Source: Enterococcus mundtii (GTDB taxonomy: Bacteria; Bacillota; Bacilli; Lactobacillales; Enterococcaceae). From it: a stretch of 64,000 bases of DNA. The stretch spans positions 1,557,501 to 1,621,500 of the forward strand of contig NZ_AP019810.1 of assembly GCF_013394305.1 (NCBI RefSeq), written 5' to 3'. The translations under genes were made by a program, and so were the position numbers. Shown here in pieces: positions 1-64,000 of this stretch; position 1 is the stretch's first letter, and each line of letters begins with the position of its first letter. The notes beneath the pieces are model-generated. The model had not been told where the DNA came from. It did no database searches and was given only the letters and a program-made list of their open reading frames with translations.

Positions 1-308
<308 letters not shown>

Positions 309-489
309 TTATCAACCTTACGGTTGGGTTTTGATCTTTCTTCTAGCGATAGAAGTCCAATCAAGAAAAATAAGCAATTGAACTTATTAAAAAACTCATT
401 CAACGCGGTGTTCTCGGTTTGTATTACTTACATTTTTACTTCAATATCCAGTTTTCAATGAACAAGTATATAACAACATACGTTGTTAA

Positions 490-562
490 TGGAGCCTAGC
501 GGGATCGAACCGCTGACCTCCTGCGTGCAAAGCAGGCGCTCTCCCAGCTGAGCTAAGGCCCC
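490..562 (-). tRNA. tRNA-Ala (anticodon TGC)
   Basis: A 73-base cloverleaf reads on the minus strand: acceptor stem GGGGCCT paired with AGGCTCC, D arm AGCTCAGCTGGGAGAGC, anticodon stem-loop CTGCTTTGCACGCAG with anticodon TGC, and T arm with GGTTCGATCCCGC. The discriminator base is A, and the CCA end is not encoded. It lies in the spacer between the 16S and 23S genes, the classic location of tRNA-Ala in enterococcal rrn operons. Confidence 0.98.
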
Positions 563-633
563 GGGTTAAATTTTGAGTAGACCTCTCAAAACTGAACAAA
601 GTATCGACAAACGTGTGTAGTCTCCGTAATATT

Positions 634-2198
<1,565 letters not shown>

Positions 2199-2491
2199 TA
2201 AAAGTTAGAACAATCTTTCGATTGTTAAGCTCAATTGTTTGCTAGCATATTGCTTGCTTGTTAAAAATGTTTGTTGTCTTGAATTGAATCAAGACGCCCT
2301 ACACATTTGGTTTGTCTTACTTTGTTCAGTTTTCAAAGGTCTACGTGATAATTGAAACACAACTGCCTCAACTTATCGTTTGTGATTGCCGTAGTAACTT
2401 TTATATCTTAGCAAACTCTCGGATGATTGTCAACTATTTTTTAAAAGTTTTTTCAACTCGTTTTTCACGAGGTCGTTTTAGCAACTCACTT

Positions 2492-2520
2492 ATAATAACT
2501 TGTTGTTTGTTATTTGTCAA
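2492..2520 (-). promoter_or_regulatory. rrn operon promoter, proximal
   Basis: On the minus strand there is TTGACA, a 17-base spacer, and TATTAT, pointing at the 16S gene about 300 bases away. Together with a second, distal promoter of the same design it forms the tandem pair expected for a stable-RNA operon. The intervening leader (2199-2491) shows no gene. Confidence 0.75.
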
Positions 2521-2670
2521 TCACTTTTTTTGTTTTTTTCTTTGCGAAACTAACTTCAATCAGTGAATCACTCCAAAGCAACTTCGTTATCTTATCATGT
2601 GTTAACAAACATGTCAATCACTAATTTTAAGAATCGATTTGTTTGTTTTCCGTTCTTTCGAACAAATAAT

Positions 2671-2699
2671 AATATACCAACATCAATTTTGAAAGTCAA
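2671..2699 (-). promoter_or_regulatory. rrn operon promoter, distal
   Basis: Minus-strand TTGACT, 17-base spacer, TATATT. It lies about 180 bases upstream of the proximal rrn promoter. The region from here to croR (2700-3082) is AT-rich and shows no gene on either strand. Confidence 0.7.
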
Positions 2700-3082
2700 C
2701 TAAAAAAAGGCTGATTTATCAACATTTTTAAGAGAGTCGATCATTAAAAACAGGAAGCACAAAATCATTCGTTTTTACGTGTTTTTTCTCCTGTTTAAAC
2801 TAGTTCCACCGAGATAATGTTCATCTTTTAGTTTGTTTGATCAAATTTATTTTTTCTTACTATTGCTGTATAAGTGTTCTCAATTTATTACTTCGTTTAA
2901 ATGATGTTTCTCCTTGATTTAAATCACTTTCTATTTTTGTTTCCTCCTTTATCTTAGGTTTCCACCTCTTCTACCCCCTCTTCTTCTAAAATTTTCCTTA
3001 ACAAAGCGCTGCTTTTATCTATTTATCTTTTTTTTTGCTAAAATATTAAGAGTAAACACATTAATCGATGGAGGATCTATTT

Positions 3083-3772
3083 ATGAAAATATTAATCGCA
3101 GATGACGACAAGGAAATTGTTGAATTACTTAGTATCTACGTACACAATGAAGGCTACGAAGCAGTAAAAGCCTATGATGGAAAAGAAGCATTATCAAAAG
3201 TACGAACAATCCCTGATATTGAATTACTTATTCTAGATATCATGATGCCTGAAATGGATGGCATGCAAGTAGTAAAAGAATTAAGAAAAGAATCACAAAT
3301 CCCGATCATCATGTTAACAGCGAAAACGACTGATATGGATAAAATCAAAGGATTAGTAGCTGGAGCGGATGATTACGTAACAAAACCATTTAATCCTCTT
3401 GAAGTAATGGCTCGTGTGAAATCTTTGTTACGTCGCACAAAAATGCAAGTGACACCAGATCAACCGGATGTCCTAGAAGTAAATGCCTTGATCATCAATA
3501 AAGATTCCCATGAAGTCAAAACAATCGATGGAAAAGAAATCCAACTGACTGCCTTAGAATTTGGTATTCTATATCTCCTTGCAAGTCATCCTAACCATGT
3601 ATTCAGTGCAGATGAGATCTTTGAACGTGTCTGGAAACAAGAAAGTATCGTTTCTGCTAAAACAGTAATGGTTCATGTTAGTCATCTAAGAGATAAAATT
3701 GAAGAAGCAACTGGTGGAGAAAAAGTCATTCAAACCGTTTGGGGAGTGGGCTATAAAATTGATGCAAGATAA
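3083..3772 (+). CDS. croR: CroR-type response regulator (OmpR/PhoB family)
   Basis: A 229-residue two-component response regulator. The receiver domain (about 1-115) has the acidic pair DDD at 7-9, the phospho-acceptor Asp52 in the segment ILDIMMP, and the switch Thr/Lys residues in MLTAK and KPF. The C-terminal winged-helix domain (about 130-229) ends in the typical VWGVGYKI. The start was chosen at the ATG following the Shine-Dalgarno GGAGG rather than the ATG inside it. The gene overlaps the kinase gene downstream and is followed by serS and guaB, which is the gene order of CroRS in E. faecalis, where this pair controls intrinsic cephalosporin resistance and cell-wall stress responses. The symbol rests on sequence style plus this synteny. 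VanR is a close relative, but no van resistance genes are present. Confidence 0.88.
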   Translation: MKILIADDDKEIVELLSIYVHNEGYEAVKAYDGKEALSKVRTIPDIELLILDIMMPEMDGMQVVKELRKESQIPIIMLTAKTTDMDKIKGLVAGADDYVTKPFNPLEVMARVKSLLRRTKMQVTPDQPDVLEVNALIINKDSHEVKTIDGKEIQLTALEFGILYLLASHPNHVFSADEIFERVWKQESIVSAKTVMVHVSHLRDKIEEATGGEKVIQTVWGVGYKIDAR

Positions 3773-4964
3773 AAAAGTGATCGAAAAACGACGCCGGATC
3801 AATCTGACATCTAAAGAAATCAGTGAATTATTAGCAGAAGGAATCATTACGATCATCCTTCTGCTTCTATTGAATGTAGCGATGTTGGTTATTATCAGTT
3901 CGATCATCAGTAGTTCACCTTCTTTGACAAACGCTATTTGGGATTCTAAAAATATCTTTGCCCAGCGTTTAGATAGTGATTTGTTTTGGAATGGCCGAAA
4001 TTTTATTTTTCCTGTGTTCTTTCTATTAGATGTCGGTGTATTATACTGGCGATTGATTCGTCGCTACCGACAAATGCAATTACGACACATTATTAGTGAA
4101 TTGCATTATATCGCTAATGGCAATTATGACCATCGTATCCCTTTCGAATTAAGTGGCGATCTTAGTCGTGTAGTCAAAAGTATCAATGGCTTAGTGGACA
4201 GTACGGTAGCGGCGATTGAAGACGAACGTAAAATCGAAAAATCAAAAGACGAACTGATTACAAACGTCAGTCATGATATTCGCACACCTTTAACATCAAT
4301 TATTGGCTATTTAGGTCTTATTGAAGATGGTCAATATCAAACAGAAGAAGATCTGTTGAAATATACTCACACTGCTTATGTCAAAGCGAAACAAATGAAA
4401 TCATTGGTAGAAGATCTGTTCGAGTATACCAAGGTACGTCAGCCGGCGGTTCCTGTGAATTTTTCTGCATTTGATTTGATCCAATTGATTGAACAATTGG
4501 CAGCTGATTTTGAACTAGAAGCTTCTAAAAAGGATATTCAAATTTTTGTTGAATCTCCAATCAATTCACTGATCATGGATGGTGATACCGAAAAGTTGGT
4601 TCGCGTATTCAATAATTTATTAACCAATGCCCTAAAATATGGCAAAGGAGCTACTAAAATCATCATTGAAATTGAACAACTTGGTTCAGAAGTCATCGTT
4701 GTTGTCAAAAACAATGGTGCCATGATTCCTCAACAAGCCATTGACAATCTATTTGATCGATTTTACCGTGTGGAAGAATCCCGTTCACAAGAAACTGGCG
4801 GGACAGGGCTTGGTCTAGCCATTGCACAAAGTATCGTAGCATTGCACGGTGGCTATATCTATGCGAAGTCAGATCAAGATTGGACGTCTTTTATCATGCA
4901 TTTCCCGCTTAAAAAAAATGAAAAGTTAGTCGGCAATCTGACAGAACATATTGACGGAAACTAA
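3762..4964 (+). CDS. croS: CroS-type sensor histidine kinase
   Basis: A 400-residue membrane histidine kinase. Two transmembrane segments (about 28-50 and 80-100) enclose a short extracellular loop of some 30 residues, followed by a HAMP-like linker, the H-box SHDIRTPL with phospho-acceptor His171, an N-box (NNLLTNALKYG), and the G-boxes GGTGLGLAI. The ATG used overlaps the end of croR by 11 bases and has a GGGGAG ribosome binding site inside croR, indicating translational coupling. An in-frame upstream ATG would start deep within croR and lacks a site. The short sensor loop fits an intramembrane or envelope-stress sensor. In E. faecalis the partner pair responds to beta-lactams and other wall-active drugs; that this is the same stimulus here is inference. 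Confidence 0.87.
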   Translation: MQDKKVIEKRRRINLTSKEISELLAEGIITIILLLLLNVAMLVIISSIISSSPSLTNAIWDSKNIFAQRLDSDLFWNGRNFIFPVFFLLDVGVLYWRLIRRYRQMQLRHIISELHYIANGNYDHRIPFELSGDLSRVVKSINGLVDSTVAAIEDERKIEKSKDELITNVSHDIRTPLTSIIGYLGLIEDGQYQTEEDLLKYTHTAYVKAKQMKSLVEDLFEYTKVRQPAVPVNFSAFDLIQLIEQLAADFELEASKKDIQIFVESPINSLIMDGDTEKLVRVFNNLLTNALKYGKGATKIIIEIEQLGSEVIVVVKNNGAMIPQQAIDNLFDRFYRVEESRSQETGGTGLGLAIAQSIVALHGGYIYAKSDQDWTSFIMHFPLKKNEKLVGNLTEHIDGN

Positions 4965-4999
4965 ATTTTTCGCTATTCTTAGAATACAAATAGAAGAAA

Positions 5000-5229
5000 A
5001 CAGTGAACCCAGTACATTTTATTTTTTTCAAGAGAGCTGATGGTTGGTGCAAATCAGTAAAAAATAATTTCGAAGTTCCAGTTCACCCAATGTGCCTTTC
5101 GAAATAAGAAAGGTCGGTAACAGCCGTTATCTGTTTACAAGTGCAGTCTCGATAGACTGAACTTGGGTGGTACCGCGAAACTCAAACCAGTTCGTCCCAA
5201 GATATTTCTTTGGATGAGCTGGTTTTTTT
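5000..5229 (+). promoter_or_regulatory. T-box leader of serS (tRNA-Ser sensing) with terminator
   Basis: The conserved T-box GGGTGGTACCGCG lies at 5165-5177, and an intrinsic terminator (AAACCAG paired with CTGGTTT, then a T run) ends at 5228. The paired segments GTGAAC (near 5003) and GTTCAC (near 5081) close stem I. A serine codon TCC followed by A at 5077-5079 sits where the specifier loop should be. Uncharged tRNA-Ser would stabilise the antiterminator and turn on seryl-tRNA synthetase. Confidence 0.92.
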
Positions 5230-5253
5230 TATACAAAAAAAGGAGGAAAAGAA

Positions 5254-6525
5254 ATGTTAGATATTAAAATGATCCGTCAAAATGTTGACTATGTACAAGA
5301 AAAATTAACGTCACGTGGCGTTAAAAAAGAAGTCTTAGCGGAGTTTGTGGAGTTAGATGAATCTCGCAGAAAATTGTTGGTTGAAAGTGAAGAATTGAAA
5401 AAATACCGTAATGATGTATCTGCTGAAATCGCCCAATTAAAGCGTAATAAAGAAGATGCAACTGCGAAGATCGCTGAAATGAAAGAAGTCGGTGGGAAAA
5501 TCAAAGCACTAGACGAAGAAGTTGCACAAGTGGATGAAAAATTACAACAAATCGCTACAACTCTTCCTAATTTACCTCATGATTCCGTGCCAGTAGGTAA
5601 AGATGAAGAGGATAACGTGGAAGCTCGTCGCTGGAGTGAACCTCGTCAATTTGCTTTTGAACCAAAACCTCACTGGGAAATTGCTGAAAATCTAGGTATT
5701 CTTGATTTTGAACGTGGGGCAAAAGTATCAGGAAGCCGCTTTGTTTACTATAAAGGATTAGGTGCTCGCTTAGAACGTGCCCTTTATAATTTTATGTTAG
5801 ATCAACACGTCTATGAACATGGCTATACTGAAATGATGACGCCTTACGCTGTAAATAGCCAAGCCATGTTTGGTACTGGTCAATTCCCTAAATTTAAAGA
5901 AGATGTTTTCCAATTAGCTGATACAGATTTAACTTTGATCCCAACAGCTGAAGTTCCTTTAACAAACTACTACAGCAATGAAATCTTAGCAAAAGAAGAT
6001 TTACCTGTTTACTTCACTGCACTTAGCCCAGCATTCCGTTCAGAAGCAGGTAGTGCCGGTCGTGATACTCGTGGATTGATTCGTCTTCATCAGTTCAATA
6101 AAGTAGAAATGGTGAAATTCGCTGATGCAGAACATTCATATGAAGAACTTGAAAAAATGACCGCTGACGCAGAGGACATTTTGAAAAAATTACACTTACC
6201 TTACCGTGTTATGACATTATCAACTGGAGATATGGGCTTTTCAGCAGCGAAAACGTACGATTTAGAAGTATGGATCCCTGCACAAAATACGTATCGTGAA
6301 ATCAGTTCTTGCTCAAACTGTGAAGATTTCCAAGCGCGCCGTGCGATGATCCGTTACCGAGATGCAGATGGAAAAATCCATTATGCACATACATTGAATG
6401 GTTCTGGTTTAGCAGTTGGCCGTACGGTTGCTGCCATCCTTGAAAACTATCAAAATGAAGATGGTTCAGTCACAGTTCCAGAAGTACTCGTGCCTTACAT
6501 GGGGAACCTAAAAGTAATCAAATAA
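5254..6525 (+). CDS. serS: Seryl-tRNA synthetase
   Basis: A 423-residue class II aminoacyl-tRNA synthetase that charges tRNA-Ser. The N-terminal 110 residues form the long antiparallel coiled coil that grips the tRNA variable arm (many Lys/Glu, no Pro). The catalytic core follows, with motif 2 around [21 protein letters not shown] and motif 3 around [17 protein letters not shown]. Length and ends match the family. It has an AAGGAGG-type ribosome binding site, is preceded by a serine-type T-box, and is followed by a strong terminator, so it is a single-gene transcription unit controlled by tRNA charging. Confidence 0.98.
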
Positions 6526-6530
6526 ACAAT

Positions 6531-6577
6531 AAAGCAGCTAAGTGATTCGTTGGCACGAATTGCTTAGCTGCTTTTTT
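6531..6577. terminator. Terminator between convergent serS and guaB
   Basis: Inverted repeat AAAGCAGCTAAG / CTTAGCTGCTTT with T and A runs on both sides, so it can serve both converging genes. Confidence 0.9.
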
Positions 6578-6594
6578 ATGTTCAAGAAGTTTGA

Positions 6595-8100
<1,506 letters not shown>

Positions 8101-8114
8101 TTAGTTTATCTACT

Positions 8115-8143
8115 AAAATAATCGATTTTCTTTTGTAAGTCAA
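8115..8143 (-). promoter_or_regulatory. guaB promoter
   Basis: Minus-strand TTGACT, 17-base spacer, TATTTT, about 35 bases upstream of the guaB start codon, giving a short leader. Confidence 0.75.
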
Positions 8144-8192
8144 CAACTTCTACTAATCCCTTGTTTTTTCTAAGGAACTACTCAGTGAATCC

Positions 8193-8294
8193 TAAAAAAA
8201 GAACGTACCAGCATAATGAAGCGTCTCCTAATGTTTGATCAAAATCAAATGTTAGTTAACGCTTTCGTCTTACACTGCACGTTCTTTTTTCTTA
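8193..8294 (-). terminator. Long hairpin terminator of the upstream small gene
   Basis: AAAAAAGAACGT and ACGTTCTTTTTT pair at the ends of a roughly 100-base imperfect hairpin; a second inner pair (AACATTTGATTTTGATCAAACATTAG on the minus strand) forms the tip. The T run on the minus strand follows the hypothetical gene at 8357-8689. Confidence 0.7.
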
Positions 8295-8356
8295 CTCAAT
8301 ATTTTTACTAAACTGAAACGAGTACACTTCAAGAAAGAAAAGATGCAATTCACTTT

Positions 8357-8689
8357 TTAAACATTTGCTTCGATCGATTCTTTGATCTTTTCAATTTCAT
8401 TCAAATAATATAGTTTATAGGGAATGCTTAAGCCTTTTTTCTTCGTCTCTTCGTCAAGATACTTTTCATCGACATCTGTATACACAAATAAATCAGCAGT
8501 TAGTGTCTCTGGGTTTCTTGTATTATAGCTAATGAAATCCAGCTCGATTTCTGGCCCTAAAACAGACCGCATTTCTTTTTGAAACTTTTTTCCATGCCCA
8601 AGAATAAATTGTCCAGTTTTGATTCCGGCATAACCAAACAGAGGCACTCCGTCAGCATTGATAGAAAATATCCATTTGACTTTTTTCAT
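8357..8689 (-). CDS. Hypothetical cytosolic protein, 110 residues
   Basis: Not recognised. The start at 8689 (MKKVKW) is chosen because the AAGGGGTG ribosome binding site stands nine bases ahead of it, whereas an ATG two codons upstream is too close. The protein has no signal peptide or membrane segment. It has a beta-rich N-terminal half (VKWIFSIN, then GYAGIKTG) and a charged helical C-terminus (LNEIEKIKESIEA). It sits alone between guaB and the DUF1129 gene, with its own terminator. Size and layout recall small sugar-phosphotransferase IIB-like folds, but no phosphorylatable Cys is present, so no function is proposed. Confidence 0.7.
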   Translation of the reverse strand: MKKVKWIFSINADGVPLFGYAGIKTGQFILGHGKKFQKEMRSVLGPEIELDFISYNTRNPETLTADLFVYTDVDEKYLDEETKKKGLSIPYKLYYLNEIEKIKESIEANV

Positions 8690-8853
8690 ATTCATTCACC
8701 CCTTATCGTTTAACTATCTCGCTCAACATATTTTATAACATCAGTGATCATCTCTATTATTTGATAATAACACTCTTTTATTATTTTTTATAATAATAAA
8801 AAAAACGTTTTGAGATCATGGTCGTCACTGTCAAATCAATAGAAATAAACAAT

Positions 8854-8899
8854 AAAAAAGAGCACGTGCAGCGTAATGCTAACACATTCTCTTTTTTTT
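8854..8899 (-). terminator. Terminator of the DUF1129 gene
   Basis: AAAAAAGAG pairs with CTCTTTTTT across a partly paired loop, directly downstream of the leftward DUF1129 gene. Confidence 0.6.
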
Positions 8900-8938
8900 G
8901 TTCGTCTCGTAAGTCACATAATTTCTAAGTCCAATAAA

Positions 8939-9634
8939 TTATCTTCTTGGAACAGAAAGACTGCCAACGATGCCATATTTTTTCTTTAAATAGTAACGCA
9001 ACGCAAGAGCTGCTGCACCGATGATGATGATCACCACTGGATCTAATAACGGGTTAACGATTGGTGGCAACAAGGTTGTTGCTGAAAAAGCAATGACCCA
9101 GATCAATGTCGTTCCACCCAAAATCAACAAGGTTTTACCCATTCCAGGTTTTTTACTACGATCAGCACCTGGATACTCATACTGGTAAATATACTTGTAC
9201 ATCAAGTAAAAGACCCATCCACCAATAGCTGAACCTAGTACAAGTGTGGTGATTCCATAAGCAGGTGTTGTTTCACGTGAAAACAATCCAGTGATTGCGA
9301 TCATGACACTCAATAATCCGAGTAAGAGTAAGGTATTGTCCAACCACATCAACGTTGGTGTCGAAGAAGTTTTCACTTCAACCGGTTTATTGATGATTGC
9401 TTCTGTTCTTTCAGATACCGTTCCAAATAATTGGCGGGCTGTTTTCCCACCTTTTTGTTCGGATACTAAAACGGGTAACATCTCATGCAAAGCCGTTACT
9501 TTTTCTTCTTCTGATAAATTCGCTGCTTCTAGCGACTTTTTTAAGTCAAAAATATATTGTTGATTACGTTTTGTTAGTTGTTCTTCTAACTGCGCATTTT
9601 CTTTTACAATTTCGCGTAACTGTTCTGCTTCCAT
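8939..9634 (-). CDS. DUF1129 family membrane protein
   Basis: A 231-residue integral membrane protein. The N-terminal ~85 residues are soluble, charged and probably helical (LREIVKENAQLEEQLTKR). Four hydrophobic segments follow: TLLLLGLLSVMIAITGLF, ITTLVLGSAIGGWVFYLMY, LLILGGTTLIWVIAFSA and VVIIIIGAAALALRYYL. This layout and the position beside ychF match the DUF1129 proteins of lactobacilli and enterococci, whose role is unknown. The ribosome binding site is AGGAGG-like. A near-consensus parS-like sequence lies inside the reading frame at 9269-9284. Confidence 0.82.
   Translation of the reverse strand: MEAEQLREIVKENAQLEEQLTKRNQQYIFDLKKSLEAANLSEEEKVTALHEMLPVLVSEQKGGKTARQLFGTVSERTEAIINKPVEVKTSSTPTLMWLDNTLLLLGLLSVMIAITGLFSRETTPAYGITTLVLGSAIGGWVFYLMYKYIYQYEYPGADRSKKPGMGKTLLILGGTTLIWVIAFSATTLLPPIVNPLLDPVVIIIIGAAALALRYYLKKKYGIVGSLSVPRR
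9269..9284. promoter_or_regulatory. parS-like ParB site, 14 of 16 bases
   Basis: TGTTTCACGTGAAA followed by AC instead of CA, compared with the Spo0J/ParB site TGTTTCACGTGAAACA. It lies inside the DUF1129 reading frame, which is common for parS sites. The full palindromic core is intact; only the right edge deviates. Confidence 0.5.
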
Positions 9635-9714
9635 TATTTTACAGTCCTCCTTAGACGCTGACGGTTGTCACAAAAGACATTTTAACATATCACATACACC
9701 GTATGATAGCCTTT

Positions 9715-10815
9715 TTATACATTAAAACGGAATAACATAACGTCGCCATCTTGAACGACATAGTCTTTCCCTTCTAATCGTACACGCCCGGCTTCTTTCG
9801 CTGCGTGCATCGTTCCGTATTGGTCTAAATCTTCAAATGAGACTGTTTCTGCACGGATAAAGCCACGTTCAAAATCGGTATGGATGATTCCTGCAGCTTG
9901 TGGCGCTTTGATTCCTTTTTTGAACGTCCACGCACGAACTTCTTGTTCACCTGCTGTAAAGTATGTTGCTAATCCTAATAGGTCATACGCCGCACGAATC
10001 AATTGATCCAACCCTGACTCTTCAATGCCTAATGCTTCAAGGAACTCTGCTTTATCTTCGTCGTCAAGCTCAGCAATTTCTTCTTCTGCTCTGGCGCTAA
10101 CGACAATCACTTCTGCATTTTCTTCTGCAGCAAAATTGCGGACTGCTTGAACATATTCATTCGCATCTGCATTTGCTACTTCATCTTCTGCCACATTCGC
10201 AACATACAAGATCGGTTTTGTTGTTAACAAGAATAAAGATTTAACGATTTTTTGTTCTTCTTCTGTAAATTCGATCGAACGTGCTGAACGTCCATCTTCT
10301 AATACTGGTTTGATTTTCTCTAACACCGCTAATTCAGCGACTGCATCTTTATCTTTTGTTTTTGCAATTTTTGCCACACGTGTATAGCGCTTCGTCACTG
10401 ACTCTAAATCTGCTAAGACAAGCTCTAGATTGATCGTATCGATATCTGCTAAAGGATCGACACGTCCTTCTACGTGTGTGATGTTGTCATCGTCAAAACA
10501 ACGAACGACATGACAGATTGCATCTACTTGGCGAATATGACTTAAAAATTGGTTTCCTAATCCTTCACCTTTACTTGCACCCTTAACGATTCCAGCAATA
10601 TCTGTAAACTCAAAGGTTGTTGGTACAGTTTTCTTTGGTTTTACTAATTCTGTTAAACGTTGTAAACGCCAATCAGGTACTTCAACCATTCCAATATTTG
10701 GATCAATAGTCGCAAAAGGATAGTTGGCAGCCTCTGCTCCCGCCTTTGTAATTGCATTGAACAAAGTTGATTTTCCTACGTTGGGTAAACCCACAATTCC
10801 AGCAGTTAATGCCAT
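9715..10815 (-). CDS. ychF: Redox-regulated ATPase YchF (Obg/OLA1 family)
   Basis: A 366-residue P-loop protein. The G1 motif is GLPNVGKST at residues 8-16; the G3-like DIAG lies in [24 protein letters not shown]; a helical coiled coil is inserted in the middle and a TGS domain closes the protein (about 280-366, with [19 protein letters not shown]). Family members bind ATP rather than GTP and associate with ribosomes. The start giving MALTAGIVG is chosen over an ATG four codons upstream, since only the former has correct ribosome binding site spacing. The gene follows the DUF951 gene closely, a pairing conserved in Firmicutes. Confidence 0.97.
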
Positions 10816-10823
10816 AAATTCAT

Positions 10824-11015
10824 TCACTCTTTCTCTACATTTTTTTCAAGTACTTTTTTCATTTTTTTCTCAAATTCTCGACGGGTCATCATCACGATAT
10901 GACCGCAATTCATACATTTGATTTTGATATCAGCGCCCATTCGGATGATCTCCCAACGGTTCGTTTGACAAGCATGAGGTTTTTTCATTTCTACGATATC
11001 ATGTAAGTCGTACAT
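10824..11015 (-). CDS. DUF951 small zinc-ribbon-like protein
   Basis: A 63-residue basic protein with a CxxCGH element ([19 protein letters not shown]) and a further Cys near the N-terminus ([11 protein letters not shown]). This is the signature of the DUF951 family, which is almost always encoded next to ychF and parB in Firmicutes. The Cys pairs suggest a small metal- or nucleic-acid-binding module; function is unknown. It is part of the rsmG-parA-parB-DUF951-ychF leftward gene run. Confidence 0.9.
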
Positions 11016-11033
11016 AACATAGCCTCCCTCTGT

Positions 11034-11924
11034 TTATTCTTCATCAAATTGAATATTTAGAATATCAAGAATTCTAGTTAAATCATTTTGTGAAAGATAT
11101 TCGATTTCGATTTTACCTTTCCCATTCTTTTCTTGGATGGCGACACTTGTTCCAAATTTATCCATCAAGCGATCTTCACTCTCACGGATATAATACGGTT
11201 TTTCCTTTGCTAAACGTGGGATTTTTTTCTTTTCTTGCCCATCATTTTGATTCAGCTCGGAAACGATCTGCTCTAATTGTCGAACCGTTAGATTTTCTGT
11301 TACGACACGATTGGCTAATTTTAATATCAATTGTTTATTTTTTAATCCAAGTAACGTACGAGCTTGTCCCATAGATAATCGTTGATCTTGGACCATTTCT
11401 TTCACTAAATCAGGCAATGTCAATAAACGCAAATAGTTTGCGATATAAGGACGACTTTTCCCTAAACGACTTGCGACTTCAGCTTGTGTCAACTTTAAGT
11501 TCTTCATCAACATCTCGTAAGCTTCTGCTTCTTCTAAAGGATTCAAGTCTTCACGTTGTAAGTTTTCTAAAACTGCAACTTGCATCATCGCTTCTTCGTC
11601 GAAATCTCTGACAATTGCAGGAATCGTTTCTTTGCCAGCTAACTTAGACGCCCGGAAACGACGTTCACCTGCGATGATCTCATAACCTTTCACCGACGAA
11701 CGACGAACAATGATCGGTTGAAAGACACCGGAGTACTCGATCGAGTTCGCTAATTCTTGCAATGATACTTCTTCAAATGTTTTACGTGGTTGATACGGAT
11801 TAGGACGCAATTCGTTTAGTGGCAACTGAATGACAGTTTCATCTTTCACGTTGACTGTTTCTAAATTTTCCAAATCTTGAAACAGCGCGTCGATTCCCCG
11901 GCCTAGTCCTTTACTTTTCTTCAC
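11034..11924 (-). CDS. parB: Chromosome-partitioning protein ParB (Spo0J)
   Basis: A 296-residue CTP-dependent DNA clamp that loads at parS. The N-terminal CTP-binding domain carries NPYQPRKTF and the GERRFRA motif (residues about 85-91); the helix-turn-helix for parS follows (LTQAEVASRLGKSRPYIANYLRLL); a C-terminal dimerisation domain ends the protein. The first bases overlap the end of parA, as in most parAB operons. The N-terminus (KSKGLGRGIDALF) is the conserved ParA-stimulating peptide. Candidate parS sites occur in this window at four places. Confidence 0.97.
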   Translation of the reverse strand: MKKSKGLGRGIDALFQDLENLETVNVKDETVIQLPLNELRPNPYQPRKTFEEVSLQELANSIEYSGVFQPIIVRRSSVKGYEIIAGERRFRASKLAGKETIPAIVRDFDEEAMMQVAVLENLQREDLNPLEEAEAYEMLMKNLKLTQAEVASRLGKSRPYIANYLRLLTLPDLVKEMVQDQRLSMGQARTLLGLKNKQLILKLANRVVTENLTVRQLEQIVSELNQNDGQEKKKIPRLAKEKPYYIRESEDRLMDKFGTSVAIQEKNGKGKIEIEYLSQNDLTRILDILNIQFDEE

Positions 11925-12678
11925 GATCGACCACTTCCTTTGCTAATGCTTGATACACTTCAGCGCCTCTGGAACGCGGATCATAATCAATGATAGGTTT
12001 TCCATGACTTGGTGCTTCTGACAAACGAATGTTTCGAGGAATCACTGTGTCATACACTTTTTCACGGAAATACTTCCGTACTTCTTCCACCACTTCATTC
12101 CCTAGATTCGTTCGAGCGTCATACATCGTCAATAATACCCCTTCGATTTCCAATTCAGGGTTGAAGTGTTTTTGTACCAAGCGAACAGTATTCAGCAATT
12201 GACTTAACCCTTCTAACGCATAGTATTCACACTGCACAGGGATCAAAATCGAATCACTTGCAGTAAATGAGTTGATGGTTAGATGACCTAAAGATGGCGG
12301 GCAATCAATTAAAATGTAGTCATACTGATCGTTGACTTCAGCCAGTGAACTTTTTAAACGTGATTCTCTTGCCATCATTGAGGTCAATTCAATTTCCGCT
12401 CCCGCTAATTGAAGAGTGGCAGGCACAATACTCAAGTTTTCATGTTCAGTAGCAATTGTCGCTTCAGCAATTGGTAACTCATTGACTAATACATCATAAA
12501 TATCTTGTGTCACATCAGGTTTACGAATGCCTACTCCGCTAGTGGCATTTCCTTGTGCATCCATATCTACAAGCAACACTTGTTTACCTAAACTTGCTAA
12601 ACAAGCACCTAGATTTACAGTTGTCGTTGTTTTACCAACGCCGCCTTTTTGATTTGCAACGGATATAATTTGTGCCAT
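11911..12678 (-). CDS. parA: Chromosome-partitioning ATPase ParA (Soj)
   Basis: A 255-residue deviant Walker ATPase. The N-terminus has the deviant Walker A motif KGGVGKTTTTVNLG with the signature Lys at the start; Walker A' is VLLVDMDAQGNAT and Walker B is YILIDCPPSLG. It dimerises on ATP, binds DNA non-specifically and works with ParB in origin segregation and control of DnaA in Bacillus. It overlaps parB by 14 bases and follows rsmG with an 11-base gap. Confidence 0.97.
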   Translation of the reverse strand: MAQIISVANQKGGVGKTTTTVNLGACLASLGKQVLLVDMDAQGNATSGVGIRKPDVTQDIYDVLVNELPIAEATIATEHENLSIVPATLQLAGAEIELTSMMARESRLKSSLAEVNDQYDYILIDCPPSLGHLTINSFTASDSILIPVQCEYYALEGLSQLLNTVRLVQKHFNPELEIEGVLLTMYDARTNLGNEVVEEVRKYFREKVYDTVIPRNIRLSEAPSHGKPIIDYDPRSRGAEVYQALAKEVVDREEK

Positions 12679-12689
12679 CTCTTCTCCTC

Positions 12690-13403
12690 CTACTTGATTG
12701 GTTGCTTATTCGGCAACCCAGGTTTTCTTGGATACTTCTTCGGTGTTGGTTTCTTCTTCTGTATAATCAGAATGTGGCGTTTGTCCGAGATTTTAGGTAG
12801 TTCAATTGCTTGCTCTCCGATAAATTTACCACCTAATTGCGCAATCGCTGGTTTCGCTTCTGCCAATTCTTCTTCGCTTTTCGCAGCTTTCAGTGCATAG
12901 AAATAGCCCTCTTGTTTCACTAATGGTAAACACAGTTCCGTCAATACATTCAAACGTGCCACTGCACGAGCAGTCACAAAATCAAATGATGCACGGAATT
13001 GCGGATTTTGCCCAAATGTTTCTGCACGATCATGATAAAGAGATGCATCGATTTCTAATTGATTCGTTAACTCAGTTAAAAAAGTGATTCGCTTATTCAA
13101 GGAATCAACAATCGTTATTTGTAACTCAGGAAAAGCAATTTTTAAAGGAATACTTGGGAACCCAGCTCCTGAGCCGACGTCACATAAAGTCAGGCCAGTT
13201 GAAAAATCAACATCAAATGCCAACGTCAATGAATCATAAAAGTGTTTTAAATAAACTTCTTCTCGATCAGTGATCGCCGTCAAATTCATTTTTTCATTCC
13301 ACTCCACTAATAAATGAAAATAACGGTCAAACTGCGCCATTTGCTTATCCGATAAATGAATGTCTTTTTCTGCCAAGACTTGGCGAAATTCTTCTGGTGT
13401 CAT
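12690..13403 (-). CDS. rsmG: 16S rRNA (guanine-527-N7) methyltransferase
   Basis: A 237-residue Rossmann-fold methyltransferase that modifies G527 in the 530 loop of 16S rRNA. The SAM-binding motif is [15 protein letters not shown]; the motif FVTARAVA and the C-terminal Lys-rich tail also fit RsmG (GidB). Loss of the enzyme gives low-level streptomycin resistance in several bacteria. The start at 13403 (MTPEEF) is preceded by AAAGGA; an ATG five codons upstream lacks a site. It heads the leftward rsmG-parA-parB group. Confidence 0.96.
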
Positions 13404-13418
13404 AATTTTTCCTTTCAT

Positions 13419-13442
13419 TGTGAAACAGCTAATTGTTTCACA
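13419..13442. repeat. Perfect 9-bp inverted repeat upstream of rsmG-parAB
   Basis: TGTGAAACA and TGTTTCACA are perfect inverted arms separated by six bases, just upstream of the rsmG start. Each arm equals a parS half-site (TGTTTCAC), but they are held apart by a spacer instead of the GT centre of a true site. It could be a regulator operator or a weak leader hairpin. Confidence 0.6.
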
Positions 13443-13580
13443 GAATCTCTTCCTACTTTAACGCAAAATGAGTCGAGTTGCAATCTTTCTATATATAAAT
13501 TTAAAGGAGGTTATGCCAAATTCGGAAGTAGGTAAATTCTTGTTCTACAATAAAAAAATAATCCGCCCTCGGACAACACA

Positions 13581-13613
13581 AAAAGAGTGTGCTGCCCATT
13601 GCTCACACTCCTT
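13581..13613 (-). terminator. Terminator of the lipase operon
   Basis: GAGTGTG and CACACTC pair around a 12-base loop, followed on the minus strand by a T run. It lies downstream of the lipase gene. Confidence 0.75.
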
Positions 13614-13689
13614 TATTTTCTATTATTTAGTTAGACAACAATCACTTCTCAATAGTGCTTTTATCGATCGTTCACTTTTGTAGCAAGGG

Positions 13690-15039
13690 TTAGAACAATT
13701 GATTCGCTAATTCTTTGTCACGTGCCACCATTTCATTGATTTTTTGGGTGATTTCATCGGCGAGTGTTTGAAACTGTTCTGACATCTGATCGATCTGCCG
13801 GATTTTATCTCTAAATTCCTGTGTTGGCTCATCGACAATCTCCCATTTTGTACAATTAACTTCGGCTAATGTTTCAATTACCTCGTTGTACGTCAAATGT
13901 GGGGTATAATTGCGTACTCTTCCCAACCAGTCATTCCATAACTCTTCCAACTCCGTGATCCCGTTTTGGTAAATCACGCGAACATTGCTCATCGCCTCAT
14001 CAAATTTACTTGCTGCGGTCCGTACTACAGCTAATGCTTGGCTATCCTCTAAATAAATTTTTTCTGATTGAGAAAGTCCGCCGCCACTTGCAGTCAGCTT
14101 CTTACCTAACTCTTTTAAGGTCAAGAATTCTTTGATTTGAACCTTGAGCCACTCATTTTCTTCTTTCACACGCTTGATTTCATCTAGCGTATGCTCGCCA
14201 CTGACTGCTAGTAGTTTGATCATTGCTTCGTTTTCCAAAAGTGTTTGTTGCCACAAAGTTGGGGCTAACAAGATCCCCCCATTGCCATCGACGTATACGA
14301 TGATCTGTCCATGCTTATCGATATAATTTCCCTCTTCATCTGTTCTGAATTGATCCAGCGAATGTCCAAATGTTTCCCAGCCCGAATTATCGATTCCAAA
14401 ACTATTGATTGGAAGCATCCCTTTCCCACCAGTGAAAAGCCCACTCGTGACGACATCCGAAGTGTCGTAGATATTGATCAGGGTACCGTTGTGATTATCG
14501 AATAAGGCTTGTGCAAGCCCTGGTCCTGCCGCGCCGTACGTCACACTGTCATAACCATTGATCGCTGCGACAAAAAGTGCTTTAGCGCCACCTAACGAGT
14601 GCCCAGTCGTTGAGATCGTATAGCCATCTGATTTGGGATACTGCTTTTCAATTTCATGGGCATAGTTCAAGGCAGAAGCAAATGCACCATTTGAGTGTTT
14701 ATTACTTCGACCAATTTCCTCAAGGTTAGTATACCAATCTTTGAGCGAAGTCGTGCCAGCGTAAGCAATCGTAAGGTTTTTGGTGATGACGGAGTCAGGG
14801 AAGCCAGGTACTTTTTTTAATTGCTCTTCATTGTACCCAAGATATTCCTCTTTTATTTTAGCAACTACCATTGCTTGCATACTATTTTTCTTTGGCTTAG
14901 ATTCATTACCGATTTTTTCTTTATTTGTATCTACTGTTTTTATGACTATATAAGGGATTTCTTTTACTAGATGATTTACTTTTATCAATCCATCTTCAAC
15001 TTTATACACAGAATCAGATAGCCACCTATTTTGATCCAT
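13690..15039 (-). CDS. Lipase-class protein with helical C-terminal domain, T7SS effector-like
   Basis: A 449-residue protein without signal peptide. The N-terminal ~260 residues are an alpha/beta-hydrolase of the class 3 lipase type: nucleophile Ser148 in GHSLGGA, a probable catalytic Asp195 in YDTSDVV and His226 in FGHSLDQF, and AYAGTTSLKDW near the oxyanion strand. Residues 270-449 are almost entirely helical and coiled-coil-like, with several spaced Leu/Ile and a W-rich stretch (ELEELWNDWLGRVRNY). A catalytic domain first and a helical targeting domain last is the reversed architecture known for TslA, the type VII secretion lipase of Staphylococcus aureus, and an immunity-like membrane protein is encoded directly upstream. 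The function as an antibacterial lipase is inference. Start: ATG after AAGGAGGG, overlapping the upstream stop by one base (TGATG). Confidence 0.82.
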   Translation of the reverse strand: MDQNRWLSDSVYKVEDGLIKVNHLVKEIPYIVIKTVDTNKEKIGNESKPKKNSMQAMVVAKIKEEYLGYNEEQLKKVPGFPDSVITKNLTIAYAGTTSLKDWYTNLEEIGRSNKHSNGAFASALNYAHEIEKQYPKSDGYTISTTGHSLGGAKALFVAAINGYDSVTYGAAGPGLAQALFDNHNGTLINIYDTSDVVTSGLFTGGKGMLPINSFGIDNSGWETFGHSLDQFRTDEEGNYIDKHGQIIVYVDGNGGILLAPTLWQQTLLENEAMIKLLAVSGEHTLDEIKRVKEENEWLKVQIKEFLTLKELGKKLTASGGGLSQSEKIYLEDSQALAVVRTAASKFDEAMSNVRVIYQNGITELEELWNDWLGRVRNYTPHLTYNEVIETLAEVNCTKWEIVDEPTQEFRDKIRQIDQMSEQFQTLADEITQKINEMVARDKELANQLF

Positions 15040-15557
15040 CAATCTATCCCTCCTTCGTAATAGATAATTTGTTCATCTGCCATAATCGAATTAATTTTTT
15101 CTTTTCTTTTTGTAATATAATAAGGACCAGTTCCAGTGCTATCAGAAATCATGTATATAGGTTTATTTGTTTCTGCGGAAATAGTACTTAAACTTACTTC
15201 CTCCTCATATACTCCATTAACAGTGAAATAAATGGTCAAAAAATTCATCGGACTCACTGAATATCCAGTAAATTCAATTTTAGTTATCTCCTTATATTCT
15301 CTGACCTCTAACAATGCTTTCAAATATTCTTCCGTGGTCATTTCACCTTGTCCGCAGTCATACTTTCTGAAAATTTCTTCTTCTTTCTCCCGATTGTTTA
15401 CATAGAGACGATAATTGTTATACACATAATTTGCCAGATCCTTCTGTATTTCCAGCAATTCTTGAAGATCTTCTTCTCTTTTATCCATGTAGATCTTTCC
15501 TCCGATTCCTCCTAAGATAATGATCACTAATACACCTAACCAAAGCCGTTTGTTCAT
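15039..15557 (-). CDS. Membrane-anchored small protein, probable immunity partner of the lipase
   Basis: A 172-residue protein with one N-terminal transmembrane anchor (LWLGVLVIIILGGIGGKIY) and an exported domain. There is no lipobox Cys, so it is anchored by the helix rather than by lipid. The exported part has a helical first half (DLANYVYNNYRLYVNNREKEEE) and a beta-rich second half with ITKIEFTGYSVSPMNFLTI, which resembles the DUF1433 fold of lipoproteins that neutralise TslA in staphylococci. It is translated just before the lipase with a one-base overlap and a strong ribosome binding site, so the pair is one operon. Immunity is inferred from location, topology and this resemblance. Confidence 0.72.
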   Translation of the reverse strand: MNKRLWLGVLVIIILGGIGGKIYMDKREEDLQELLEIQKDLANYVYNNYRLYVNNREKEEEIFRKYDCGQGEMTTEEYLKALLEVREYKEITKIEFTGYSVSPMNFLTIYFTVNGVYEEEVSLSTISAETNKPIYMISDSTGTGPYYITKRKEKINSIMADEQIIYYEGGID

Positions 15558-15753
15558 AGATCCTCCTTTCAGTTAGCTACTATTTTTGTCAATGCTTCAC
15601 AATAAGATACGTATATTTCATTTTATTCTGCGATCACATTTCAATATTAAGTTATTTTATGTATACTTATAGAGAGAAAGACAAGTGTTGTGACGTATAT
15701 TTTTTATAAAGTTAATCTCAATTGATTATAACAAAAATAAGGAGGTTTTTTAG

Positions 15754-16356
15754 ATCGAAAATAAAATTAAAATGTTATTTTTAAAATTTTTAATGCTACT
15801 TTCTTGCCTGCTTTTTTCTCGATGGTTTTTCATGCGTTATCTCTATTATTATTCTATTACGCTTTTTCCACCATCTGGCCCTGTCGATTTTTGGGTTCCT
15901 TTCTTCTTAGTGATAATCATTACGTTATTCCTTTATGTCAGTCTTCACTGTGCTTTCACAAGAAACATCTATCGGGAATAGCTGGTCTTTTTTTCTTTGC
16001 TGTACATCACCTTTCTTATTTATCTACTTTTCTTAAAAAATATCGGGATACGAGGCGTAGAATTTCAGCTATTTTCGTGGGTGAAGGATTTGATTTATGG
16101 AGATCCAATGATTGTTCTGTTTAATATTTTACTGTTTCTACCTTTAGGCTGGATTTTACCAGTAAGTTGGAAGAATACTATCTTAGTCCTTTCAGCTGTC
16201 TTAGGCGTTGAATGGATCCAATATTTCTTTTACCTAGGTATTTTTGATTTAGGGGATGTTTTTGTAAATACTTGTGGGTTTCTTATTGGTGCATGTATAA
16301 ATAGGTGGCTGATCAGTCGATGGGATATTCAGGTTTCTTCTTTTTTACATAAGTAA
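15754..16356 (+). pseudogene. VanZ-like membrane protein gene, broken by an in-frame TAG
   Basis: One frame runs from 15754 to 16356 with a single TAG at 15979-15981. Before the stop lie two hydrophobic segments (FLKFLMLLSCLLF; FWVPFFLVIIITLFLYVSL); after it the frame continues with LYITFLIYLLFLKN, then NILLFLPLGWILPV, VEWIQYFF and a last segment typical of VanZ family proteins (about 190 residues when read through). The strong AAGGAGG site at 15739 points to codon 15754, which is ATC, so the start may also be lost; the first ATG is at 15772. VanZ relatives can give low teicoplanin tolerance, but most have other, unknown roles. A second reading frame overlapping this region is a shadow. Confidence 0.7.
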
Positions 16357-16377
16357 TTTACTCTATGTTCTTGCTAA

Positions 16378-16423
16378 CAAAAAAAGAGCCAACGAATCAA
16401 TCATTCGTCGGCTCTTTTTTTGT
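16378..16423. terminator. Bidirectional terminator between vanZ-like gene and mnmG
   Basis: AGAGCCAACGAAT pairs with ATTCGTCGGCTCT around a five-base loop, with A and T runs at either side. Confidence 0.9.
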
Positions 16424-16435
16424 TTAGTGCTTTAT

Positions 16436-18337
16436 TTAAGCAGATGTTTCCACTTTCGCAATCTTCCCTTGTTCGATATAGACCATCAAGATGCTTAGGT
16501 CCGCTGGATTGACACCGCTGATGCGGCTTGCTTGTGCGATGGTTTCTGGACGGATTTTTTGAAGCTTTTGTTTTGCTTCCGTTGCTAATCCGTTGATCGC
16601 AGCGTAGTCAATGTTTTCTGGGATGCGTTTGGCTTCCATCCGTTTTAGTTTTTCTACTTTTTCTAATGCTTTTTTGATGTATCCTTCGTATTTTAGTTGA
16701 ATTTCAACTTGCTCGATTTCTTTACGTGTTAACTCCGCATTTTCTGGAATAAATCGTAATAGATCGGCATAGGTGATTTCTGGGCGACGCAAGAAATCAC
16801 TTGCTAGCACACCATCTTTTAATGGTGCAGCATTTAATTCTGCTAAAAAGGCTTGGACTTCTGCTGTCGGTTTGATACGAACGTTCATCAAACGTTTGAT
16901 TTCTTGTTCAACTGCTGCTTTCTTTTTCAAGTAAGCAGCATATTGATCTTCTTTTACTAAACCGATCTGGTGACCCATTTCCGTTAGGCGTAGATCAGCA
17001 TTATCATGACGAAGAAGTAAACGATATTCTGCTCGGGACGTCAGTAAGCGATAAGGTTCATTCGTTCCTTTTGTGACTAAATCATCGATCATGACACCGA
17101 TATAGCCGTCACTACGTTTGATGACTAATGGCTCTTTTCCTTGAACCTTCAATGCTGCATTGATTCCTGCAATCAGCCCTTGTCCCGCTGCTTCTTCATA
17201 TCCACTTGTCCCATTGGTTTGACCGGCCGTATAAAGATTTTCTACGACTTTCGTTTCTAATGTTGGACGTAACTGGTGTGGTTCGACCACATCGTACTCA
17301 ATGGCATAGCCCGTACGCATCATTTCTGCTTTTTCTAATCCAGCAATCGAATGCAACATATCCACTTGGACGTCTTCTGGAAGTGAAGTTGAAAGCCCTT
17401 GAACATACACTTCTTCTGTATTCAATCCTTCTGGTTCTAAAAAGAGTTGATGACGTGGTTTGTCTGCAAAACGGACGATTTTGTCTTCGATCGATGGGCA
17501 GTAACGTGCGCCGACGCCTTCAACGATTCCTGTAAACATTGGTGCGCGGTGAAGATTGTCACGAATGATTTGATGGGTCGTTTCACCTGTATAAGTCAAC
17601 CAACAAGGTTCTTGTTCTAAGTTATAGGCACTGTCCGGTGTGGCAAAGCTAAAATGATTTGGCTCCTTGTCTCCCGGTTGTTCTTCTGTAACAGAGTAAT
17701 CGATCGTACTTGATTTCACACGTGGAGGCGTTCCGGTTTTAAAACGATCAATGGCAAAACCTAATTCTTTTAAGTGATTGGCTAAACCAATTGATGGTTG
17801 TGAGTTATTCGGACCAGATGAATATTTTAATTCACCGATAATAATCTCACCACGTAATGCGGTACCTGCAGTGATAACGACTGCTTTTGAACGATAGCTT
17901 GCACCGGTTGAAGTGACTACACCATGACAAACCCCATCTTCAACGATCAATTCTTCAACGATTCCTTGTCTTAGTGTCAAATTCTCTTCTTTTTCAATTG
18001 TATGTTTCATTTCACTGGCATAGGCATGCTTGTCTGCTTGTGCACGTAATGCTCGGACAGCAGGTCCTTTCCCAGTGTTCAACATTCTCATTTGAATGTA
18101 TGTCTTATCAATATTCTTACCCATTTCGCCGCCTAGTGCATCAATCTCGCGTACGACAACGCCTTTGGCTGGACCGCCGACGGAAGGGTTACATGGCATA
18201 AATGCCACCATATCTAAATTGATCGTTAATAGTAACGTTTTTGACCCCATACGTGCAGCAGCCAAAGCGGCTTCTGAACCAGCATGTCCTGCACCGACAA
18301 CGATCACATCATATTCTTCTGCTTGATAATGATTCAA
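16436..18337 (-). CDS. mnmG: tRNA uridine-34 carboxymethylaminomethyl synthase subunit MnmG (GidA)
   Basis: A 633-residue FAD enzyme that, together with MnmE, makes the cmnm5U34 modification in tRNAs reading two-codon boxes. The N-terminal dinucleotide-binding motif is [32 protein letters not shown] and the GTPPR segment are conserved family motifs, and the C-terminal helical MnmE-binding domain is complete. The start is chosen as TTG at 18337 because a full AAAGGAGG site stands eight bases ahead of it; an upstream TTG would extend the protein by ten residues and would lie before that site. It follows mnmE by 14 bases. Confidence 0.95.
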
Positions 18338-18351
18338 GAACTGTTCCTCCT

Positions 18352-19749
18352 TTATTTTCCAAGACAAAATTGACTAAACAATTGTGTGATCAGTTCATCT
18401 TGGACACTATCTCCTACGACTTCACCAAGGTAATCCCAACAGCGAGTCATATCCATTTGAACTAGGTCAACAGGCATACCCGCATCGATTCCTGCGATCA
18501 CTTCTTGTAAAGAGATGGCCGCTTTTTCGAGCAAGGCAATATGACGGGTATTGGATACATAAGTTGCATCTCTTTCGCCAGTTTGCCCGCCAAAGAACAA
18601 CTCAGAGATGGCCGTTTCTAATCGGTCTAATCCTTCATTATTGGCAACCGAAACAGCGAATACTGGTTCATCCTCGATCAATGATAAAAGCTTGTCTTCC
18701 TCTAATTGTTTCGGTAAATCAGTTTTATTCAATAGAATGATCCGTTTCAATCCTTTTGTTGCTTCCAACAACTGTTCATCTTCAATCGTCAACGGCTCGC
18801 TTTGATTCAAGACAAGTAAGATCAATTCAGATTCTGCCAAAGCTTTACGACTACGAGCAACACCGATTTGTTCCACGATATCTTCTGTTTCCCGAATACC
18901 TGCTGTGTCGATCAGTTTCAACGGTACGCCACGAACATTGACGTATTCTTCAATCACATCTCTTGTCGTTCCCGCAATATCTGTCACGATGGCTTTTTCT
19001 TCTCGTAATAAATGGTTCAGTAAGCTTGACTTACCAACGTTTGGACGACCGATGATGGCCGTACTTAATCCTTCTCGTAAGACCTTGCCTTGTTGTGATG
19101 TTGCTAAAAGAACTTCGATACGTTGTTGGATCATCTGCGCTTTTTCTAATAGAAGTTTTGTCGTCAATTCTTCGATATCATCATATTCAGGGTAATCGAT
19201 ATTCACTTCGACTTGTGCTAATGTCTCTAAAATTTCTTGTCGAAGGGAACGGATCAATGCAGACAGATTTCCATCTAATTGGTTCAACGCGACACCCATC
19301 GCCTTGTCTGTTTTCGCACGGATCAGGTCCATGACTGCTTCAGCTTGGGATAAATCAACTCGTCCATTTAAAAAGGCACGCTTTGTAAATTCTCCTGGCT
19401 CTGCTAAACGTGCGCCTTCTCTTAATAGAAGCTGTAAAATTTGATTGACGACAACGATGCCCCCATGGCAATTGATTTCTACAACATCTTCTCGGGTAAA
19501 TGTTCGTGGTGCGCGCATGACGGATACCATGACTTCATCGACTAATTGTTCACTTTTGGGATCGACGATATGCCCATAATGAATCGTATGACTAGGAACA
19601 TCCAACAACTGTTTATTGCCACTTTGATAGACTTTATTGGCAATGGTCAACGCTTGATCACCGCTTAAACGCACAATACTTATCGCCCCTTCACCTGGTG
19701 GCGTAGAGATTGCTGCAATCGTATCAAATTCTAAGGTTATTTCAGCCAT
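18352..19749 (-). CDS. mnmE: tRNA modification GTPase MnmE (TrmE)
   Basis: A 465-residue protein with the family domain order: N-terminal tetrahydrofolate-binding domain (about 1-120), helical domain, and inserted G domain with G1 [10 protein letters not shown]3 DTAGIRET and G4 NKTD. It ends in FCLGK, carrying the conserved C-terminal Cys of the CxGK motif. It works as a dimer with MnmG. AAGGAAG lies before the ATG. Its leader holds a hairpin with a T run on the minus strand. Confidence 0.97.
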
Positions 19750-19778
19750 TTTTTCACTTCCTTTTTCATTTTACGCAC

Positions 19779-19829
19779 AAAAAAAGTGCCCACTTCACCC
19801 TTTGCAATAAATGGTGAACTTCGCACTTT
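19779..19829 (-). terminator. Terminator-like hairpin in the mnmE leader
   Basis: AAAGTGC(CC)ACTTCACC pairs with GGTGAACTTCGCACTTT, and seven T follow on the minus strand 30 bases before the mnmE start. Because the neighbour to the right runs the other way and the khpB operon already has its own terminator, this element probably attenuates mnmE transcription. The rest of the gap to 20088 shows no gene, but CGTTAC...GTAACG at 20030-20050 is a small inverted repeat ahead of the next gene. Confidence 0.6.
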
Positions 19830-20088
19830 GACTGCTTGTTCTGTTTAAATTCTGGTCATAGACTATCATATCTAATTCTAGTAATCAAGCTTTTTTATTT
19901 ATTTTTATGAGAGTCACTAATCAATCTTAAACTTTTTCTGCACAGGGTTCTTTTGACTGAAACTATCATTAGATCACTCTCTATAGAAGTAAATCTACTC
20001 TTATATCTTTATCTTTGTTCCAAAAAACGTTACACTTAAATGGTAACGGTATCTACATACTTTTTCTTTACCGAAAGGAGCAAAAATT

Positions 20089-20427
20089 ATGGCCCAATTT
20101 AAGCCTAGTGCAGTAGACGGAGTAGATGATCCACGAATCAATGAAGTGGTGTTATCGACAGGGAATATCAATCAAAAATATATCGTCAGAGATATCGTAT
20201 TTGTCGCAGAATGTATTGAAGGAGACTTATTCGACCCTACATTCAATAGTGATGACATGTTCTTGACAACAAAACAAAAATTAAAAAAGAAAGTGTTAGA
20301 TTATGGCGCAAATGCAGTCATCAATTGTCACTTTGAATATCAACAAAAACCCCGAGATGGCAAACAGATCATCGAACTTTTTGCTTACGGTACCGTGATC
20401 CAATTTGTCCAAACAACGATTGGCTGA
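20089..20427 (+). CDS. Small conserved cytosolic protein, YbjQ/UPF0145-like
   Basis: A 112-residue protein without membrane or signal segments. The second half, with the run LDYGANAVINCHFEYQ followed by a strand ending in AYGTVIQF, resembles the YbjQ (UPF0145) family, whose pentamer-forming fold repeats a G-A-N/D-A-V-I core. The first half (STGNINQKYIVRDIVF) fits the same fold's opening strands. Function of the family is not established. The gene stands alone on the plus strand between two leftward operons, with a good GAAAGGAG site and a strong bidirectional terminator behind it. The family call is tentative. Confidence 0.75.
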   Translation: MAQFKPSAVDGVDDPRINEVVLSTGNINQKYIVRDIVFVAECIEGDLFDPTFNSDDMFLTTKQKLKKKVLDYGANAVINCHFEYQQKPRDGKQIIELFAYGTVIQFVQTTIG

Positions 20428-20432
20428 TCACA

Positions 20433-20468
20433 AAAAAACGTGCAGAGCTTTCGCTCTGCACGTTTTTT
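20433..20468. terminator. Bidirectional terminator
   Basis: AAAAAACGTGCAGAGC and GCTCTGCACGTTTTTT are perfect arms around a TTTC loop, serving the rightward small gene and the leftward rpmH-khpB group. Confidence 0.93.
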
Positions 20469-20587
20469 CTACCAAAGTAAAGACTACCATCGTATACTCC
20501 GATAAGAATGATTTCTAATAAAATATACTTTGTTTGGAAAAGTTTGTCAATCTGATCGCAAGATTTTGGTTCTTCTCTTCGTAATCG

Positions 20588-21331
20588 CTATCTAGCTGGT
20601 TCGACAACTAAGTAACGATATGGTTCATCACCTTCTGAGTGGGTTTGTACTCCCTCATGTTTACTTAATGCCGCGTGGATTTGTTTGCGTTCAAACGCAG
20701 GCATCGGTTCTAAAAATACAGGATGTCCCGTACGCAAGACTTTTTCTGCGGTGCGCTCAGCTAAACGTTGGATGATCTCTTGTCGTTTTTCACGATAGTT
20801 GCCCACGTTTACCACGACAGAGAGTTTATTACCGGCTACTCGATGAATGAACACTTGCGCCAAATATTGCAAAGCATTTAACGTTTTTCCATGTTTGCCG
20901 ATCAACAGACCTTGTTTATCCGTTTCTAAATGGAAGACGATCAAGTTCGCTTCTCGTGTCATTTTTACTACAGCTGGTGCATTTAGTTGCTGGGAGAGCT
21001 CAGTGAGATAGGTTGCTAATTCCGATAAAGCTGCTTCGTCACCTAATTCACTTTTTTCTTCAATCAAGTCCTCAGGTTCGATTTCACCCGTATCTTCTGT
21101 TTGAACAGATGTTTCTTCCAACACTTCTTCTACGGTTTCTTCGATCGTTTCAGAGACAACTTCGCTGATATTCGGTTCGATTGAAAGTTTGGCATTTCTT
21201 TTTCCCATTCCGAGAAATCCTTTTTTTCCTTCATCAAGTATCTCAATAGCGACTTGCTCTTTTGCTAGTCCTAACTCATTCAATCCAATTTCAACAGCTT
21301 CATCTACGGTTGCAGCTTCATAAATCGGCAT
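20588..21331 (-). CDS. khpB: RNA-binding protein KhpB (Jag)
   Basis: A 247-residue protein: N-terminal Jag domain (about 1-50, MPIYEAATVDEAVEIGLNEL), an acidic Glu-rich linker (about 55-95), a KH domain with LIGKHGKTLNALQ, and a C-terminal R3H domain (AERTAEKVLRTGHPV, MPAFERKQIHAALS). It binds RNA with KhpA and influences cell division and elongation in streptococci. The second of two closely spaced ATGs is chosen for ribosome binding site spacing. It is the third gene of the rnpA-yidC-khpB run, the order conserved in Firmicutes. Confidence 0.95.
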   Translation of the reverse strand: MPIYEAATVDEAVEIGLNELGLAKEQVAIEILDEGKKGFLGMGKRNAKLSIEPNISEVVSETIEETVEEVLEETSVQTEDTGEIEPEDLIEEKSELGDEAALSELATYLTELSQQLNAPAVVKMTREANLIVFHLETDKQGLLIGKHGKTLNALQYLAQVFIHRVAGNKLSVVVNVGNYREKRQEIIQRLAERTAEKVLRTGHPVFLEPMPAFERKQIHAALSKHEGVQTHSEGDEPYRYLVVEPAR

Positions 21332-21345
21332 TTGCATTCCCTCCC

Positions 21346-22167
21346 TTATTTTTTACGTTTTTTCTTAGGACTTTGTGCCTTACGCAAAGCACGTTCTTTT
21401 TCACGGATACGTTGTGCTTCTTCTTCACGCTCACGTTTGATTTTAAATGGATTATTGATCAATAGTGTTTGGAACACTTGGAAAGCATTTGATACTACCC
21501 AGTATAATGAAAGTCCACTGGCTAAATTGACCCCCATAACTAAGATCATCACTGGCATCGCAAAATTCATGACTTTCAATGAAGCGTTCGATTCCACTTG
21601 GCTCATGCTTGATAAATACGTACTTGCAAATGTAAAGATGGCAGCCAACACTGGTAAAATAAAGGTTGGGTCAGCGTTCCCTAAGTTCAACCATAAGAAG
21701 TGACCTTGACTCAACGCAGGAACACGAGAAATTGATTGCCATAAAGCCATTAAGATTGGCATTTGTACTAATAAAGGCAAACAACCTGCATATGGATTTA
21801 CACCATTTTCAGCATATAACCGTTGTTGTGCTTCTCTTAACTTACTTTGTGTTTCAGGATCTTTTGAACTATATTCTTGTTGGATCGCTTTTAGTTTTGG
21901 TTGAAGTTCTTGGGTCTTACGCATACTTTTTGTTTGGAAATGCATTAATGGTAATAAAATTACGCGAATGATGATCGTGAATAAAATGATCCCGATCCCA
22001 ACATTTCCAAATGACAATGCTTTAATCGCTTCTGCAAAATAATAAACAATGTAGCGATCCCAAATTCCTGTACTTTGTGCGCTGACTTCTCCAGTTCCAC
22101 AACCGGATAAGACGATGATCAGACCGACAAGTCCGGCCATCAAAAGTAAACGTTTGTATTTCTTCAC
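21346..22167 (-). CDS. yidC: Membrane protein insertase YidC (lipoprotein form)
   Basis: A 273-residue Oxa1/YidC family insertase. The N-terminus is a lipoprotein signal with lipobox LSGC at residue 23, and five transmembrane segments follow, with the conserved Arg in the first segment of the core (TIIIRVILLPL). A basic C-terminal tail (KREREEEAQRIREKERALRK) contacts the ribosome. It inserts proteins with or beside SecYEG. It overlaps the end of rnpA by four bases. Firmicutes often have two paralogues; only one is in this window. Confidence 0.97.
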   Translation of the reverse strand: MKKYKRLLLMAGLVGLIIVLSGCGTGEVSAQSTGIWDRYIVYYFAEAIKALSFGNVGIGIILFTIIIRVILLPLMHFQTKSMRKTQELQPKLKAIQQEYSSKDPETQSKLREAQQRLYAENGVNPYAGCLPLLVQMPILMALWQSISRVPALSQGHFLWLNLGNADPTFILPVLAAIFTFASTYLSSMSQVESNASLKVMNFAMPVMILVMGVNLASGLSLYWVVSNAFQVFQTLLINNPFKIKREREEEAQRIREKERALRKAQSPKKKRKK

Positions 22168-22520
22168 TTACTCTTTTCCTCTCTGTCGATTATTTTTGCA
22201 AGCTTTAAGACATGGACTAAGTTGGAGCGAATCTCATCGTAAGTCAGTCCTTTGATGCTTGGTCTAGCAATCACAATAAAATCTAATTCCGGCTCGATCT
22301 CTTCTTTCAATGAATAGATCGCCGCACGGATTTTTCGTTTTACTTCATTGCGACATACAGCGTTTCCGACTTTCTTACCTACAGATAAGCCAACACGAAA
22401 ATGCGGTTGTTCCTTCTTTTCTAAACGGTACACGACAAACTTACGGTTAGCAAAGGAAGCGCCGGTTTGAAACACCGCTTGGAACTCTCGTTCTTTTTTC
22501 ACTCGATACGCTTTTTTCAT
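22164..22520 (-). CDS. rnpA: Ribonuclease P protein component
   Basis: A 118-residue basic protein that binds the RNase P RNA and helps cut tRNA 5' leaders. The conserved signature is in RNEVKRKIRAAIYSL, and the N-terminus (AYRVKKEREFQAVFQTG) is typical. It stands downstream of rpmH and upstream of yidC, as in nearly all bacteria. A terminator-like hairpin lies in the rpmH-rnpA gap. Confidence 0.97.
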   Translation of the reverse strand: MKKAYRVKKEREFQAVFQTGASFANRKFVVYRLEKKEQPHFRVGLSVGKKVGNAVCRNEVKRKIRAAIYSLKEEIEPELDFIVIARPSIKGLTYDEIRSNLVHVLKLAKIIDREEKSK

Positions 22521-22611
22521 TCGTTTTCTTTCCTTTTCTATCTCTCACTTACGCTCCCAATCATACCATATTTCCTATAAGTCTTTCACCTTTTCCTCTA
22601 AAAAAGGGCAT

Positions 22612-22638
22612 AAAAAAAACCACTGTAACCCCAGTGGT
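22612..22638 (-). terminator. Intergenic terminator between rpmH and rnpA
   Basis: ACCACTG pairs with CAGTGGT, followed by eight T on the minus strand, directly after the rpmH stop. It probably lets most transcripts end after the ribosomal protein gene while some read into rnpA. Confidence 0.85.
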
Positions 22639-22773
22639 CTAAGCTGAAAGAACTTTTCTTCCTTTACGACGACGGCTAGCTAAAACACGACGTCCATTTT
22701 TAGTACTCATACGTTTACGGAATCCGTGAACTTTTTGACGTTTACGTTTATTTGGTTGGTATGTTCTTTTCAT
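22639..22773 (-). CDS. rpmH: Large ribosomal subunit protein bL34
   Basis: A 44-residue, very basic protein starting [18 protein letters not shown] and ending in RKVLSA, complete and typical. GGAGG precedes the ATG at 22773; a longer reading frame upstream has no support. Transcription starts within the oriC region and runs leftward, opposite to dnaA. Confidence 0.98.
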
Positions 22774-22905
22774 CTTGTTCCACCTCCAGAAATTCTTATC
22801 TACATGTACATGAATTAAACACAGACATACTTTGATAGTATAACGAGTACTTAGGTGATTTGTCAATATAAAAAAAAGCTTTTATTCGAAAATAATTCTC
22901 TCATT

Positions 22906-23250
22906 TTATCCACAACGGTATTTTTCGCGCTGTGTTTTCAATGTGGATAAAGTTATACACAGAAGTTTTCCACAGTAATTTACCCTTGGTTTTTACACAG
23001 AATAAACAGCTGAAAATAAGTAATCCACAATTTCATAATTTCCTGTGCATTAATTTCTGTAAGTACTGTCATTATTACTTTTTTTATCCACAACCCACTG
23101 GGTAAATCTCTAGTTTTGCACCACTTATCCACCTGTTGATTACTCTTGTGGATATCTTTTTTTCCTCCCTGTGTTTTTCTTCTTTTTTTTTCTTCTGGAT
23201 AATGTGGATAATTGTTATAAAAAATTTTTTTCTTTTCTTTCTGTGGAAAA
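22906..23250. other. Replication origin oriC, left part (DnaA boxes)
   Basis: Between rpmH and dnaA lie four perfect DnaA boxes (TTATCCACA or its complement): 22906-22914 plus, 22942-22950 minus, 23094-23102 plus and 23203-23211 minus. Near-matches with one change lie at 22953, 22966, 23021, 23125, 23147 and 23195. The gene orientation diverges exactly here. A second cluster with an AT-rich stretch lies after dnaA, so the origin is bipartite as in Bacillus. Confidence 0.95.
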
Positions 23251-23312
23251 CTTTTGTAAAAAATGCTAAATTAGTACTAGCTATTTACTTTTAATGAAGG
23301 AGGAGGCCTTGT

Positions 23313-24647
23313 ATGGTATCCCTCGATGCTTTATGGACTGAATTAAAAACGACTTATCAAAAAGAACTGTCTCCAGCAAGTTACAATACTTGGATTGAGA
23401 CAGCACAACCTAAATCCTTAGAACAAAGCCAATTAGTGGTGACTGTTCCAAGCAAGATCCATAAGGAATATTGGGAAAAAAATCTCGCAACAAAGATTGT
23501 TGAGGTCGGCTACATGTTAACGGGAAAAGAAATCATTCCACGTTTTGTAACCGGTGAAGAAGCGGAACAAGAAGAAGTAGAAGAAATCAAAACAATGAAA
23601 GTTCCCCCAATCACACCAATCAAAAAAGCGATGTTGAATCCTAAGTATACCTTCGATACATTTGTAATCGGAAAAGGTAACCAGATGGCTCATGCCGCTG
23701 CCTTGGTAGTTGCTGAAGATCCTGGTTCGATTTATAATCCATTGTTCTTCTATGGTGGTGTCGGACTTGGTAAGACTCACTTGATGCACGCAATTGGTCA
23801 TCAAATGTTGTTAAGTCAGCCAAATGCGAAGGTCAAATATGTAAGCAGTGAGACGTTTGCCAATGATTTTATCAATTCGATCCAAAATAAAACGGCCGAA
23901 GAATTTCGCCAAGAATATCGAAATGTCGACTTACTATTAGTCGATGATATTCAATTTTTTGCTGAAAAAGAAGCAACTCAAGAAGAATTTTTCCATACCT
24001 TCAATGCGCTCTACAATGAAGGAAAACAAATCGTCCTGACGAGTGATCGTTTACCAAACGAAATCCCAAAATTGCAGGAACGTCTCGTTTCTCGCTTTGC
24101 TTGGGGACTTTCAGTAGATATCACGCCACCTGACCTTGAAACAAGAACAGCTATTTTGAGAAAAAAAGCCGCAGCAGAACGCCTAGAAATCCCTGATGAT
24201 ACCTTAAGTTATATTGCAGGACAAATCGATTCCAACATTCGTGAACTAGAAGGCGCTCTTGTACGTGTTCAAGCATTTGCTACGATGAACAGTGAAGATA
24301 TATCAACTAGTTTAGCTGCTGATGCTTTAAAGACATTGAAATCTGGCAAAGGTCACCCGCAACTCTCGATTTTGCAGATCCAAGAAGAAGTTGCAAAGTA
24401 TTACCATATTCAATTAAAGGATCTAAAAGGAAAGAAACGCGTCAAATCGATCGTTGTTCCTCGTCAAATCGCTATGTACTTGGCTCGGGAATTAACCGAT
24501 AGCTCGCTTCCTAAAATCGGCGCTGAATTTGGTGGAAAAGATCATACAACTGTCATCCATGCGCACGAAAAAATCCAGCAGCTGATCGATTCAAGTGTCA
24601 GCATGCAAAATGAAGTATCAGAAATCAAAAATTTCCTATTAAACTAA
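23313..24647 (+). CDS. dnaA: Chromosomal replication initiator DnaA
   Basis: A 444-residue AAA+ initiator. Domain I (about 1-90) begins [13 protein letters not shown]; the AAA+ module has Walker [11 protein letters not shown] and Walker [11 protein letters not shown]; the C-terminal domain IV has the signature [15 protein letters not shown] that contacts the DnaA box. AAGGAGGAGG precedes the ATG. Multiple DnaA boxes in its own leader imply autoregulation. Confidence 0.99.
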
Positions 24648-24676
24648 AAAGATGCTTGATAGAAAGAAAAACGCCT

Positions 24677-24830
24677 TGTGGATAAAATTAGAAATCATTC
24701 AAAAGTTATGCACATATTTTCCACAGCTGTTTTTTCTTTTCTCTTCTAGCATTTTTATAGTTTTCCACAGTATCAACAGTACCTAATACTTTTATTACTT
24801 TATTTACTAATAATAAAATAAATATATGGC
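24677..24830. other. Replication origin oriC, right part (boxes and AT-rich unwinding region)
   Basis: The dnaA-dnaN gap has a perfect DnaA box at 24677-24685 (minus) and one- or two-mismatch boxes at 24706-24714, 24717-24725 and 24761-24769. An AT-only stretch follows at about 24790-24830, containing TACTAATAATAA, which resembles the DnaA-trio element of unwinding regions. This places duplex opening just upstream of dnaN. Confidence 0.85.
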
Positions 24831-24844
24831 AAAGGAGATCTACA

Positions 24845-25975
24845 ATGAAAGTAACCTTAAACCGCGCAACATTTATGCAAGAATTGCAAACTGTTCAGCG
24901 TGCGATTTCAAGTAAAACGACAATTCCTATTTTGACTGGGGTTAAAATCACCCTCAATCAAGAAGGACTGACTTTAACAGGTAGTAATGCAGATATTTCA
25001 ATTGAGACATTTCTATCTGTTGAAAACGAAAAAGCGCAAATGCAAATTGAAACAACAGGAGCCATTGTTCTACAAGCTCGCTTCTTCAGTGAAATCATTC
25101 GTCGATTGCCCGAAGAAACCTTTACGCTAGAAGTGTTAGAAAACAAACAAGTGGCCATTACTTCAGGGAAAGCGAATTTCTTAGTGAATGGGTTAGATGC
25201 GGATAATTACCCTCATCTTCCTGTTGTAGAAAGTCACAACCAGATGAAATTGCCTGTACATGTATTGACCAAATTGATCAATGAAACAGTGTTTGCTGTT
25301 TCTCAACATGAAAGTCGCCCAATTCTTACAGGTGTTCATTTCATTTTGAAAGACAACTCGTTATTAGCAGTAGCAACTGACTCACATCGTTTGAGTCAAC
25401 GAGTGATTCCGATCGAACAATCAGCTGATCAATTCGATATCGTGATTCCTGGAAAAAGTTTGACTGAATTATCACGTTCATTGACAAATGAAGAAGAAAT
25501 CGTAGAAATCAGTATTATGGAAAACCAAGTATTGTTCAAAACTGAAAATATGTATTTTTATTCACGCTTGTTAGAAGGGAATTATCCCGATACGAATCGT
25601 TTGATTCCTTCAAGTTTCAATACCGAAGTTGAATTTTCTGTCCCAAGCTTTTTAGCAGCGATTGAGCGTGCCTCTTTGCTCTCACATGAAGGACGCAACA
25701 ATATCGTTCGTTTGTCGATCCAGCCTGATTCTGTTGTTCTATACGGTAATTCTCCTGAAATTGGAAAAGTAGAAGAAAGCTTGAATTATACGACTAGCAC
25801 CGGTGATCCGCTGGATATTTCCTTTAATCCGGACTATATGAAAGCTGCTTTGCGTGCATTTGGCGATATGAGTATCAAAGTAAAATTCATTTCTGCCATT
25901 CGTCCATTTACGTTAGAACCAACGGAAGATGGGGTACAATTCATTCAATTGATCACTCCAGTACGCACAAACTAA
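24845..25975 (+). CDS. dnaN: DNA polymerase III sliding clamp (beta subunit)
   Basis: A 376-residue protein made of three repeated clamp domains of about 120 residues each, starting MKVTLNRATFMQELQTVQRA and ending with the conserved hydrophobic pocket strand near VQFIQLITPVRT. It forms the ring that tethers polymerase and is bound by clamp-binding motifs of repair proteins. GGAG precedes the ATG. It is followed by a terminator, so yaaA-recF-gyrBA start from their own promoter. Confidence 0.99.
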   Translation: MKVTLNRATFMQELQTVQRAISSKTTIPILTGVKITLNQEGLTLTGSNADISIETFLSVENEKAQMQIETTGAIVLQARFFSEIIRRLPEETFTLEVLENKQVAITSGKANFLVNGLDADNYPHLPVVESHNQMKLPVHVLTKLINETVFAVSQHESRPILTGVHFILKDNSLLAVATDSHRLSQRVIPIEQSADQFDIVIPGKSLTELSRSLTNEEEIVEISIMENQVLFKTENMYFYSRLLEGNYPDTNRLIPSSFNTEVEFSVPSFLAAIERASLLSHEGRNNIVRLSIQPDSVVLYGNSPEIGKVEESLNYTTSTGDPLDISFNPDYMKAALRAFGDMSIKVKFISAIRPFTLEPTEDGVQFIQLITPVRTN

Positions 25976-26013
25976 AATACTAATTGAAAATAAACTGAAA
26001 AATAAACCATTTT

Positions 26014-26058
26014 AAACAGAAGGCCCTAAAATCAATTTTAAGGCTTTCTGTTTCTTTT
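26014..26058 (+). terminator. Terminator after dnaN
   Basis: AAACAGAAGGCC(C)TAAAAT pairs with ATTTTAAGGCTTTCTGTTT, followed by CTTTTTG. Confidence 0.88.
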
Positions 26059-26116
26059 TGTTCAAATCACCTTTTTTCATTTAAATCCGCTCATATGGAA
26101 AAATATATGGATAAAT

Positions 26117-26145
26117 TTGTTTTCTTGCGAAAAAAAGGGTATAAT
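26117..26145 (+). promoter_or_regulatory. Promoter of yaaA-recF-gyrB-gyrA
   Basis: TTGTTT, 17-base spacer, TATAAT; about 38 bases upstream of the yaaA start codon. Confidence 0.8.
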
Positions 26146-26182
26146 AAAGTATACTTTTAATAATGAAAATGAGGGATGAAGA

Positions 26183-26425
26183 GTGAAACAACAAGTCATT
26201 CTAAAAACTGAGTTTATGACGTTGGGTCAAATGCTGAAAGAAGTCACAGTCATCGGCAGTGGTGGACAAGCAAAATGGTATTTAGCAGAAAACACGGTTT
26301 TGGTTGATGGCGAGCCAGAAAATCGTCGTGGACGAAAGCTTTATCCCGGTATGATGATCGAAGTTCCAGAAGCAGGAACTTTTTTTATGGTAAAAAAAGG
26401 GAATAACGATAATGAGGCTGAATAA
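26183..26425 (+). CDS. yaaA: S4-domain RNA-binding protein YaaA
   Basis: An 80-residue S4-like protein (TLGQMLKEVTVIGSGGQAKWYLAENTVLVDGE is the S4 core; GRKLYPGMMIEVP closes it). It is always encoded between dnaN and recF in Firmicutes; in Bacillus it associates with the ribosome. The start is a GTG at 26183 after GAGGGATGAAGA. Its end overlaps the recF start by 14 bases, so the two are translationally coupled. Confidence 0.93.
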   Translation: MKQQVILKTEFMTLGQMLKEVTVIGSGGQAKWYLAENTVLVDGEPENRRGRKLYPGMMIEVPEAGTFFMVKKGNNDNEAE

Positions 26426-27527
26426 GCTGCACCTCAAAAATTATCGAAACTATCAAGAATTGCAAATTGATTTTTCCAAAAACCTCGTGATTTTTTTAGG
26501 AGAAAATGCCCAAGGAAAAACGAATCTTTTGGAAAGTATTTATGTGCTTGCAATGACAAGAAGTCATCGTACAAATAGTGAACAAGAGTTGATTGGATGG
26601 AACGATGAGCAGTCGATGATCCAAGGGGAGATCACAAGAGGAACCTCTAAGATCCCGTTAGAGATCCAACTGTCTAAAAAAGGACGAAAAACAAAGATCA
26701 ATCATATCGAACAAAAGAAGTTGAGTAGTTATGTTGGACAATTGAATGTCATTTTATTTGCTCCTGAAGATCTTTCTTTAGTGAAAGGAAGCCCACAGAT
26801 CCGACGCAAATTTTTAGATATGGAATTAGGTCAGATCAATCCAATCTATCTTTACGATCTTGTCCAATATCAAGCAATCCTAAAGCAGAGAAATCAATAT
26901 TTGAAGCAATTGAATGAGAAAAAACAAACGGATTTACTTTATCTTGATATTTTATCTGAACAACTAGCAGAATTTGGTAGCAAAGTACTAAAGGCAAGAG
27001 CGCAGTTTATCAAGCGTTTAGAATATTGGGCAAATTCTTTACATCAACAAATCACGCATCAAAGAGAACAGTTGGCAATCGAATATGTGACCGCCCTCTC
27101 TTCTTTAGACACTATGACAGTTCAAGAGATCCAGTCACAATTTTTAACGTTGCTCGAACAAAACAAAAAGAAAGATCTCTTTCGAGGGACAACGACTGTG
27201 GGTCCCCATCGAGATGACCTTTCTTTTTTTGTCAATGAAAAAAACGTGCAAAATTTTGGTTCTCAAGGTCAACAGCGAACAACGGCATTAAGTGTCAAAT
27301 TAGCAGAAATCGATTTGATCAAAGAAGAAACAGGCGAGTATCCGATCCTATTACTGGATGATGTAATGAGTGAGTTAGACGACCAACGTCAACTCCATTT
27401 ACTTGAAACGATTGAAGGGAAAGTACAGACATTCTTAGCTACTACCTCCCTGGATCACGTTAAAAATAAAATGACTGTTGAACCTGAGATTTTTTATGTT
27501 CAGCAGGGAGAAATAAAAGGAGAATAA
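26412..27527 (+). CDS. recF: DNA replication/repair protein RecF
   Basis: A 371-residue SMC-like ATPase that helps RecOR load RecA at gaps. Walker A is GENAQGKTNLLESIY, the signature motif lies in SQGQQRTTALSVKLAE, and Walker B is PILLLDDVMSELDDQR. The middle is a helical coiled coil. Complete by length and ends. Confidence 0.97.
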   Translation: MRLNKLHLKNYRNYQELQIDFSKNLVIFLGENAQGKTNLLESIYVLAMTRSHRTNSEQELIGWNDEQSMIQGEITRGTSKIPLEIQLSKKGRKTKINHIEQKKLSSYVGQLNVILFAPEDLSLVKGSPQIRRKFLDMELGQINPIYLYDLVQYQAILKQRNQYLKQLNEKKQTDLLYLDILSEQLAEFGSKVLKARAQFIKRLEYWANSLHQQITHQREQLAIEYVTALSSLDTMTVQEIQSQFLTLLEQNKKKDLFRGTTTVGPHRDDLSFFVNEKNVQNFGSQGQQRTTALSVKLAEIDLIKEETGEYPILLLDDVMSELDDQRQLHLLETIEGKVQTFLATTSLDHVKNKMTVEPEIFYVQQGEIKGE

Positions 27528-29480
<1,953 letters not shown>

Positions 29481-29499
29481 TCATGAAGGAGGAAGAAAA

Positions 29500-31995
29500 A
29501 TGAGTGAAGAAATCAGAGAAAACATCCATGATGTCAATCTAACTAGCGAAATGAAAGACTCCTTCATAGATTACGCCATGAGTGTCATTGTCGCTCGGGC
29601 TCTACCAGATGTTAGAGATGGATTAAAACCAGTTCACCGCCGTATTTTATATGGGATGAATGAACTAGGTGTCACACCAGACAAAGCACACAAGAAATCA
29701 GCCAGAATCGTGGGGGACGTCATGGGTAAATACCATCCCCATGGTGACAGTGCGATCTATGAATCAATGGTTCGGATGGCGCAGCCTTTTAGCTATCGCT
29801 ACATGTTAGTAGATGGTCATGGAAACTTTGGGTCAGTTGATGGAGATGGCGCAGCTGCGATGCGTTATACTGAAGCCAGAATGAGTAAGATCGCGACAGA
29901 AATGTTACGTGATATCAATAAAAATACGGTCGATTTCCAAAGCAACTATGATGATACGGAAAAAGAACCAGTTGTCTTACCGGCACGTTTTCCTAACTTG
30001 CTAGTCAATGGTACGACAGGGATCGCAGTCGGAATGGCGACGAATATTCCCCCACATAATCTGACAGAAGTTGTAGCAGCGATTGATCTATTGATGGAAA
30101 ATCCAGATGTGACAACCAATGAATTGATGGAAGTCTTACCTGGGCCTGATTTTCCTACCGGCGGATTAGTCATGGGGAAATCCGGCATTCGTCGAGCGTA
30201 TGAAACAGGAAAAGGTTCAATCACTGTTCGAGCAAAAGTAGAAATCACGGAAATGCCAAATGGAAAAGAGCGGATCTTAGTCACTGAATTGCCATATATG
30301 GTCAATAAAGCGAAATTGATTGAGCGAATTTCAGAATTGCACCGTGACAAACGAATTGAAGGGATCACAGATCTAAGAGATGAATCTTCTCGTGAAGGAA
30401 TGCGTATCGTGATCGATGTGCGTCGTGACGCGAGTGCCTCTGTCATTTTGAACAATCTCTACAAATTGACATCCTTACAAAACTCATTTGGTTTCAATAT
30501 GTTAGCAATCGAAAAAGGCGTACCGAAAGTTCTAAGCTTGAAGCAGATCCTTGAAAATTATATTGAACACCAACGCGAAGTTATTACACGTCGTACGGTC
30601 TTTGAAAAAGATAAAGCAGAAGCAAGAGCACATATCTTAGAAGGACTACGAATCGCCTTAGATCATATTGATGAAATCATCGCGATCATTCGTGGGTCCA
30701 AATCAGATGAAGAAGCGAAAAACGCGATGATCGAGCGCTTCGATCTTTCTGACCGTCAATCGCAAGCAATCTTAGATATGCGTTTACGCCGTTTGACTGG
30801 TTTGGAAAGAGAAAAAATCGAAAATGAATACCAAGAATTATTGAAACTCATTGAAGATTTAGCTGATATTCTTGCTCGCCCTGAACGAGTAACAGAAATC
30901 ATTCAAACCGAACTTGCTGAATTGAGTCAACGATTTGGCGACAAACGTCGTACAGAATTACTGGTCGGTGAAGTCTTGAGTTTAGAAGACGAAGATTTAA
31001 TCGAAGAAGAAGAAATCGTGATCACATTGACGAATAATGGCTATATCAAACGTTTAGCCAACAACGAATTCCGCGCACAACGTCGTGGAGGTCGAGGCAT
31101 CCAAGGAATGGGTGTTCATAACGATGATTTCGTGAAAAATCTTGTTTCTTGCTCCACACATGATACATTGCTGTTCTTTACTAATAACGGAAAAGTGTAT
31201 CGTGCGAAAGGATACGAGATCCCAGAGTACGGACGTACAGCAAAAGGGATTCCGATCATCAACTTACTGGGCATTGATTCAAGTGAGAAGATCCAAGCCA
31301 TCATCGCAGTAACTGGTGAAGCAGAGGAAGGGCATTACTTGTTCTTTACTACACGCCAAGGAACAGTCAAACGTACGACTGTCACTGCTTTTGCCAATAT
31401 CCGTAGCAATGGGTTGATTGCGATTGGTTTGAAAGAAAATGATGAATTGGTCAACGTCTTATTGACTGATGGCCAATCAAACATCATCATTGGTACACAC
31501 GATGGCTATTCTGTGACTTTTGCAGAAGATGCCGTTCGTGATATGGGACGTACAGCCTCTGGGGTTCGTGGGGTTCGTTTGAGAGAAGACGATTACGTCG
31601 TTGGAGCAGCCTTGATGAATGAGGATCATGAAGTCTTGATCATCACAGAAAAAGGTTATGGAAAACGTACCAAGGTTTCTGAGTACCCTGTCAAAGGACG
31701 TGGGGGTAAAGGGATCAAAACTGCGAATATCACTGAGAAAAATGGTCCATTAGCTGGATTGACGACGGTGACAGGCGAAGAAGATATTATGTTGATCACA
31801 GACAAAGGTGTCATCATCCGCTTCAACGTTTCAACGGTTTCTCAGACAGGTCGGGCAACGCTAGGCGTGCGCTTGATCAAGATGGAAGCAGAAACGAAAG
31901 TGGTGACCATGGCAGCAGTAGAACCAGAACCTGCGGAAGAAACGACTGTCGAAGCAGAGACAGTTGATGTGGAAACAGATCATACAGAAGAATAG
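29500..31995 (+). CDS. gyrA: DNA gyrase subunit A
   Basis: An 831-residue subunit holding the catalytic Tyr in [11 protein letters not shown]. The quinolone-resistance-determining segment reads [16 protein letters not shown], which shows Ser and Glu at the two usual mutation sites, i.e. the susceptible form. The C-terminal half is the six-bladed DNA-wrapping domain with the GyrA box QRRGGRG (about residue 525-535), followed by an acidic tail rich in Glu and Thr. A terminator follows. Confidence 0.99.
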
Positions 31996-32030
31996 AAATA
32001 GGCGTAAAGCAAAAGTGAACGTCTAAAATC

Positions 32031-32072
32031 AAAACTCCCAAGAATAGGTAAAACTATCTTTGGGAGTTTTTG
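32031..32072 (+). terminator. Terminator after gyrA
   Basis: AAAACTCCCA pairs with TGGGAGTTTT; a short T run follows. Confidence 0.88.
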
Positions 32073-32114
32073 GTCGTCTCAAAAGAAAAAATTTGGAAAA
32101 CAAAGAACAGCAGC

Positions 32115-32143
32115 TTGCTTTTTTAGTGCATTGCGTGTATAAT
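32115..32143 (+). promoter_or_regulatory. Promoter of rpsF-ssb-rpsR
   Basis: TTGCTT, 17-base spacer, consensus TATAAT. It gives a leader of about 85 bases. Confidence 0.85.
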
Positions 32144-32151
32144 TGAGGATT

Positions 32152-32233
32152 GTGAGTAGTCTAATTTATTAGAAAACTCTCCTTGCTCTTGGGAAAGCTG
32201 AGAGCCGAAAGTCCATAGGGAGGTGAAAAATCA
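32152..32233 (+). promoter_or_regulatory. Possible S6:S18-binding leader of rpsF
   Basis: The leader contains a small hairpin (GCTCTTGGGAAAGCTGAGAGCC) followed by CCGAAAGTCC, a CCG element in the position described for the S6:S18 autoregulatory leader of Firmicutes. Structure was judged by eye only. Confidence 0.4.
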
Positions 32234-32533
32234 ATGGAAAACACGAAATATGAAATCATGTATATTATTCGTCCAAACATTGATGAAGAAGCAAAAACTG
32301 CTTTAATCGAACGTTTCGATTCAATCTTGAAAGATAACGGAGCTGAAGTTATCGAATCAAAAGATTGGGAAAAACGCCGTTTAGCATACGAAATGAACGG
32401 TTACCGTGAAGGTATCTATCACATCGTTAAAGTATCTTCTCCATCATCAGCAGATGCAATCAACGAGTTTGATCGTCTTGCTAAAATCAATGACGATATC
32501 GTTCGTCACATGATCGTAAAAGAAGAAGCTTAA
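32234..32533 (+). CDS. rpsF: Small ribosomal subunit protein bS6
   Basis: A 99-residue protein of the S6 fold ([17 protein letters not shown], then [21 protein letters not shown]). It binds S18 on the platform of the 30S subunit. First gene of the rpsF-ssb-rpsR operon; GGGAGGTG precedes the ATG. Confidence 0.98.
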
Positions 32534-32537
32534 TTAT

Positions 32538-32553
32538 TGTTTCACATGGAACA
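32538..32553. promoter_or_regulatory. parS-like ParB site, 14 of 16 bases
   Basis: TGTTTCACATGGAACA, differing from the consensus at two symmetric-half positions (G to A, A to G). It falls in the short rpsF-ssb gap. Confidence 0.5.
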
Positions 32554-32580
32554 ATCAAACGATGAGAGGAGATGACCATT

Positions 32581-33102
32581 TTGATTAATAACGTTGTACT
32601 AGTTGGACGTCTGACAAAAGATCCAGATTTACGATATACATCAAGTGGCACTGCTGTAGCAACGTTCACTTTAGCTGTCAATCGTAACTTCACGAGCCAA
32701 AACGGCAACCGTGAGGCGGATTTTATTAATTGTGTGATTTGGCGAAAATCAGCAGAAACACTAGCAAACTATGCACATAAAGGAACACTTTTAGGTGTAA
32801 CTGGTCGTATTCAAACGCGTTCTTATGATAATCAACAAGGACAACGTGTGTACGTAACAGAAGTAGTTGCTGAAAACTTCCAATTATTGGAAAGTCGTGC
32901 AGCATCTGAAAACCGTCAACAAAGCGGTGGCTACCAAGACACTGGTCAATCGACAAATAATTTTGGCGGAAACGGCGGAAACAATAACTATAATCAAACA
33001 TCTCAATCATCCAACGGTATGCCTGATTTTGATCGTGATTCTTCTGATCCATTCGGATCAAGCTCAACGATCGACATTTCAGACGATGATTTACCATTCT
33101 AA
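32581..33102 (+). CDS. ssb: Single-stranded DNA-binding protein
   Basis: A 173-residue SSB. The OB fold (about 1-110, [20 protein letters not shown]) is followed by a Gly/Asn/Gln-rich linker and the acidic C-terminal tip ending DISDDDLPF, which recruits partner proteins. The start is taken as TTG at 32581 (MINNVV) because GAGAGGAG is correctly placed for it, while the ATG three codons upstream touches the ribosome binding site. Confidence 0.97.
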
Positions 33103-33127
33103 ACGAATTTGATAGGAGGGAAATAGA

Positions 33128-33364
33128 ATGGCACAACAAAGAAGAGGCGGACGTAAACGTCGTAAAGTAGACTACATCGCTGCTAACCATATTGAATATA
33201 TCGATTATAAAGATATCGAATTACTAAAAAGATTTATCTCAGAACGTGGTAAAATTTTGCCACGTCGTGTAACAGGTACAGGCGCTAAAAACCAACGTAA
33301 AATTACGATTGCAATCAAACGCGCACGTATCATGGGATTACTACCATTCGTTGGCGAAGAATAA
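33128..33364 (+). CDS. rpsR: Small ribosomal subunit protein bS18
   Basis: A 78-residue basic protein with [18 protein letters not shown] and [15 protein letters not shown], complete. It pairs with S6. Last gene of its operon, followed by a terminator. Confidence 0.98.
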
Positions 33365-33415
33365 TTCGCTTTAGGAATGATTCTGTAGGAATACCCAATC
33401 GTTTCAAACCATTAC

Positions 33416-33454
33416 AGAGGAAGTTATGACTACTGTCGTGACTTCCTCTTTTTG
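33416..33454 (+). terminator. Terminator after rpsR
   Basis: AGAGGAAGT and ACTTCCTCT pair around a 16-base loop that is itself partly paired; five T follow. Confidence 0.85.
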
Positions 33455-33530
33455 TTCCATTTAGGTGTTTAGTCGCTTACATGACATGAGTTATGGTAAA
33501 ATTAGGCTAATCAGTTACGGGAGGAAAGAC

Positions 33531-35504
33531 ATGGATAAAGAAAAAATAAAAGTAAGCCCGAGCCCTCTGCTCATTCTTTTATTGATCCTTGCAGAAGTTT
33601 TGGTTGTATTATTGATGCCATTTCGCTTGATCAGTGCGTTGTTCATCCTGATCGTGAATCTATTTTGTATTCGTTATGGTTTAAAGATGAAACGGTGGTT
33701 GACTCTAAGGAATCGTGATAAGATCCAACAAGCTTCCACAGTTGCGGAATCCAATTTGAATTATGTTTCTGAAATCATGCCAGTCGGAATCATCTCTTAC
33801 CAACCAGCGACACAAACCATTGATTGGCTGAATCCTTTCGCATTGAATGTGAAAGACCAAAGCTCTTTATTGGAAGCAGACTTGTTAGAAACTTTTTTTT
33901 CAGCAAAAGAAAAAAAGAAAAATCAAGTCTATTTAGCTGACAAAACGTTTCAATTTGAATTGGATACGGTGAAAGGGGTCGTTTATTTTATTGACGTGAC
34001 CCAGAACCAACTACTGAAGATCCATCAAGTGAATAGCCAGCCAATCATCGGGATTCTTTCAATCGATAACTATGCAGATACGGTCGATAAATTGGATGAA
34101 AAAGAAGTTTCTTATTTGAACTCCTTCATTACGACACTGATTTCTGACTGGATGAATGAATATCATGTGTTTTTTAAACGAATCAATTCAGAGCGCTTTT
34201 TCTTTTTTGGACAGATGAGTGACTTAAAGAAAATGATGGATAAGAAATTTGATCTCTTAGATCGCTTACGAGCAGAAGCTGAAAGACAAAACCATCCGTT
34301 GACCCTTAGTATGGGAATTGCCTATGGACAACAAACACTAGAAGAAATCGGTAGCGAAGCTCAAAATAACTTAGATATCGCTTTGGTTCGTGGTGGGGAT
34401 CAGGTCGTGGTGAAAGAAGTTCGTGAAGGAGCGAAACCTACTTACTATGGTGGGAAATCAGCAACGACCATCAAACGTACGCGCGTTCGTTCACGGGCGA
34501 TGAGTACTGCTTTACGCAAAATTTTTGATGAAACAGGCGATGTATTTATTATGGGGCATCGCTTCCCTGATATGGACGCTATCGGTTCAGCCGTTGGAGT
34601 CAGTTGTCTGGCGCGCTTCAATCAGAAAAAAGCCTATATCGTCATCGATGAAAAAGAAATCATTCCAGATGTGGAACGCTGTTTAACAGAAATCCATAAA
34701 GAACCAGAGTTGGAGATGCAATTGATTACGCCAGAACGCGCAATGGAGCTTAAGAAAGACAAGGATCTACTCGTAATGGTCGATTACCATAAACCATCGC
34801 TATCGATCTCTCAGAGCCTTTACGAGCAATTTGATAAGATCGTGATCATTGACCATCATCGTCGAGGCGAAGAGTTTCCAAGCAAACCGCTCTTAACGTA
34901 TATTGAATCTTCTGCGTCTTCTGCCTCTGAATTAGTCACAGAATTAATCCAATACCAAAGTAGCCGAACCAATCGGATCAGCCGTTTAGAGGCGACGTTG
35001 TTGTTAGCTGGCATGACCGTTGATACGAATAACTTCAATGTGCGAACGACAGCACGTACGTTTGATGTTGCAAGCTATTTAAAGACTTGTAGTGCGGACG
35101 CATCCTTAGTACAATATTTATTGAGCTCTGATTTAGCCACTTATTTAGAAATCAGCCACTTGATCGCCCACAATGAACAAGTGACGGAGGATATTGTGGT
35201 GGCAGCAGGGACGGATGAAAAAGAGTATAATAGTGTTATCGCAGCAAAAACAGCAGATACGTTGCTCTCAATGGTCAATATCAATGGCGCTTTCGTCATT
35301 ACGAAACGGACGGATGGCTTAGTTGGTATCAGTGCCCGCAGCACAGGAACGATCAATGTCCAATTGATCATGGAATCCTTAGGCGGTGGCGGACATTTCA
35401 CCAATGCGGCAACACAACTGGAAAATGTGACTGTAGAAGAAGCAAAACAACAACTGCTCGCTGCTATCCAAGAAAATATGAATCAATTATATAAAAAGGA
35501 GTAG
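33531..35504 (+). CDS. gdpP: Cyclic-di-AMP phosphodiesterase GdpP
   Basis: A 657-residue membrane enzyme hydrolysing c-di-AMP to pApA. Two transmembrane helices at the N-terminus ([19 protein letters not shown] and [15 protein letters not shown]) are followed by a PAS-like domain, a degenerate GGDEF domain, and the DHH/DHHA1 module ([31 protein letters not shown]). The start at 33531 follows GGGAGGAAAGAC; an ATG further upstream lacks a site. Loss of this enzyme raises c-di-AMP and beta-lactam tolerance in several Firmicutes. It sits next to rplI and dnaB, the conserved order. Confidence 0.96.
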
Positions 35505-35509
35505 ATGAG

Positions 35510-35962
35510 ATGAAAGTCATTTTCTTACAAGATGTTAAAGGCAAAGGCAAAAAAGGCGATGTCAAGGAAGTTCCTACAGGCTATGCGCAAAATTATTTGA
35601 TCAAAAACAATCTGGCAAAAGAAGCAAATAAAAGCAGCATCAGTCAGTTAGAAGGACAGAAAAAAGCCCAAGAAAAACAAGAAGCAGAAATTCTTGAAGA
35701 AGCCAAAAAATTAAAAGAATTTCTTGAAAAAGAAGAAACAGTCGTGGAATTAAAAGCCAAAGCAGGAGAAGATAGCCGTTTATTTGGCTCGATCCCATCG
35801 AAACAAATCGCTGAAGGCTTGAATAAGCAATACAAAGTAAAATTAGACAAACGTAAAATTGAGTTGAACAACCCAATTCGTACGTTAGGCTATACCAACG
35901 TACCTGTGAAACTACACCATGAAGTAACTGCAACGATCAAGGTACACGTTGTCTCTGAATAA
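35510..35962 (+). CDS. rplI: Large ribosomal subunit protein bL9
   Basis: A 150-residue protein with N-terminal [21 protein letters not shown], the long connecting helix rich in Lys/Glu (about 40-75) and the C-terminal RNA-binding domain. It starts six bases after the gdpP stop. Confidence 0.98.
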
Positions 35963-36000
35963 ACGAAAAGAACATGTGACGAAATCACTTCGATAAATCA

Positions 36001-36047
36001 GCCGCAGAGGACAAAAATCGCTTTCGATTATTTTTGACTTTTGCGGC
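36001..36047 (+). repeat. Hairpin in the rplI-dnaB gap
   Basis: GCCGCA pairs with TGCGGC and the inner ACAAAAATCG with CGATTATTTTTG; no clear T run follows, so it may be an mRNA stability or processing element rather than a terminator. Confidence 0.55.
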
Positions 36048-36151
36048 CTATTTTCGAAGGAAGAGCTTTTGGAACAGATGTTCATTTTAGGGATGACTTT
36101 TCTGCCATTTTCTTGTAAAATGAAGCAATTGAAAGCAAGGAGCGATAGAAT

Positions 36152-37519
36152 ATGAGTGAAGTGTGGCAGGATCGAATTCCACCGCAAAATATTGAAGCTG
36201 AACAAGCGGTTCTAGGTTCTGTTTTTCTAGACGCTGAAACGATCATCGATGCCATGGAGTACATAGAACCGAAAGATTTTTATCGTCGGGGACATCAAAT
36301 CATTTTTGAAATCATGATCGAATTGAATGACCGTAGTGAAGCGATTGATGTCGTGACCGTCAAAGATCGTTTGGAGCAACGAAATCTCTTGGAAGATGCT
36401 GGTGGAGTCAGTTACTTATCTGATTTAGCTTTAGCTGTACCAACGGCAGCGAACATTGTCTACTACGCAAAAATCGTGGAAGAAAAATCATTGCTCCGTA
36501 ATTTGATCCAAACAGCAACAGGGATCGTGACTAGAGGATTTGAACAAGGAGAAGAAGTCCAATCCATCTTAGATGATGCGGAACGTAGCATCCTTGAAGT
36601 ATCAGAAAAACGTAACCGTAGCGGGTTCTTATCTATTGCGGAAGTCTTGAATTCTACGATTGAAAATATTGACCAACTCGCGCAAAACAATGAAGAGATC
36701 ACAGGTTTGCCAACTGGTTACCAAGGATTAGATAAAATGACTGCTGGCTTCCAAGCAGAAGAGCTGATTATTTTGGCTGCACGTCCGGCAGTAGGGAAAA
36801 CAGCCTTTGCCTTGAATATTGCCCAAAATGTTGGTACAAAAACGGATCGTTCTGTAGCGATCTTCAGTCTAGAGATGGGGGCAGAATCACTGGTCAACCG
36901 GATGCTTTGTGCGGAAGGTTCGATTGAAGCGAGTCACTTACGTACGGGACAGCTGTCCGAAGAAGAATGGTCCAATTTGATTGTTGCGATGGGTAGTTTA
37001 TCGAAAGCAAATATCTTTATTGATGATACACCAGGGATCAAAATCTCTGAGATACGAGCAAAATGTCGGAAACTTGCACAAGAAAAAGGAAATCTAGGCT
37101 TGATACTCATCGATTACTTGCAGTTGATCGAAGGAAATGGGAAAGAAAACCGTCAACAAGAAGTATCCGATATCTCACGTCAATTGAAAAAACTAGCGAA
37201 AGAATTAAAAGTTCCCGTCATTGCTCTTTCCCAGCTTTCTCGTGGAGTGGAACAACGCCAAGATAAACGACCTGTCTTAAGTGATATCCGTGAGTCTGGT
37301 TCGATTGAGCAGGATGCGGATATCGTGGCATTCTTATATCGTGATGATTACTACGAACGTGAAGGTGGCGAAGATGGTGATGCGCCAGAACCACAAAACG
37401 ATAATGTGATCGAAGTCATCATTGAAAAAAACCGGAGTGGAGCAAGGGGAACGGTCGAATTGCTCTTTATCAAAGAATACAATAAATTTTCCTCGCTTTC
37501 TCCGCGAGAAGAATATTAG
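36152..37519 (+). CDS. dnaB: Replicative DNA helicase DnaB (DnaC)
   Basis: A 455-residue hexameric 5'-3' helicase. The N-terminal domain (about 1-150) binds primase; the RecA-like domain has Walker A AARPAVGKTAFALN, Walker B LILIDYLQLI and the terminal SLEMGAESLVNRMLCAE segment. Bacillus calls this gene dnaC. No intein is present in the usual insertion sites. Repeat element copy A follows the stop codon. Confidence 0.98.
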   Translation: MSEVWQDRIPPQNIEAEQAVLGSVFLDAETIIDAMEYIEPKDFYRRGHQIIFEIMIELNDRSEAIDVVTVKDRLEQRNLLEDAGGVSYLSDLALAVPTAANIVYYAKIVEEKSLLRNLIQTATGIVTRGFEQGEEVQSILDDAERSILEVSEKRNRSGFLSIAEVLNSTIENIDQLAQNNEEITGLPTGYQGLDKMTAGFQAEELIILAARPAVGKTAFALNIAQNVGTKTDRSVAIFSLEMGAESLVNRMLCAEGSIEASHLRTGQLSEEEWSNLIVAMGSLSKANIFIDDTPGIKISEIRAKCRKLAQEKGNLGLILIDYLQLIEGNGKENRQQEVSDISRQLKKLAKELKVPVIALSQLSRGVEQRQDKRPVLSDIRESGSIEQDADIVAFLYRDDYYEREGGEDGDAPEPQNDNVIEVIIEKNRSGARGTVELLFIKEYNKFSSLSPREEY

Positions 37520-37552
37520 GACGAATAAATCTGAATAAATCAAACATCGAGG

Positions 37553-37680
37553 TCGGGACAGAAGTGTTTAGCCTCGAGAAATAAGGTGCCAGCCACGAAA
37601 ATTGTTCTTCAAATTTTTGTGGCTGGCGCTTTATTTTTCAAAGAGGTTATTTCTATTCCCACCGTTTATTCGATTTTTGG
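37553..37680 (+). repeat. Terminator-repeat element, copy A
   Basis: Opens with TCGGGACAGAAGTGTTTAGC, then CTCGAGAAATA, then a strong hairpin (GTGCCAGCCAC / GTGGCTGGCGC) with the loop AAAATTGTTCTTCAAATTTTT, then a T-rich tail and a segment reading TTTATTCGATTTTTGG. Copies B to E at 39266, 58491, 56490 and 60176 share this plan. It ends the dnaB transcript. Confidence 0.85.
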
Positions 37681-37773
37681 TGGTGCGAGAGGACGAATGT
37701 CCGAAGATGGTTTTTCAAACTCAGTCAGGTCAGGCGCCTACTTGTTAGTAACCAATGGAACATAGAAAATTAT

Positions 37774-37786
37774 AATGTTCGCTTTT
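37774..37786 (-). promoter_or_regulatory. Possible PurBox upstream of purA
   Basis: Minus-strand AAAAGCGAACATT matches the lactococcal/bacillar PurR box AWWWCCGAACWWT at all but one position, about 120 bases upstream of purA. A regulated purine promoter would be expected here. Confidence 0.4.
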
Positions 37787-37829
37787 TAAACGTTTTCTCT
37801 AAAATATATTAAATATCATTCGATTTTAG

Positions 37830-37858
37830 TTGAATAAAGTTTGAAGTATTGTTACAAT
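37830..37858 (+). promoter_or_regulatory. purA promoter
   Basis: TTGAAT, 17-base spacer, TACAAT; about 35 bases before the purA start codon. Confidence 0.7.
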
Positions 37859-37894
37859 AATTCAGGATTAAATAATATTAAATGAGGTGTTCAA

Positions 37895-39187
37895 ATGTCA
37901 TCTGTAGTAGTAGTGGGTACACAATGGGGCGACGAAGGGAAAGGAAAAATTACTGACTTTCTTAGTGAAAATGCTGAAGTGATCGCACGGTACCAAGGTG
38001 GCGACAATGCGGGACACACAATTAAATTCGATGGTGTTACGTATAAACTGCACTTGATTCCTTCGGGGATTTTTTACAAAGATAAAATCAGCGTGATCGG
38101 GAATGGTGTAGTAGTCAATCCGAAATCTTTAGTCAAAGAATTGGCTTATTTACATGAAAAAAATGTGACGACAGATAATTTACGTATTTCTGATCGTGCG
38201 CATGTGATTTTACCGTATCATATCAAATTAGACCAATTGCAAGAAGATGCAAAAGGAGAAAATAAAATCGGTACGACCATCAAAGGGATTGGCCCTGCTT
38301 ATATGGACAAAGCCGCTCGTGTCGGTATCCGTGTAGCCGATTTATTAGATAAAGAAATTTTTGAAGAGCGTTTACGAGTGAATCTAGACGATAAAAACCG
38401 TCAATTTGTGAAAATGTTCGATTCAGAGCCAATTGAATTTGAAGAAATCTTTGAAGAATACTACGAATATGGACAACAAATCAAACAATACGTGACGGAT
38501 ACATCAGTTATCTTAAATGATGCGTTAGATTCAGGAAAACGTGTTTTATTTGAAGGCGCACAAGGTGTGATGTTGGATATCGATCAAGGAACGTATCCGT
38601 TTGTTACCTCATCAAATCCAGTGGCTGGTGGTGTGACGATCGGTAGTGGTGTCGGACCTTCAAAAATCAATAAAGTGGTCGGTGTATGTAAAGCTTACAC
38701 TTCACGTGTGGGAGATGGCCCATTCCCTACTGAATTGTTTGATGAAACAGGTCAACAAATTCGTGAAGTCGGTCGCGAATATGGTACAACGACTGGACGT
38801 CCACGTCGTGTCGGCTGGTTTGATACAGTCGTGATGCGTCACTCAAAACGTGTGTCAGGTATCACGAATCTATCATTGAATTCGATCGATGTCTTGAGCG
38901 GTTTGGAAACAGTGAAAATCTGTACAGCATACGAATTAGACGGTGAACGAATCTATCATTATCCAGCGAGTTTGAAAGAATTGAACCGTTGCAAACCAAT
39001 CTACGAAGAATTGCCAGGTTGGTCAGAAGACATTACTGCTTGTCGCACACTAGCTGAATTACCAGAAAATGCTCGTAACTATGTAAGACGTATCTCAGAG
39101 CTTGTAGGCGTGCGTATTTCAACATTTTCAGTAGGTCCTGACCGAAACCAAACAAATATCTTAGAAAGCGTGTGGGCGCAAATCTAA
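37895..39187 (+). CDS. purA: Adenylosuccinate synthetase
   Basis: A 430-residue GTP-dependent enzyme joining IMP and aspartate on the way to AMP. N-terminal P-loop [23 protein letters not shown], and the signature [16 protein letters not shown] are intact. GAGGTG precedes the ATG. Position after dnaB is conserved. Together with guaB it places both branches of IMP use near the origin. Confidence 0.98.
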
Positions 39188-39265
39188 GCCTTTCAGTGAT
39201 GATTCGCTAACAGGAACATTCTTTAAGAATGAGTGGACCACTGAAATCACGAGAAATAAATGAAA

Positions 39266-39390
39266 TCGGGACAGAAGTGTTTAGCCTCGAGAAATACGGC
39301 GACAACCACGAAAATTGTTTTTCTAATTTTTGTGGTTGTCGCTTTATTTCCCAAGAGATTACTCCTCTTGCCATTATTTATCGGTTTTAG
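39266..39390 (+). repeat. Terminator-repeat element, copy B
   Basis: Opens with TCGGGACAGAAGTGTTTAGC and CTCGAGAAATA like copy A, then the hairpin GCGACAACCAC / GTGGTTGTCGC. Bases in the stem differ from copy A on both arms in a compensating way, while the loop (AAAATTG...AATTTTT) is kept. It terminates purA, after a weaker hairpin (TTTCAGTG / CACTGAAA) directly behind the stop codon. Confidence 0.85.
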
Positions 39391-39566
39391 AGCGACACAC
39401 AAAAATGAATGTGACTTTTGTTTTAGACTGATCGTATTCATTTAAGCGTTCGCTTGATTGGCTTGTACCAAGTACAACGAATATAAGAGCTGAAGTTATT
39501 TAAAATTAAAGGAGTTTGCTATAATAGACTGCGATGAAAAGTGGAGAAAAAAAGGAGTTGGAACGA

Positions 39567-40430
39567 ATGTATCAAATAGTCACAGATTCATGTTGCGATC
39601 TGCCCTATCAAGTGTTGGCAAATGCAAATGTTGATTTTTTATCCATGGAGATCCAGATTGGTGAGGAAATACGAATCGATGATCTGGGAAAAACATTTGA
39701 TTATGAAGGGTACATCCAACAGTTACGTGAAGGAGCAATGCCTACGACCTCACAAATCAATGTGGGTCGCTATTTGGAGTTCTTCCGTAGCTATGTGGAG
39801 AAAGGTATCCCAGTCTTGTACGTTGCTTTTTCGAGTGGCATGAGTGGTTCTTACAGCAGTGCCTTACAAGCAGTCGAATTATTGAAAGAAACCTATGAGG
39901 ACCCGCAAGTTCATGTGTTTGATACGAAAGCCGCAAGTATCGGGGAAGGACTACTTGTATTAGAAGCTGTTCGTTTGAAAGAATCGGGTTATTCTTTGGA
40001 AGAAACATTGGCTTGGTTACAAAATAATTACCTCAAAGTTCATTCTTGGGTAACCGTTGATGATTTAAAACATTTAGAACGTGGAGGACGCATCTCTAAA
40101 GCAAGTGCTGCTATTGGTAGTCTGTTAAGCGTGAAGCCGATCATTACCGTTGAACCAAGTGGTCATTTGAAGAATGTCGATAAAGTGCGTGGTAGAAACA
40201 AATCCATTCAGAAAATCGTGGAGGAAACGGTCAAAACGATCGTAGCTCCATTGGAACAAACGGTGTATATCGCTTATGCCGGAGACCTAGAAAGTGCTGA
40301 GAAAGCCAAAAAATTATTAGAAGAAAATATCAAAACAAAAGAAATCAAACTCTATCCCTTAGGACCAACGATCGCCAGTCATACAGGCTATGGGTGTATC
40401 GCCATCTTTTCAATGGGTGTGAGTCGATAA
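39567..40430 (+). CDS. DegV family fatty-acid-binding protein
   Basis: A 287-residue protein of the DegV/FakB type: N-terminal IVTDSCCDLP with the conserved D-S-x-x-D-L pattern, MPTTSQINVGRYLEFF with the TSQ motif, ISSGMSGSY-like SSGMSGSYSSALQA, and C-terminal HTGYGCIAIFS. Such proteins carry a fatty acid and, as FakB, present it to the kinase FakA. Which fatty acid cannot be told. The start follows AAAGGAG; an ATG 11 codons upstream is rejected. Confidence 0.93.
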   Translation: MYQIVTDSCCDLPYQVLANANVDFLSMEIQIGEEIRIDDLGKTFDYEGYIQQLREGAMPTTSQINVGRYLEFFRSYVEKGIPVLYVAFSSGMSGSYSSALQAVELLKETYEDPQVHVFDTKAASIGEGLLVLEAVRLKESGYSLEETLAWLQNNYLKVHSWVTVDDLKHLERGGRISKASAAIGSLLSVKPIITVEPSGHLKNVDKVRGRNKSIQKIVEETVKTIVAPLEQTVYIAYAGDLESAEKAKKLLEENIKTKEIKLYPLGPTIASHTGYGCIAIFSMGVSR

Positions 40431-40434
40431 AAAA

Positions 40435-40483
40435 GAAAAACAGCTGTACAACGTAAGATTACTCACGTTGTACAGCTGTTTTT
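40435..40483. terminator. Terminator between degV gene and ABC-F gene
   Basis: AAAACAGCTGTACAACGT and ACGTTGTACAGCTGTTTT are near-perfect 18-base arms between converging genes. Confidence 0.93.
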
Positions 40484-40502
40484 ATAGTTATTTTTGGAAT
40501 AT

Positions 40503-42125
40503 TTAGTTCCACAATTGTTCTAATTGTTTTTGGATGTCTTTGTTCTCTAAGAATTCATCATATGTCGTATCTGCACGATCGATCACGCCTTTATCAGAAA
40601 CAGCAATGATACGATTTGCTAACGTTTGGATGAATTGGTGGTCATGAGAAGCAAATAGGATCGAACCTGAAAATGCCATCAAACCATCATTCAATGCAGT
40701 AATTGATTCTAAATCTAAATGATTCGTTGGGTCGTCTAAGACAAGGACGTTTGCTTTTGAAAGCATCAATTTAGAAAGCATGCAACGCACTTTTTCGCCC
40801 CCAGAAAGAACATTCACGGGTTTTAGTACTTCCTCTCCAGAAAACAACATACGACCTAAGAAGCTACGTAAGAACGTATTGTCGTCTTCTTCTTTACTTG
40901 CATATTGACGTAACCAATCAAGAATCGTTAAGTCCGTATCGAATTCCTTCGTTGTATCCTTTGGTAGATAAGCATTGCTAGTTGTTACACCCCAACGGAC
41001 AGTACCGGTATCAGGTGTTAGATCGCCCATGATAACTTTAAATAGCGTTGTAGTTGTTATATCGTTTTCGGCAACGAATGCTACCTTGTCTTCTTTGTTT
41101 AATGTAAATGATATATCATCTAAAATCTTTTTACCATCTATTGTCACACTAACGTTTTCTACCTGTAGTAAGTCATTTCCAATTTCACGCTCTGGTTTGA
41201 ATCCAACGAAAGGATAGCGACGTGAAGAAGGTTGGATATCATCCAATGTGATTTTTTCTAACATTTTTTTACGGGATGTCGCTTGTTTTGATTTTGACGC
41301 ATTTGCACTGAAACGTGCGATAAAGTCTTGTAATTCTTTGATTTGTTCTTCTTTTTTCGCATTGGCGTTTGCTTGTAACTTAGTTGCTAATTGGCTTGAT
41401 TCTAACCAGAAATCGTAGTTTCCTACATAAAGCTTGATTTTTCCAAAGTCTAAATCTGCCATGTGGGTACATACTTTATTCAAGAAATGACGGTCATGGG
41501 AAACAACGATCACTGTATTCTCAAATTCGATCAAAAATTCTTCTAACCAGTTGATCGATTGGATATCTAGTCCGTTTGTCGGCTCATCTAAAAGTAAAAC
41601 ATCTGGTTTACCGAATAGCGTTTGTGCAAGCAACACTTTCACTTTTTGGCCACCAGTTAGTTCGCTCATCAATTGATGATGCAACTCTTCAGGAATATTT
41701 AATCCTTGGAGTAAAACGGCTGCTTCTGGTTCTGCTTCCCATCCGTTTAATTCTGCAAATTCGCCTTCTAATTCTGCCGCACGAATCCCATCTTCATCTG
41801 TGAAATCTTCTTTCATATAGATGGCATCTTTTTCTTTCATTACTTCATATAAACGTTTATGACCCATGATTACTGTTTCCATCACAGTATATTCTTCATA
41901 GTCATAGTGGTTTTGTTTCAAAACAGCCATACGTTCATCTGGACCTAATGTGACAGAGCCTGTTGAAGGTTGCAAGTCACCTGATAATACTTTAAGGAAT
42001 GTTGATTTACCTGCGCCATTTGCTCCAATTAAGCCATAACAATTGCCGGGAGTGAATTTTATATTAACATCATCAAATAGTTTGCGATCTGAAAAGTGCA
42101 AACTTACATCATTTACAGTAATCAA
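40503..42125 (-). CDS. ABC-F family ATPase (YkpA/YbiT-like)
   Basis: A 540-residue soluble protein with two ABC domains and no membrane part, i.e. an ABC-F translation factor. The first domain is canonical: Walker A GANGAGKST, signature LTGGQ, Walker B LLLDEPTNGLD. The linker (about 235-300, rich in Lys and Glu) is the P-site tRNA interaction motif region. The second domain is unusual: its Walker A reads AENDITTTT without Gly-Lys, and its Walker B ends LDDPTNHLD with Asp in place of the catalytic Glu, although LSGGEK is present. YkpA/YbiT-like members lack typical resistance roles; it is not a known antibiotic-protection subtype by anything visible. A parS-like site lies upstream. Confidence 0.92.
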   Translation of the reverse strand: MITVNDVSLHFSDRKLFDDVNIKFTPGNCYGLIGANGAGKSTFLKVLSGDLQPSTGSVTLGPDERMAVLKQNHYDYEEYTVMETVIMGHKRLYEVMKEKDAIYMKEDFTDEDGIRAAELEGEFAELNGWEAEPEAAVLLQGLNIPEELHHQLMSELTGGQKVKVLLAQTLFGKPDVLLLDEPTNGLDIQSINWLEEFLIEFENTVIVVSHDRHFLNKVCTHMADLDFGKIKLYVGNYDFWLESSQLATKLQANANAKKEEQIKELQDFIARFSANASKSKQATSRKKMLEKITLDDIQPSSRRYPFVGFKPEREIGNDLLQVENVSVTIDGKKILDDISFTLNKEDKVAFVAENDITTTTLFKVIMGDLTPDTGTVRWGVTTSNAYLPKDTTKEFDTDLTILDWLRQYASKEEDDNTFLRSFLGRMLFSGEEVLKPVNVLSGGEKVRCMLSKLMLSKANVLVLDDPTNHLDLESITALNDGLMAFSGSILFASHDHQFIQTLANRIIAVSDKGVIDRADTTYDEFLENKDIQKQLEQLWN

Positions 42126-42219
42126 TTTTTTTCCTCACTTTATGTTTATAATATTTGCCAAGTCTTCTAGAATTATATAGGGGAATGTTGAAAGTTTCAA
42201 GGAAATCAGTAATTCTTTA

Positions 42220-42235
42220 CGTTTCACGTGAAACA
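42220..42235. promoter_or_regulatory. parS ParB-binding site, 15 of 16 bases
   Basis: CGTTTCACGTGAAACA; only the first base deviates from TGTTTCACGTGAAACA. It is intergenic, between the ABC-F gene and the next rightward gene, and is the best candidate in the window together with the one at 53615. Confidence 0.8.
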
Positions 42236-42359
42236 ATCAAAAGAAGAAAAGAGATAAACCGTTTTTTACAACTAAAGCATTTTCATAAATGCTAAATTTT
42301 TGAAGTTATTTAAATGGGGGCGTAAGATAGAAATAGATTAGAAGAAAGTAGGGATTAAA

Positions 42360-42881
42360 ATGAAAGAAAGTAGAAAAATTGATTGGGGTTCACTTATTTT
42401 GGGGATACTATTTGTTTTAGTTTCCTTGATTTCTTTTCGCGATCCAGTAGGTAACTTAGTTGCTATCGTTATTGTATTTGCTATTTTTGCGATCCTAAAA
42501 GGATTATTTGAGTTATTTCTACGTAGTCGAGTAAAAGAACTGACAGGATATAAAGGGAAGATGCCGATAGTGATTGGGATCATTGATTTATTGATTGGGA
42601 TCTTTTTCATTTTCAATATTGGTGCGGGGGTAGTTGCACTACCATTTGTCTTCGCTGTTTGGTTTATTATTGATTCTGTTTTGGCTTTATTTACTGCTGA
42701 TTTATTCAGAGGAATAAGCGAAGGACATTATTGGTTTACAGTGGTCATCAATGTATTGGGTATCTTACTAGGTATTATTTTATTATTCAATCCTTTATCC
42801 TCTGCGTTGACGCTAAGTTTTTTAGTTGGATTTTATTTTATGGTCGTTGGGATCAATCAGATCGTTTATGCGTTTAGATGA
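42360..42881 (+). CDS. HdeD-like (DUF308) membrane protein
   Basis: A 173-residue protein consisting of six hydrophobic segments in three pairs (LILGILFVLVSLISF, LVAIVIVFAIFAILKGLFELF, IVIGIIDLLIGIFFIF, VVALPFVFAVWFIIDSVLALF, TVVINVLGILLGIILLF, LTLSFLVGFYFMVVGINQIVY), the layout of DUF308/HdeD proteins. In E. coli HdeD supports acid resistance at high cell density; the role here is unknown. Single gene with its own terminator. The AAAGTAGGG-like ribosome binding site is weak. Confidence 0.85.
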   Translation: MKESRKIDWGSLILGILFVLVSLISFRDPVGNLVAIVIVFAIFAILKGLFELFLRSRVKELTGYKGKMPIVIGIIDLLIGIFFIFNIGAGVVALPFVFAVWFIIDSVLALFTADLFRGISEGHYWFTVVINVLGILLGIILLFNPLSSALTLSFLVGFYFMVVGINQIVYAFR

Positions 42882-42910
42882 TTAGTAATAAAATAAGTGT
42901 ATGAAATTTG

Positions 42911-42955
42911 AAAAAGATCCACCTCAAATCCTATCAATTTGAGGTGGATCTTTTC
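42911..42955. terminator. Terminator between DUF308 gene and spxB
   Basis: AAAAGATCCACCTCAAAT and ATTTGAGGTGGATCTTTT are 18-base perfect arms between converging genes. Confidence 0.93.
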
Positions 42956-42981
42956 TCACTAAGTTGTGGTTTACTGGACTT

Positions 42982-44724
42982 TTACAACTGTTTAGAAAGA
43001 TGATGCGTATATATTTCATGAAGCACCGGCATATCATGTACTTCGTATTTTTCTTTGAAGCGCTCAATTTCTTCTTCGCTATACTTTCTTGGGTCTAAGT
43101 GTAAGTCTTCGACAGGTAAGGGCCGTTTGTTGGGGATCTTGACGTCGATCACGACTGGTCGATCAGATTTCGCCGCAGCATCTAAGGCAGGGCGTAATTG
43201 TTCGTAGTGTGTGATCGTGAAGCCATCGGCACCTAAGGCTTCGCAGGCTTTCCCAAAATCAGCTTGTTCAAGGGAAACACCAAATTTTTGTTGTTCAGTA
43301 TCTTCTTGTTCTGCTTCGATAAATCCGAATGAATCATTTGAGAAAACGACATTGATGATTGGCAACTGATAGCTGACTTGAGTCAAGATATCTTGCATCA
43401 CCATGGCAAAACCGCCGTCTCCGCTCAAAGTAAAGACTTGTCTCTCCGGAAAGCTTAATTTAGCGGCGATTCCGCCGGGTATACCATTTCCCATCGTCGC
43501 AAACCAACCCGAAGTAGTGTGTAACTGCTCACCAGTCATGTTCAGTAAACGAATCGAATGAATGGTCGTATTTCCAACATCTGTCACAAAAATAGCATCA
43601 CGTTCGGCAATTCGGTTGATTTCTTTATAGACCGCTTCTGGTCGAATCGATTTCTCCGTGGGTTCTTCAAAGGACGTTAACCAACGCCGCCAATTGCGAA
43701 GATTTTCTTGATTGGCTAGATACCAAGCATCTTCTGTGCGTTCGTTCCCCAATTCAATCAGTTTTTCTAACGTTGTTTTACCATCCCCTAAAATAGCTAA
43801 ATCGGTATGATGACGGCGGCCGAATTTGGCGGCATCAATATCGACTTGGATAAAAGCAGCTTCTGGATTGAAAAAGGTTCGCCCAAAAGGAAAGTCACTT
43901 CCTACAAATAAAATCAAATCGGCTTCTGCTAATGCTTCATTCGCAGGTTTTGTCGCTACCCGACCTGCAAATCCAAGAAAATTTTTGTCTTCATCTGGCA
44001 CGATTCCTTTTGCTAAAACAGAGGCAACCACGGGCATTTTGAAATATTCGGTAAATTTCTTGATCTGATCATAGCCATGACGAACACCTTGACCTATGAA
44101 CAAGACAGGTTTTTGAGCTTGTTCGAGATAAGGAAGGGCTGCTTTCACGTCTTCAATCTCAGGGAGGATCACCCCTGTTTTGTACGTAGAAGCATTAGAA
44201 ACATCCTGCCACTCGATTTCTTCAAAACCAAAATCAACTGGGATCGTCACAACAGCGACTCCTTGATGTGCATAAGCTGCCTTGATCGCTTCATCAACGA
44301 CATAAGGTAAACTTTCAGGTGTCATGACTGTCCGATTATAAACACTAACATCAGCGAAAATTGGATTTTCATTTAATTCTTGAAAGGCAGTATAATTCAT
44401 AGAAGTCGAAGCCACTTGCCCTAAAAGGGCGACAACTGGGACGTGATCCATTTGAGCATCGTAAAGTCCGTTGATCAAATGAGTGGCTCCAGGACCAGCT
44501 GAGCCAAAGACAGCTCCGACTTTTCCTGTTAATTTGGCATCCGCTGCGGCAGCTAACGCGCCTACTTCTTCATGACGTACTTGGATATAATCGATTTGGT
44601 CTTTTTCATGGTACAACGCATCCATAATGGAATTGAACGAACCACCCGGAATCCCATAAATATGATCAACTCCCCAGCTTTCAAGCACTTTTACCATGGC
44701 AATACCGGCATTTATCGTTGACAT
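42982..44724 (-). CDS. spxB: Pyruvate oxidase (H2O2-forming)
   Basis: A 580-residue thiamine-diphosphate and FAD enzyme converting pyruvate, phosphate and O2 to acetyl phosphate, CO2 and H2O2. The N-terminal TPP pyrimidine domain contains the catalytic Glu in VRHEEVGALAAAADAK; the middle FAD domain and the C-terminal TPP motif GDGGFAMVMQDILT...NDSFGF (GDG...N) are intact. The same family includes acetolactate synthase, but domain ends, the FHRTV-type core and the lack of ilv context favour pyruvate oxidase (poxL/spxB). It has its own GGGAGTGG site and stands alone, suggesting aerobic, sugar-linked control. The symbol is by analogy to streptococci. Confidence 0.88.
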   Translation of the reverse strand: MSTINAGIAMVKVLESWGVDHIYGIPGGSFNSIMDALYHEKDQIDYIQVRHEEVGALAAAADAKLTGKVGAVFGSAGPGATHLINGLYDAQMDHVPVVALLGQVASTSMNYTAFQELNENPIFADVSVYNRTVMTPESLPYVVDEAIKAAYAHQGVAVVTIPVDFGFEEIEWQDVSNASTYKTGVILPEIEDVKAALPYLEQAQKPVLFIGQGVRHGYDQIKKFTEYFKMPVVASVLAKGIVPDEDKNFLGFAGRVATKPANEALAEADLILFVGSDFPFGRTFFNPEAAFIQVDIDAAKFGRRHHTDLAILGDGKTTLEKLIELGNERTEDAWYLANQENLRNWRRWLTSFEEPTEKSIRPEAVYKEINRIAERDAIFVTDVGNTTIHSIRLLNMTGEQLHTTSGWFATMGNGIPGGIAAKLSFPERQVFTLSGDGGFAMVMQDILTQVSYQLPIINVVFSNDSFGFIEAEQEDTEQQKFGVSLEQADFGKACEALGADGFTITHYEQLRPALDAAAKSDRPVVIDVKIPNKRPLPVEDLHLDPRKYSEEEIERFKEKYEVHDMPVLHEIYTHHLSKQL

Positions 44725-44883
44725 TTTGATCCACTCCCTAAAAAAACAAATTATATTTATTGTCTAAAGTATAAATCTTCCTTATCAAAAGCCCAACTAA
44801 AGCGACTTTCAACCAAGTAGAGTGAAGTGCCAGTAATGTGTGAAACTATGTTATAGTGGATTCAAAATGTTAGGAGGAAGAGT

Positions 44884-45861
44884 ATGCTGAAAATCGGTAT
44901 TATGAGCGGTGCTTCGATCGTGCCACGTGTTGTGGAGGGGATCAAAGAAAGTGGCGTGGCACAAGCTGTAGCGATTGCGACACGTCGCTTAGAAAAGGCG
45001 CAACAGTTAGCCACAGAGTTAGGCATTCCAAAAGCGTATGGCAGTTACGAAGCGTTACTTTCTGACAACGAGATAGAACTGATTTATATTCCATTGATCA
45101 ATCACTTGCATTTTTCAGCCGCGAAAGCCGCGATCCAAGCAAAGAAACATGTGCTTTTAGAGAAGCCTTTTACGCTACATTCGGAGCAAGCACAAGAACT
45201 CTATGCCTTGGCTAAGGAGCACAAGGTTTTTCTCATGGAAGCACAAAAAGCCCTATTTCTACCTGCGATCGAAGACGTAAAAAAAACCATTGGATCAGGA
45301 AAAATCGGTCAAGTAAAATTAGTCGATATTCGTGATGCTCGACCGGGTTCTGAAAAAATCCCTTGGTTTTGGAAGATGGAACAAGGAGGTGGCGTATTGA
45401 TTTCCAACGCCTCTTACCCATTAAGTGTCAGTCAATATTTATTTGGTACAGGATTTGATGAATATAACGGCTTATGTGTAGAACATGGAGAAGGTCTGAC
45501 GGATGAAGAGTGTATGGTCAGCCTGAAGAAGAAAGACCTTTTCATCAGTTTATTCCTTACGACAAAAATGGATTTTACTAGTACGTATACCATCGTTGGA
45601 GAAAAAGGCACGATCATCATCCCTAACTATTGGAAAACAGACCATTATACGATCCAGATGAACAACGGAAAAGTGTTAACAAAAGATTTTCCAATGGATA
45701 GTGAATTTGTCTTTGAGATCCGTCATGTCGCCGATTTACTTTCCTCAGGTAAGAAGCAAGATACGGTGGTCGATCCAAACATGACGATTACAAATGTTCA
45801 AGTCGTTGATGATCTTTACCATAAGTGGTTTGGGAATGATTGGAAAAACGTGAGGGGATAA
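44884..45861 (+). CDS. Gfo/Idh/MocA family NAD(P)-dependent oxidoreductase
   Basis: A 325-residue protein. The N-terminal half is a Rossmann domain with GIMSGASIVPRVVEGIKE in place of the usual GxGxxA loop and the family hallmark EKPFTLHSEQA (catalytic-region EKP). The C-terminal half is the alpha/beta oligomerisation and substrate domain, with GGGVLISNASYPLS. Substrates of the family are sugars, inositols or dihydrodiols; none can be named here. The gene stands alone between spxB (divergent) and the ZIP transporter; TTAGGAGGAAG precedes the ATG. Confidence 0.9.
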   Translation: MLKIGIMSGASIVPRVVEGIKESGVAQAVAIATRRLEKAQQLATELGIPKAYGSYEALLSDNEIELIYIPLINHLHFSAAKAAIQAKKHVLLEKPFTLHSEQAQELYALAKEHKVFLMEAQKALFLPAIEDVKKTIGSGKIGQVKLVDIRDARPGSEKIPWFWKMEQGGGVLISNASYPLSVSQYLFGTGFDEYNGLCVEHGEGLTDEECMVSLKKKDLFISLFLTTKMDFTSTYTIVGEKGTIIIPNYWKTDHYTIQMNNGKVLTKDFPMDSEFVFEIRHVADLLSSGKKQDTVVDPNMTITNVQVVDDLYHKWFGNDWKNVRG

Positions 45862-45958
45862 CCGCTTAGAATAAAGGATCATCAGATTAATAGTAGAATA
45901 GTAGTCACATTTTTGGCAATATGCTAGAGTAAGAATAAAAAGGTGAAAGGGGAATTGT

Positions 45959-46777
45959 ATGGTTGATTGGTTACTGAAGCTAGAACCTTGGCAGCAAGCG
46001 TTGACGGGTACGGCGTTTACTTATTTTATGACTGCGCTTGGGGCTGGCTTAGTTTTTTTCTTTAAAGAAATCAAAAAAGATGTACTCAATTTGATGTTAG
46101 GTTTCGCTTCGGGTGTGATGATCGCCGCCAGTTTTTGGTCTTTATTAGATCCGGCAATCACAAAAGCAGAAGAAAATGGTGATATTGCTTGGCTTGTGGT
46201 GAGTATTGGTTTTGGGCTAGGGGGATTATTTTTATACATTGCCGACAAAACCTTACCACACATGCATTTTGGTCCAGCACACGAAAAAGAAGGCTTACCA
46301 ACACATTTAAAACGCACGATTTTGCTTGTCTTTTCCATTACCTTGCATAATATTCCAGAAGGTTTAGCAGTAGGTGTTGCATTTGGTGCAGCGGCAACTG
46401 CAGATAATCCAACGACTGCGGTGCTAGCAGCGATCTCTGTTGCGTTAGGGATTGGTATTCAAAACTTTCCAGAAGGTGCGGCTGTTTCGATTCCTCTCCG
46501 ACAAGAAGGATTAAGTCGAACAAAAGCCTTTGTCTATGGGCAAGCTTCAGGAGTGGTTGAACCGATTGCTGGAGTCATCGGGGCAATCTTAGTGACAAAA
46601 GTTGCAGTCTTACTGCCTTATGCCTTAGCTTTTGCTGCGGGTGCAATGATTTACGTCGTCGTGGAAGAACTGATTCCTGAAGCGCAACAAACACTTTCAA
46701 GTAAACGACACTATGCAGTTTTTGGTGTTATGACTGGTTTTATTATCATGATGATCTTAGATGTAGCATTAGGTTAA
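45959..46777 (+). CDS. ZIP family divalent metal transporter (ZupT/GufA type)
   Basis: A 272-residue membrane protein with eight predicted transmembrane segments. The two metal-site helices carry HNIPEGLAVGVAFG and QNFPEGAAVSIPL, the hallmark of the GufA/ZupT group (zinc, possibly also iron or manganese import). Its AAAGGGG site precedes the ATG and a terminator follows, so it is a single-gene unit. Confidence 0.94.
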   Translation: MVDWLLKLEPWQQALTGTAFTYFMTALGAGLVFFFKEIKKDVLNLMLGFASGVMIAASFWSLLDPAITKAEENGDIAWLVVSIGFGLGGLFLYIADKTLPHMHFGPAHEKEGLPTHLKRTILLVFSITLHNIPEGLAVGVAFGAAATADNPTTAVLAAISVALGIGIQNFPEGAAVSIPLRQEGLSRTKAFVYGQASGVVEPIAGVIGAILVTKVAVLLPYALAFAAGAMIYVVVEELIPEAQQTLSSKRHYAVFGVMTGFIIMMILDVALG

Positions 46778-46802
46778 ATGATATATCATTTAAAAGAAGT
46801 AA

Positions 46803-46833
46803 AAAAAGAGGCAGAAATTTTCTGCCTCTTTTT
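46803..46833. terminator. Terminator after the ZIP gene
   Basis: AAAAAGAGGCAGAA and TTCTGCCTCTTTTT are perfect arms with a four-base loop; it can serve the leftward gene too. Confidence 0.93.
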
Positions 46834-46856
46834 GTTTTTCATTTAGGAAAATAGTA

Positions 46857-47054
46857 TTAGTAGTATTTTCTTTGTTGCGTGGTGCGAGTGATCCAACGGA
46901 CTAACCAAATCGCAATGGCTACTGGAATCAACAATTTAATACCTAACCATAATAAACCACTGATCACGCCAACGAATAGATTGAGGACAAAGCTAGCTAC
47001 GACGAAACCTACCACTAATAGAATGATTGTTTGAAACGTATTTCTTTTTTGCAT
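46857..47054 (-). CDS. Small membrane protein, 65 residues
   Basis: A short protein with two hydrophobic segments (IILLVVGFVVASFVLNLF and LLWLGIKLLIPVAIAIWLVRW) and basic ends (MQKRN..., TTQQRKYY). It resembles phage-shock or general small envelope proteins in size only; no family is recognised. GAGG precedes the ATG. It stands alone. Confidence 0.75.
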   Translation of the reverse strand: MQKRNTFQTIILLVVGFVVASFVLNLFVGVISGLLWLGIKLLIPVAIAIWLVRWITRTTQQRKYY

Positions 47055-47248
47055 GATGATCGCCTCTTTTCTCGTTTGATAAACTTCTCAATAGAAGTTA
47101 CGCTTGCTGTTTTCTATATAGTAAGTATAGCAAGGATTGATTGACTTAACCTCCACCCAGAGCCCGATTTCTACTTGCTACTTTGGTGTGAAAAGGTTGC
47201 TTTTTTGCCCTTATTACGAATAAAATGAAGCGAAAGGAGAGGAAAGTC

Positions 47249-47827
47249 ATGCCGAAAAATCGACTAGAGGCCTTTACAGACGCCGTGATCGCTATTATTA
47301 TGACGATTTTAGTGTTGGAGCTACATGAACCACACTCAGATACCTTGGAAGCGCTAGTTGCACTTGCGCCACGTTTTTTTATTTATATCATTAGTTTCTT
47401 TACCCTGGGCATTTATTGGAATAACCACCATCATTTGTTTCAAGCCGTCCACAAAGTGAATGGGCGAGTGCTCTGGGTGAATAGCTTTTTTATTTTTTTC
47501 CTGTCGCTGTTTCCATTCGTTACTTCATGGATCAGCGAATACAGTAACAGTCTTGTTCCTGAAATGACCTATGGTATAGTGATATTAGGAGCTAATCTCA
47601 CGTATTATTTGTTAGCAAGGACATTAGTTGCCTCAGAGGAAGACGAGAATGCATCTATCAAAGAGTTGTTTGGCAATTATCGTAAATCCTACGTATCTAT
47701 TGGTTTGAATGTCGTGGGATTGATTCTCGGATATTTGATCGCGCCCATCGCAGTACTAATAGTCAATGTCTTGATTTTGGTTACTTGGTTGATCCCAAGT
47801 CGTAAAATTGAAGCATACTATCGCTAG
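47249..47827 (+). CDS. TMEM175 family (DUF1211) channel-like protein
   Basis: A 192-residue membrane protein. The signature of bacterial TMEM175 potassium channels stands at the N-terminus: RLEAFTDAVIAIIMTILVLEL (F-T/S-D-A-V-x-A-I). Six hydrophobic segments follow, with IYWNNHHHLF in the loop after the third, also typical of the family. AAGGAGAGG positions the start at 47249 rather than the in-frame ATG eight codons upstream. Single gene ending in a terminator. K+ conduction is known for bacterial relatives; it is inferred here. Confidence 0.92.
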   Translation: MPKNRLEAFTDAVIAIIMTILVLELHEPHSDTLEALVALAPRFFIYIISFFTLGIYWNNHHHLFQAVHKVNGRVLWVNSFFIFFLSLFPFVTSWISEYSNSLVPEMTYGIVILGANLTYYLLARTLVASEEDENASIKELFGNYRKSYVSIGLNVVGLILGYLIAPIAVLIVNVLILVTWLIPSRKIEAYYR

Positions 47828-47855
47828 ATACTTGAATAACATAGTCAATCAAAAG

Positions 47856-47902
47856 ACACAGAATAGTTAGGAAATACTCCTTTCCTGTTCTGTGTTTTTT
47901 TT
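47856..47902 (+). terminator. Terminator after TMEM175 gene
   Basis: ACACAGAA and TTCTGTGT pair outside, AGGAAA and TTTCCT inside, followed by eight T. Confidence 0.9.
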
Positions 47903-48013
47903 GTATGCTTTTGACTCTTTTAACGATTATAAAAAAATTTAACAGAAACATAAGTAAAAAATAAAAAAACAATCGAATTTTTTAGGCACAATGATAGTTA
48001 AAGAGGGATGCAT

Positions 48014-48154
48014 ATGAGAAAACGAAAAAAATTTTATCCAGCAATCATTACAAGTTTTATTACCGTACTTATTTATGTAGAGCAATCGAGGTGTAATTTG
48101 CTCGTTCTCCTGTTGTCAGTTTTACTTACTGTCATCGTCACGCTTAAAGGATAG
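48014..48154 (+). CDS. Possible small membrane peptide, 46 residues
   Basis: ATG after GAGGGATGC, then a 46-residue frame: basic start (MRKRKKFYP), hydrophobic IITSFITVLIYV, a hinge EQSRCN, and a second hydrophobic run LLVLLLSVLLTVIVTL. Size and pattern fit small two-helix envelope peptides. It is too short for most gene finders. Coding status is uncertain. Confidence 0.5.
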   Translation: MRKRKKFYPAIITSFITVLIYVEQSRCNLLVLLLSVLLTVIVTLKG

Positions 48155-48216
48155 ACGATACAAAGAAGTAAACAAACTTGAGCTCGATCGGTCACAAGGT
48201 CAAAGATGACGGATTT

Positions 48217-48260
48217 TGTGGACAAATAGAAAGAGCTAATGAGTTATCCACTGTGGACAA
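48217..48260. promoter_or_regulatory. Three DnaA-box-like sequences
   Basis: TGTGGACAA (48217-48225), TTATCCACT (48244-48252) and TGTGGACAA (48252-48260) each match the DnaA box at 8 of 9 bases. The last two form a palindrome with flanking AATGAGTT/AACTCATT. The surrounding gap 48155-48465 has no gene and ends in the terminator at 48373. Confidence 0.4.
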
Positions 48261-48372
48261 CTCATTATTAAATCAAAAATTTAGATAACAAGCACATTTA
48301 TTTTTTGTTGTTATTTTAAATAACATAGATAAAACGATACTAAAGGATGGACAGATATTCGTTGGATCTCAA

Positions 48373-48425
48373 AAAAAAGCAAACTGAAAGGAAGAGGAAT
48401 TTCTTCGTTTCAGTTTGCTTTTTTG
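48373..48425. terminator. Bidirectional terminator
   Basis: AAAAAAGCAAACTGAAA and TTTCAGTTTGCTTTTTT are perfect 17-base arms; the loop holds a further small pair (AGAGGAAT/TTCTTC). Confidence 0.9.
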
Positions 48426-48465
48426 TAGTATAAATATAAATCTATATTTACCCCCACAGGGTATG

Positions 48466-48915
48466 TCAGCGTGTGTTGTAAGGTTCTCCTTCAATGGATA
48501 CATTGTTTTTATAGGCAAAGTAGCGATCATTTTTTTTCGCAATGCCAAATGTATCAGAAACATGAATGTTTTGTGGAGAGAATTTTATTGCTGGAATCGA
48601 GAACGATTGCTCTTTTGGATCAGTTACTCTGATTTCAAACGATAGTTCATTTTCATCTTCTTTTGTTAGTACGATATGAGGTGTATCATTAAAATTGATT
48701 TCTGTTACTTCGTAGATGCCTAAAAAATCGACCGAGTCACCAATGCTTTTCAATAACTGATTTTTTGTAGGAACATATTCCATTTTAATTTCGTCTGTTT
48801 GGATCATTTCAGCTTTGGAGGTAACATCTCGAACAGGAGAATTCAAAAAATGAATAAAAGAAAATAAACCGACACATGCAAACAAGCTACTGATAATTAC
48901 AATAATTTTCTTCAT
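48466..48915 (-). CDS. Hypothetical exported protein, 149 residues
   Basis: An N-terminal hydrophobic segment (KIIVIISSLFACVGLFSFIHF) acts as signal or anchor; LFAC is not a convincing lipobox because the following residue is Val and the segment continues. The exported part is beta-rich (VDFLGIYEVTEINF, HIVLTKEDENELSFEIRV) and could be an OB-like or small beta sandwich. No family recognised. AAGGACAAAA... and AAGGAAA precede the ATG. The AT-rich gap to its right probably holds its promoter. Confidence 0.78.
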   Translation of the reverse strand: MKKIIVIISSLFACVGLFSFIHFLNSPVRDVTSKAEMIQTDEIKMEYVPTKNQLLKSIGDSVDFLGIYEVTEINFNDTPHIVLTKEDENELSFEIRVTDPKEQSFSIPAIKFSPQNIHVSDTFGIAKKNDRYFAYKNNVSIEGEPYNTR

Positions 48916-49385
48916 TTTCCTTACTTTTTGTCCTTTCTGTGTTCTCCAACGTATATGTCTGATGTTAAAATCAAAAAAACTTTATGTAACAATAAATTTT
49001 ATTTTTTTTTTGTTATTAAAAATGATTTCTTTCATAGTATAAATTTAAAATACAAAAAAATAAAGCAGATTTCACAAATTCTTTGACTAGATGAAAAGCT
49101 TTTAATTTTAGATAGCTAAAACTATCTATATTATTACAAATAATGGTGGTTATTATTAATTAATTATAATATTTAATTAGTTATTTAATGATTGATGGGA
49201 ATTTCTGTCTGTTTAAGCGATGAAAATTGGTGTTATACTAGATAAAGTAAATTCGTTTAAATTTTTCTCTGGAAAACTCTCCTTTTACTTCTAATAGTTG
49301 ATTTCTTTGATACTTCTTATAATAGACAAGACATCCTTAAGGCGAAAACGATTTTTATATACATTTCAAAATAAGGAGGTTTTTT
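48916..49385. other. AT-rich gap without genes
   Basis: About 470 bases of very AT-rich DNA (for example 49100-49200). Several TATAAT-like sequences occur on both strands, too many to choose a promoter. No open frame of note, no tRNA-like structure. It separates two divergent genes and probably holds both promoters. Confidence 0.6.
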
Positions 49386-50414
49386 ATGGTTAAATCTTAT
49401 TTTACATTTAACAAAATTCAAGAAAATCCATTTCGTATCATGAATCTGATGGTGCTGATCTTTCTCGTTTTATGGATCGGTTACATCAATCATAATTTTT
49501 TGATTTCAAGTTTCTCTTCTCTAGGTATCTTTACCTTCTTTTACTACCAGAACATTCCGATGAAGCAATTACTAAAGCGCCTATTTTTGATTGGTTGCGG
49601 TCTATTACTGGCTTTTACATTAGGGCTATTGTCGACGTATGTCATCTGGCTTGAACCATTTGCTGTTGGAGCAGTTGCTTTTTTCAGTCGGTTTATTTTG
49701 CGTTTGTTCCATATTTCTAAACCAGGGGGCTTATTCTTTGCGATGTTAGCGGCTATGGGAACGAGTATGTCCGTTCCATTTTCTCATTTGCCGACAGTAG
49801 CTTCTTTTTTCTTTATGGGTGTTGTGTTTGCTTTGATTGCTGCATTTCTAACGAAAAAAATGGATTCGCGCCCGGAACAGGAAGTGATAAAGGTATCTTT
49901 GAAGGAGCGTTTTCACCAAGAACCTTTAGTGATCATTGATTCGATTTTTTACAGCGCTGCATTATTCCTTTCCGTTTATGTGAGCCATGGCTTGAACATG
50001 AAAAATCCTTATTGGCTGACACTGTCTTGTGCCTCGATTTTATTAGCTGAGAATTTAGATGCGATGAAACATCGGCAAGTGCAATATTTGATTGGTTCGA
50101 TGTTAGGGTTGTGTTTATCGGCTGTCTTATCACTGATTCCTTTTTCCCAACTTGAAACGATTTTTTTAATTACGTTTCTTTATGGTATTTCTCAGTTTTT
50201 AGTTGCCCGAAATTATGCAGTGGCGAATATTTTCTTGAACCCCATGGCATTGATGCTTTCGACATTGGTCAGGAACACGTACTTGATCTCATTGATCGAG
50301 TATCGTTTTATTGGTATCGTCATCGGTAGTTTCATTGGTCTAGGTGTAGCCTGGGTAATGAATATCGGTCTGCAACATTACTTAGCAGTTGTGAAAGAAA
50401 AATATGAAACATAA
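49386..50414 (+). CDS. FUSC-like/aromatic acid exporter family membrane protein
   Basis: A 342-residue membrane protein made of two similar halves, each with about five hydrophobic segments (first half: IMNLMVLIFLVLWIGYINH to VALIAAFLT-like FALIAAFL; second: SIFYSAALFLSVYVSH to GSFIGLGVAWVMN), joined by a cytosolic stretch near residue 160. The repeat pattern and NPYWLTLSCA (N-P-Y-W motif) fit the FUSC family of small-molecule exporters. AAGGAGG precedes the ATG. Substrate unknown. Confidence 0.85.
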   Translation: MVKSYFTFNKIQENPFRIMNLMVLIFLVLWIGYINHNFLISSFSSLGIFTFFYYQNIPMKQLLKRLFLIGCGLLLAFTLGLLSTYVIWLEPFAVGAVAFFSRFILRLFHISKPGGLFFAMLAAMGTSMSVPFSHLPTVASFFFMGVVFALIAAFLTKKMDSRPEQEVIKVSLKERFHQEPLVIIDSIFYSAALFLSVYVSHGLNMKNPYWLTLSCASILLAENLDAMKHRQVQYLIGSMLGLCLSAVLSLIPFSQLETIFLITFLYGISQFLVARNYAVANIFLNPMALMLSTLVRNTYLISLIEYRFIGIVIGSFIGLGVAWVMNIGLQHYLAVVKEKYET

Positions 50415-50416
50415 CA

Positions 50417-50458
50417 AAGAAAGGCGGTCACGACAATGAAGTCGGATCGCCTTTCCTT
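50417..50458. terminator. Terminator between converging genes
   Basis: GAAAGGCG pairs with CGCCTTTC across a loop that contains GTCACGACAATGAAGTCGGAT. Confidence 0.8.
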
Positions 50459-50466
50459 GTTCGTTA

Positions 50467-51924
<1,458 letters not shown>

Positions 51925-51939
51925 TCAGTGATTCTCAAG

Positions 51940-53250
51940 TTATATCTCTGTGCGTTGTGCGCGGTTGGAAGCCATGACAAAAGGTAGGTAAATCAAAACG
52001 GAAATCGCTAAACAAAGTACGCCTATTACAATTCCCATGATATTCCCACCAGTTCCTAAAAACAAATTGATGATCCCTGGGGTGGTCCAAGGTAAACCAA
52101 TCGCTGGTGATGGCATGATTGGCCAGACGACTGTGACGAAGTAACCGACCAGAATATTGACCATCGATGTTAAAACAAAAGGAATGATCATAATTGGATT
52201 TAAGACGATCGGTAGTCCAAAAATCATCGGTTCATTGATTTGAAAAATACCTGGTACAAAAGATAGTTTGGCGATTTCGCGATATTCAGGTCGTCGTGAA
52301 GCAATAAAAATCGCAATGATCAAGCCTAAGGTCATACCCGTTCCACCCATGTTTGCAAACATATCGTTCAAGATGCCCCAAGTTTCCTTGTAAGGGACAT
52401 CCCACAGCGAACCACCATCATTGATGAATTGGAGATTGGCTAAGTCTTGCTCGGTAAAAATCGCTGAACGAACAGCATTCAATGTGTTTGGACCATGAAT
52501 ACCAATAGAAAATAGCAGTGTCTGAATAAAAGCTAAGAGTAGGACACCAAACACATTCCCACCTAAGTCACGTAAAGGTGCTTGGATACCGGCATAAATC
52601 AACTCGTTGATTCCTTCAGGCGCGATCATCAAGACGAAGAAGTTGATCAAAGCTGACATAGAAACAACGATAATGATTGGGATCATTCCAGAAAAAGAGC
52701 GAGAAACAGCTGGTGGAACGAGTTCAGGCATCTTGATTTGTAATTTCTTAACTTTGAATAATTTCGGTAAGAATTCGCCAACCAAGCAAGCGACAATCAT
52801 CGCAACGAATAAACCTTGAGCACCCAAATATTGCGTCGAGATGACATTCATTTCATCGACTGCAAAAGAAGTAGGGTAAAAAATCATAAAGCAAGCGACA
52901 CTAGTTAGCCCAACTAAGGTTGCATCAGCTTCGAAATGTTTTGCCAACAGCTGAGCGACTAAAAAAGCAATAAACAAACTCATGATATTGATTGTGCCAT
53001 TTGCTACAGAAGCAAGGACTTGTTGTGCACTTTCTAAATTTGGAAAAATACGTGAAAGTTGAAATAATTGCACGATAAAACTGTCTTTTGAAAATAAAAT
53101 ATTATTGACTAGGATGACTAATGAAGAAGAAATCGTCAATGGAAAAATAAGCATGAATGCATCTCGAACGGCTGCAATATGTCGTTGGTTGTTTAACCGT
53201 GTTGCAATAGGAACAAGACTTCGATCTAATAAATCATTGAATTTTTGCAT
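51940..53250 (-). CDS. celB: PTS cellobiose/beta-glucoside-type EIIC permease
   Basis: A 436-residue membrane subunit of the lactose/cellobiose PTS family, with about ten hydrophobic segments and the conserved GIHGPNTLNAV and NEPMIFGLPIVLNP segments; the E in NEPMIFG is the usual sugar-contact residue. EIIA and EIIB are not adjacent, so it must share them with another system. Its ribosome binding site AAAGGTG is buried in a 15-base inverted repeat. The RpiR regulator upstream is the likely controller. Symbol by family, substrate (cellobiose-like) by inference from the GH1 partner. Confidence 0.93.
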   Translation of the reverse strand: MQKFNDLLDRSLVPIATRLNNQRHIAAVRDAFMLIFPLTISSSLVILVNNILFSKDSFIVQLFQLSRIFPNLESAQQVLASVANGTINIMSLFIAFLVAQLLAKHFEADATLVGLTSVACFMIFYPTSFAVDEMNVISTQYLGAQGLFVAMIVACLVGEFLPKLFKVKKLQIKMPELVPPAVSRSFSGMIPIIIVVSMSALINFFVLMIAPEGINELIYAGIQAPLRDLGGNVFGVLLLAFIQTLLFSIGIHGPNTLNAVRSAIFTEQDLANLQFINDGGSLWDVPYKETWGILNDMFANMGGTGMTLGLIIAIFIASRRPEYREIAKLSFVPGIFQINEPMIFGLPIVLNPIMIIPFVLTSMVNILVGYFVTVVWPIMPSPAIGLPWTTPGIINLFLGTGGNIMGIVIGVLCLAISVLIYLPFVMASNRAQRTEI

Positions 53251-53257
53251 AAGAATA

Positions 53258-53299
53258 ACACCTTTCGCTATATGATGGATTCATTATAGCGAAAGGTGT
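53258..53299 (-). promoter_or_regulatory. Inverted repeat masking the celB ribosome binding site
   Basis: ACACCTTTCGCTATA and TATAGCGAAAGGTGT are perfect 15-base arms with a 12-base spacer. On the minus strand the second arm contains the AAAGGTG Shine-Dalgarno of celB, eight bases before its ATG. As DNA it would make a good dimeric operator; as RNA it would close the start site. Confidence 0.8.
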
Positions 53300-53395
53300 G
53301 AAAGAAAAGTAAGCGCATTCTTATTTAGGATAAAAATTTGGAACAATGAAAATTATTTCGTGGTAGGAACATAGTGTTCCAAATTGAGTGGTGAA

Positions 53396-54142
53396 TCATT
53401 CATCCTCTAAATAACCGATCAGTGTTTCAAGGATCGCCATGGAAGGTAGCTGACTAGTCAAATCAAGAAAGATGTCTTTCCGTTCTTCTTTAATGGCATA
53501 GTCAATTGAGTAATCACACAATTGGGCCAATGAACTTTCTTTATGAGCGGTAATACAATACTTATGCACGCTATCCGCATGAGCTAAACCTGAAATTACT
53601 TCGATCAGTTCTTTTGTTTCACCTGAAACACTCAAAAAGACTAACGCATTTTTTTGATCTGGACGCAAAAAGCTACGAATCGGATAAGTCAGTTCATCTA
53701 AGCTAATACAAAAGTAACCGATATTCGCTAATTTTCGTGCCACATATTGCGCTAATGCTCCCGAAGCCCCCATGCCCATAAATAGGATAAAATCAGCTTG
53801 ACGCAATGTTTTTGCCATTTTTTTGATTTGATATTCAATATCGGGATGAAAAATCGTCATGTTCAACTGATTGATTCGTTCTTCTAACATTAATTGCTTG
53901 TCATCTGTTTCATAATGGGCTTTTTCCAAATGATTTTTAATATAAAAACGAAATTCCGGAAATGAATCAAAGCCGACTTTTTGGATAAAACGAAAGACAG
54001 AGGTTGACGAAACATGCGCATCCGTCGCAATATCTCGTACCCGCATATAAGGTATTTTCTCAAGGTTATTAACGATAAAGCGGTAAATCTCTTGTTCAAC
54101 GGCAGACAATTTATTTAAGTTAAGACTTTCAAAGATAGCCAT
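53396..54142 (-). CDS. RpiR family transcriptional regulator
   Basis: A 248-residue regulator: N-terminal helix-turn-helix (about 1-77, with VRDIATDAHVSSTSVFRFIQKVGF) and C-terminal SIS sugar-phosphate domain (about 110-240, FMGMGASGALAQYVARKLANIG, FLSVSGETKELIEVI). It lies directly upstream of celB and the 6-phospho-beta-glucosidase, which it probably controls in response to a phosphosugar. A parS-like site lies inside the gene. Confidence 0.93.
   Translation of the reverse strand: MAIFESLNLNKLSAVEQEIYRFIVNNLEKIPYMRVRDIATDAHVSSTSVFRFIQKVGFDSFPEFRFYIKNHLEKAHYETDDKQLMLEERINQLNMTIFHPDIEYQIKKMAKTLRQADFILFMGMGASGALAQYVARKLANIGYFCISLDELTYPIRSFLRPDQKNALVFLSVSGETKELIEVISGLAHADSVHKYCITAHKESSLAQLCDYSIDYAIKEERKDIFLDLTSQLPSMAILETLIGYLEDE
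53615..53630. promoter_or_regulatory. parS-like ParB site, 15 of 16 bases
   Basis: TGTTTCACCTGAAACA, one central change (G to C) from the consensus, inside the RpiR gene in the codons for SVSGETKE. Coding may explain it by chance; it is the second-best match in the window. Confidence 0.5.
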
Positions 54143-54229
54143 GTGTTTACCTCAAGATTCTTTTTCTTTAGAGTATAGCACGATGGAAAGGGTTTTTCTA
54201 AAAAAATTGGAAATGGCATCGTGAGAAGA

Positions 54230-54547
54230 CTACATATTGAACCGCTTCTCTAGTTTTTGTTTGTGGTGATGAATGATTTCTTCGAAGGATAGGTCATATT
54301 TATCAGCAAGAATCAGAACATTATCTAAGACATCACCCAATTCCTCCATCAGATTTTCCTTGTAAAAATCAATTGTTTGTATAGATTCATCCGGACGATC
54401 ACGACCGATTTCGAGACTTCGAACCGCTCTTGAAACTTCGCCAACTTCTTCAGTTAAAAAGCCGATACGGATAAATGGATCGTAGTCGTACCACTTTCTT
54501 TTTTTATAAAAATCAACCACCCAGTCGTTGTATTCTTTTATGTTCAT
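54230..54547 (-). CDS. MazG-like nucleotide pyrophosphohydrolase
   Basis: A 105-residue all-alpha protein. The MazG metal-binding motif is seen as LTEEVGEVSRAV (E-E-V-x-E) and, further on, LMEELGDVLDNVLILAD (E-E-x-x-D). Such proteins hydrolyse non-canonical or excess (d)NTPs to monophosphates. The ATG at 54547 is preferred over a GTG that falls inside the AAAGGTGG ribosome binding site. The neighbouring LOG-family pseudogene also deals with nucleotides. Confidence 0.9.
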   Translation of the reverse strand: MNIKEYNDWVVDFYKKRKWYDYDPFIRIGFLTEEVGEVSRAVRSLEIGRDRPDESIQTIDFYKENLMEELGDVLDNVLILADKYDLSFEEIIHHHKQKLEKRFNM

Positions 54548-54615
54548 GTTGAGGTTAACCACCTTTCAATTATATAATAGCATAAGCTGAAAAAAATTTG
54601 GAAGGGGTTTCGGAA

Positions 54616-55178
54616 ATAAAGATTGCAGTCTATTGCGGAGCAAGTAAAGGGAATTCTCCAGAATTTGAACGAGTAACGAGAAGCTTAGGTGAGTGGATCG
54701 GGAAGAATGAGTATCAGTTGGTTTATGGTGGTGGAAACGCTGGTTTGAAGGGGATTATTGCTGATTCAGTACTAGGATCTGGAGGGAAAGTGACAGGTAT
54801 CATGCCTGACTTTTTGGCAAAACGAGAACTAGCAAAAAAGATGGCACCTCTTTGATGATCGTGTCGTAGATGCACGAACGGAAACAAAAAATGATTGAAT
54901 TATCAGATGTCTATATTGCGTTACCAGGTGGCCCAGGAACCATCGAAGAAATTACTGAAGTAATCTCTTGGGGGAGGATCGGGCAACATGTCAATCCGTG
55001 TGTGTTAATGAATTACAAAGAATTTTTCGATCCTTTTAAGCAGCAGTATCAAGCCATGGTCAATCAAGGCTTTTTAACAAGAGAAGAGTTCGATAAAATT
55101 TTGTTTGCGGATGCGTTGACAGAAATTCAACCTTTTGTAGATCAGTATATCCCGCCTAAAATCAGGGAGTATAAATAA
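54616..55178 (+). pseudogene. LOG family protein (nucleotide 5'-monophosphate phosphoribohydrolase), inactivated
   Basis: The sequence spells a LOG/TIGR00730 protein of about 187 residues with three defects. (1) The normal start KIAVYCGASKG is preceded by ATA (54616) where ATG is expected, behind a GGAAGGGG site. (2) A six-A run at 54833-54838 has lost one base, shifting the frame, so the first part ends in KKMAPL; with seven A the text continues DGTSLMIVS. (3) A TAG stands at 54867 just before MHERKQKMIELSD. The catalytic motif PGGPGTIEEITE and the C-terminus are intact. Intact homologues cleave nucleoside monophosphates (cytokinin-type in plants and some bacteria). Confidence 0.85.
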
Positions 55179-55332
55179 AATCAATTACATGAATGCTCCT
55201 CTTTCACAACGACTAAAATAGTTGGCTGCGCCATCCAGGAATATTTCTCCCGTTTAGAAAAAATTACTTTGATGTCCCATTATTTTATAGGTATGCTTCT
55301 TTTACGATCGTTTTATATTTACCAGAGAAAAA

Positions 55333-55361
55333 TTGACAATTACTGGTATGTCCTATAGAAT
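55333..55361 (+). promoter_or_regulatory. Promoter upstream of the methyltransferase leader
   Basis: Consensus TTGACA, 17-base spacer, TAGAAT. The predicted start near 55368 lies about 255 bases before the methyltransferase start codon. Confidence 0.8.
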
Positions 55362-55367
55362 GAAACT

Positions 55368-55583
55368 ACAAATTTAACAGAAAAAGGTGATGAATCCGGC
55401 ATATCAGATGTTATATAATCAGTAACATGGGTATGACTGGAAGCGAGTAAATAAAATCAATTCAATAGGTAAAAAATTTAGCTGAGACACAGCTTTATTT
55501 AGCGTACCTATGTATTTGATTTTATTTTACTCGCATCTTCGCCTTATGCAGGGAAGCCGTAGAGTAAAATCTACGGCTTTTTT
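55368..55583 (+). ncRNA. Structured leader or small RNA with terminator, upstream of methyltransferase
   Basis: Between a consensus promoter and the methyltransferase gene lie, in order: an 11-codon frame (55390-55425, MNPAYQMLYNQ) with a crowded AAGGTG site; a long hairpin with arms GCGAGTAAATAAAATCAA (55443-55460) and TTGATTTTATTTTACTCGC (55516-55534), plus inner ATAGGTA/TACCTAT; and an intrinsic terminator AAGCCGTAGA/TCTACGGCTT with T run (55554-55583). This layout fits either an attenuator ruled by a leader peptide or a separate small RNA of about 215 bases. No known riboswitch class is recognised. The remaining gap 55179-55332 shows no gene. Confidence 0.6.
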
Positions 55584-55624
55584 CTTTTGTTCAAATTTAT
55601 AAAAAAATGAGGAGATGGAAAACA

Positions 55625-56452
55625 ATGATTGAAACACTTTTAAACAAACCAACACTTTATCAACAAACGAAAGGCGCATTTTGGGATGATCGTCACATCT
55701 CAAAACAAATGTTACAAGCACATCTTGACCCTGAATTTGAAGGCGCAAGTCGAAAAGCTGGGTTTATTGATGAATCTGTTCGTTGGATCAATACAGTAAT
55801 CCCGCCGAAAGCCTATCCAACGTTATTAGATATTGGCTGTGGTCCGGGAATCTATGCAGAAAAATTTAGTCGATTAGGGTATGAAGTAACGGGGCTTGAT
55901 TTTTCTAAGCGTTCGATAGCATATGCCAAAAAATCTGCGGAAGACCAACAGTTACCGATTACGTACCATTACGCAGATTATCTGACAATGGATTTAGATA
56001 AACAATACGATAGCATCACAATGATCTATTGTGACTTTGGAGCGTTATCAGCGAGTGATAGAAAAAGATTATTAGAAAATATTTATCAGCATCTAAAACC
56101 GACGGGGAAAGTTTTATTGGATGTTTTTTCGATGGCAAGTTATCAATCATTTGAAGAAAAGCGAGTTTGGGATACTTGTCCAGACGGAAGATTCTGGACA
56201 GATGAACCTCATGTAGCATTACAATATAATACAAAATACAACGAACATGTAACTTTAGAACAAACGACGATCCTTACCGATTATGAAAACAAAAATTATT
56301 ATCTATGGATGACGTATTTTACAAAAGAAACTCTGCAAAAAGAAATGGAAGCTGCTGGTTTTGTTGTTAGTGGGTTTTACGGGGATGTAAAAGGAAGTCC
56401 TTATGATGAGAACTCGCCGACACTAGCAGTAGTGTTAGAAAAGAAAGAATAA
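55625..56452 (+). CDS. Class I SAM-dependent methyltransferase
   Basis: A 275-residue enzyme with the SAM-binding motif I LLDIGCGPGIYAEKF (near residue 68), motif II region LGYEVTGLDFS and motif III LKPTGKVLLDVFS. It resembles small-molecule methyltransferases (ubiquinone/tetrapyrrole-like fold), not rRNA Erm enzymes, since the N-P-P-Y-type motif is absent. The start follows AGGAG at the right spacing; an upstream ATG contains the site. It is preceded by a structured leader and followed by repeat copy D. Whether it belongs to the neighbouring peptide cluster is unclear; it converges with the exporter gene. Confidence 0.88.
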   Translation: MIETLLNKPTLYQQTKGAFWDDRHISKQMLQAHLDPEFEGASRKAGFIDESVRWINTVIPPKAYPTLLDIGCGPGIYAEKFSRLGYEVTGLDFSKRSIAYAKKSAEDQQLPITYHYADYLTMDLDKQYDSITMIYCDFGALSASDRKRLLENIYQHLKPTGKVLLDVFSMASYQSFEEKRVWDTCPDGRFWTDEPHVALQYNTKYNEHVTLEQTTILTDYENKNYYLWMTYFTKETLQKEMEAAGFVVSGFYGDVKGSPYDENSPTLAVVLEKKE

Positions 56453-56489
56453 CAATTTTACTATTAGTCCAAAAGGAAAATATCTAGCG

Positions 56490-56552
56490 TAGATAAAAGC
56501 AGGAATCCACAAAAGTCGTTCATCGGATTTTTGTGGATTCTTACTTGTTTTT
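56490..56552 (+). repeat. Terminator-repeat element, copy D (short)
   Basis: TCTAGCGTAGATAAAAGCAG, then hairpin GAATCCACAAAA / TTTTGTGGATTC with loop GTCGTTCATCGGA and a T run. The loop-side sequence GTTCAT..GATTTTTGTG is shared with copy C, and the overall plan with copies A and B. It separates the converging methyltransferase and exporter genes. Confidence 0.75.
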
Positions 56553-56573
56553 TGAAGAGGACGGAGGATAGAT

Positions 56574-58169
56574 CTATACAATCGTTTCTACACGAGAAGA
56601 GATTTGAATGAACTTATTGGCAAAATTTTTATTTTCCTTGTCATGAGAGGTGAATAAAATGATTTTATTTTGTCTTACGTTCATGAGTGTGTCAAAGATG
56701 GCATCCGCAGAGTCTTTGTCGATACTACTCGTACTTTCATCTAGAATCCATATCCTACTGTCTTGGAGTATCATACGGGCAATGAACACGCGTTGTTTTT
56801 CGCCCCCCGACAGGTTTGCGCCATTATCAATGATTAAAGAATCCCAGTCTTTGTTTTTAAAAATCGGAGCAAGAAGTGTTGAATTTCTCAGCGCTTCTTT
56901 TTTTTCTTCTGAAATCGGTTGACCAAGAGTGATATTGTATTCAAGTGTATTTGAAAAGAGCAAAGTTGTTTGAGAAAGATAAGTGATTTGTTCTCTGACT
57001 TGCTTCCCATTCAACTGATCAAGAGGGAAGTCGTTGATATAGATACCATTACTTGCATAAAAGCTCAAGATGGCTTTTATCAGCGTCGATTTTCCAGAAC
57101 CTGAAGGGCCTTCGATATAACAAATATCTCCTAAATTCAGTGTTTCAGTCAATGACAAATGGATTCTTTTCGCATTTAATGCCATCGTGATTTGCGGATC
57201 GGTAAATTTGATGCTAGTGATTGGATCAATTGGTGTGCCGGATAAATCTTCTTGATGTAGTTCTAAGTTTTCTTGAACAAATTGTTGGTTTGCCACGACT
57301 GTTCGATAATCGACATTGATTTTGGATAAGTCAGAAAGGGAAGTGAAGAAAACGGGCATTAATATACTAACTACCATCATATTATTCAACTGGAGCTGTT
57401 GGTTATACACCAAGTAGCTGATCGTTATAAAAATAATATTTTGAGAAAGTTGGTTGATGAATGAGACAGTATAACTAGTGATTTGAGCAAATTTATTTGT
57501 TGCTGCCAAACTTGTGTACATTTTTTTGAGGGTTTTTGAAGTTAGTTGTTTGACAGTATCAAAGCTAGGTAACATTTTAAATTGTTCTGGATTACCCAAG
57601 AGCAAAATCAAATCTTTTTGAGCATTGGCATTTTCGTCTTGCATCGTTTTGATTCTTTGATTGAGTGTTTTATTGATAAAAAGATAAGAGAAGATGTTAA
57701 TAGGGATCAAAAGAAGCGTAATCAGGAAAATAGTTGCATCGAGAGTTAAAAATATACCTAACACGATAAGAATAGAGATGGCTGATTTCAGTACTAAAAA
57801 GAAGCTGGTCGTCATAAACATATAGGAGGTATCTACAATTCTGAAAATTCGAGTGACTAGATTACCAGATTCTAAATTGATATATTTCTCAAATTTCAAA
57901 GTATATATTTTGGCTAACAAATCGGAAATTGAGTTCAAATTGAATTTTTTTGCAAAATTTTCTCGGTAAATGATCAAACAAACCTGAAAAAGATAAGAGA
58001 GTGTCATGGCACCAATTATTAGGAAGATAATAGGAAAAATAGTGGTTGACTGATAACTATTGATACTATTAAGGATGAAGGGAGCAATCAAGGTGGTTAG
58101 TACGGTTACTAAAACTAATAACATAGATATAAATAGATATATGTAGCCTTTCTTTGAAAAAAAATTCAT
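56574..58169 (-). CDS. ABC exporter (membrane domain fused to ATPase), probable peptide exporter
   Basis: A 531-residue half-transporter. Six transmembrane segments (about 10-31, 43-66, 120-140, 143-165, 240-258, 268-290) are followed by an ABC ATPase with Walker A EGPSGSGKST, Q-loop YLSQTTLLFS, signature LSGGEKQRV and Walker B IWILDESTSSID, then the H-loop SHDKE. No N-terminal peptidase (C39) domain is present. It acts as a homodimer exporter. Codon use and AT content are more extreme than the neighbours. It is divergent from the precursor peptide and radical SAM gene, and is probably the exporter and self-protection for their product; that link rests on location. Confidence 0.88.
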   Translation of the reverse strand: MNFFSKKGYIYLFISMLLVLVTVLTTLIAPFILNSINSYQSTTIFPIIFLIIGAMTLSYLFQVCLIIYRENFAKKFNLNSISDLLAKIYTLKFEKYINLESGNLVTRIFRIVDTSYMFMTTSFFLVLKSAISILIVLGIFLTLDATIFLITLLLIPINIFSYLFINKTLNQRIKTMQDENANAQKDLILLLGNPEQFKMLPSFDTVKQLTSKTLKKMYTSLAATNKFAQITSYTVSFINQLSQNIIFITISYLVYNQQLQLNNMMVVSILMPVFFTSLSDLSKINVDYRTVVANQQFVQENLELHQEDLSGTPIDPITSIKFTDPQITMALNAKRIHLSLTETLNLGDICYIEGPSGSGKSTLIKAILSFYASNGIYINDFPLDQLNGKQVREQITYLSQTTLLFSNTLEYNITLGQPISEEKKEALRNSTLLAPIFKNKDWDSLIIDNGANLSGGEKQRVFIARMILQDSRIWILDESTSSIDKDSADAIFDTLMNVRQNKIILFTSHDKENKNFANKFIQISSRVETIV

Positions 58170-58312
58170 TTTCCATTACACTCCTTAAGTACGTGGTTGA
58201 CAAATCATTATAAAGAATATTATACTTTTATTAGGAAAAAAATGGAAAGGTTATTTTTCTCTTTTTTTCATAAATTTGTGAGTGTGTAAAGACAGAAAAA
58301 TTAGGTAGTTAC

Positions 58313-58341
58313 TTAACAGAATTTATGTTGTTTCGTATGCT
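58313..58341 (+). promoter_or_regulatory. Promoter of the precursor peptide gene
   Basis: TTAACA, 17-base spacer, TATGCT, about 45 bases before the small-peptide start. Two TATAAT sequences on the opposite strand near 58221-58236 probably serve the exporter gene. Confidence 0.6.
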
Positions 58342-58388
58342 CATGCTGATTTTTTGATATGGTTTGAAAACGTAAAGGAGGAATAGTA

Positions 58389-58475
58389 ATGTTCAAAAAA
58401 CCTGACTTGAAAAGAATTACAGGTACATACGCAGTTCCATGCAACTGTGGGATTATTGCTGGTCAAGGATCGTAA
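58389..58475 (+). CDS. Candidate RiPP precursor peptide, 28 residues, CNC core
   Basis: AAAGGAGG stands eight bases ahead of an ATG opening a 28-codon frame. The peptide has a short basic leader-like start (MFKKPDLKRITG) and a neutral, Gly-rich C-terminal part TYAVPCNCGIIAGQGS with its only two Cys separated by one Asn (Cys18, Cys20). It is followed at once by a terminator of the repeat family, and then by radical SAM/SPASM and PqqD-like genes. That is the classic layout of a small precursor made in excess over its modifying enzymes. Likely chemistry is Cys-based thioether bridging (sactipeptide or ranthipeptide type), but the sequence matches no precursor family I can name. Because of its size the frame could be spurious; context argues strongly otherwise. 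Confidence 0.78.
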   Translation: MFKKPDLKRITGTYAVPCNCGIIAGQGS

Positions 58476-58490
58476 ATAGAGATGAGACGA

Positions 58491-58577
58491 TGACAACATG
58501 TCTTACCTCAAGAAATAAGCTGAAGATTACGGAAATTGTTCATGCGATTTTTGTGACTTTCAGCTTGTTTTTTTGAA
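58491..58577 (+). repeat. Terminator-repeat element, copy C
   Basis: ACAACATGTCTTACCTCAAG and AAATA, then hairpin AGCTGAAGATTAC / GTGACTTTCAGCT with loop GGAAATTGTTCATGCGATTTTT and a run of seven T. Its tail (ACTTATTTTTGGTG, to about 58613) also matches copy A (TTTATTCGATTTTTGGTG). It ends the precursor transcript so that only read-through reaches the enzyme genes. Confidence 0.78.
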
Positions 58578-58588
58578 AGGGGTTTCAA

Positions 58589-58672
58589 ATGTTTGCTACT
58601 TATTTTTGGTGCAGAAAGTGGGCGCTCCCTTCGGTTTACCCTGCGAAAATGAATTTGTGGTTTAAAAAATGA
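58589..58672 (+). CDS. Possible 27-residue peptide frame before the radical SAM gene
   Basis: GAAAGGGG then ATG opens a 27-codon frame ending in TGA at 58670-58672. It is aromatic and basic (contains FWCRKWALP, SVYPAKMNLWFKK). It is in the same frame as the radical SAM gene, with only the TGA and three codons between. The first third overlaps the tail of repeat copy C, which suggests chance, but the ribosome binding site is good and the stop overlaps the next one (GAGGTG), as in a coupled leader peptide. Either a coupling peptide, a second precursor, or noise. Confidence 0.35.
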   Translation: MFATYFWCRKWALPSVYPAKMNLWFKK

Positions 58673-58681
58673 GGTGATTTT

Positions 58682-59890
58682 ATCCGAATCAAAGAGAATC
58701 TTCATGCCTATCGATTCAATGAACAATTTATTGTACATAATGTCCTACGTAGTACATGGATATTAGTTGATCAAGAAGAATTAAACAAAATAAAAAAGCA
58801 AGATTACAAACATCTACCAATGGCAACCCAGAAAAAGATGGATCTGTTTCAAATCCTTTTAGAAGACCCGATTGAAGTAGAAAAAACGGAGCATGGAATA
58901 CCAGAGACAGCTTATTTGGTTATGACCCATCAATGTAATTTGAAGTGTGTTTACTGCTATGCAGAAGCCAGTCCTGAAAAGGAATATGAGGATAGTTTAA
59001 ATTTTGTCGAATGGATCGACGTTCTCAATCAATTGAAGGATTGCGGTGTAAAGAAAATTATCTTTACTGGCGGTGAGGTTGGGTTAAGTAAGGATGCGCT
59101 AAAATATATCGATTATGCCAAAAAAATTGGTCTAACTATTGGTTTGATCACGAATGGGACTTTAGTGCGGAATGCAAAAGATGCAGCGTTTCTAGCTGAA
59201 AGATGTGCTTCGATCACCATCAGCTTAGATTCGATCGATCAAGTTGCAAATGATAAAAATAGAGGGAAAGGCTGCTATCGCATAGCAATGAGAGGGATTC
59301 AAAATCTATTAGACTTGAATTATCCAAATATTGCAGTCAATACGATCATTACCAATAATAATTTCAATAATATTGACGAAACGGTGGAATTTTTAAAGAA
59401 GAATAACATCAATTATAAATTAGGCGGATTCAGTGAACTAGGACGTGCAAAAATGGCAGAGATTTCTTTAACTGATAGTGAGAGAACAGAAATCGAGTTA
59501 AAACAAAAGAACAAAAATCGTTCACCATTTTTAAAACCTTTCACCATCAAAGAATCCTGTGGACTTGGCGTTGGAGAATTTGCAATCAATCCTGTTGGTG
59601 ATATATTTGCCTGTAAACTGTTAGAAACTGCTGACTACAAACTGGGAAATATTAGAGAAAAGCAACTTAGCGAGGTTTTTGGCGAAGAGAATATTGCTTT
59701 TATTCGCTCTCAAAGCATCAATCATTTAACAAAATGTAATGATTGTTCATTCCGTTACTTATGCGGTGGAGGATGTCGTGCACATCATTATTATGCAACC
59801 AATGATACCCAAGGTGTAGACGAAGTAGAGTGTAATTTGATCAAGGAAATCCTAAAGCATCAAATGGTTCGTAGCTGTACAAATGAATAA
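58682..59890 (+). CDS. Radical SAM/SPASM peptide-modifying enzyme
   Basis: A radical SAM enzyme of 402 residues if started at 58682, or 356 from the first ATG at 58820. The SAM-cluster motif is CNLKCVYC (CxxxCxxC), followed by the GGE motif FTGGEVGLS. The C-terminal SPASM domain has the full Cys set: CGLGVGEF, NPVGDIFACK, KCNDCSFRYLCGGGCR and a last Cys in EVECNLI, for two auxiliary [4Fe-4S] clusters. The in-frame extension before 58820 (IRIKENLHAYRFNEQFIVHN...) looks coding, and GAGGTG points at codon 58682, which is ATC, while the ATG at 58820 has no ribosome binding site. Hence a rare ATC start or a lost ATG. The enzyme most likely forms thioether or similar crosslinks on the 28-residue peptide. 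Confidence 0.9.
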   Translation: MRIKENLHAYRFNEQFIVHNVLRSTWILVDQEELNKIKKQDYKHLPMATQKKMDLFQILLEDPIEVEKTEHGIPETAYLVMTHQCNLKCVYCYAEASPEKEYEDSLNFVEWIDVLNQLKDCGVKKIIFTGGEVGLSKDALKYIDYAKKIGLTIGLITNGTLVRNAKDAAFLAERCASITISLDSIDQVANDKNRGKGCYRIAMRGIQNLLDLNYPNIAVNTIITNNNFNNIDETVEFLKKNNINYKLGGFSELGRAKMAEISLTDSERTEIELKQKNKNRSPFLKPFTIKESCGLGVGEFAINPVGDIFACKLLETADYKLGNIREKQLSEVFGEENIAFIRSQSINHLTKCNDCSFRYLCGGGCRAHHYYATNDTQGVDEVECNLIKEILKHQMVRSCTNE

Positions 59891-59907
59891 CGAAAAGAGT
59901 GGAAGAC

Positions 59908-60171
59908 ATGAAACTCAATGAGCACATCACTTATGAAAAAATGGGTAATGACTTATACATCATGGTCGAGGATGAACGTTATGTTTTAGACAATGACGTA
60001 GCAATTGATATATTTAATTTGTTAAAGGCTGAATCGACGAAAGAAAACATAAAAGCCTTTGTGCGAGACAAGTATCGTTTAGATCAAGAATTTACAGATG
60101 ATGAAAAAGATAGTTATGTAGAGGAATTTTTGACCGTACTTAAAATTAATGGAATTATGATTGGATCTTGA
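59908..60171 (+). CDS. PqqD-like RiPP recognition protein
   Basis: An 87-residue protein of the PqqD fold: three N-terminal strands (ITYEKMGNDLYIMVEDERYVLDN), then helices (VAIDIFNLLKAEST, IKAFVRDKYRL, DSYVEEFLTVLKINGIM). PqqD-like proteins are stand-alone RiPP recognition elements that hand the precursor leader to a radical SAM enzyme. It follows that enzyme by 17 bases with a GAGTGG site and a terminator of the repeat family behind. The start is placed at ATG 59908, not at a GTG three codons upstream. Confidence 0.85.
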   Translation: MKLNEHITYEKMGNDLYIMVEDERYVLDNDVAIDIFNLLKAESTKENIKAFVRDKYRLDQEFTDDEKDSYVEEFLTVLKINGIMIGS

Positions 60172-60175
60172 AGAT

Positions 60176-60260
60176 CGTTGAATCTAGCAAAATAAGCAGC
60201 AACCGATCAAATTTGATGGGTTGCTGCTTATTTTTTCGAGAGGAGACCGATTTGTTCTAC
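60176..60260 (+). repeat. Terminator-repeat element, copy E
   Basis: GTTGAATCTAGCAAAATAAG, then the hairpin AAGCAGCAACC / GGTTGCTGCTT with loop GATCAAATTTGATG, then TATTTTTTCGAGAGGAG and a tail with ACTCTCGTTTTTAGTG that recalls copy A's tail. It closes the peptide cluster. Confidence 0.7.
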
Positions 60261-60867
60261 TCTCGTTTTTAGTGATGCTGAAAGTAGCACGCCATTGACA
60301 CGTATGGACGAAAAGTACTAAAAACTACTTCCCCAAACAATTTTTAGTCCCGATTGTTTCATCCACAATAATTGTATTCAGGATAGCAGTCCTTCGTTCG
60401 TTTATCAATAATCTAATTTTTGATACAATATAAGATAACGAACCAATCTATATTGTATTACTGAGCTATCCATTATCCAAAGTATAACATCTTTTTCCTT
60501 CCGCTCTATTTATTATTTTTTCTCATATTAAAAAAATAGTATACTAAATCAATTTGTTTTTAGATTTGATAAATTATTGAGTTCACTCATAAAAAAATAT
60601 ATTTCAATCTCAAGATAGACTGGTCGAAAATGAATAACCAAGCTATCTTTTCTAAAACTACTAGTACAGAAATCAAAACAGTGTATATTTATCTGTGAGT
60701 AAAAAAGTTGCTTTTTCCTTTCTTTTAATGGATTATAAAAATAGATGTTTTTGTACTTTATTTACTCTTTTAAAAATTCAGATAAATCTTTTATTAGCAA
60801 TAAAATTAATACAGTTTTTTTTCTTTGTGTTATTCTTTTAATTGCATGTATAGACTGGAGGAAAAAT
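60261..60867. other. AT-rich gap before metN
   Basis: About 600 bases without a convincing gene. A long in-frame extension of metN exists from 60745 but starts without a ribosome binding site and is read as noise. A possible promoter (TTATCA, 16 bases, TACAAT near 60428) and a hairpin AAGATAG/CTATCTT near 60612-60650 are seen. No S-box, T-box or SAM riboswitch motif was found, so the control of metNIQ is not evident. Confidence 0.55.
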
Positions 60868-61611
60868 GTGATCGAGCTAGTAAATGTGTCGAAGCAGTAT
60901 GAAAAGACCAAGTCGTTGCATAAGATTAGTTTTACTGTAAAACAAGGGGAAGTGATCGGGATCGTTGGGAAAAGTGGTTCTGGGAAATCGACCTTGTTAC
61001 GTTTATTGAATTTGATGGAAACGCCTACTGAAGGCACAATCAAACTAAATGGTGTAGATGTTCAGTCATTATCAAAAAAAGAGCGCCGGCAGCAACAACA
61101 AAAAATAGGCATGATTTTTCAACATCATAACCTACTTGAAAATTTACGTGTTTATGAAAATGTTGCATTACCATTGAAGTTACAAAGGAAAAAAGAGCCT
61201 AAAAAAATCAATGATCTACTCGATTTTGTTGGCATGAGTCATAAAGCAGAAAGCTATCCAGTCAAACTTTCTGGCGGAGAAAGACAACGGGTTTCTATTG
61301 CAAGAGCGTTAAGTAGAGATCCGCATTTGTTACTTTGTGATGAAGCAACGAGTTCTTTAGATGAAGAAAATACAGAAAGTGTGGTTCGCTTATTACATAA
61401 AACACATGCCGAGTTTCAACCGACTATTTTTTTTGTTAGTCATGAACTGGAAACGGTCAAACGCTTATGTAAACGGATCTTAGTCATGGAAAATGGGCAT
61501 CTGATCGGTGAATTGATGAATGACCCAAAACAGTACGAGGAAGAGGAACTAACTTATTTTGAAAAAATAAAAAGGAGTTTGACTGATGAACTTGCCCACA
61601 GCATTGATTGA
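60868..61611 (+). CDS. metN: Methionine-type ABC importer, ATPase subunit
   Basis: A 247-residue ABC ATPase: Walker A GKSGSGKST, Q-loop IFQHHNLLENLRVYENVALPL, signature LSGGERQRV, Walker B LLLCDEATSSLD, H-loop VSHELET. It starts at GTG after GGAGGA. It is much shorter than typical MetN (about 340) because the C-terminal NIL methionine-sensing domain is missing, so it would lack trans-inhibition by methionine. It overlaps metI by 26 bases. Substrate (methionine or a related compound) is inferred from its permease and lipoprotein partners. Confidence 0.9.
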   Translation: MIELVNVSKQYEKTKSLHKISFTVKQGEVIGIVGKSGSGKSTLLRLLNLMETPTEGTIKLNGVDVQSLSKKERRQQQQKIGMIFQHHNLLENLRVYENVALPLKLQRKKEPKKINDLLDFVGMSHKAESYPVKLSGGERQRVSIARALSRDPHLLLCDEATSSLDEENTESVVRLLHKTHAEFQPTIFFVSHELETVKRLCKRILVMENGHLIGELMNDPKQYEEEELTYFEKIKRSLTDELAHSID

Positions 61612-62257
61612 ATATTGGCCGTCTCTAATCAATAGTTTGAAAGAAACGGGCATCATGATGGCGATTTCCATGTTCGTTTGTGTGTTGGGAGGTTTGCCAG
61701 TAGGATTAGGTCTATATTTGACAAATCCCAAGGTCAGAGGGACACACCCTTGGTTATACTGGTTACTCAACTTCATTGTGACAGTCGTTCGCTCGTTTCC
61801 TTATCTTTTATTAGTGATTGCGTTGATCCCAGTGACGCGATCAATTTTAGGAAAGGCCTTTGGACCTGTTCCTTCATCTATACCACTTAGTATTGTAGCA
61901 GTCGCGATTTTTGCTCGTTTAGTGGAGCAAGTGTTGTTAGATGTCCCTGAAGAGATCTATGCCTTATCGAATTCTTTAGGCGCTTCCAGATTTCAATACA
62001 TCTGGCACTTCTTATTTGTTGAAGCGCGAAGCGGCTTAGTGTTGGCTTATACTACGACAACAGTTAGTATGATCTCTTATTCCACCGTCATGGGTGTCGT
62101 AGGTGGTGGCGGAATCGGTGATTTTGCTGTCCGTGTCGGCTATCAACGGTATGAGTATGGTGTCATGTATGTTGCTATTGTGATCATGATCGCTTTGGTC
62201 TTCTTTTTACAAATGTTTGGAAATTTTGTTGCACAATCATTAGATAAACGAAAGTAG
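61586..62257 (+). CDS. metI: Methionine-type ABC importer, permease subunit
   Basis: A 223-residue permease with five to six transmembrane segments and the coupling-helix motif EEIYALSNSLGASRFQYIWHF (EAA-type). The end (GVVGGGGIGDFAVRVGYQRYEYGVMYVAIVI) is characteristic of MetI. AAGGAG precedes the ATG inside the end of metN, indicating coupled translation. Confidence 0.94.
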   Translation: MNLPTALIEYWPSLINSLKETGIMMAISMFVCVLGGLPVGLGLYLTNPKVRGTHPWLYWLLNFIVTVVRSFPYLLLVIALIPVTRSILGKAFGPVPSSIPLSIVAVAIFARLVEQVLLDVPEEIYALSNSLGASRFQYIWHFLFVEARSGLVLAYTTTTVSMISYSTVMGVVGGGGIGDFAVRVGYQRYEYGVMYVAIVIMIALVFFLQMFGNFVAQSLDKRK

Positions 62258-62267
62258 GAAAAAAGTT

Positions 62268-63083
62268 ATGAAAAAGTTTTATTTATTTGCGTTTGCTTTA
62301 GTTGGAGTTCTAGTTTTAGCGGCTTGTGGTGGAAGCAATGAAACCGCAGAAAGTAAAAAAGAAATCACTGTAGCGGTTCAATTGGAATCCTCAAAAGATA
62401 TTCTAGAAATTGCCAAAAAAGAAGTAGAAAAATCAGGCTACACGATCAATATCATGGAAGTCAGTGATAATGTTGCTTATAATGATGCCGTCCAACATAA
62501 GGAAGCAGATGCAAACTTTGCGCAACACGAACCCTTTATGGAACGATTCAATCAAGAAAAAGACGCTGATTTAGTAGCTGTCCAACCAATCTATTTTTTT
62601 GCCGGCGGATTTTATTCAAAAGAATATGATGATGTTAATGATTTGCCAGAAAATGCAAAAGTCGGTATTCCGAGTGATCCAACAAATGAAGGTCGTGCGC
62701 TAGCGATTTTGAATGAGAATGAGATCATTCAATTGAAAGATGGAGTTGGTTTTGATGGTACAGTCGCAGATATTATAGAGAATCCTAAAAATCTTACCTT
62801 TGAAAGTATTGATCTTTTGAATCTAGTAAAAGCTTATGATGAAAGTGATATTGCGATGGTCTTTTGTTATCCAGCATATTTGGAACCAGCAAACTTGACG
62901 ACAGAAGATGCCTTGTTACTTGAAGACGAAGCAGCAAGTAAACATTATGCGTTGCAATTAGTTACTCGAGAGGAAGAAAAAGATAGCGAGAAAATCAAGG
63001 TGTTGAAAGAAGCGATGACTACACCAGAAGTCGCTGACTACATCAAAAATAATTCAAAAGGCTCAAATATCCCAGCTTTTTAA
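62268..63083 (+). CDS. metQ: Methionine-type ABC importer, substrate-binding lipoprotein
   Basis: A 271-residue NlpA family lipoprotein: signal sequence LFAFALVGVLVLAACGG with lipobox LAAC, then KEITVAVQLESSKDILEIAKKE, and a two-lobed binding domain with NFAQHEPFMERFN and GIPSDPTNEGRAL that are typical of MetQ. In relatives it binds L- or D-methionine. Last gene of metNIQ, followed by a very long perfect hairpin. Confidence 0.94.
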   Translation: MKKFYLFAFALVGVLVLAACGGSNETAESKKEITVAVQLESSKDILEIAKKEVEKSGYTINIMEVSDNVAYNDAVQHKEADANFAQHEPFMERFNQEKDADLVAVQPIYFFAGGFYSKEYDDVNDLPENAKVGIPSDPTNEGRALAILNENEIIQLKDGVGFDGTVADIIENPKNLTFESIDLLNLVKAYDESDIAMVFCYPAYLEPANLTTEDALLLEDEAASKHYALQLVTREEEKDSEKIKVLKEAMTTPEVADYIKNNSKGSNIPAF

Positions 63084-63151
63084 ACAACGTGCTCACCATA
63101 ACGAAAAATGTTGTGAGTGATATCTTTAGGTGTTATGTTTTGATAGATTGA

Positions 63152-63214
63152 TTTTCTTGGATAAAATAAAAAAATACAGCCATGTGCTGTATTTTTTTAT
63201 TTTATCCAAGAAAA
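63152..63214 (+). terminator. 29-bp perfect hairpin terminator after metQ
   Basis: TTTTCTTGGATAAAATAAAA plus AAATACAGC on the left arm pair perfectly with GCTGTATTTTTTTATTTTATCCAAGAAAA on the right, with loop CATGT. T runs lie within the arm. The rest of the gap to 63439 has no convincing gene. Confidence 0.85.
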
Positions 63215-63439
63215 GGAATAATTGAAATCATTCGATAAACTTAGTGGACTGTTGATTTTTTGCGGTTATTATACATTACTTTTTTTTTGTTCATCGTTAT
63301 GTTTCCATAAAAATATTTTTCCAGAAAAAAGTGTTTTCTTATTGAGATATTTATCAGTTATTCTTTTTAAAGAGCGAGATAGATTATGTTTTATGGTTTA
63401 CTGTATAACGAACTATCCGCTATCAATAAGGAGCTTGAG

Positions 63440-64000
63440 ATGAAAAAAAACAACTTGAAAAAAATTGCAGCAACAAGCATGTTACTTCTTTCGTTAGGAG
63501 GACCAGTCGTGACATCTGCGGCAAGTCAATCAACAGGTGATTCGGCGAATATCAGTAATCAGGTAGAAGAACAGTTGACGATCAAAAACGGTGATTTCAA
63601 TGAGGGTTTGAACCATTGGATCGTTTCTAGTCCAGGTACACAGAATCCAACAATCGAAGAGTTAAGCGGGAATAAATATGCAGTTGCTACTTATGGAGAA
63701 AACATTCATCAATATTTGGCACTGAAACCAAACACGACCTATACATTTGGCTATGATGTAGCAGGTAGTGCTGATTTTTCAGCAAAAGTTGAATTTGGTA
63801 CGATGAATCATGATGAAGGTTTTATTTCGTTAGAAGAAACATCACACAACAATGAAAACTGGACACGTAGAGAATTTACATTTACTACACCTGAAACAGA
63901 CAATACATACATTATTCGTTTCTCTTCAACAGGAAATGGCTGGGCGAAATTTGACAATATTCAAGTAGAACCAGAAAAAACAGAAACGAGTTTATTGACT
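63440..64000 (+). CDS. Secreted protein with carbohydrate-binding-like domain (partial, runs off the window)
   Basis: AAGGAG precedes an ATG that opens a frame still running at the window end (187 codons seen). Residues 1-28 are a signal peptide (NNLKKIAATSMLLLSLGG, cleavage near TSAA-SQ). Residues about 48-180 form a jelly-roll of the CBM4/9 or CBM22 kind: IKNGDFNEGLNHW (N-G-D-F-x-x-x-L-x-x-W), LKPNTTYTFGYDV, WTRREFTFTTP, and FDNIQVEP closing the domain. Such modules usually precede a glycoside hydrolase, lyase or toxin domain, which lies beyond the window. The rest of the protein and its function are unknown. Confidence 0.85.
   Translation, partial: MKKNNLKKIAATSMLLLSLGGPVVTSAASQSTGDSANISNQVEEQLTIKNGDFNEGLNHWIVSSPGTQNPTIEELSGNKYAVATYGENIHQYLALKPNTTYTFGYDVAGSADFSAKVEFGTMNHDEGFISLEETSHNNENWTRREFTFTTPETDNTYIIRFSSTGNGWAKFDNIQVEPEKTETSLLT

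Follow-up and report, generated by a model that had tools for sequence, protein, structure and literature searches.

Here we report a compact gene cluster of Enterococcus mundtii that is probably, in our assessment with good confidence, a minimal locus for a small sactipeptide working in the manner of StsA, StsB and StsC. The four-gene set occupies positions 56574-60171 of the window (the whole stretch of 64,000 nucleotides that was analysed) and comprises a divergently transcribed ABC protein, a 28-residue peptide, a radical SAM/SPASM enzyme and a PqqD-like protein (Table 1). The assignment draws on the computed gene content, the conservation of the peptide next to the enzyme, the fold of the PqqD-like protein and StsB as the top family model of the enzyme. 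Judged from these comparisons, the cluster seems to be a new branch, seen in enterococci, of a family that was described only recently.

A preliminary description of this DNA had listed an ABC exporter without a C39 peptidase, a 28-codon peptide, a radical SAM/SPASM enzyme and a PqqD-like protein, and every one of these parts is present in the window. Its interpretation was borne out in part: the reading as a compact RiPP cluster is backed by the conservation of the peptide next to the enzyme in all eight enzyme-bearing genomes of the genus, but the precursor does not represent an unfamiliar type, having instead the layout of a StsA-type sactipeptide precursor, and the ABC exporter is not a standard part, since it borders only 4 of the 8 genus clusters.

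Table 1. Positions of genes and predicted signals of the cluster within the window
Feature	Position	Strand	Details
Terminator-like hairpin, ABC side	56501-56542	.	T-run; pattern scan and folding
ABC exporter-like protein, 531 aa; candidate exporter and/or self-protection pump	56574-58169	-	Membrane and ATPase domains
Putative promoter of the peptide operon, TTGACA-N18-TATACT	58197-58226	+	Divergent intergenic region; 11/12 consensus positions
Presumed operator, palindrome TAGGAAAA...TTTTCCTA	58232-58272	.	Directly behind the -10 element
Ribosome-binding site of the precursor, AAAGGAGG	58374-58381		
Precursor peptide MFKKPDLKRITGTYAVPCNCGIIAGQGS, 28 codons	58389-58475	+	FxxP leader motif, CxCG...GxGS core
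Terminator-like hairpin, peptide/enzyme gap	58508-58576	+	T-run; folding
Shine-Dalgarno sequence GAGGTGAT ahead of the enzyme	58671-58678	+	GAGG to ATC 7 nt; identical in G007 and G008
StsB-like radical SAM/SPASM enzyme, 402 aa	58682-59890	+	Probable AUC start
PqqD-like protein, predicted discrete RiPP recognition element (RRE)	59908-60171	+	Pfam, AlphaFold2, Foldseek
Terminator-like hairpin behind the PqqD-like gene	60189-60234	+	T-run; folding

Gene content and cluster boundaries

The enzyme matches the Pfam families Radical_SAM (E 1.2e-23) and SPASM (E 1.5e-7), and the previously noted CNLKCVYC motif and full set of SPASM cysteines were confirmed (Cys 293, 311, 352, 355, 361, 365 and 384). 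It is thus a SPASM-type radical SAM protein with CxxxCxxC and auxiliary-cluster cysteines, a feature of sactipeptide systems. Its gene probably starts at ATC 58682 and not at ATG 58820, which was rejected as the start because the 46 preceding codons hold residues (L7, Y10, H19, N20, W26 and E33) conserved to far relatives. These codons show no nonsynonymous and two synonymous changes against genome G007 and one and three against G008; the counts are small, and a stronger argument comes from the conservation seen in comparison with G015 and G014. The AUC start is common to three lineages, in which the frame is kept. By sequence, the closest solved structures are the sactisynthase SkfB (79.2 bits, positions 58-279) and 5wgg (78.2 bits, best stretch 292-392), which we take to be CteB; both act on different precursors. 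In CteB, the RRE is fused to the enzyme. Comparison of the N-terminal region of the window enzyme with the PqqD-like family by hhalign gave a probability of 0.9%. An AlphaFold2 prediction for the enzyme, built from 6 alignment rows, reached a pLDDT of 53 and was left out of the fold search.

The PqqD-like protein scores below the cut-off of the Pfam model PqqD (15.9 vs 23.4 bits) and is a weak match to the PqqD family by sequence (E 0.24), but its identity is supported by the predicted fold. The AlphaFold2 model (pLDDT 94.5) has TbiB1 bound to its leader peptide as top Foldseek match (E 2.4e-4, TMq 0.81) and PqqD (3g2b) at E 0.77 only, indicating an RRE fold at the level of the model. A discrete RRE adjoining the enzyme is a feature of the StsA/StsB/StsC family.

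The ABC protein carries Walker A and LSGGE motifs and matches ABC_membrane (from residue 15) and ABC_tran. Among the Pfam families listed (25 of 28), Peptidase_C39, the N-terminal domain of peptidase-containing bacteriocin exporters, was absent. With the membrane domain beginning at residue 15, there is no space for such a domain.

Hairpins with T-runs fold at both edges of the cluster, where repeat-type terminators had been noted, and in the peptide/enzyme gap, but a pattern scan, whose totals were near chance (3 found vs 1.9 expected), listed only the hairpin on the ABC side. An Rfam scan of 55400-61000 gave no family match. The methyltransferase at 55607-56452 was rejected as a cluster member, because the loci of G010, G009, G014 and G005 yielded no such gene.

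Precursor peptide and kinship to StsA/StsB/StsC

Of 16 genus genomes, 8 have the enzyme; its gene is broken by an in-frame stop in G009 and by frameshifts in G005. A peptide of the form MFxKPxLK...CxCG...GxGS lies immediately 5' of the enzyme gene in all eight. Among 398 genomes of the class there were eight further enzyme matches, seven of which have a CxCG peptide, the enzyme and a PqqD-like gene in the same order; the conserved CxCG-core peptide beside the enzyme that the preliminary description had proposed as a check is thus present in both sets. The farther matches in G149 (E 5.6e-49) and G089 (E 1.1e-31) are without such a peptide. An enzyme profile against 398 genomes of the phylum recovered its own genome alone at 1e-45, and plasmids yielded zero enzyme records of at least 60% identity and two peptide matches, which is chance level. 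A search of genome contigs returned three loci, with E. mundtii, a food and gut bacterium, as the single close one. A search of 296 genomes of the order with the StsA model returned no match, nor did its controls, so that the result carries no weight.

The core of the precursor is TYAVPCNCGIIAGQGS. All 12 aligned precursors have P5, C18, C20, G21 and G27 in common, together with an aromatic residue three positions ahead of the proline (F in seven, Y in four, W in one), so that each combines an aromatic-x-x-P leader with a CxCG/Gly-rich core. In the tail after CxCG, Gly27 is invariant and Gly25 nearly so. Of the CNC core, the two cysteines and the following glycine are kept, but the asparagine varies (N, A, S, Q, G). 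The alignment covered neither G008 (peptide identical to that of G007) nor G562, G544 and G524 (near-copies of aligned ones) nor L010, whose peptide has CxCG and is without the leader motif. A chance open reading frame was rejected by the conservation upstream of the enzyme and by motif counts: the full motif, composed after the peptides had been inspected, occurs in 11 of 4261 small ORFs from 22 chosen sources (the window and 21 loci, 350 kb), each of them adjoining such an enzyme, and in none of 46385 ORFs of Markov sequence, while C.CG alone occurs in 16 and 73, respectively. The StsA-like peptide of locus L042 is not among the 11, probably because its longest ORF exceeds the 80-aa limit. 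For G007, G008, G005 and the g111 genomes, whose peptides lie within longer ORFs, the Met nearest the motif was taken as the start.

Precord et al. reportedly described StsA/StsB/StsC in 2023 as a sactipeptide system of Streptomyces sparsogenes. Among NCBIfam models, StsB scores highest for the enzyme (199.7 bits, below its cut-off of 625), followed by MftC of mycofactocin (120.1 bits), and StsB is also the best model for the three enzymes scanned among seven class-level relatives. Locus L042, which encodes a true StsB (738 bits), has an upstream peptide WIKP...PPACSCGCGSGGGGGAGS, the layout of which matches (WIKP...CSCG...GAGS). We regard the precursor as StsA-like because StsB is the best enzyme model, the peptide of the true StsB locus has the same layout, the PqqD-like protein is modelled with an RRE fold and the leaders are of the aromatic-x-x-P kind. 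The StsA model itself (cut-off 42 bits) gave no match to the window peptide up to E 10, 16.0 bits for the best enterococcal peptide (L015) and just 24.0 bits for the control peptide of L042. Two of the enterococcal precursors weakly matched a model for StsA-related sactipeptides with CxC (NF045559; 87 positions), with 16.1 and 13.7 bits against a cut-off of 75 bits.

Shared with StsA/StsB/StsC are the set of precursor, radical SAM/SPASM enzyme and discrete RRE, the aromatic-x-K-P leader and the CxCG, Gly-rich core. In contrast, the enzyme is 32.8% identical to Streptantibioticus StsB over 79% of the query, the window precursor is 28 residues long, has no more than two cysteines and carries hydrophobic residues in the stretch from CxCG to GxGS, and enterococci add ABC and HTH_17 genes. 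A tree was built without L011, a fragment from Tannerella, and without the enzymes of G009 and G005, which are broken. In it, one branch (98/94) splits 14 rows including StsB from four; the tree is midpoint-rooted, has no MftC or SkfB row, and StsB sits on a long branch with an odd make-up. The enzyme and its peptides appear to be a separate branch, far under the curated cut-offs. StsC binds the StsA leader via KPxWxxP (PMC12710340).

Two other systems invite comparison. Streptosactin (GggA/GggB, Streptococcus) is likewise a small sactipeptide made by a lactic acid bacterium; its short alpha-thioether rings join Cys to Ser and Cys to Gly (PMC8172795). There, the cluster is under Rgg/SHP control and contains a protease. 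Neither an Rgg regulator nor a protease was found by Pfam among the four window genes (other neighbours were judged by eye), and the cluster regulator of the relatives is HTH_17. The cysteines of streptosactin are at positions 25 and 31, whereas those of the window peptide are one residue apart. Enteropeptin, from Enterococcus cecorum, is also a radical SAM sactipeptide of an enterococcus, but belongs to the KGR subfamily and has a thiomorpholine ring; both streptosactin and enteropeptin A are inhibitory to the very bacteria that make them (PMC13361665). As far as the open-access literature showed, no precursor has been described for the enterococcal cluster.

Regulation, export and alternative readings

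The promoter scan as a whole was at chance (21 found vs 19.1 expected), and the case for the promoter therefore rests on its conservation in seven aligned upstream regions. The left arm of the palindrome stands behind the -10 element in 8/8 clusters and the full palindrome in 5/8; the right arm is degenerate in this strain and in G007/G008. An HTH_17 regulator gene adjoins six of the eight genus clusters, is missing beside that of the window and is present in three enzyme-less genomes (G002, G004, G012). A decayed second locus in the same genome retains the promoter, the full palindrome, the PqqD-like gene and the regulator gene. A wider palindrome regulon was unsupported (exact copies 0-2 per genus genome vs 0-1 for the reversed control); of four other occurrences inspected, L043, L057 and L058 lie inside coding frames, and L052 (G013, no regulator match) is intergenic, 5' of a PTS-like gene named by eye. 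The region 58473-58690 folds with a z-score of -4.4 (0/200 shuffles equally stable), and the hairpin within it probably keeps the peptide mRNA in excess.

The ABC gene is 86% identical in G007/G008 and 62% in G010, and absent beside the clusters of G015, G009, G014 and G005, so export by this protein is proposed for the present strain. Against G007, dS is 0.89 for the ABC gene and 0.60 for the peptide, compared with 0.14 for the enzyme and 0.18 for the flanking methyltransferase. The peptide and exporter genes thus appear to have been replaced jointly between E. mundtii lineages, which points to a transporter-peptide pairing. This pairing speaks against a signalling or intracellular product, where the mature peptide would feed back on the HTH_17 regulator and ABC export would be secondary. 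Such a role would fit the regulator gene being next to more clusters than the ABC gene (6/8 vs 4/8), its presence in enzyme-less genomes and the promoter-proximal half-site being more constant than the full palindrome, but a peptide-regulator link is not known and the cluster here combines a degenerate right arm with the lack of a regulator gene; we consider this role unlikely.

A ranthipeptide would share the same cluster logic, with cysteines linked to beta or gamma carbons as by SCIFF and PapB enzymes. The near-equal scores of 5wgg and SkfB and a CxC spacing that differs from that of classical hairpin sactipeptides agree with this chemistry; it is nevertheless improbable, as the top family model is the sactisynthase StsB, the PapB model reaches 97.3 bits against a cut-off of 340, the precursors are StsA-like and the core is without any conserved Asp, Glu or Thr. 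That the cluster is decaying and non-working in this strain seems improbable. The missing regulator gene, worn palindrome and unusual AUC start, the second copy cut down to four elements and the broken enzymes of two relatives would suit such decay, but the enzyme is open over 402 codons with a dN/dS of 0.06 against G007, its motif residues are intact and three lineages that keep the frame have the AUC start in common.

Proposed mechanism and implications

As a small sactipeptide locus of the StsA/StsB/StsC kind, the cluster would be transcribed from the palindrome-operator promoter, with the 28-residue precursor in excess over the enzyme owing to the terminator-like hairpin behind the peptide gene. 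The discrete RRE would hold FxKP at the precursor N-terminus and offer the C-terminal half to the enzyme, which would take hydrogen from alpha carbons and link both cysteines of CxCG to residues of the Gly-rich tail (loss of 2 or 4 H). The calculated monoisotopic mass of the full precursor is 2967.51 and would become 2965.50 or 2963.48 after modification; for residues 13-28 with four H lost, [M+2H]2+ would be 775.34. Thioether chemistry is likely, presumably of the sactionine type. The leader would be trimmed by a protease encoded elsewhere, and the divergent ABC protein would export the product in this strain and perhaps shield the cell. Competition with close relatives is the most likely use that we infer.

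More tentatively, the product may carry two alpha-thioether rings, interlocked or fused, on a core of 11-12 residues, with peptide and ABC protein as an exchangeable specificity cassette; the ring idea arises because a single residue separates the CxCG cysteines and the tail behind them has an invariant Gly27 and a near-invariant Gly25. If true, the ring topology would differ both from the nested hairpin and from streptosactin with its separate rings, and the cassette would be swapped between E. mundtii lineages while enzyme and RRE remain.

This study ties an enterococcal cluster to the StsA/StsB/StsC kind and defines a precursor, a leader motif and expected masses for a food-dwelling species. 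The 28-residue, two-cysteine precursor would be a very small natural substrate for probing StsB-like ring formation. That peptide and exporter appear to have been replaced together may help in matching exporters to peptides.

Composition and distribution of the cluster

The locus is a real, conserved cluster of the RiPP type. Its parts as named in the preliminary description (an ABC gene, a 28-residue peptide, a radical SAM/SPASM enzyme and a PqqD-like gene) were all found, correctly positioned, in the window, which covers 64 kb of the 3.3-Mb genome G000. The source is a relative of E. mundtii: its enzyme shares 98.5-99% identity with the one encoded by E. mundtii CVM N55263. Searches with this enzyme gave matches at E <= 1e-60 in 8 of the 16 genus genomes; the family-level search of 106 genomes added one far weaker match (G089, E 1.1e-31), and at the order level 7 of 396 genomes passed 1e-40, all of them members of the genus. 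In all eight genus genomes the peptide gene lies immediately 5' of the enzyme gene and the PqqD-like gene follows next; the enzyme gene is broken in G009 (TAG) and G005 (frameshifts). An ABC gene adjoins the cluster in four of the eight (the window, G007, G008 and G010) and an HTH_17 regulator gene in six. The latter belongs to the gene set of the family and is missing from the window cluster; a homologue is encoded elsewhere in the window genome and in G015.

Features of the cluster, its precursors and related loci (G, genomes; L, loci extracted from genomes)
Feature	Location	Strand	Sequence or remark
ABC gene	56574-58169	-	
Promoter	58197-58226		TTGACA-N18-TATACT, then TAGGAAAA
Precursor, window	58389-58475		MFKKPDLKRITGTYAVPCNCGIIAGQGS
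Enzyme	58682-59890 (probable AUC start)		
PqqD-like gene	59908-60171		
Precursor, G007 and G008			MFKKPELKKIVGAYTAPCACGVISGQGS; longest ORF starts farther 5'
Precursor, G015			MFKKPELKKIVGAYLAPCSCGLFTGQGS
Precursor, G010			MFKKPELKKVSGSVAAPCSCGLLSGQGS
Precursor, G009			MFVKPVLKKVSGSILSPCSCGLLIGNGS
Precursor, G014			MFVKPVLKKVSGRRLSLCSCGSLIGNGS
Precursor, G005			MFTKPVLKKISGNVLSPCSCGLLIGNGS; longest ORF starts farther 5'
Methyltransferase	55607-56452		class I
LOG-family-like gene	54598-55178		assigned by eye; two ORFs (85 and 102 aa)
Decayed copy, site 2	L033 4307-6129		G000:C1 about 326-327.6 kb
ABC gene remnant, G012	L036 6282-6530		83 residues, 95% identity
ABC gene remnant, G004	L039 6399-6521		
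ABC gene relative and HTH_17 gene, G002	L034 5992-8013		ABC gene relative, 42% identity
Ferredoxin-like genes	L069 8848-9815 (with peptidase S24-like protein); L070 6922-7203		
Tandem SPASM enzymes	L010 522-4290		Acidobacteriota MAG; peptide GGVCLCGSSSGGGAG

The enzyme frame opens 5' of the ATG at 58820; after the in-frame stop at 58670 it contains no ATG, GTG or TTG before that position. The starts in G014 and G010 (ATG) and in G015 (TTG) align exactly with an ATC at 58682, which is preceded by GAGGTGAT with a spacer of 7 nt, is common to three E. mundtii-type lineages (the window, G007 and G008) and opens a stretch of 46 codons conserved at the protein level. The simplest reading is that AUC would serve as the start codon of the enzyme in these three. 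The candidate start has a strong Shine-Dalgarno sequence; gene calling with the usual start codons leaves out 58682-58819 and yields a radical SAM protein 46 residues short.

Automatic 'sactipeptide' cluster calls have been reported for E. mundtii QU25 (as cited), MP7-18, PM10 and QAUEM2808 (PMC8229437, PMC11840169, PMC6443856). The available portions of these reports give no precursor of the window type, the single tabulated sactipeptide ORF of QAUEM2808 comprising 85 aa with one Cys; these calls may or may not denote the window cluster. Among the open-access papers surveyed by title and abstract opening, none describes the window cluster.

Genomic sites, promoter and probable gene replacement

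The cluster occupies two genomic sites, whose neighbouring genes were named by eye. At site 1 (the window, G007, G008, G015) it lies beside a methyltransferase gene, and in the first three between this gene and methionine-import-like ABC genes; at site 2 (G010, G009, G014, G005) it adjoins HTH_17, and the genes close by are ribF-like, dehydrogenase-like or sugar-uptake-like. Site 2 of the window genome carries a decayed second copy, which retains the promoter, the full exact palindrome, an intact PqqD-like ORF and HTH_17, with no recognisable peptide or enzyme. In G012, all that remains at site 1 is the end of an ABC gene of the window type, and G004 likewise contains an ABC gene remnant; in both the cluster appears to have been lost. 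In G002, a relative of the ABC gene lies next to an HTH_17 gene, with a palindrome half-site after a promoter-like sequence and no recognisable enzyme or peptide. The methyltransferase, which was not found next to clusters at site 2, bears a distant resemblance to the model for daptide methyltransferases (54 bits against a cut-off of 175). The LOG-family-like gene of the window reads as two ORFs, possibly through a frameshift.

Behind the -10 element lies the palindrome TAGGAAAA-N-TTTTCCTA, which the clusters of G015, G010, G009, G014 and G005 and the decayed locus carry in exact form; in those of the window, G007 and G008 its right arm is degenerate. Across whole genomes the exact palindrome and a reversed control are similarly rare, so that only the fixed position of the palindrome is telling. 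Its co-occurrence with HTH_17 suggests that this regulator may bind it.

In a comparison with G007, identity is 92-99% in the part of the window that ends at 56396 and 88-99% from 58560 onward; in between it is mostly 62-85%, except for a 300-bp patch in the ABC gene (57212-57511) at 94-96%. The dS values are 0.89 for the ABC gene and 0.60 for the peptide (only 19 synonymous sites), compared with 0.14 (enzyme), 0.18 (methyltransferase) and 0.07 (PqqD-like gene). Because both the drop in identity and the high dS set them apart from their neighbours, the peptide and the ABC gene were probably replaced jointly, which suggests that they function together. The dN/dS of 0.83 for the PqqD-like gene may reflect either adaptation to a different leader or relaxed constraint, the changes (3 synonymous, 11 nonsynonymous) being too few to decide.

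Wider family and probable kinship to StsB

At 1e-40, a profile built from six enzymes had matches in 9 of the 398 genomes searched within the class, the window genome included. The matches comprise G498, G532 and G562 (7.6e-82 to 8.8e-81) and G522 (1.9e-70) in one genus, G612, G544 and G524 (4.0e-72 to 6.6e-72) in a second, and the weakest, G149 (5.6e-49). The seven ranking before G149 all have the gene order peptide, enzyme, PqqD-like, with peptides including MKNYTTPKVKVVNPGVIEVDSCQCGAKNGAGA, MTNYKKPTFRKLESAAIAQAASCGCGCAFSVGGGYGSSC and MAYVKPSMSLIDPVQALMAGCSCACGALAGSGGGGGEDKPE; no such peptide was found at the enzyme loci of G149 and G089. Because the neighbouring transport genes vary (MFS in L068, ABC in L069 and L070), an exporter is not a fixed component of this kind of cluster. 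Between the PqqD-like and ABC genes, L069 and L070 contain ferredoxin-like genes, possibly electron donors; in L069 this stretch also encodes a protein resembling peptidase S24, with a score below cut-off, possibly a leader protease. In an Acidobacteriota MAG, two tandem SPASM enzymes follow a Cys/Gly-rich peptide, with an ABC-like gene (by eye).

The best NCBIfam model for the window enzyme is StsB, the radical SAM enzyme of a known sactipeptide system with precursor StsA and discrete RRE (RiPP recognition element) StsC. StsB was reportedly defined by Precord et al. in 2023, is said to make sactionines and to be overall nearest MftC, in agreement with the NCBIfam ranking obtained here. Among the models weakly matched by the enterococcal precursors and their relatives are StsA and 'StsA-related CxC'. 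The enzyme search also reached a Streptantibioticus cattleyicolor locus with a true StsB (above cut-off), 5' of which lies the peptide MVSSWIKPDITSAEPQMLPPACSCGCGSGGGGGAGS, scoring 24.0, below the StsA cut-off of 42. An unrooted tree built from 18 enzymes has a branch (98/94) with the enterococcal, StsB and seven class-level rows on one side and four other rows on the other. The probable kinship to StsB rests mainly on profile scores and precursors, because StsB sits on a long branch and MftC and SkfB rows are not among the 18.

The window PqqD-like protein is predicted to be an RRE. The best Foldseek matches of its model were lasso-peptide RREs with bound leader, and PqqD itself (3g2b) was a poor match. 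StsC binds its leader via KPxWxxP, and groups with W/Y/LxxP leader motifs have been named (PMC12710340); the available part of that source names no motif with F, as in the enterococcal FxKP. The cluster most probably belongs to the StsA/StsB/StsC-like sactipeptides, as a new branch found in enterococci; sactionine chemistry in the window cluster is quite probable, and an antibacterial use of the product may be guessed from its kin.
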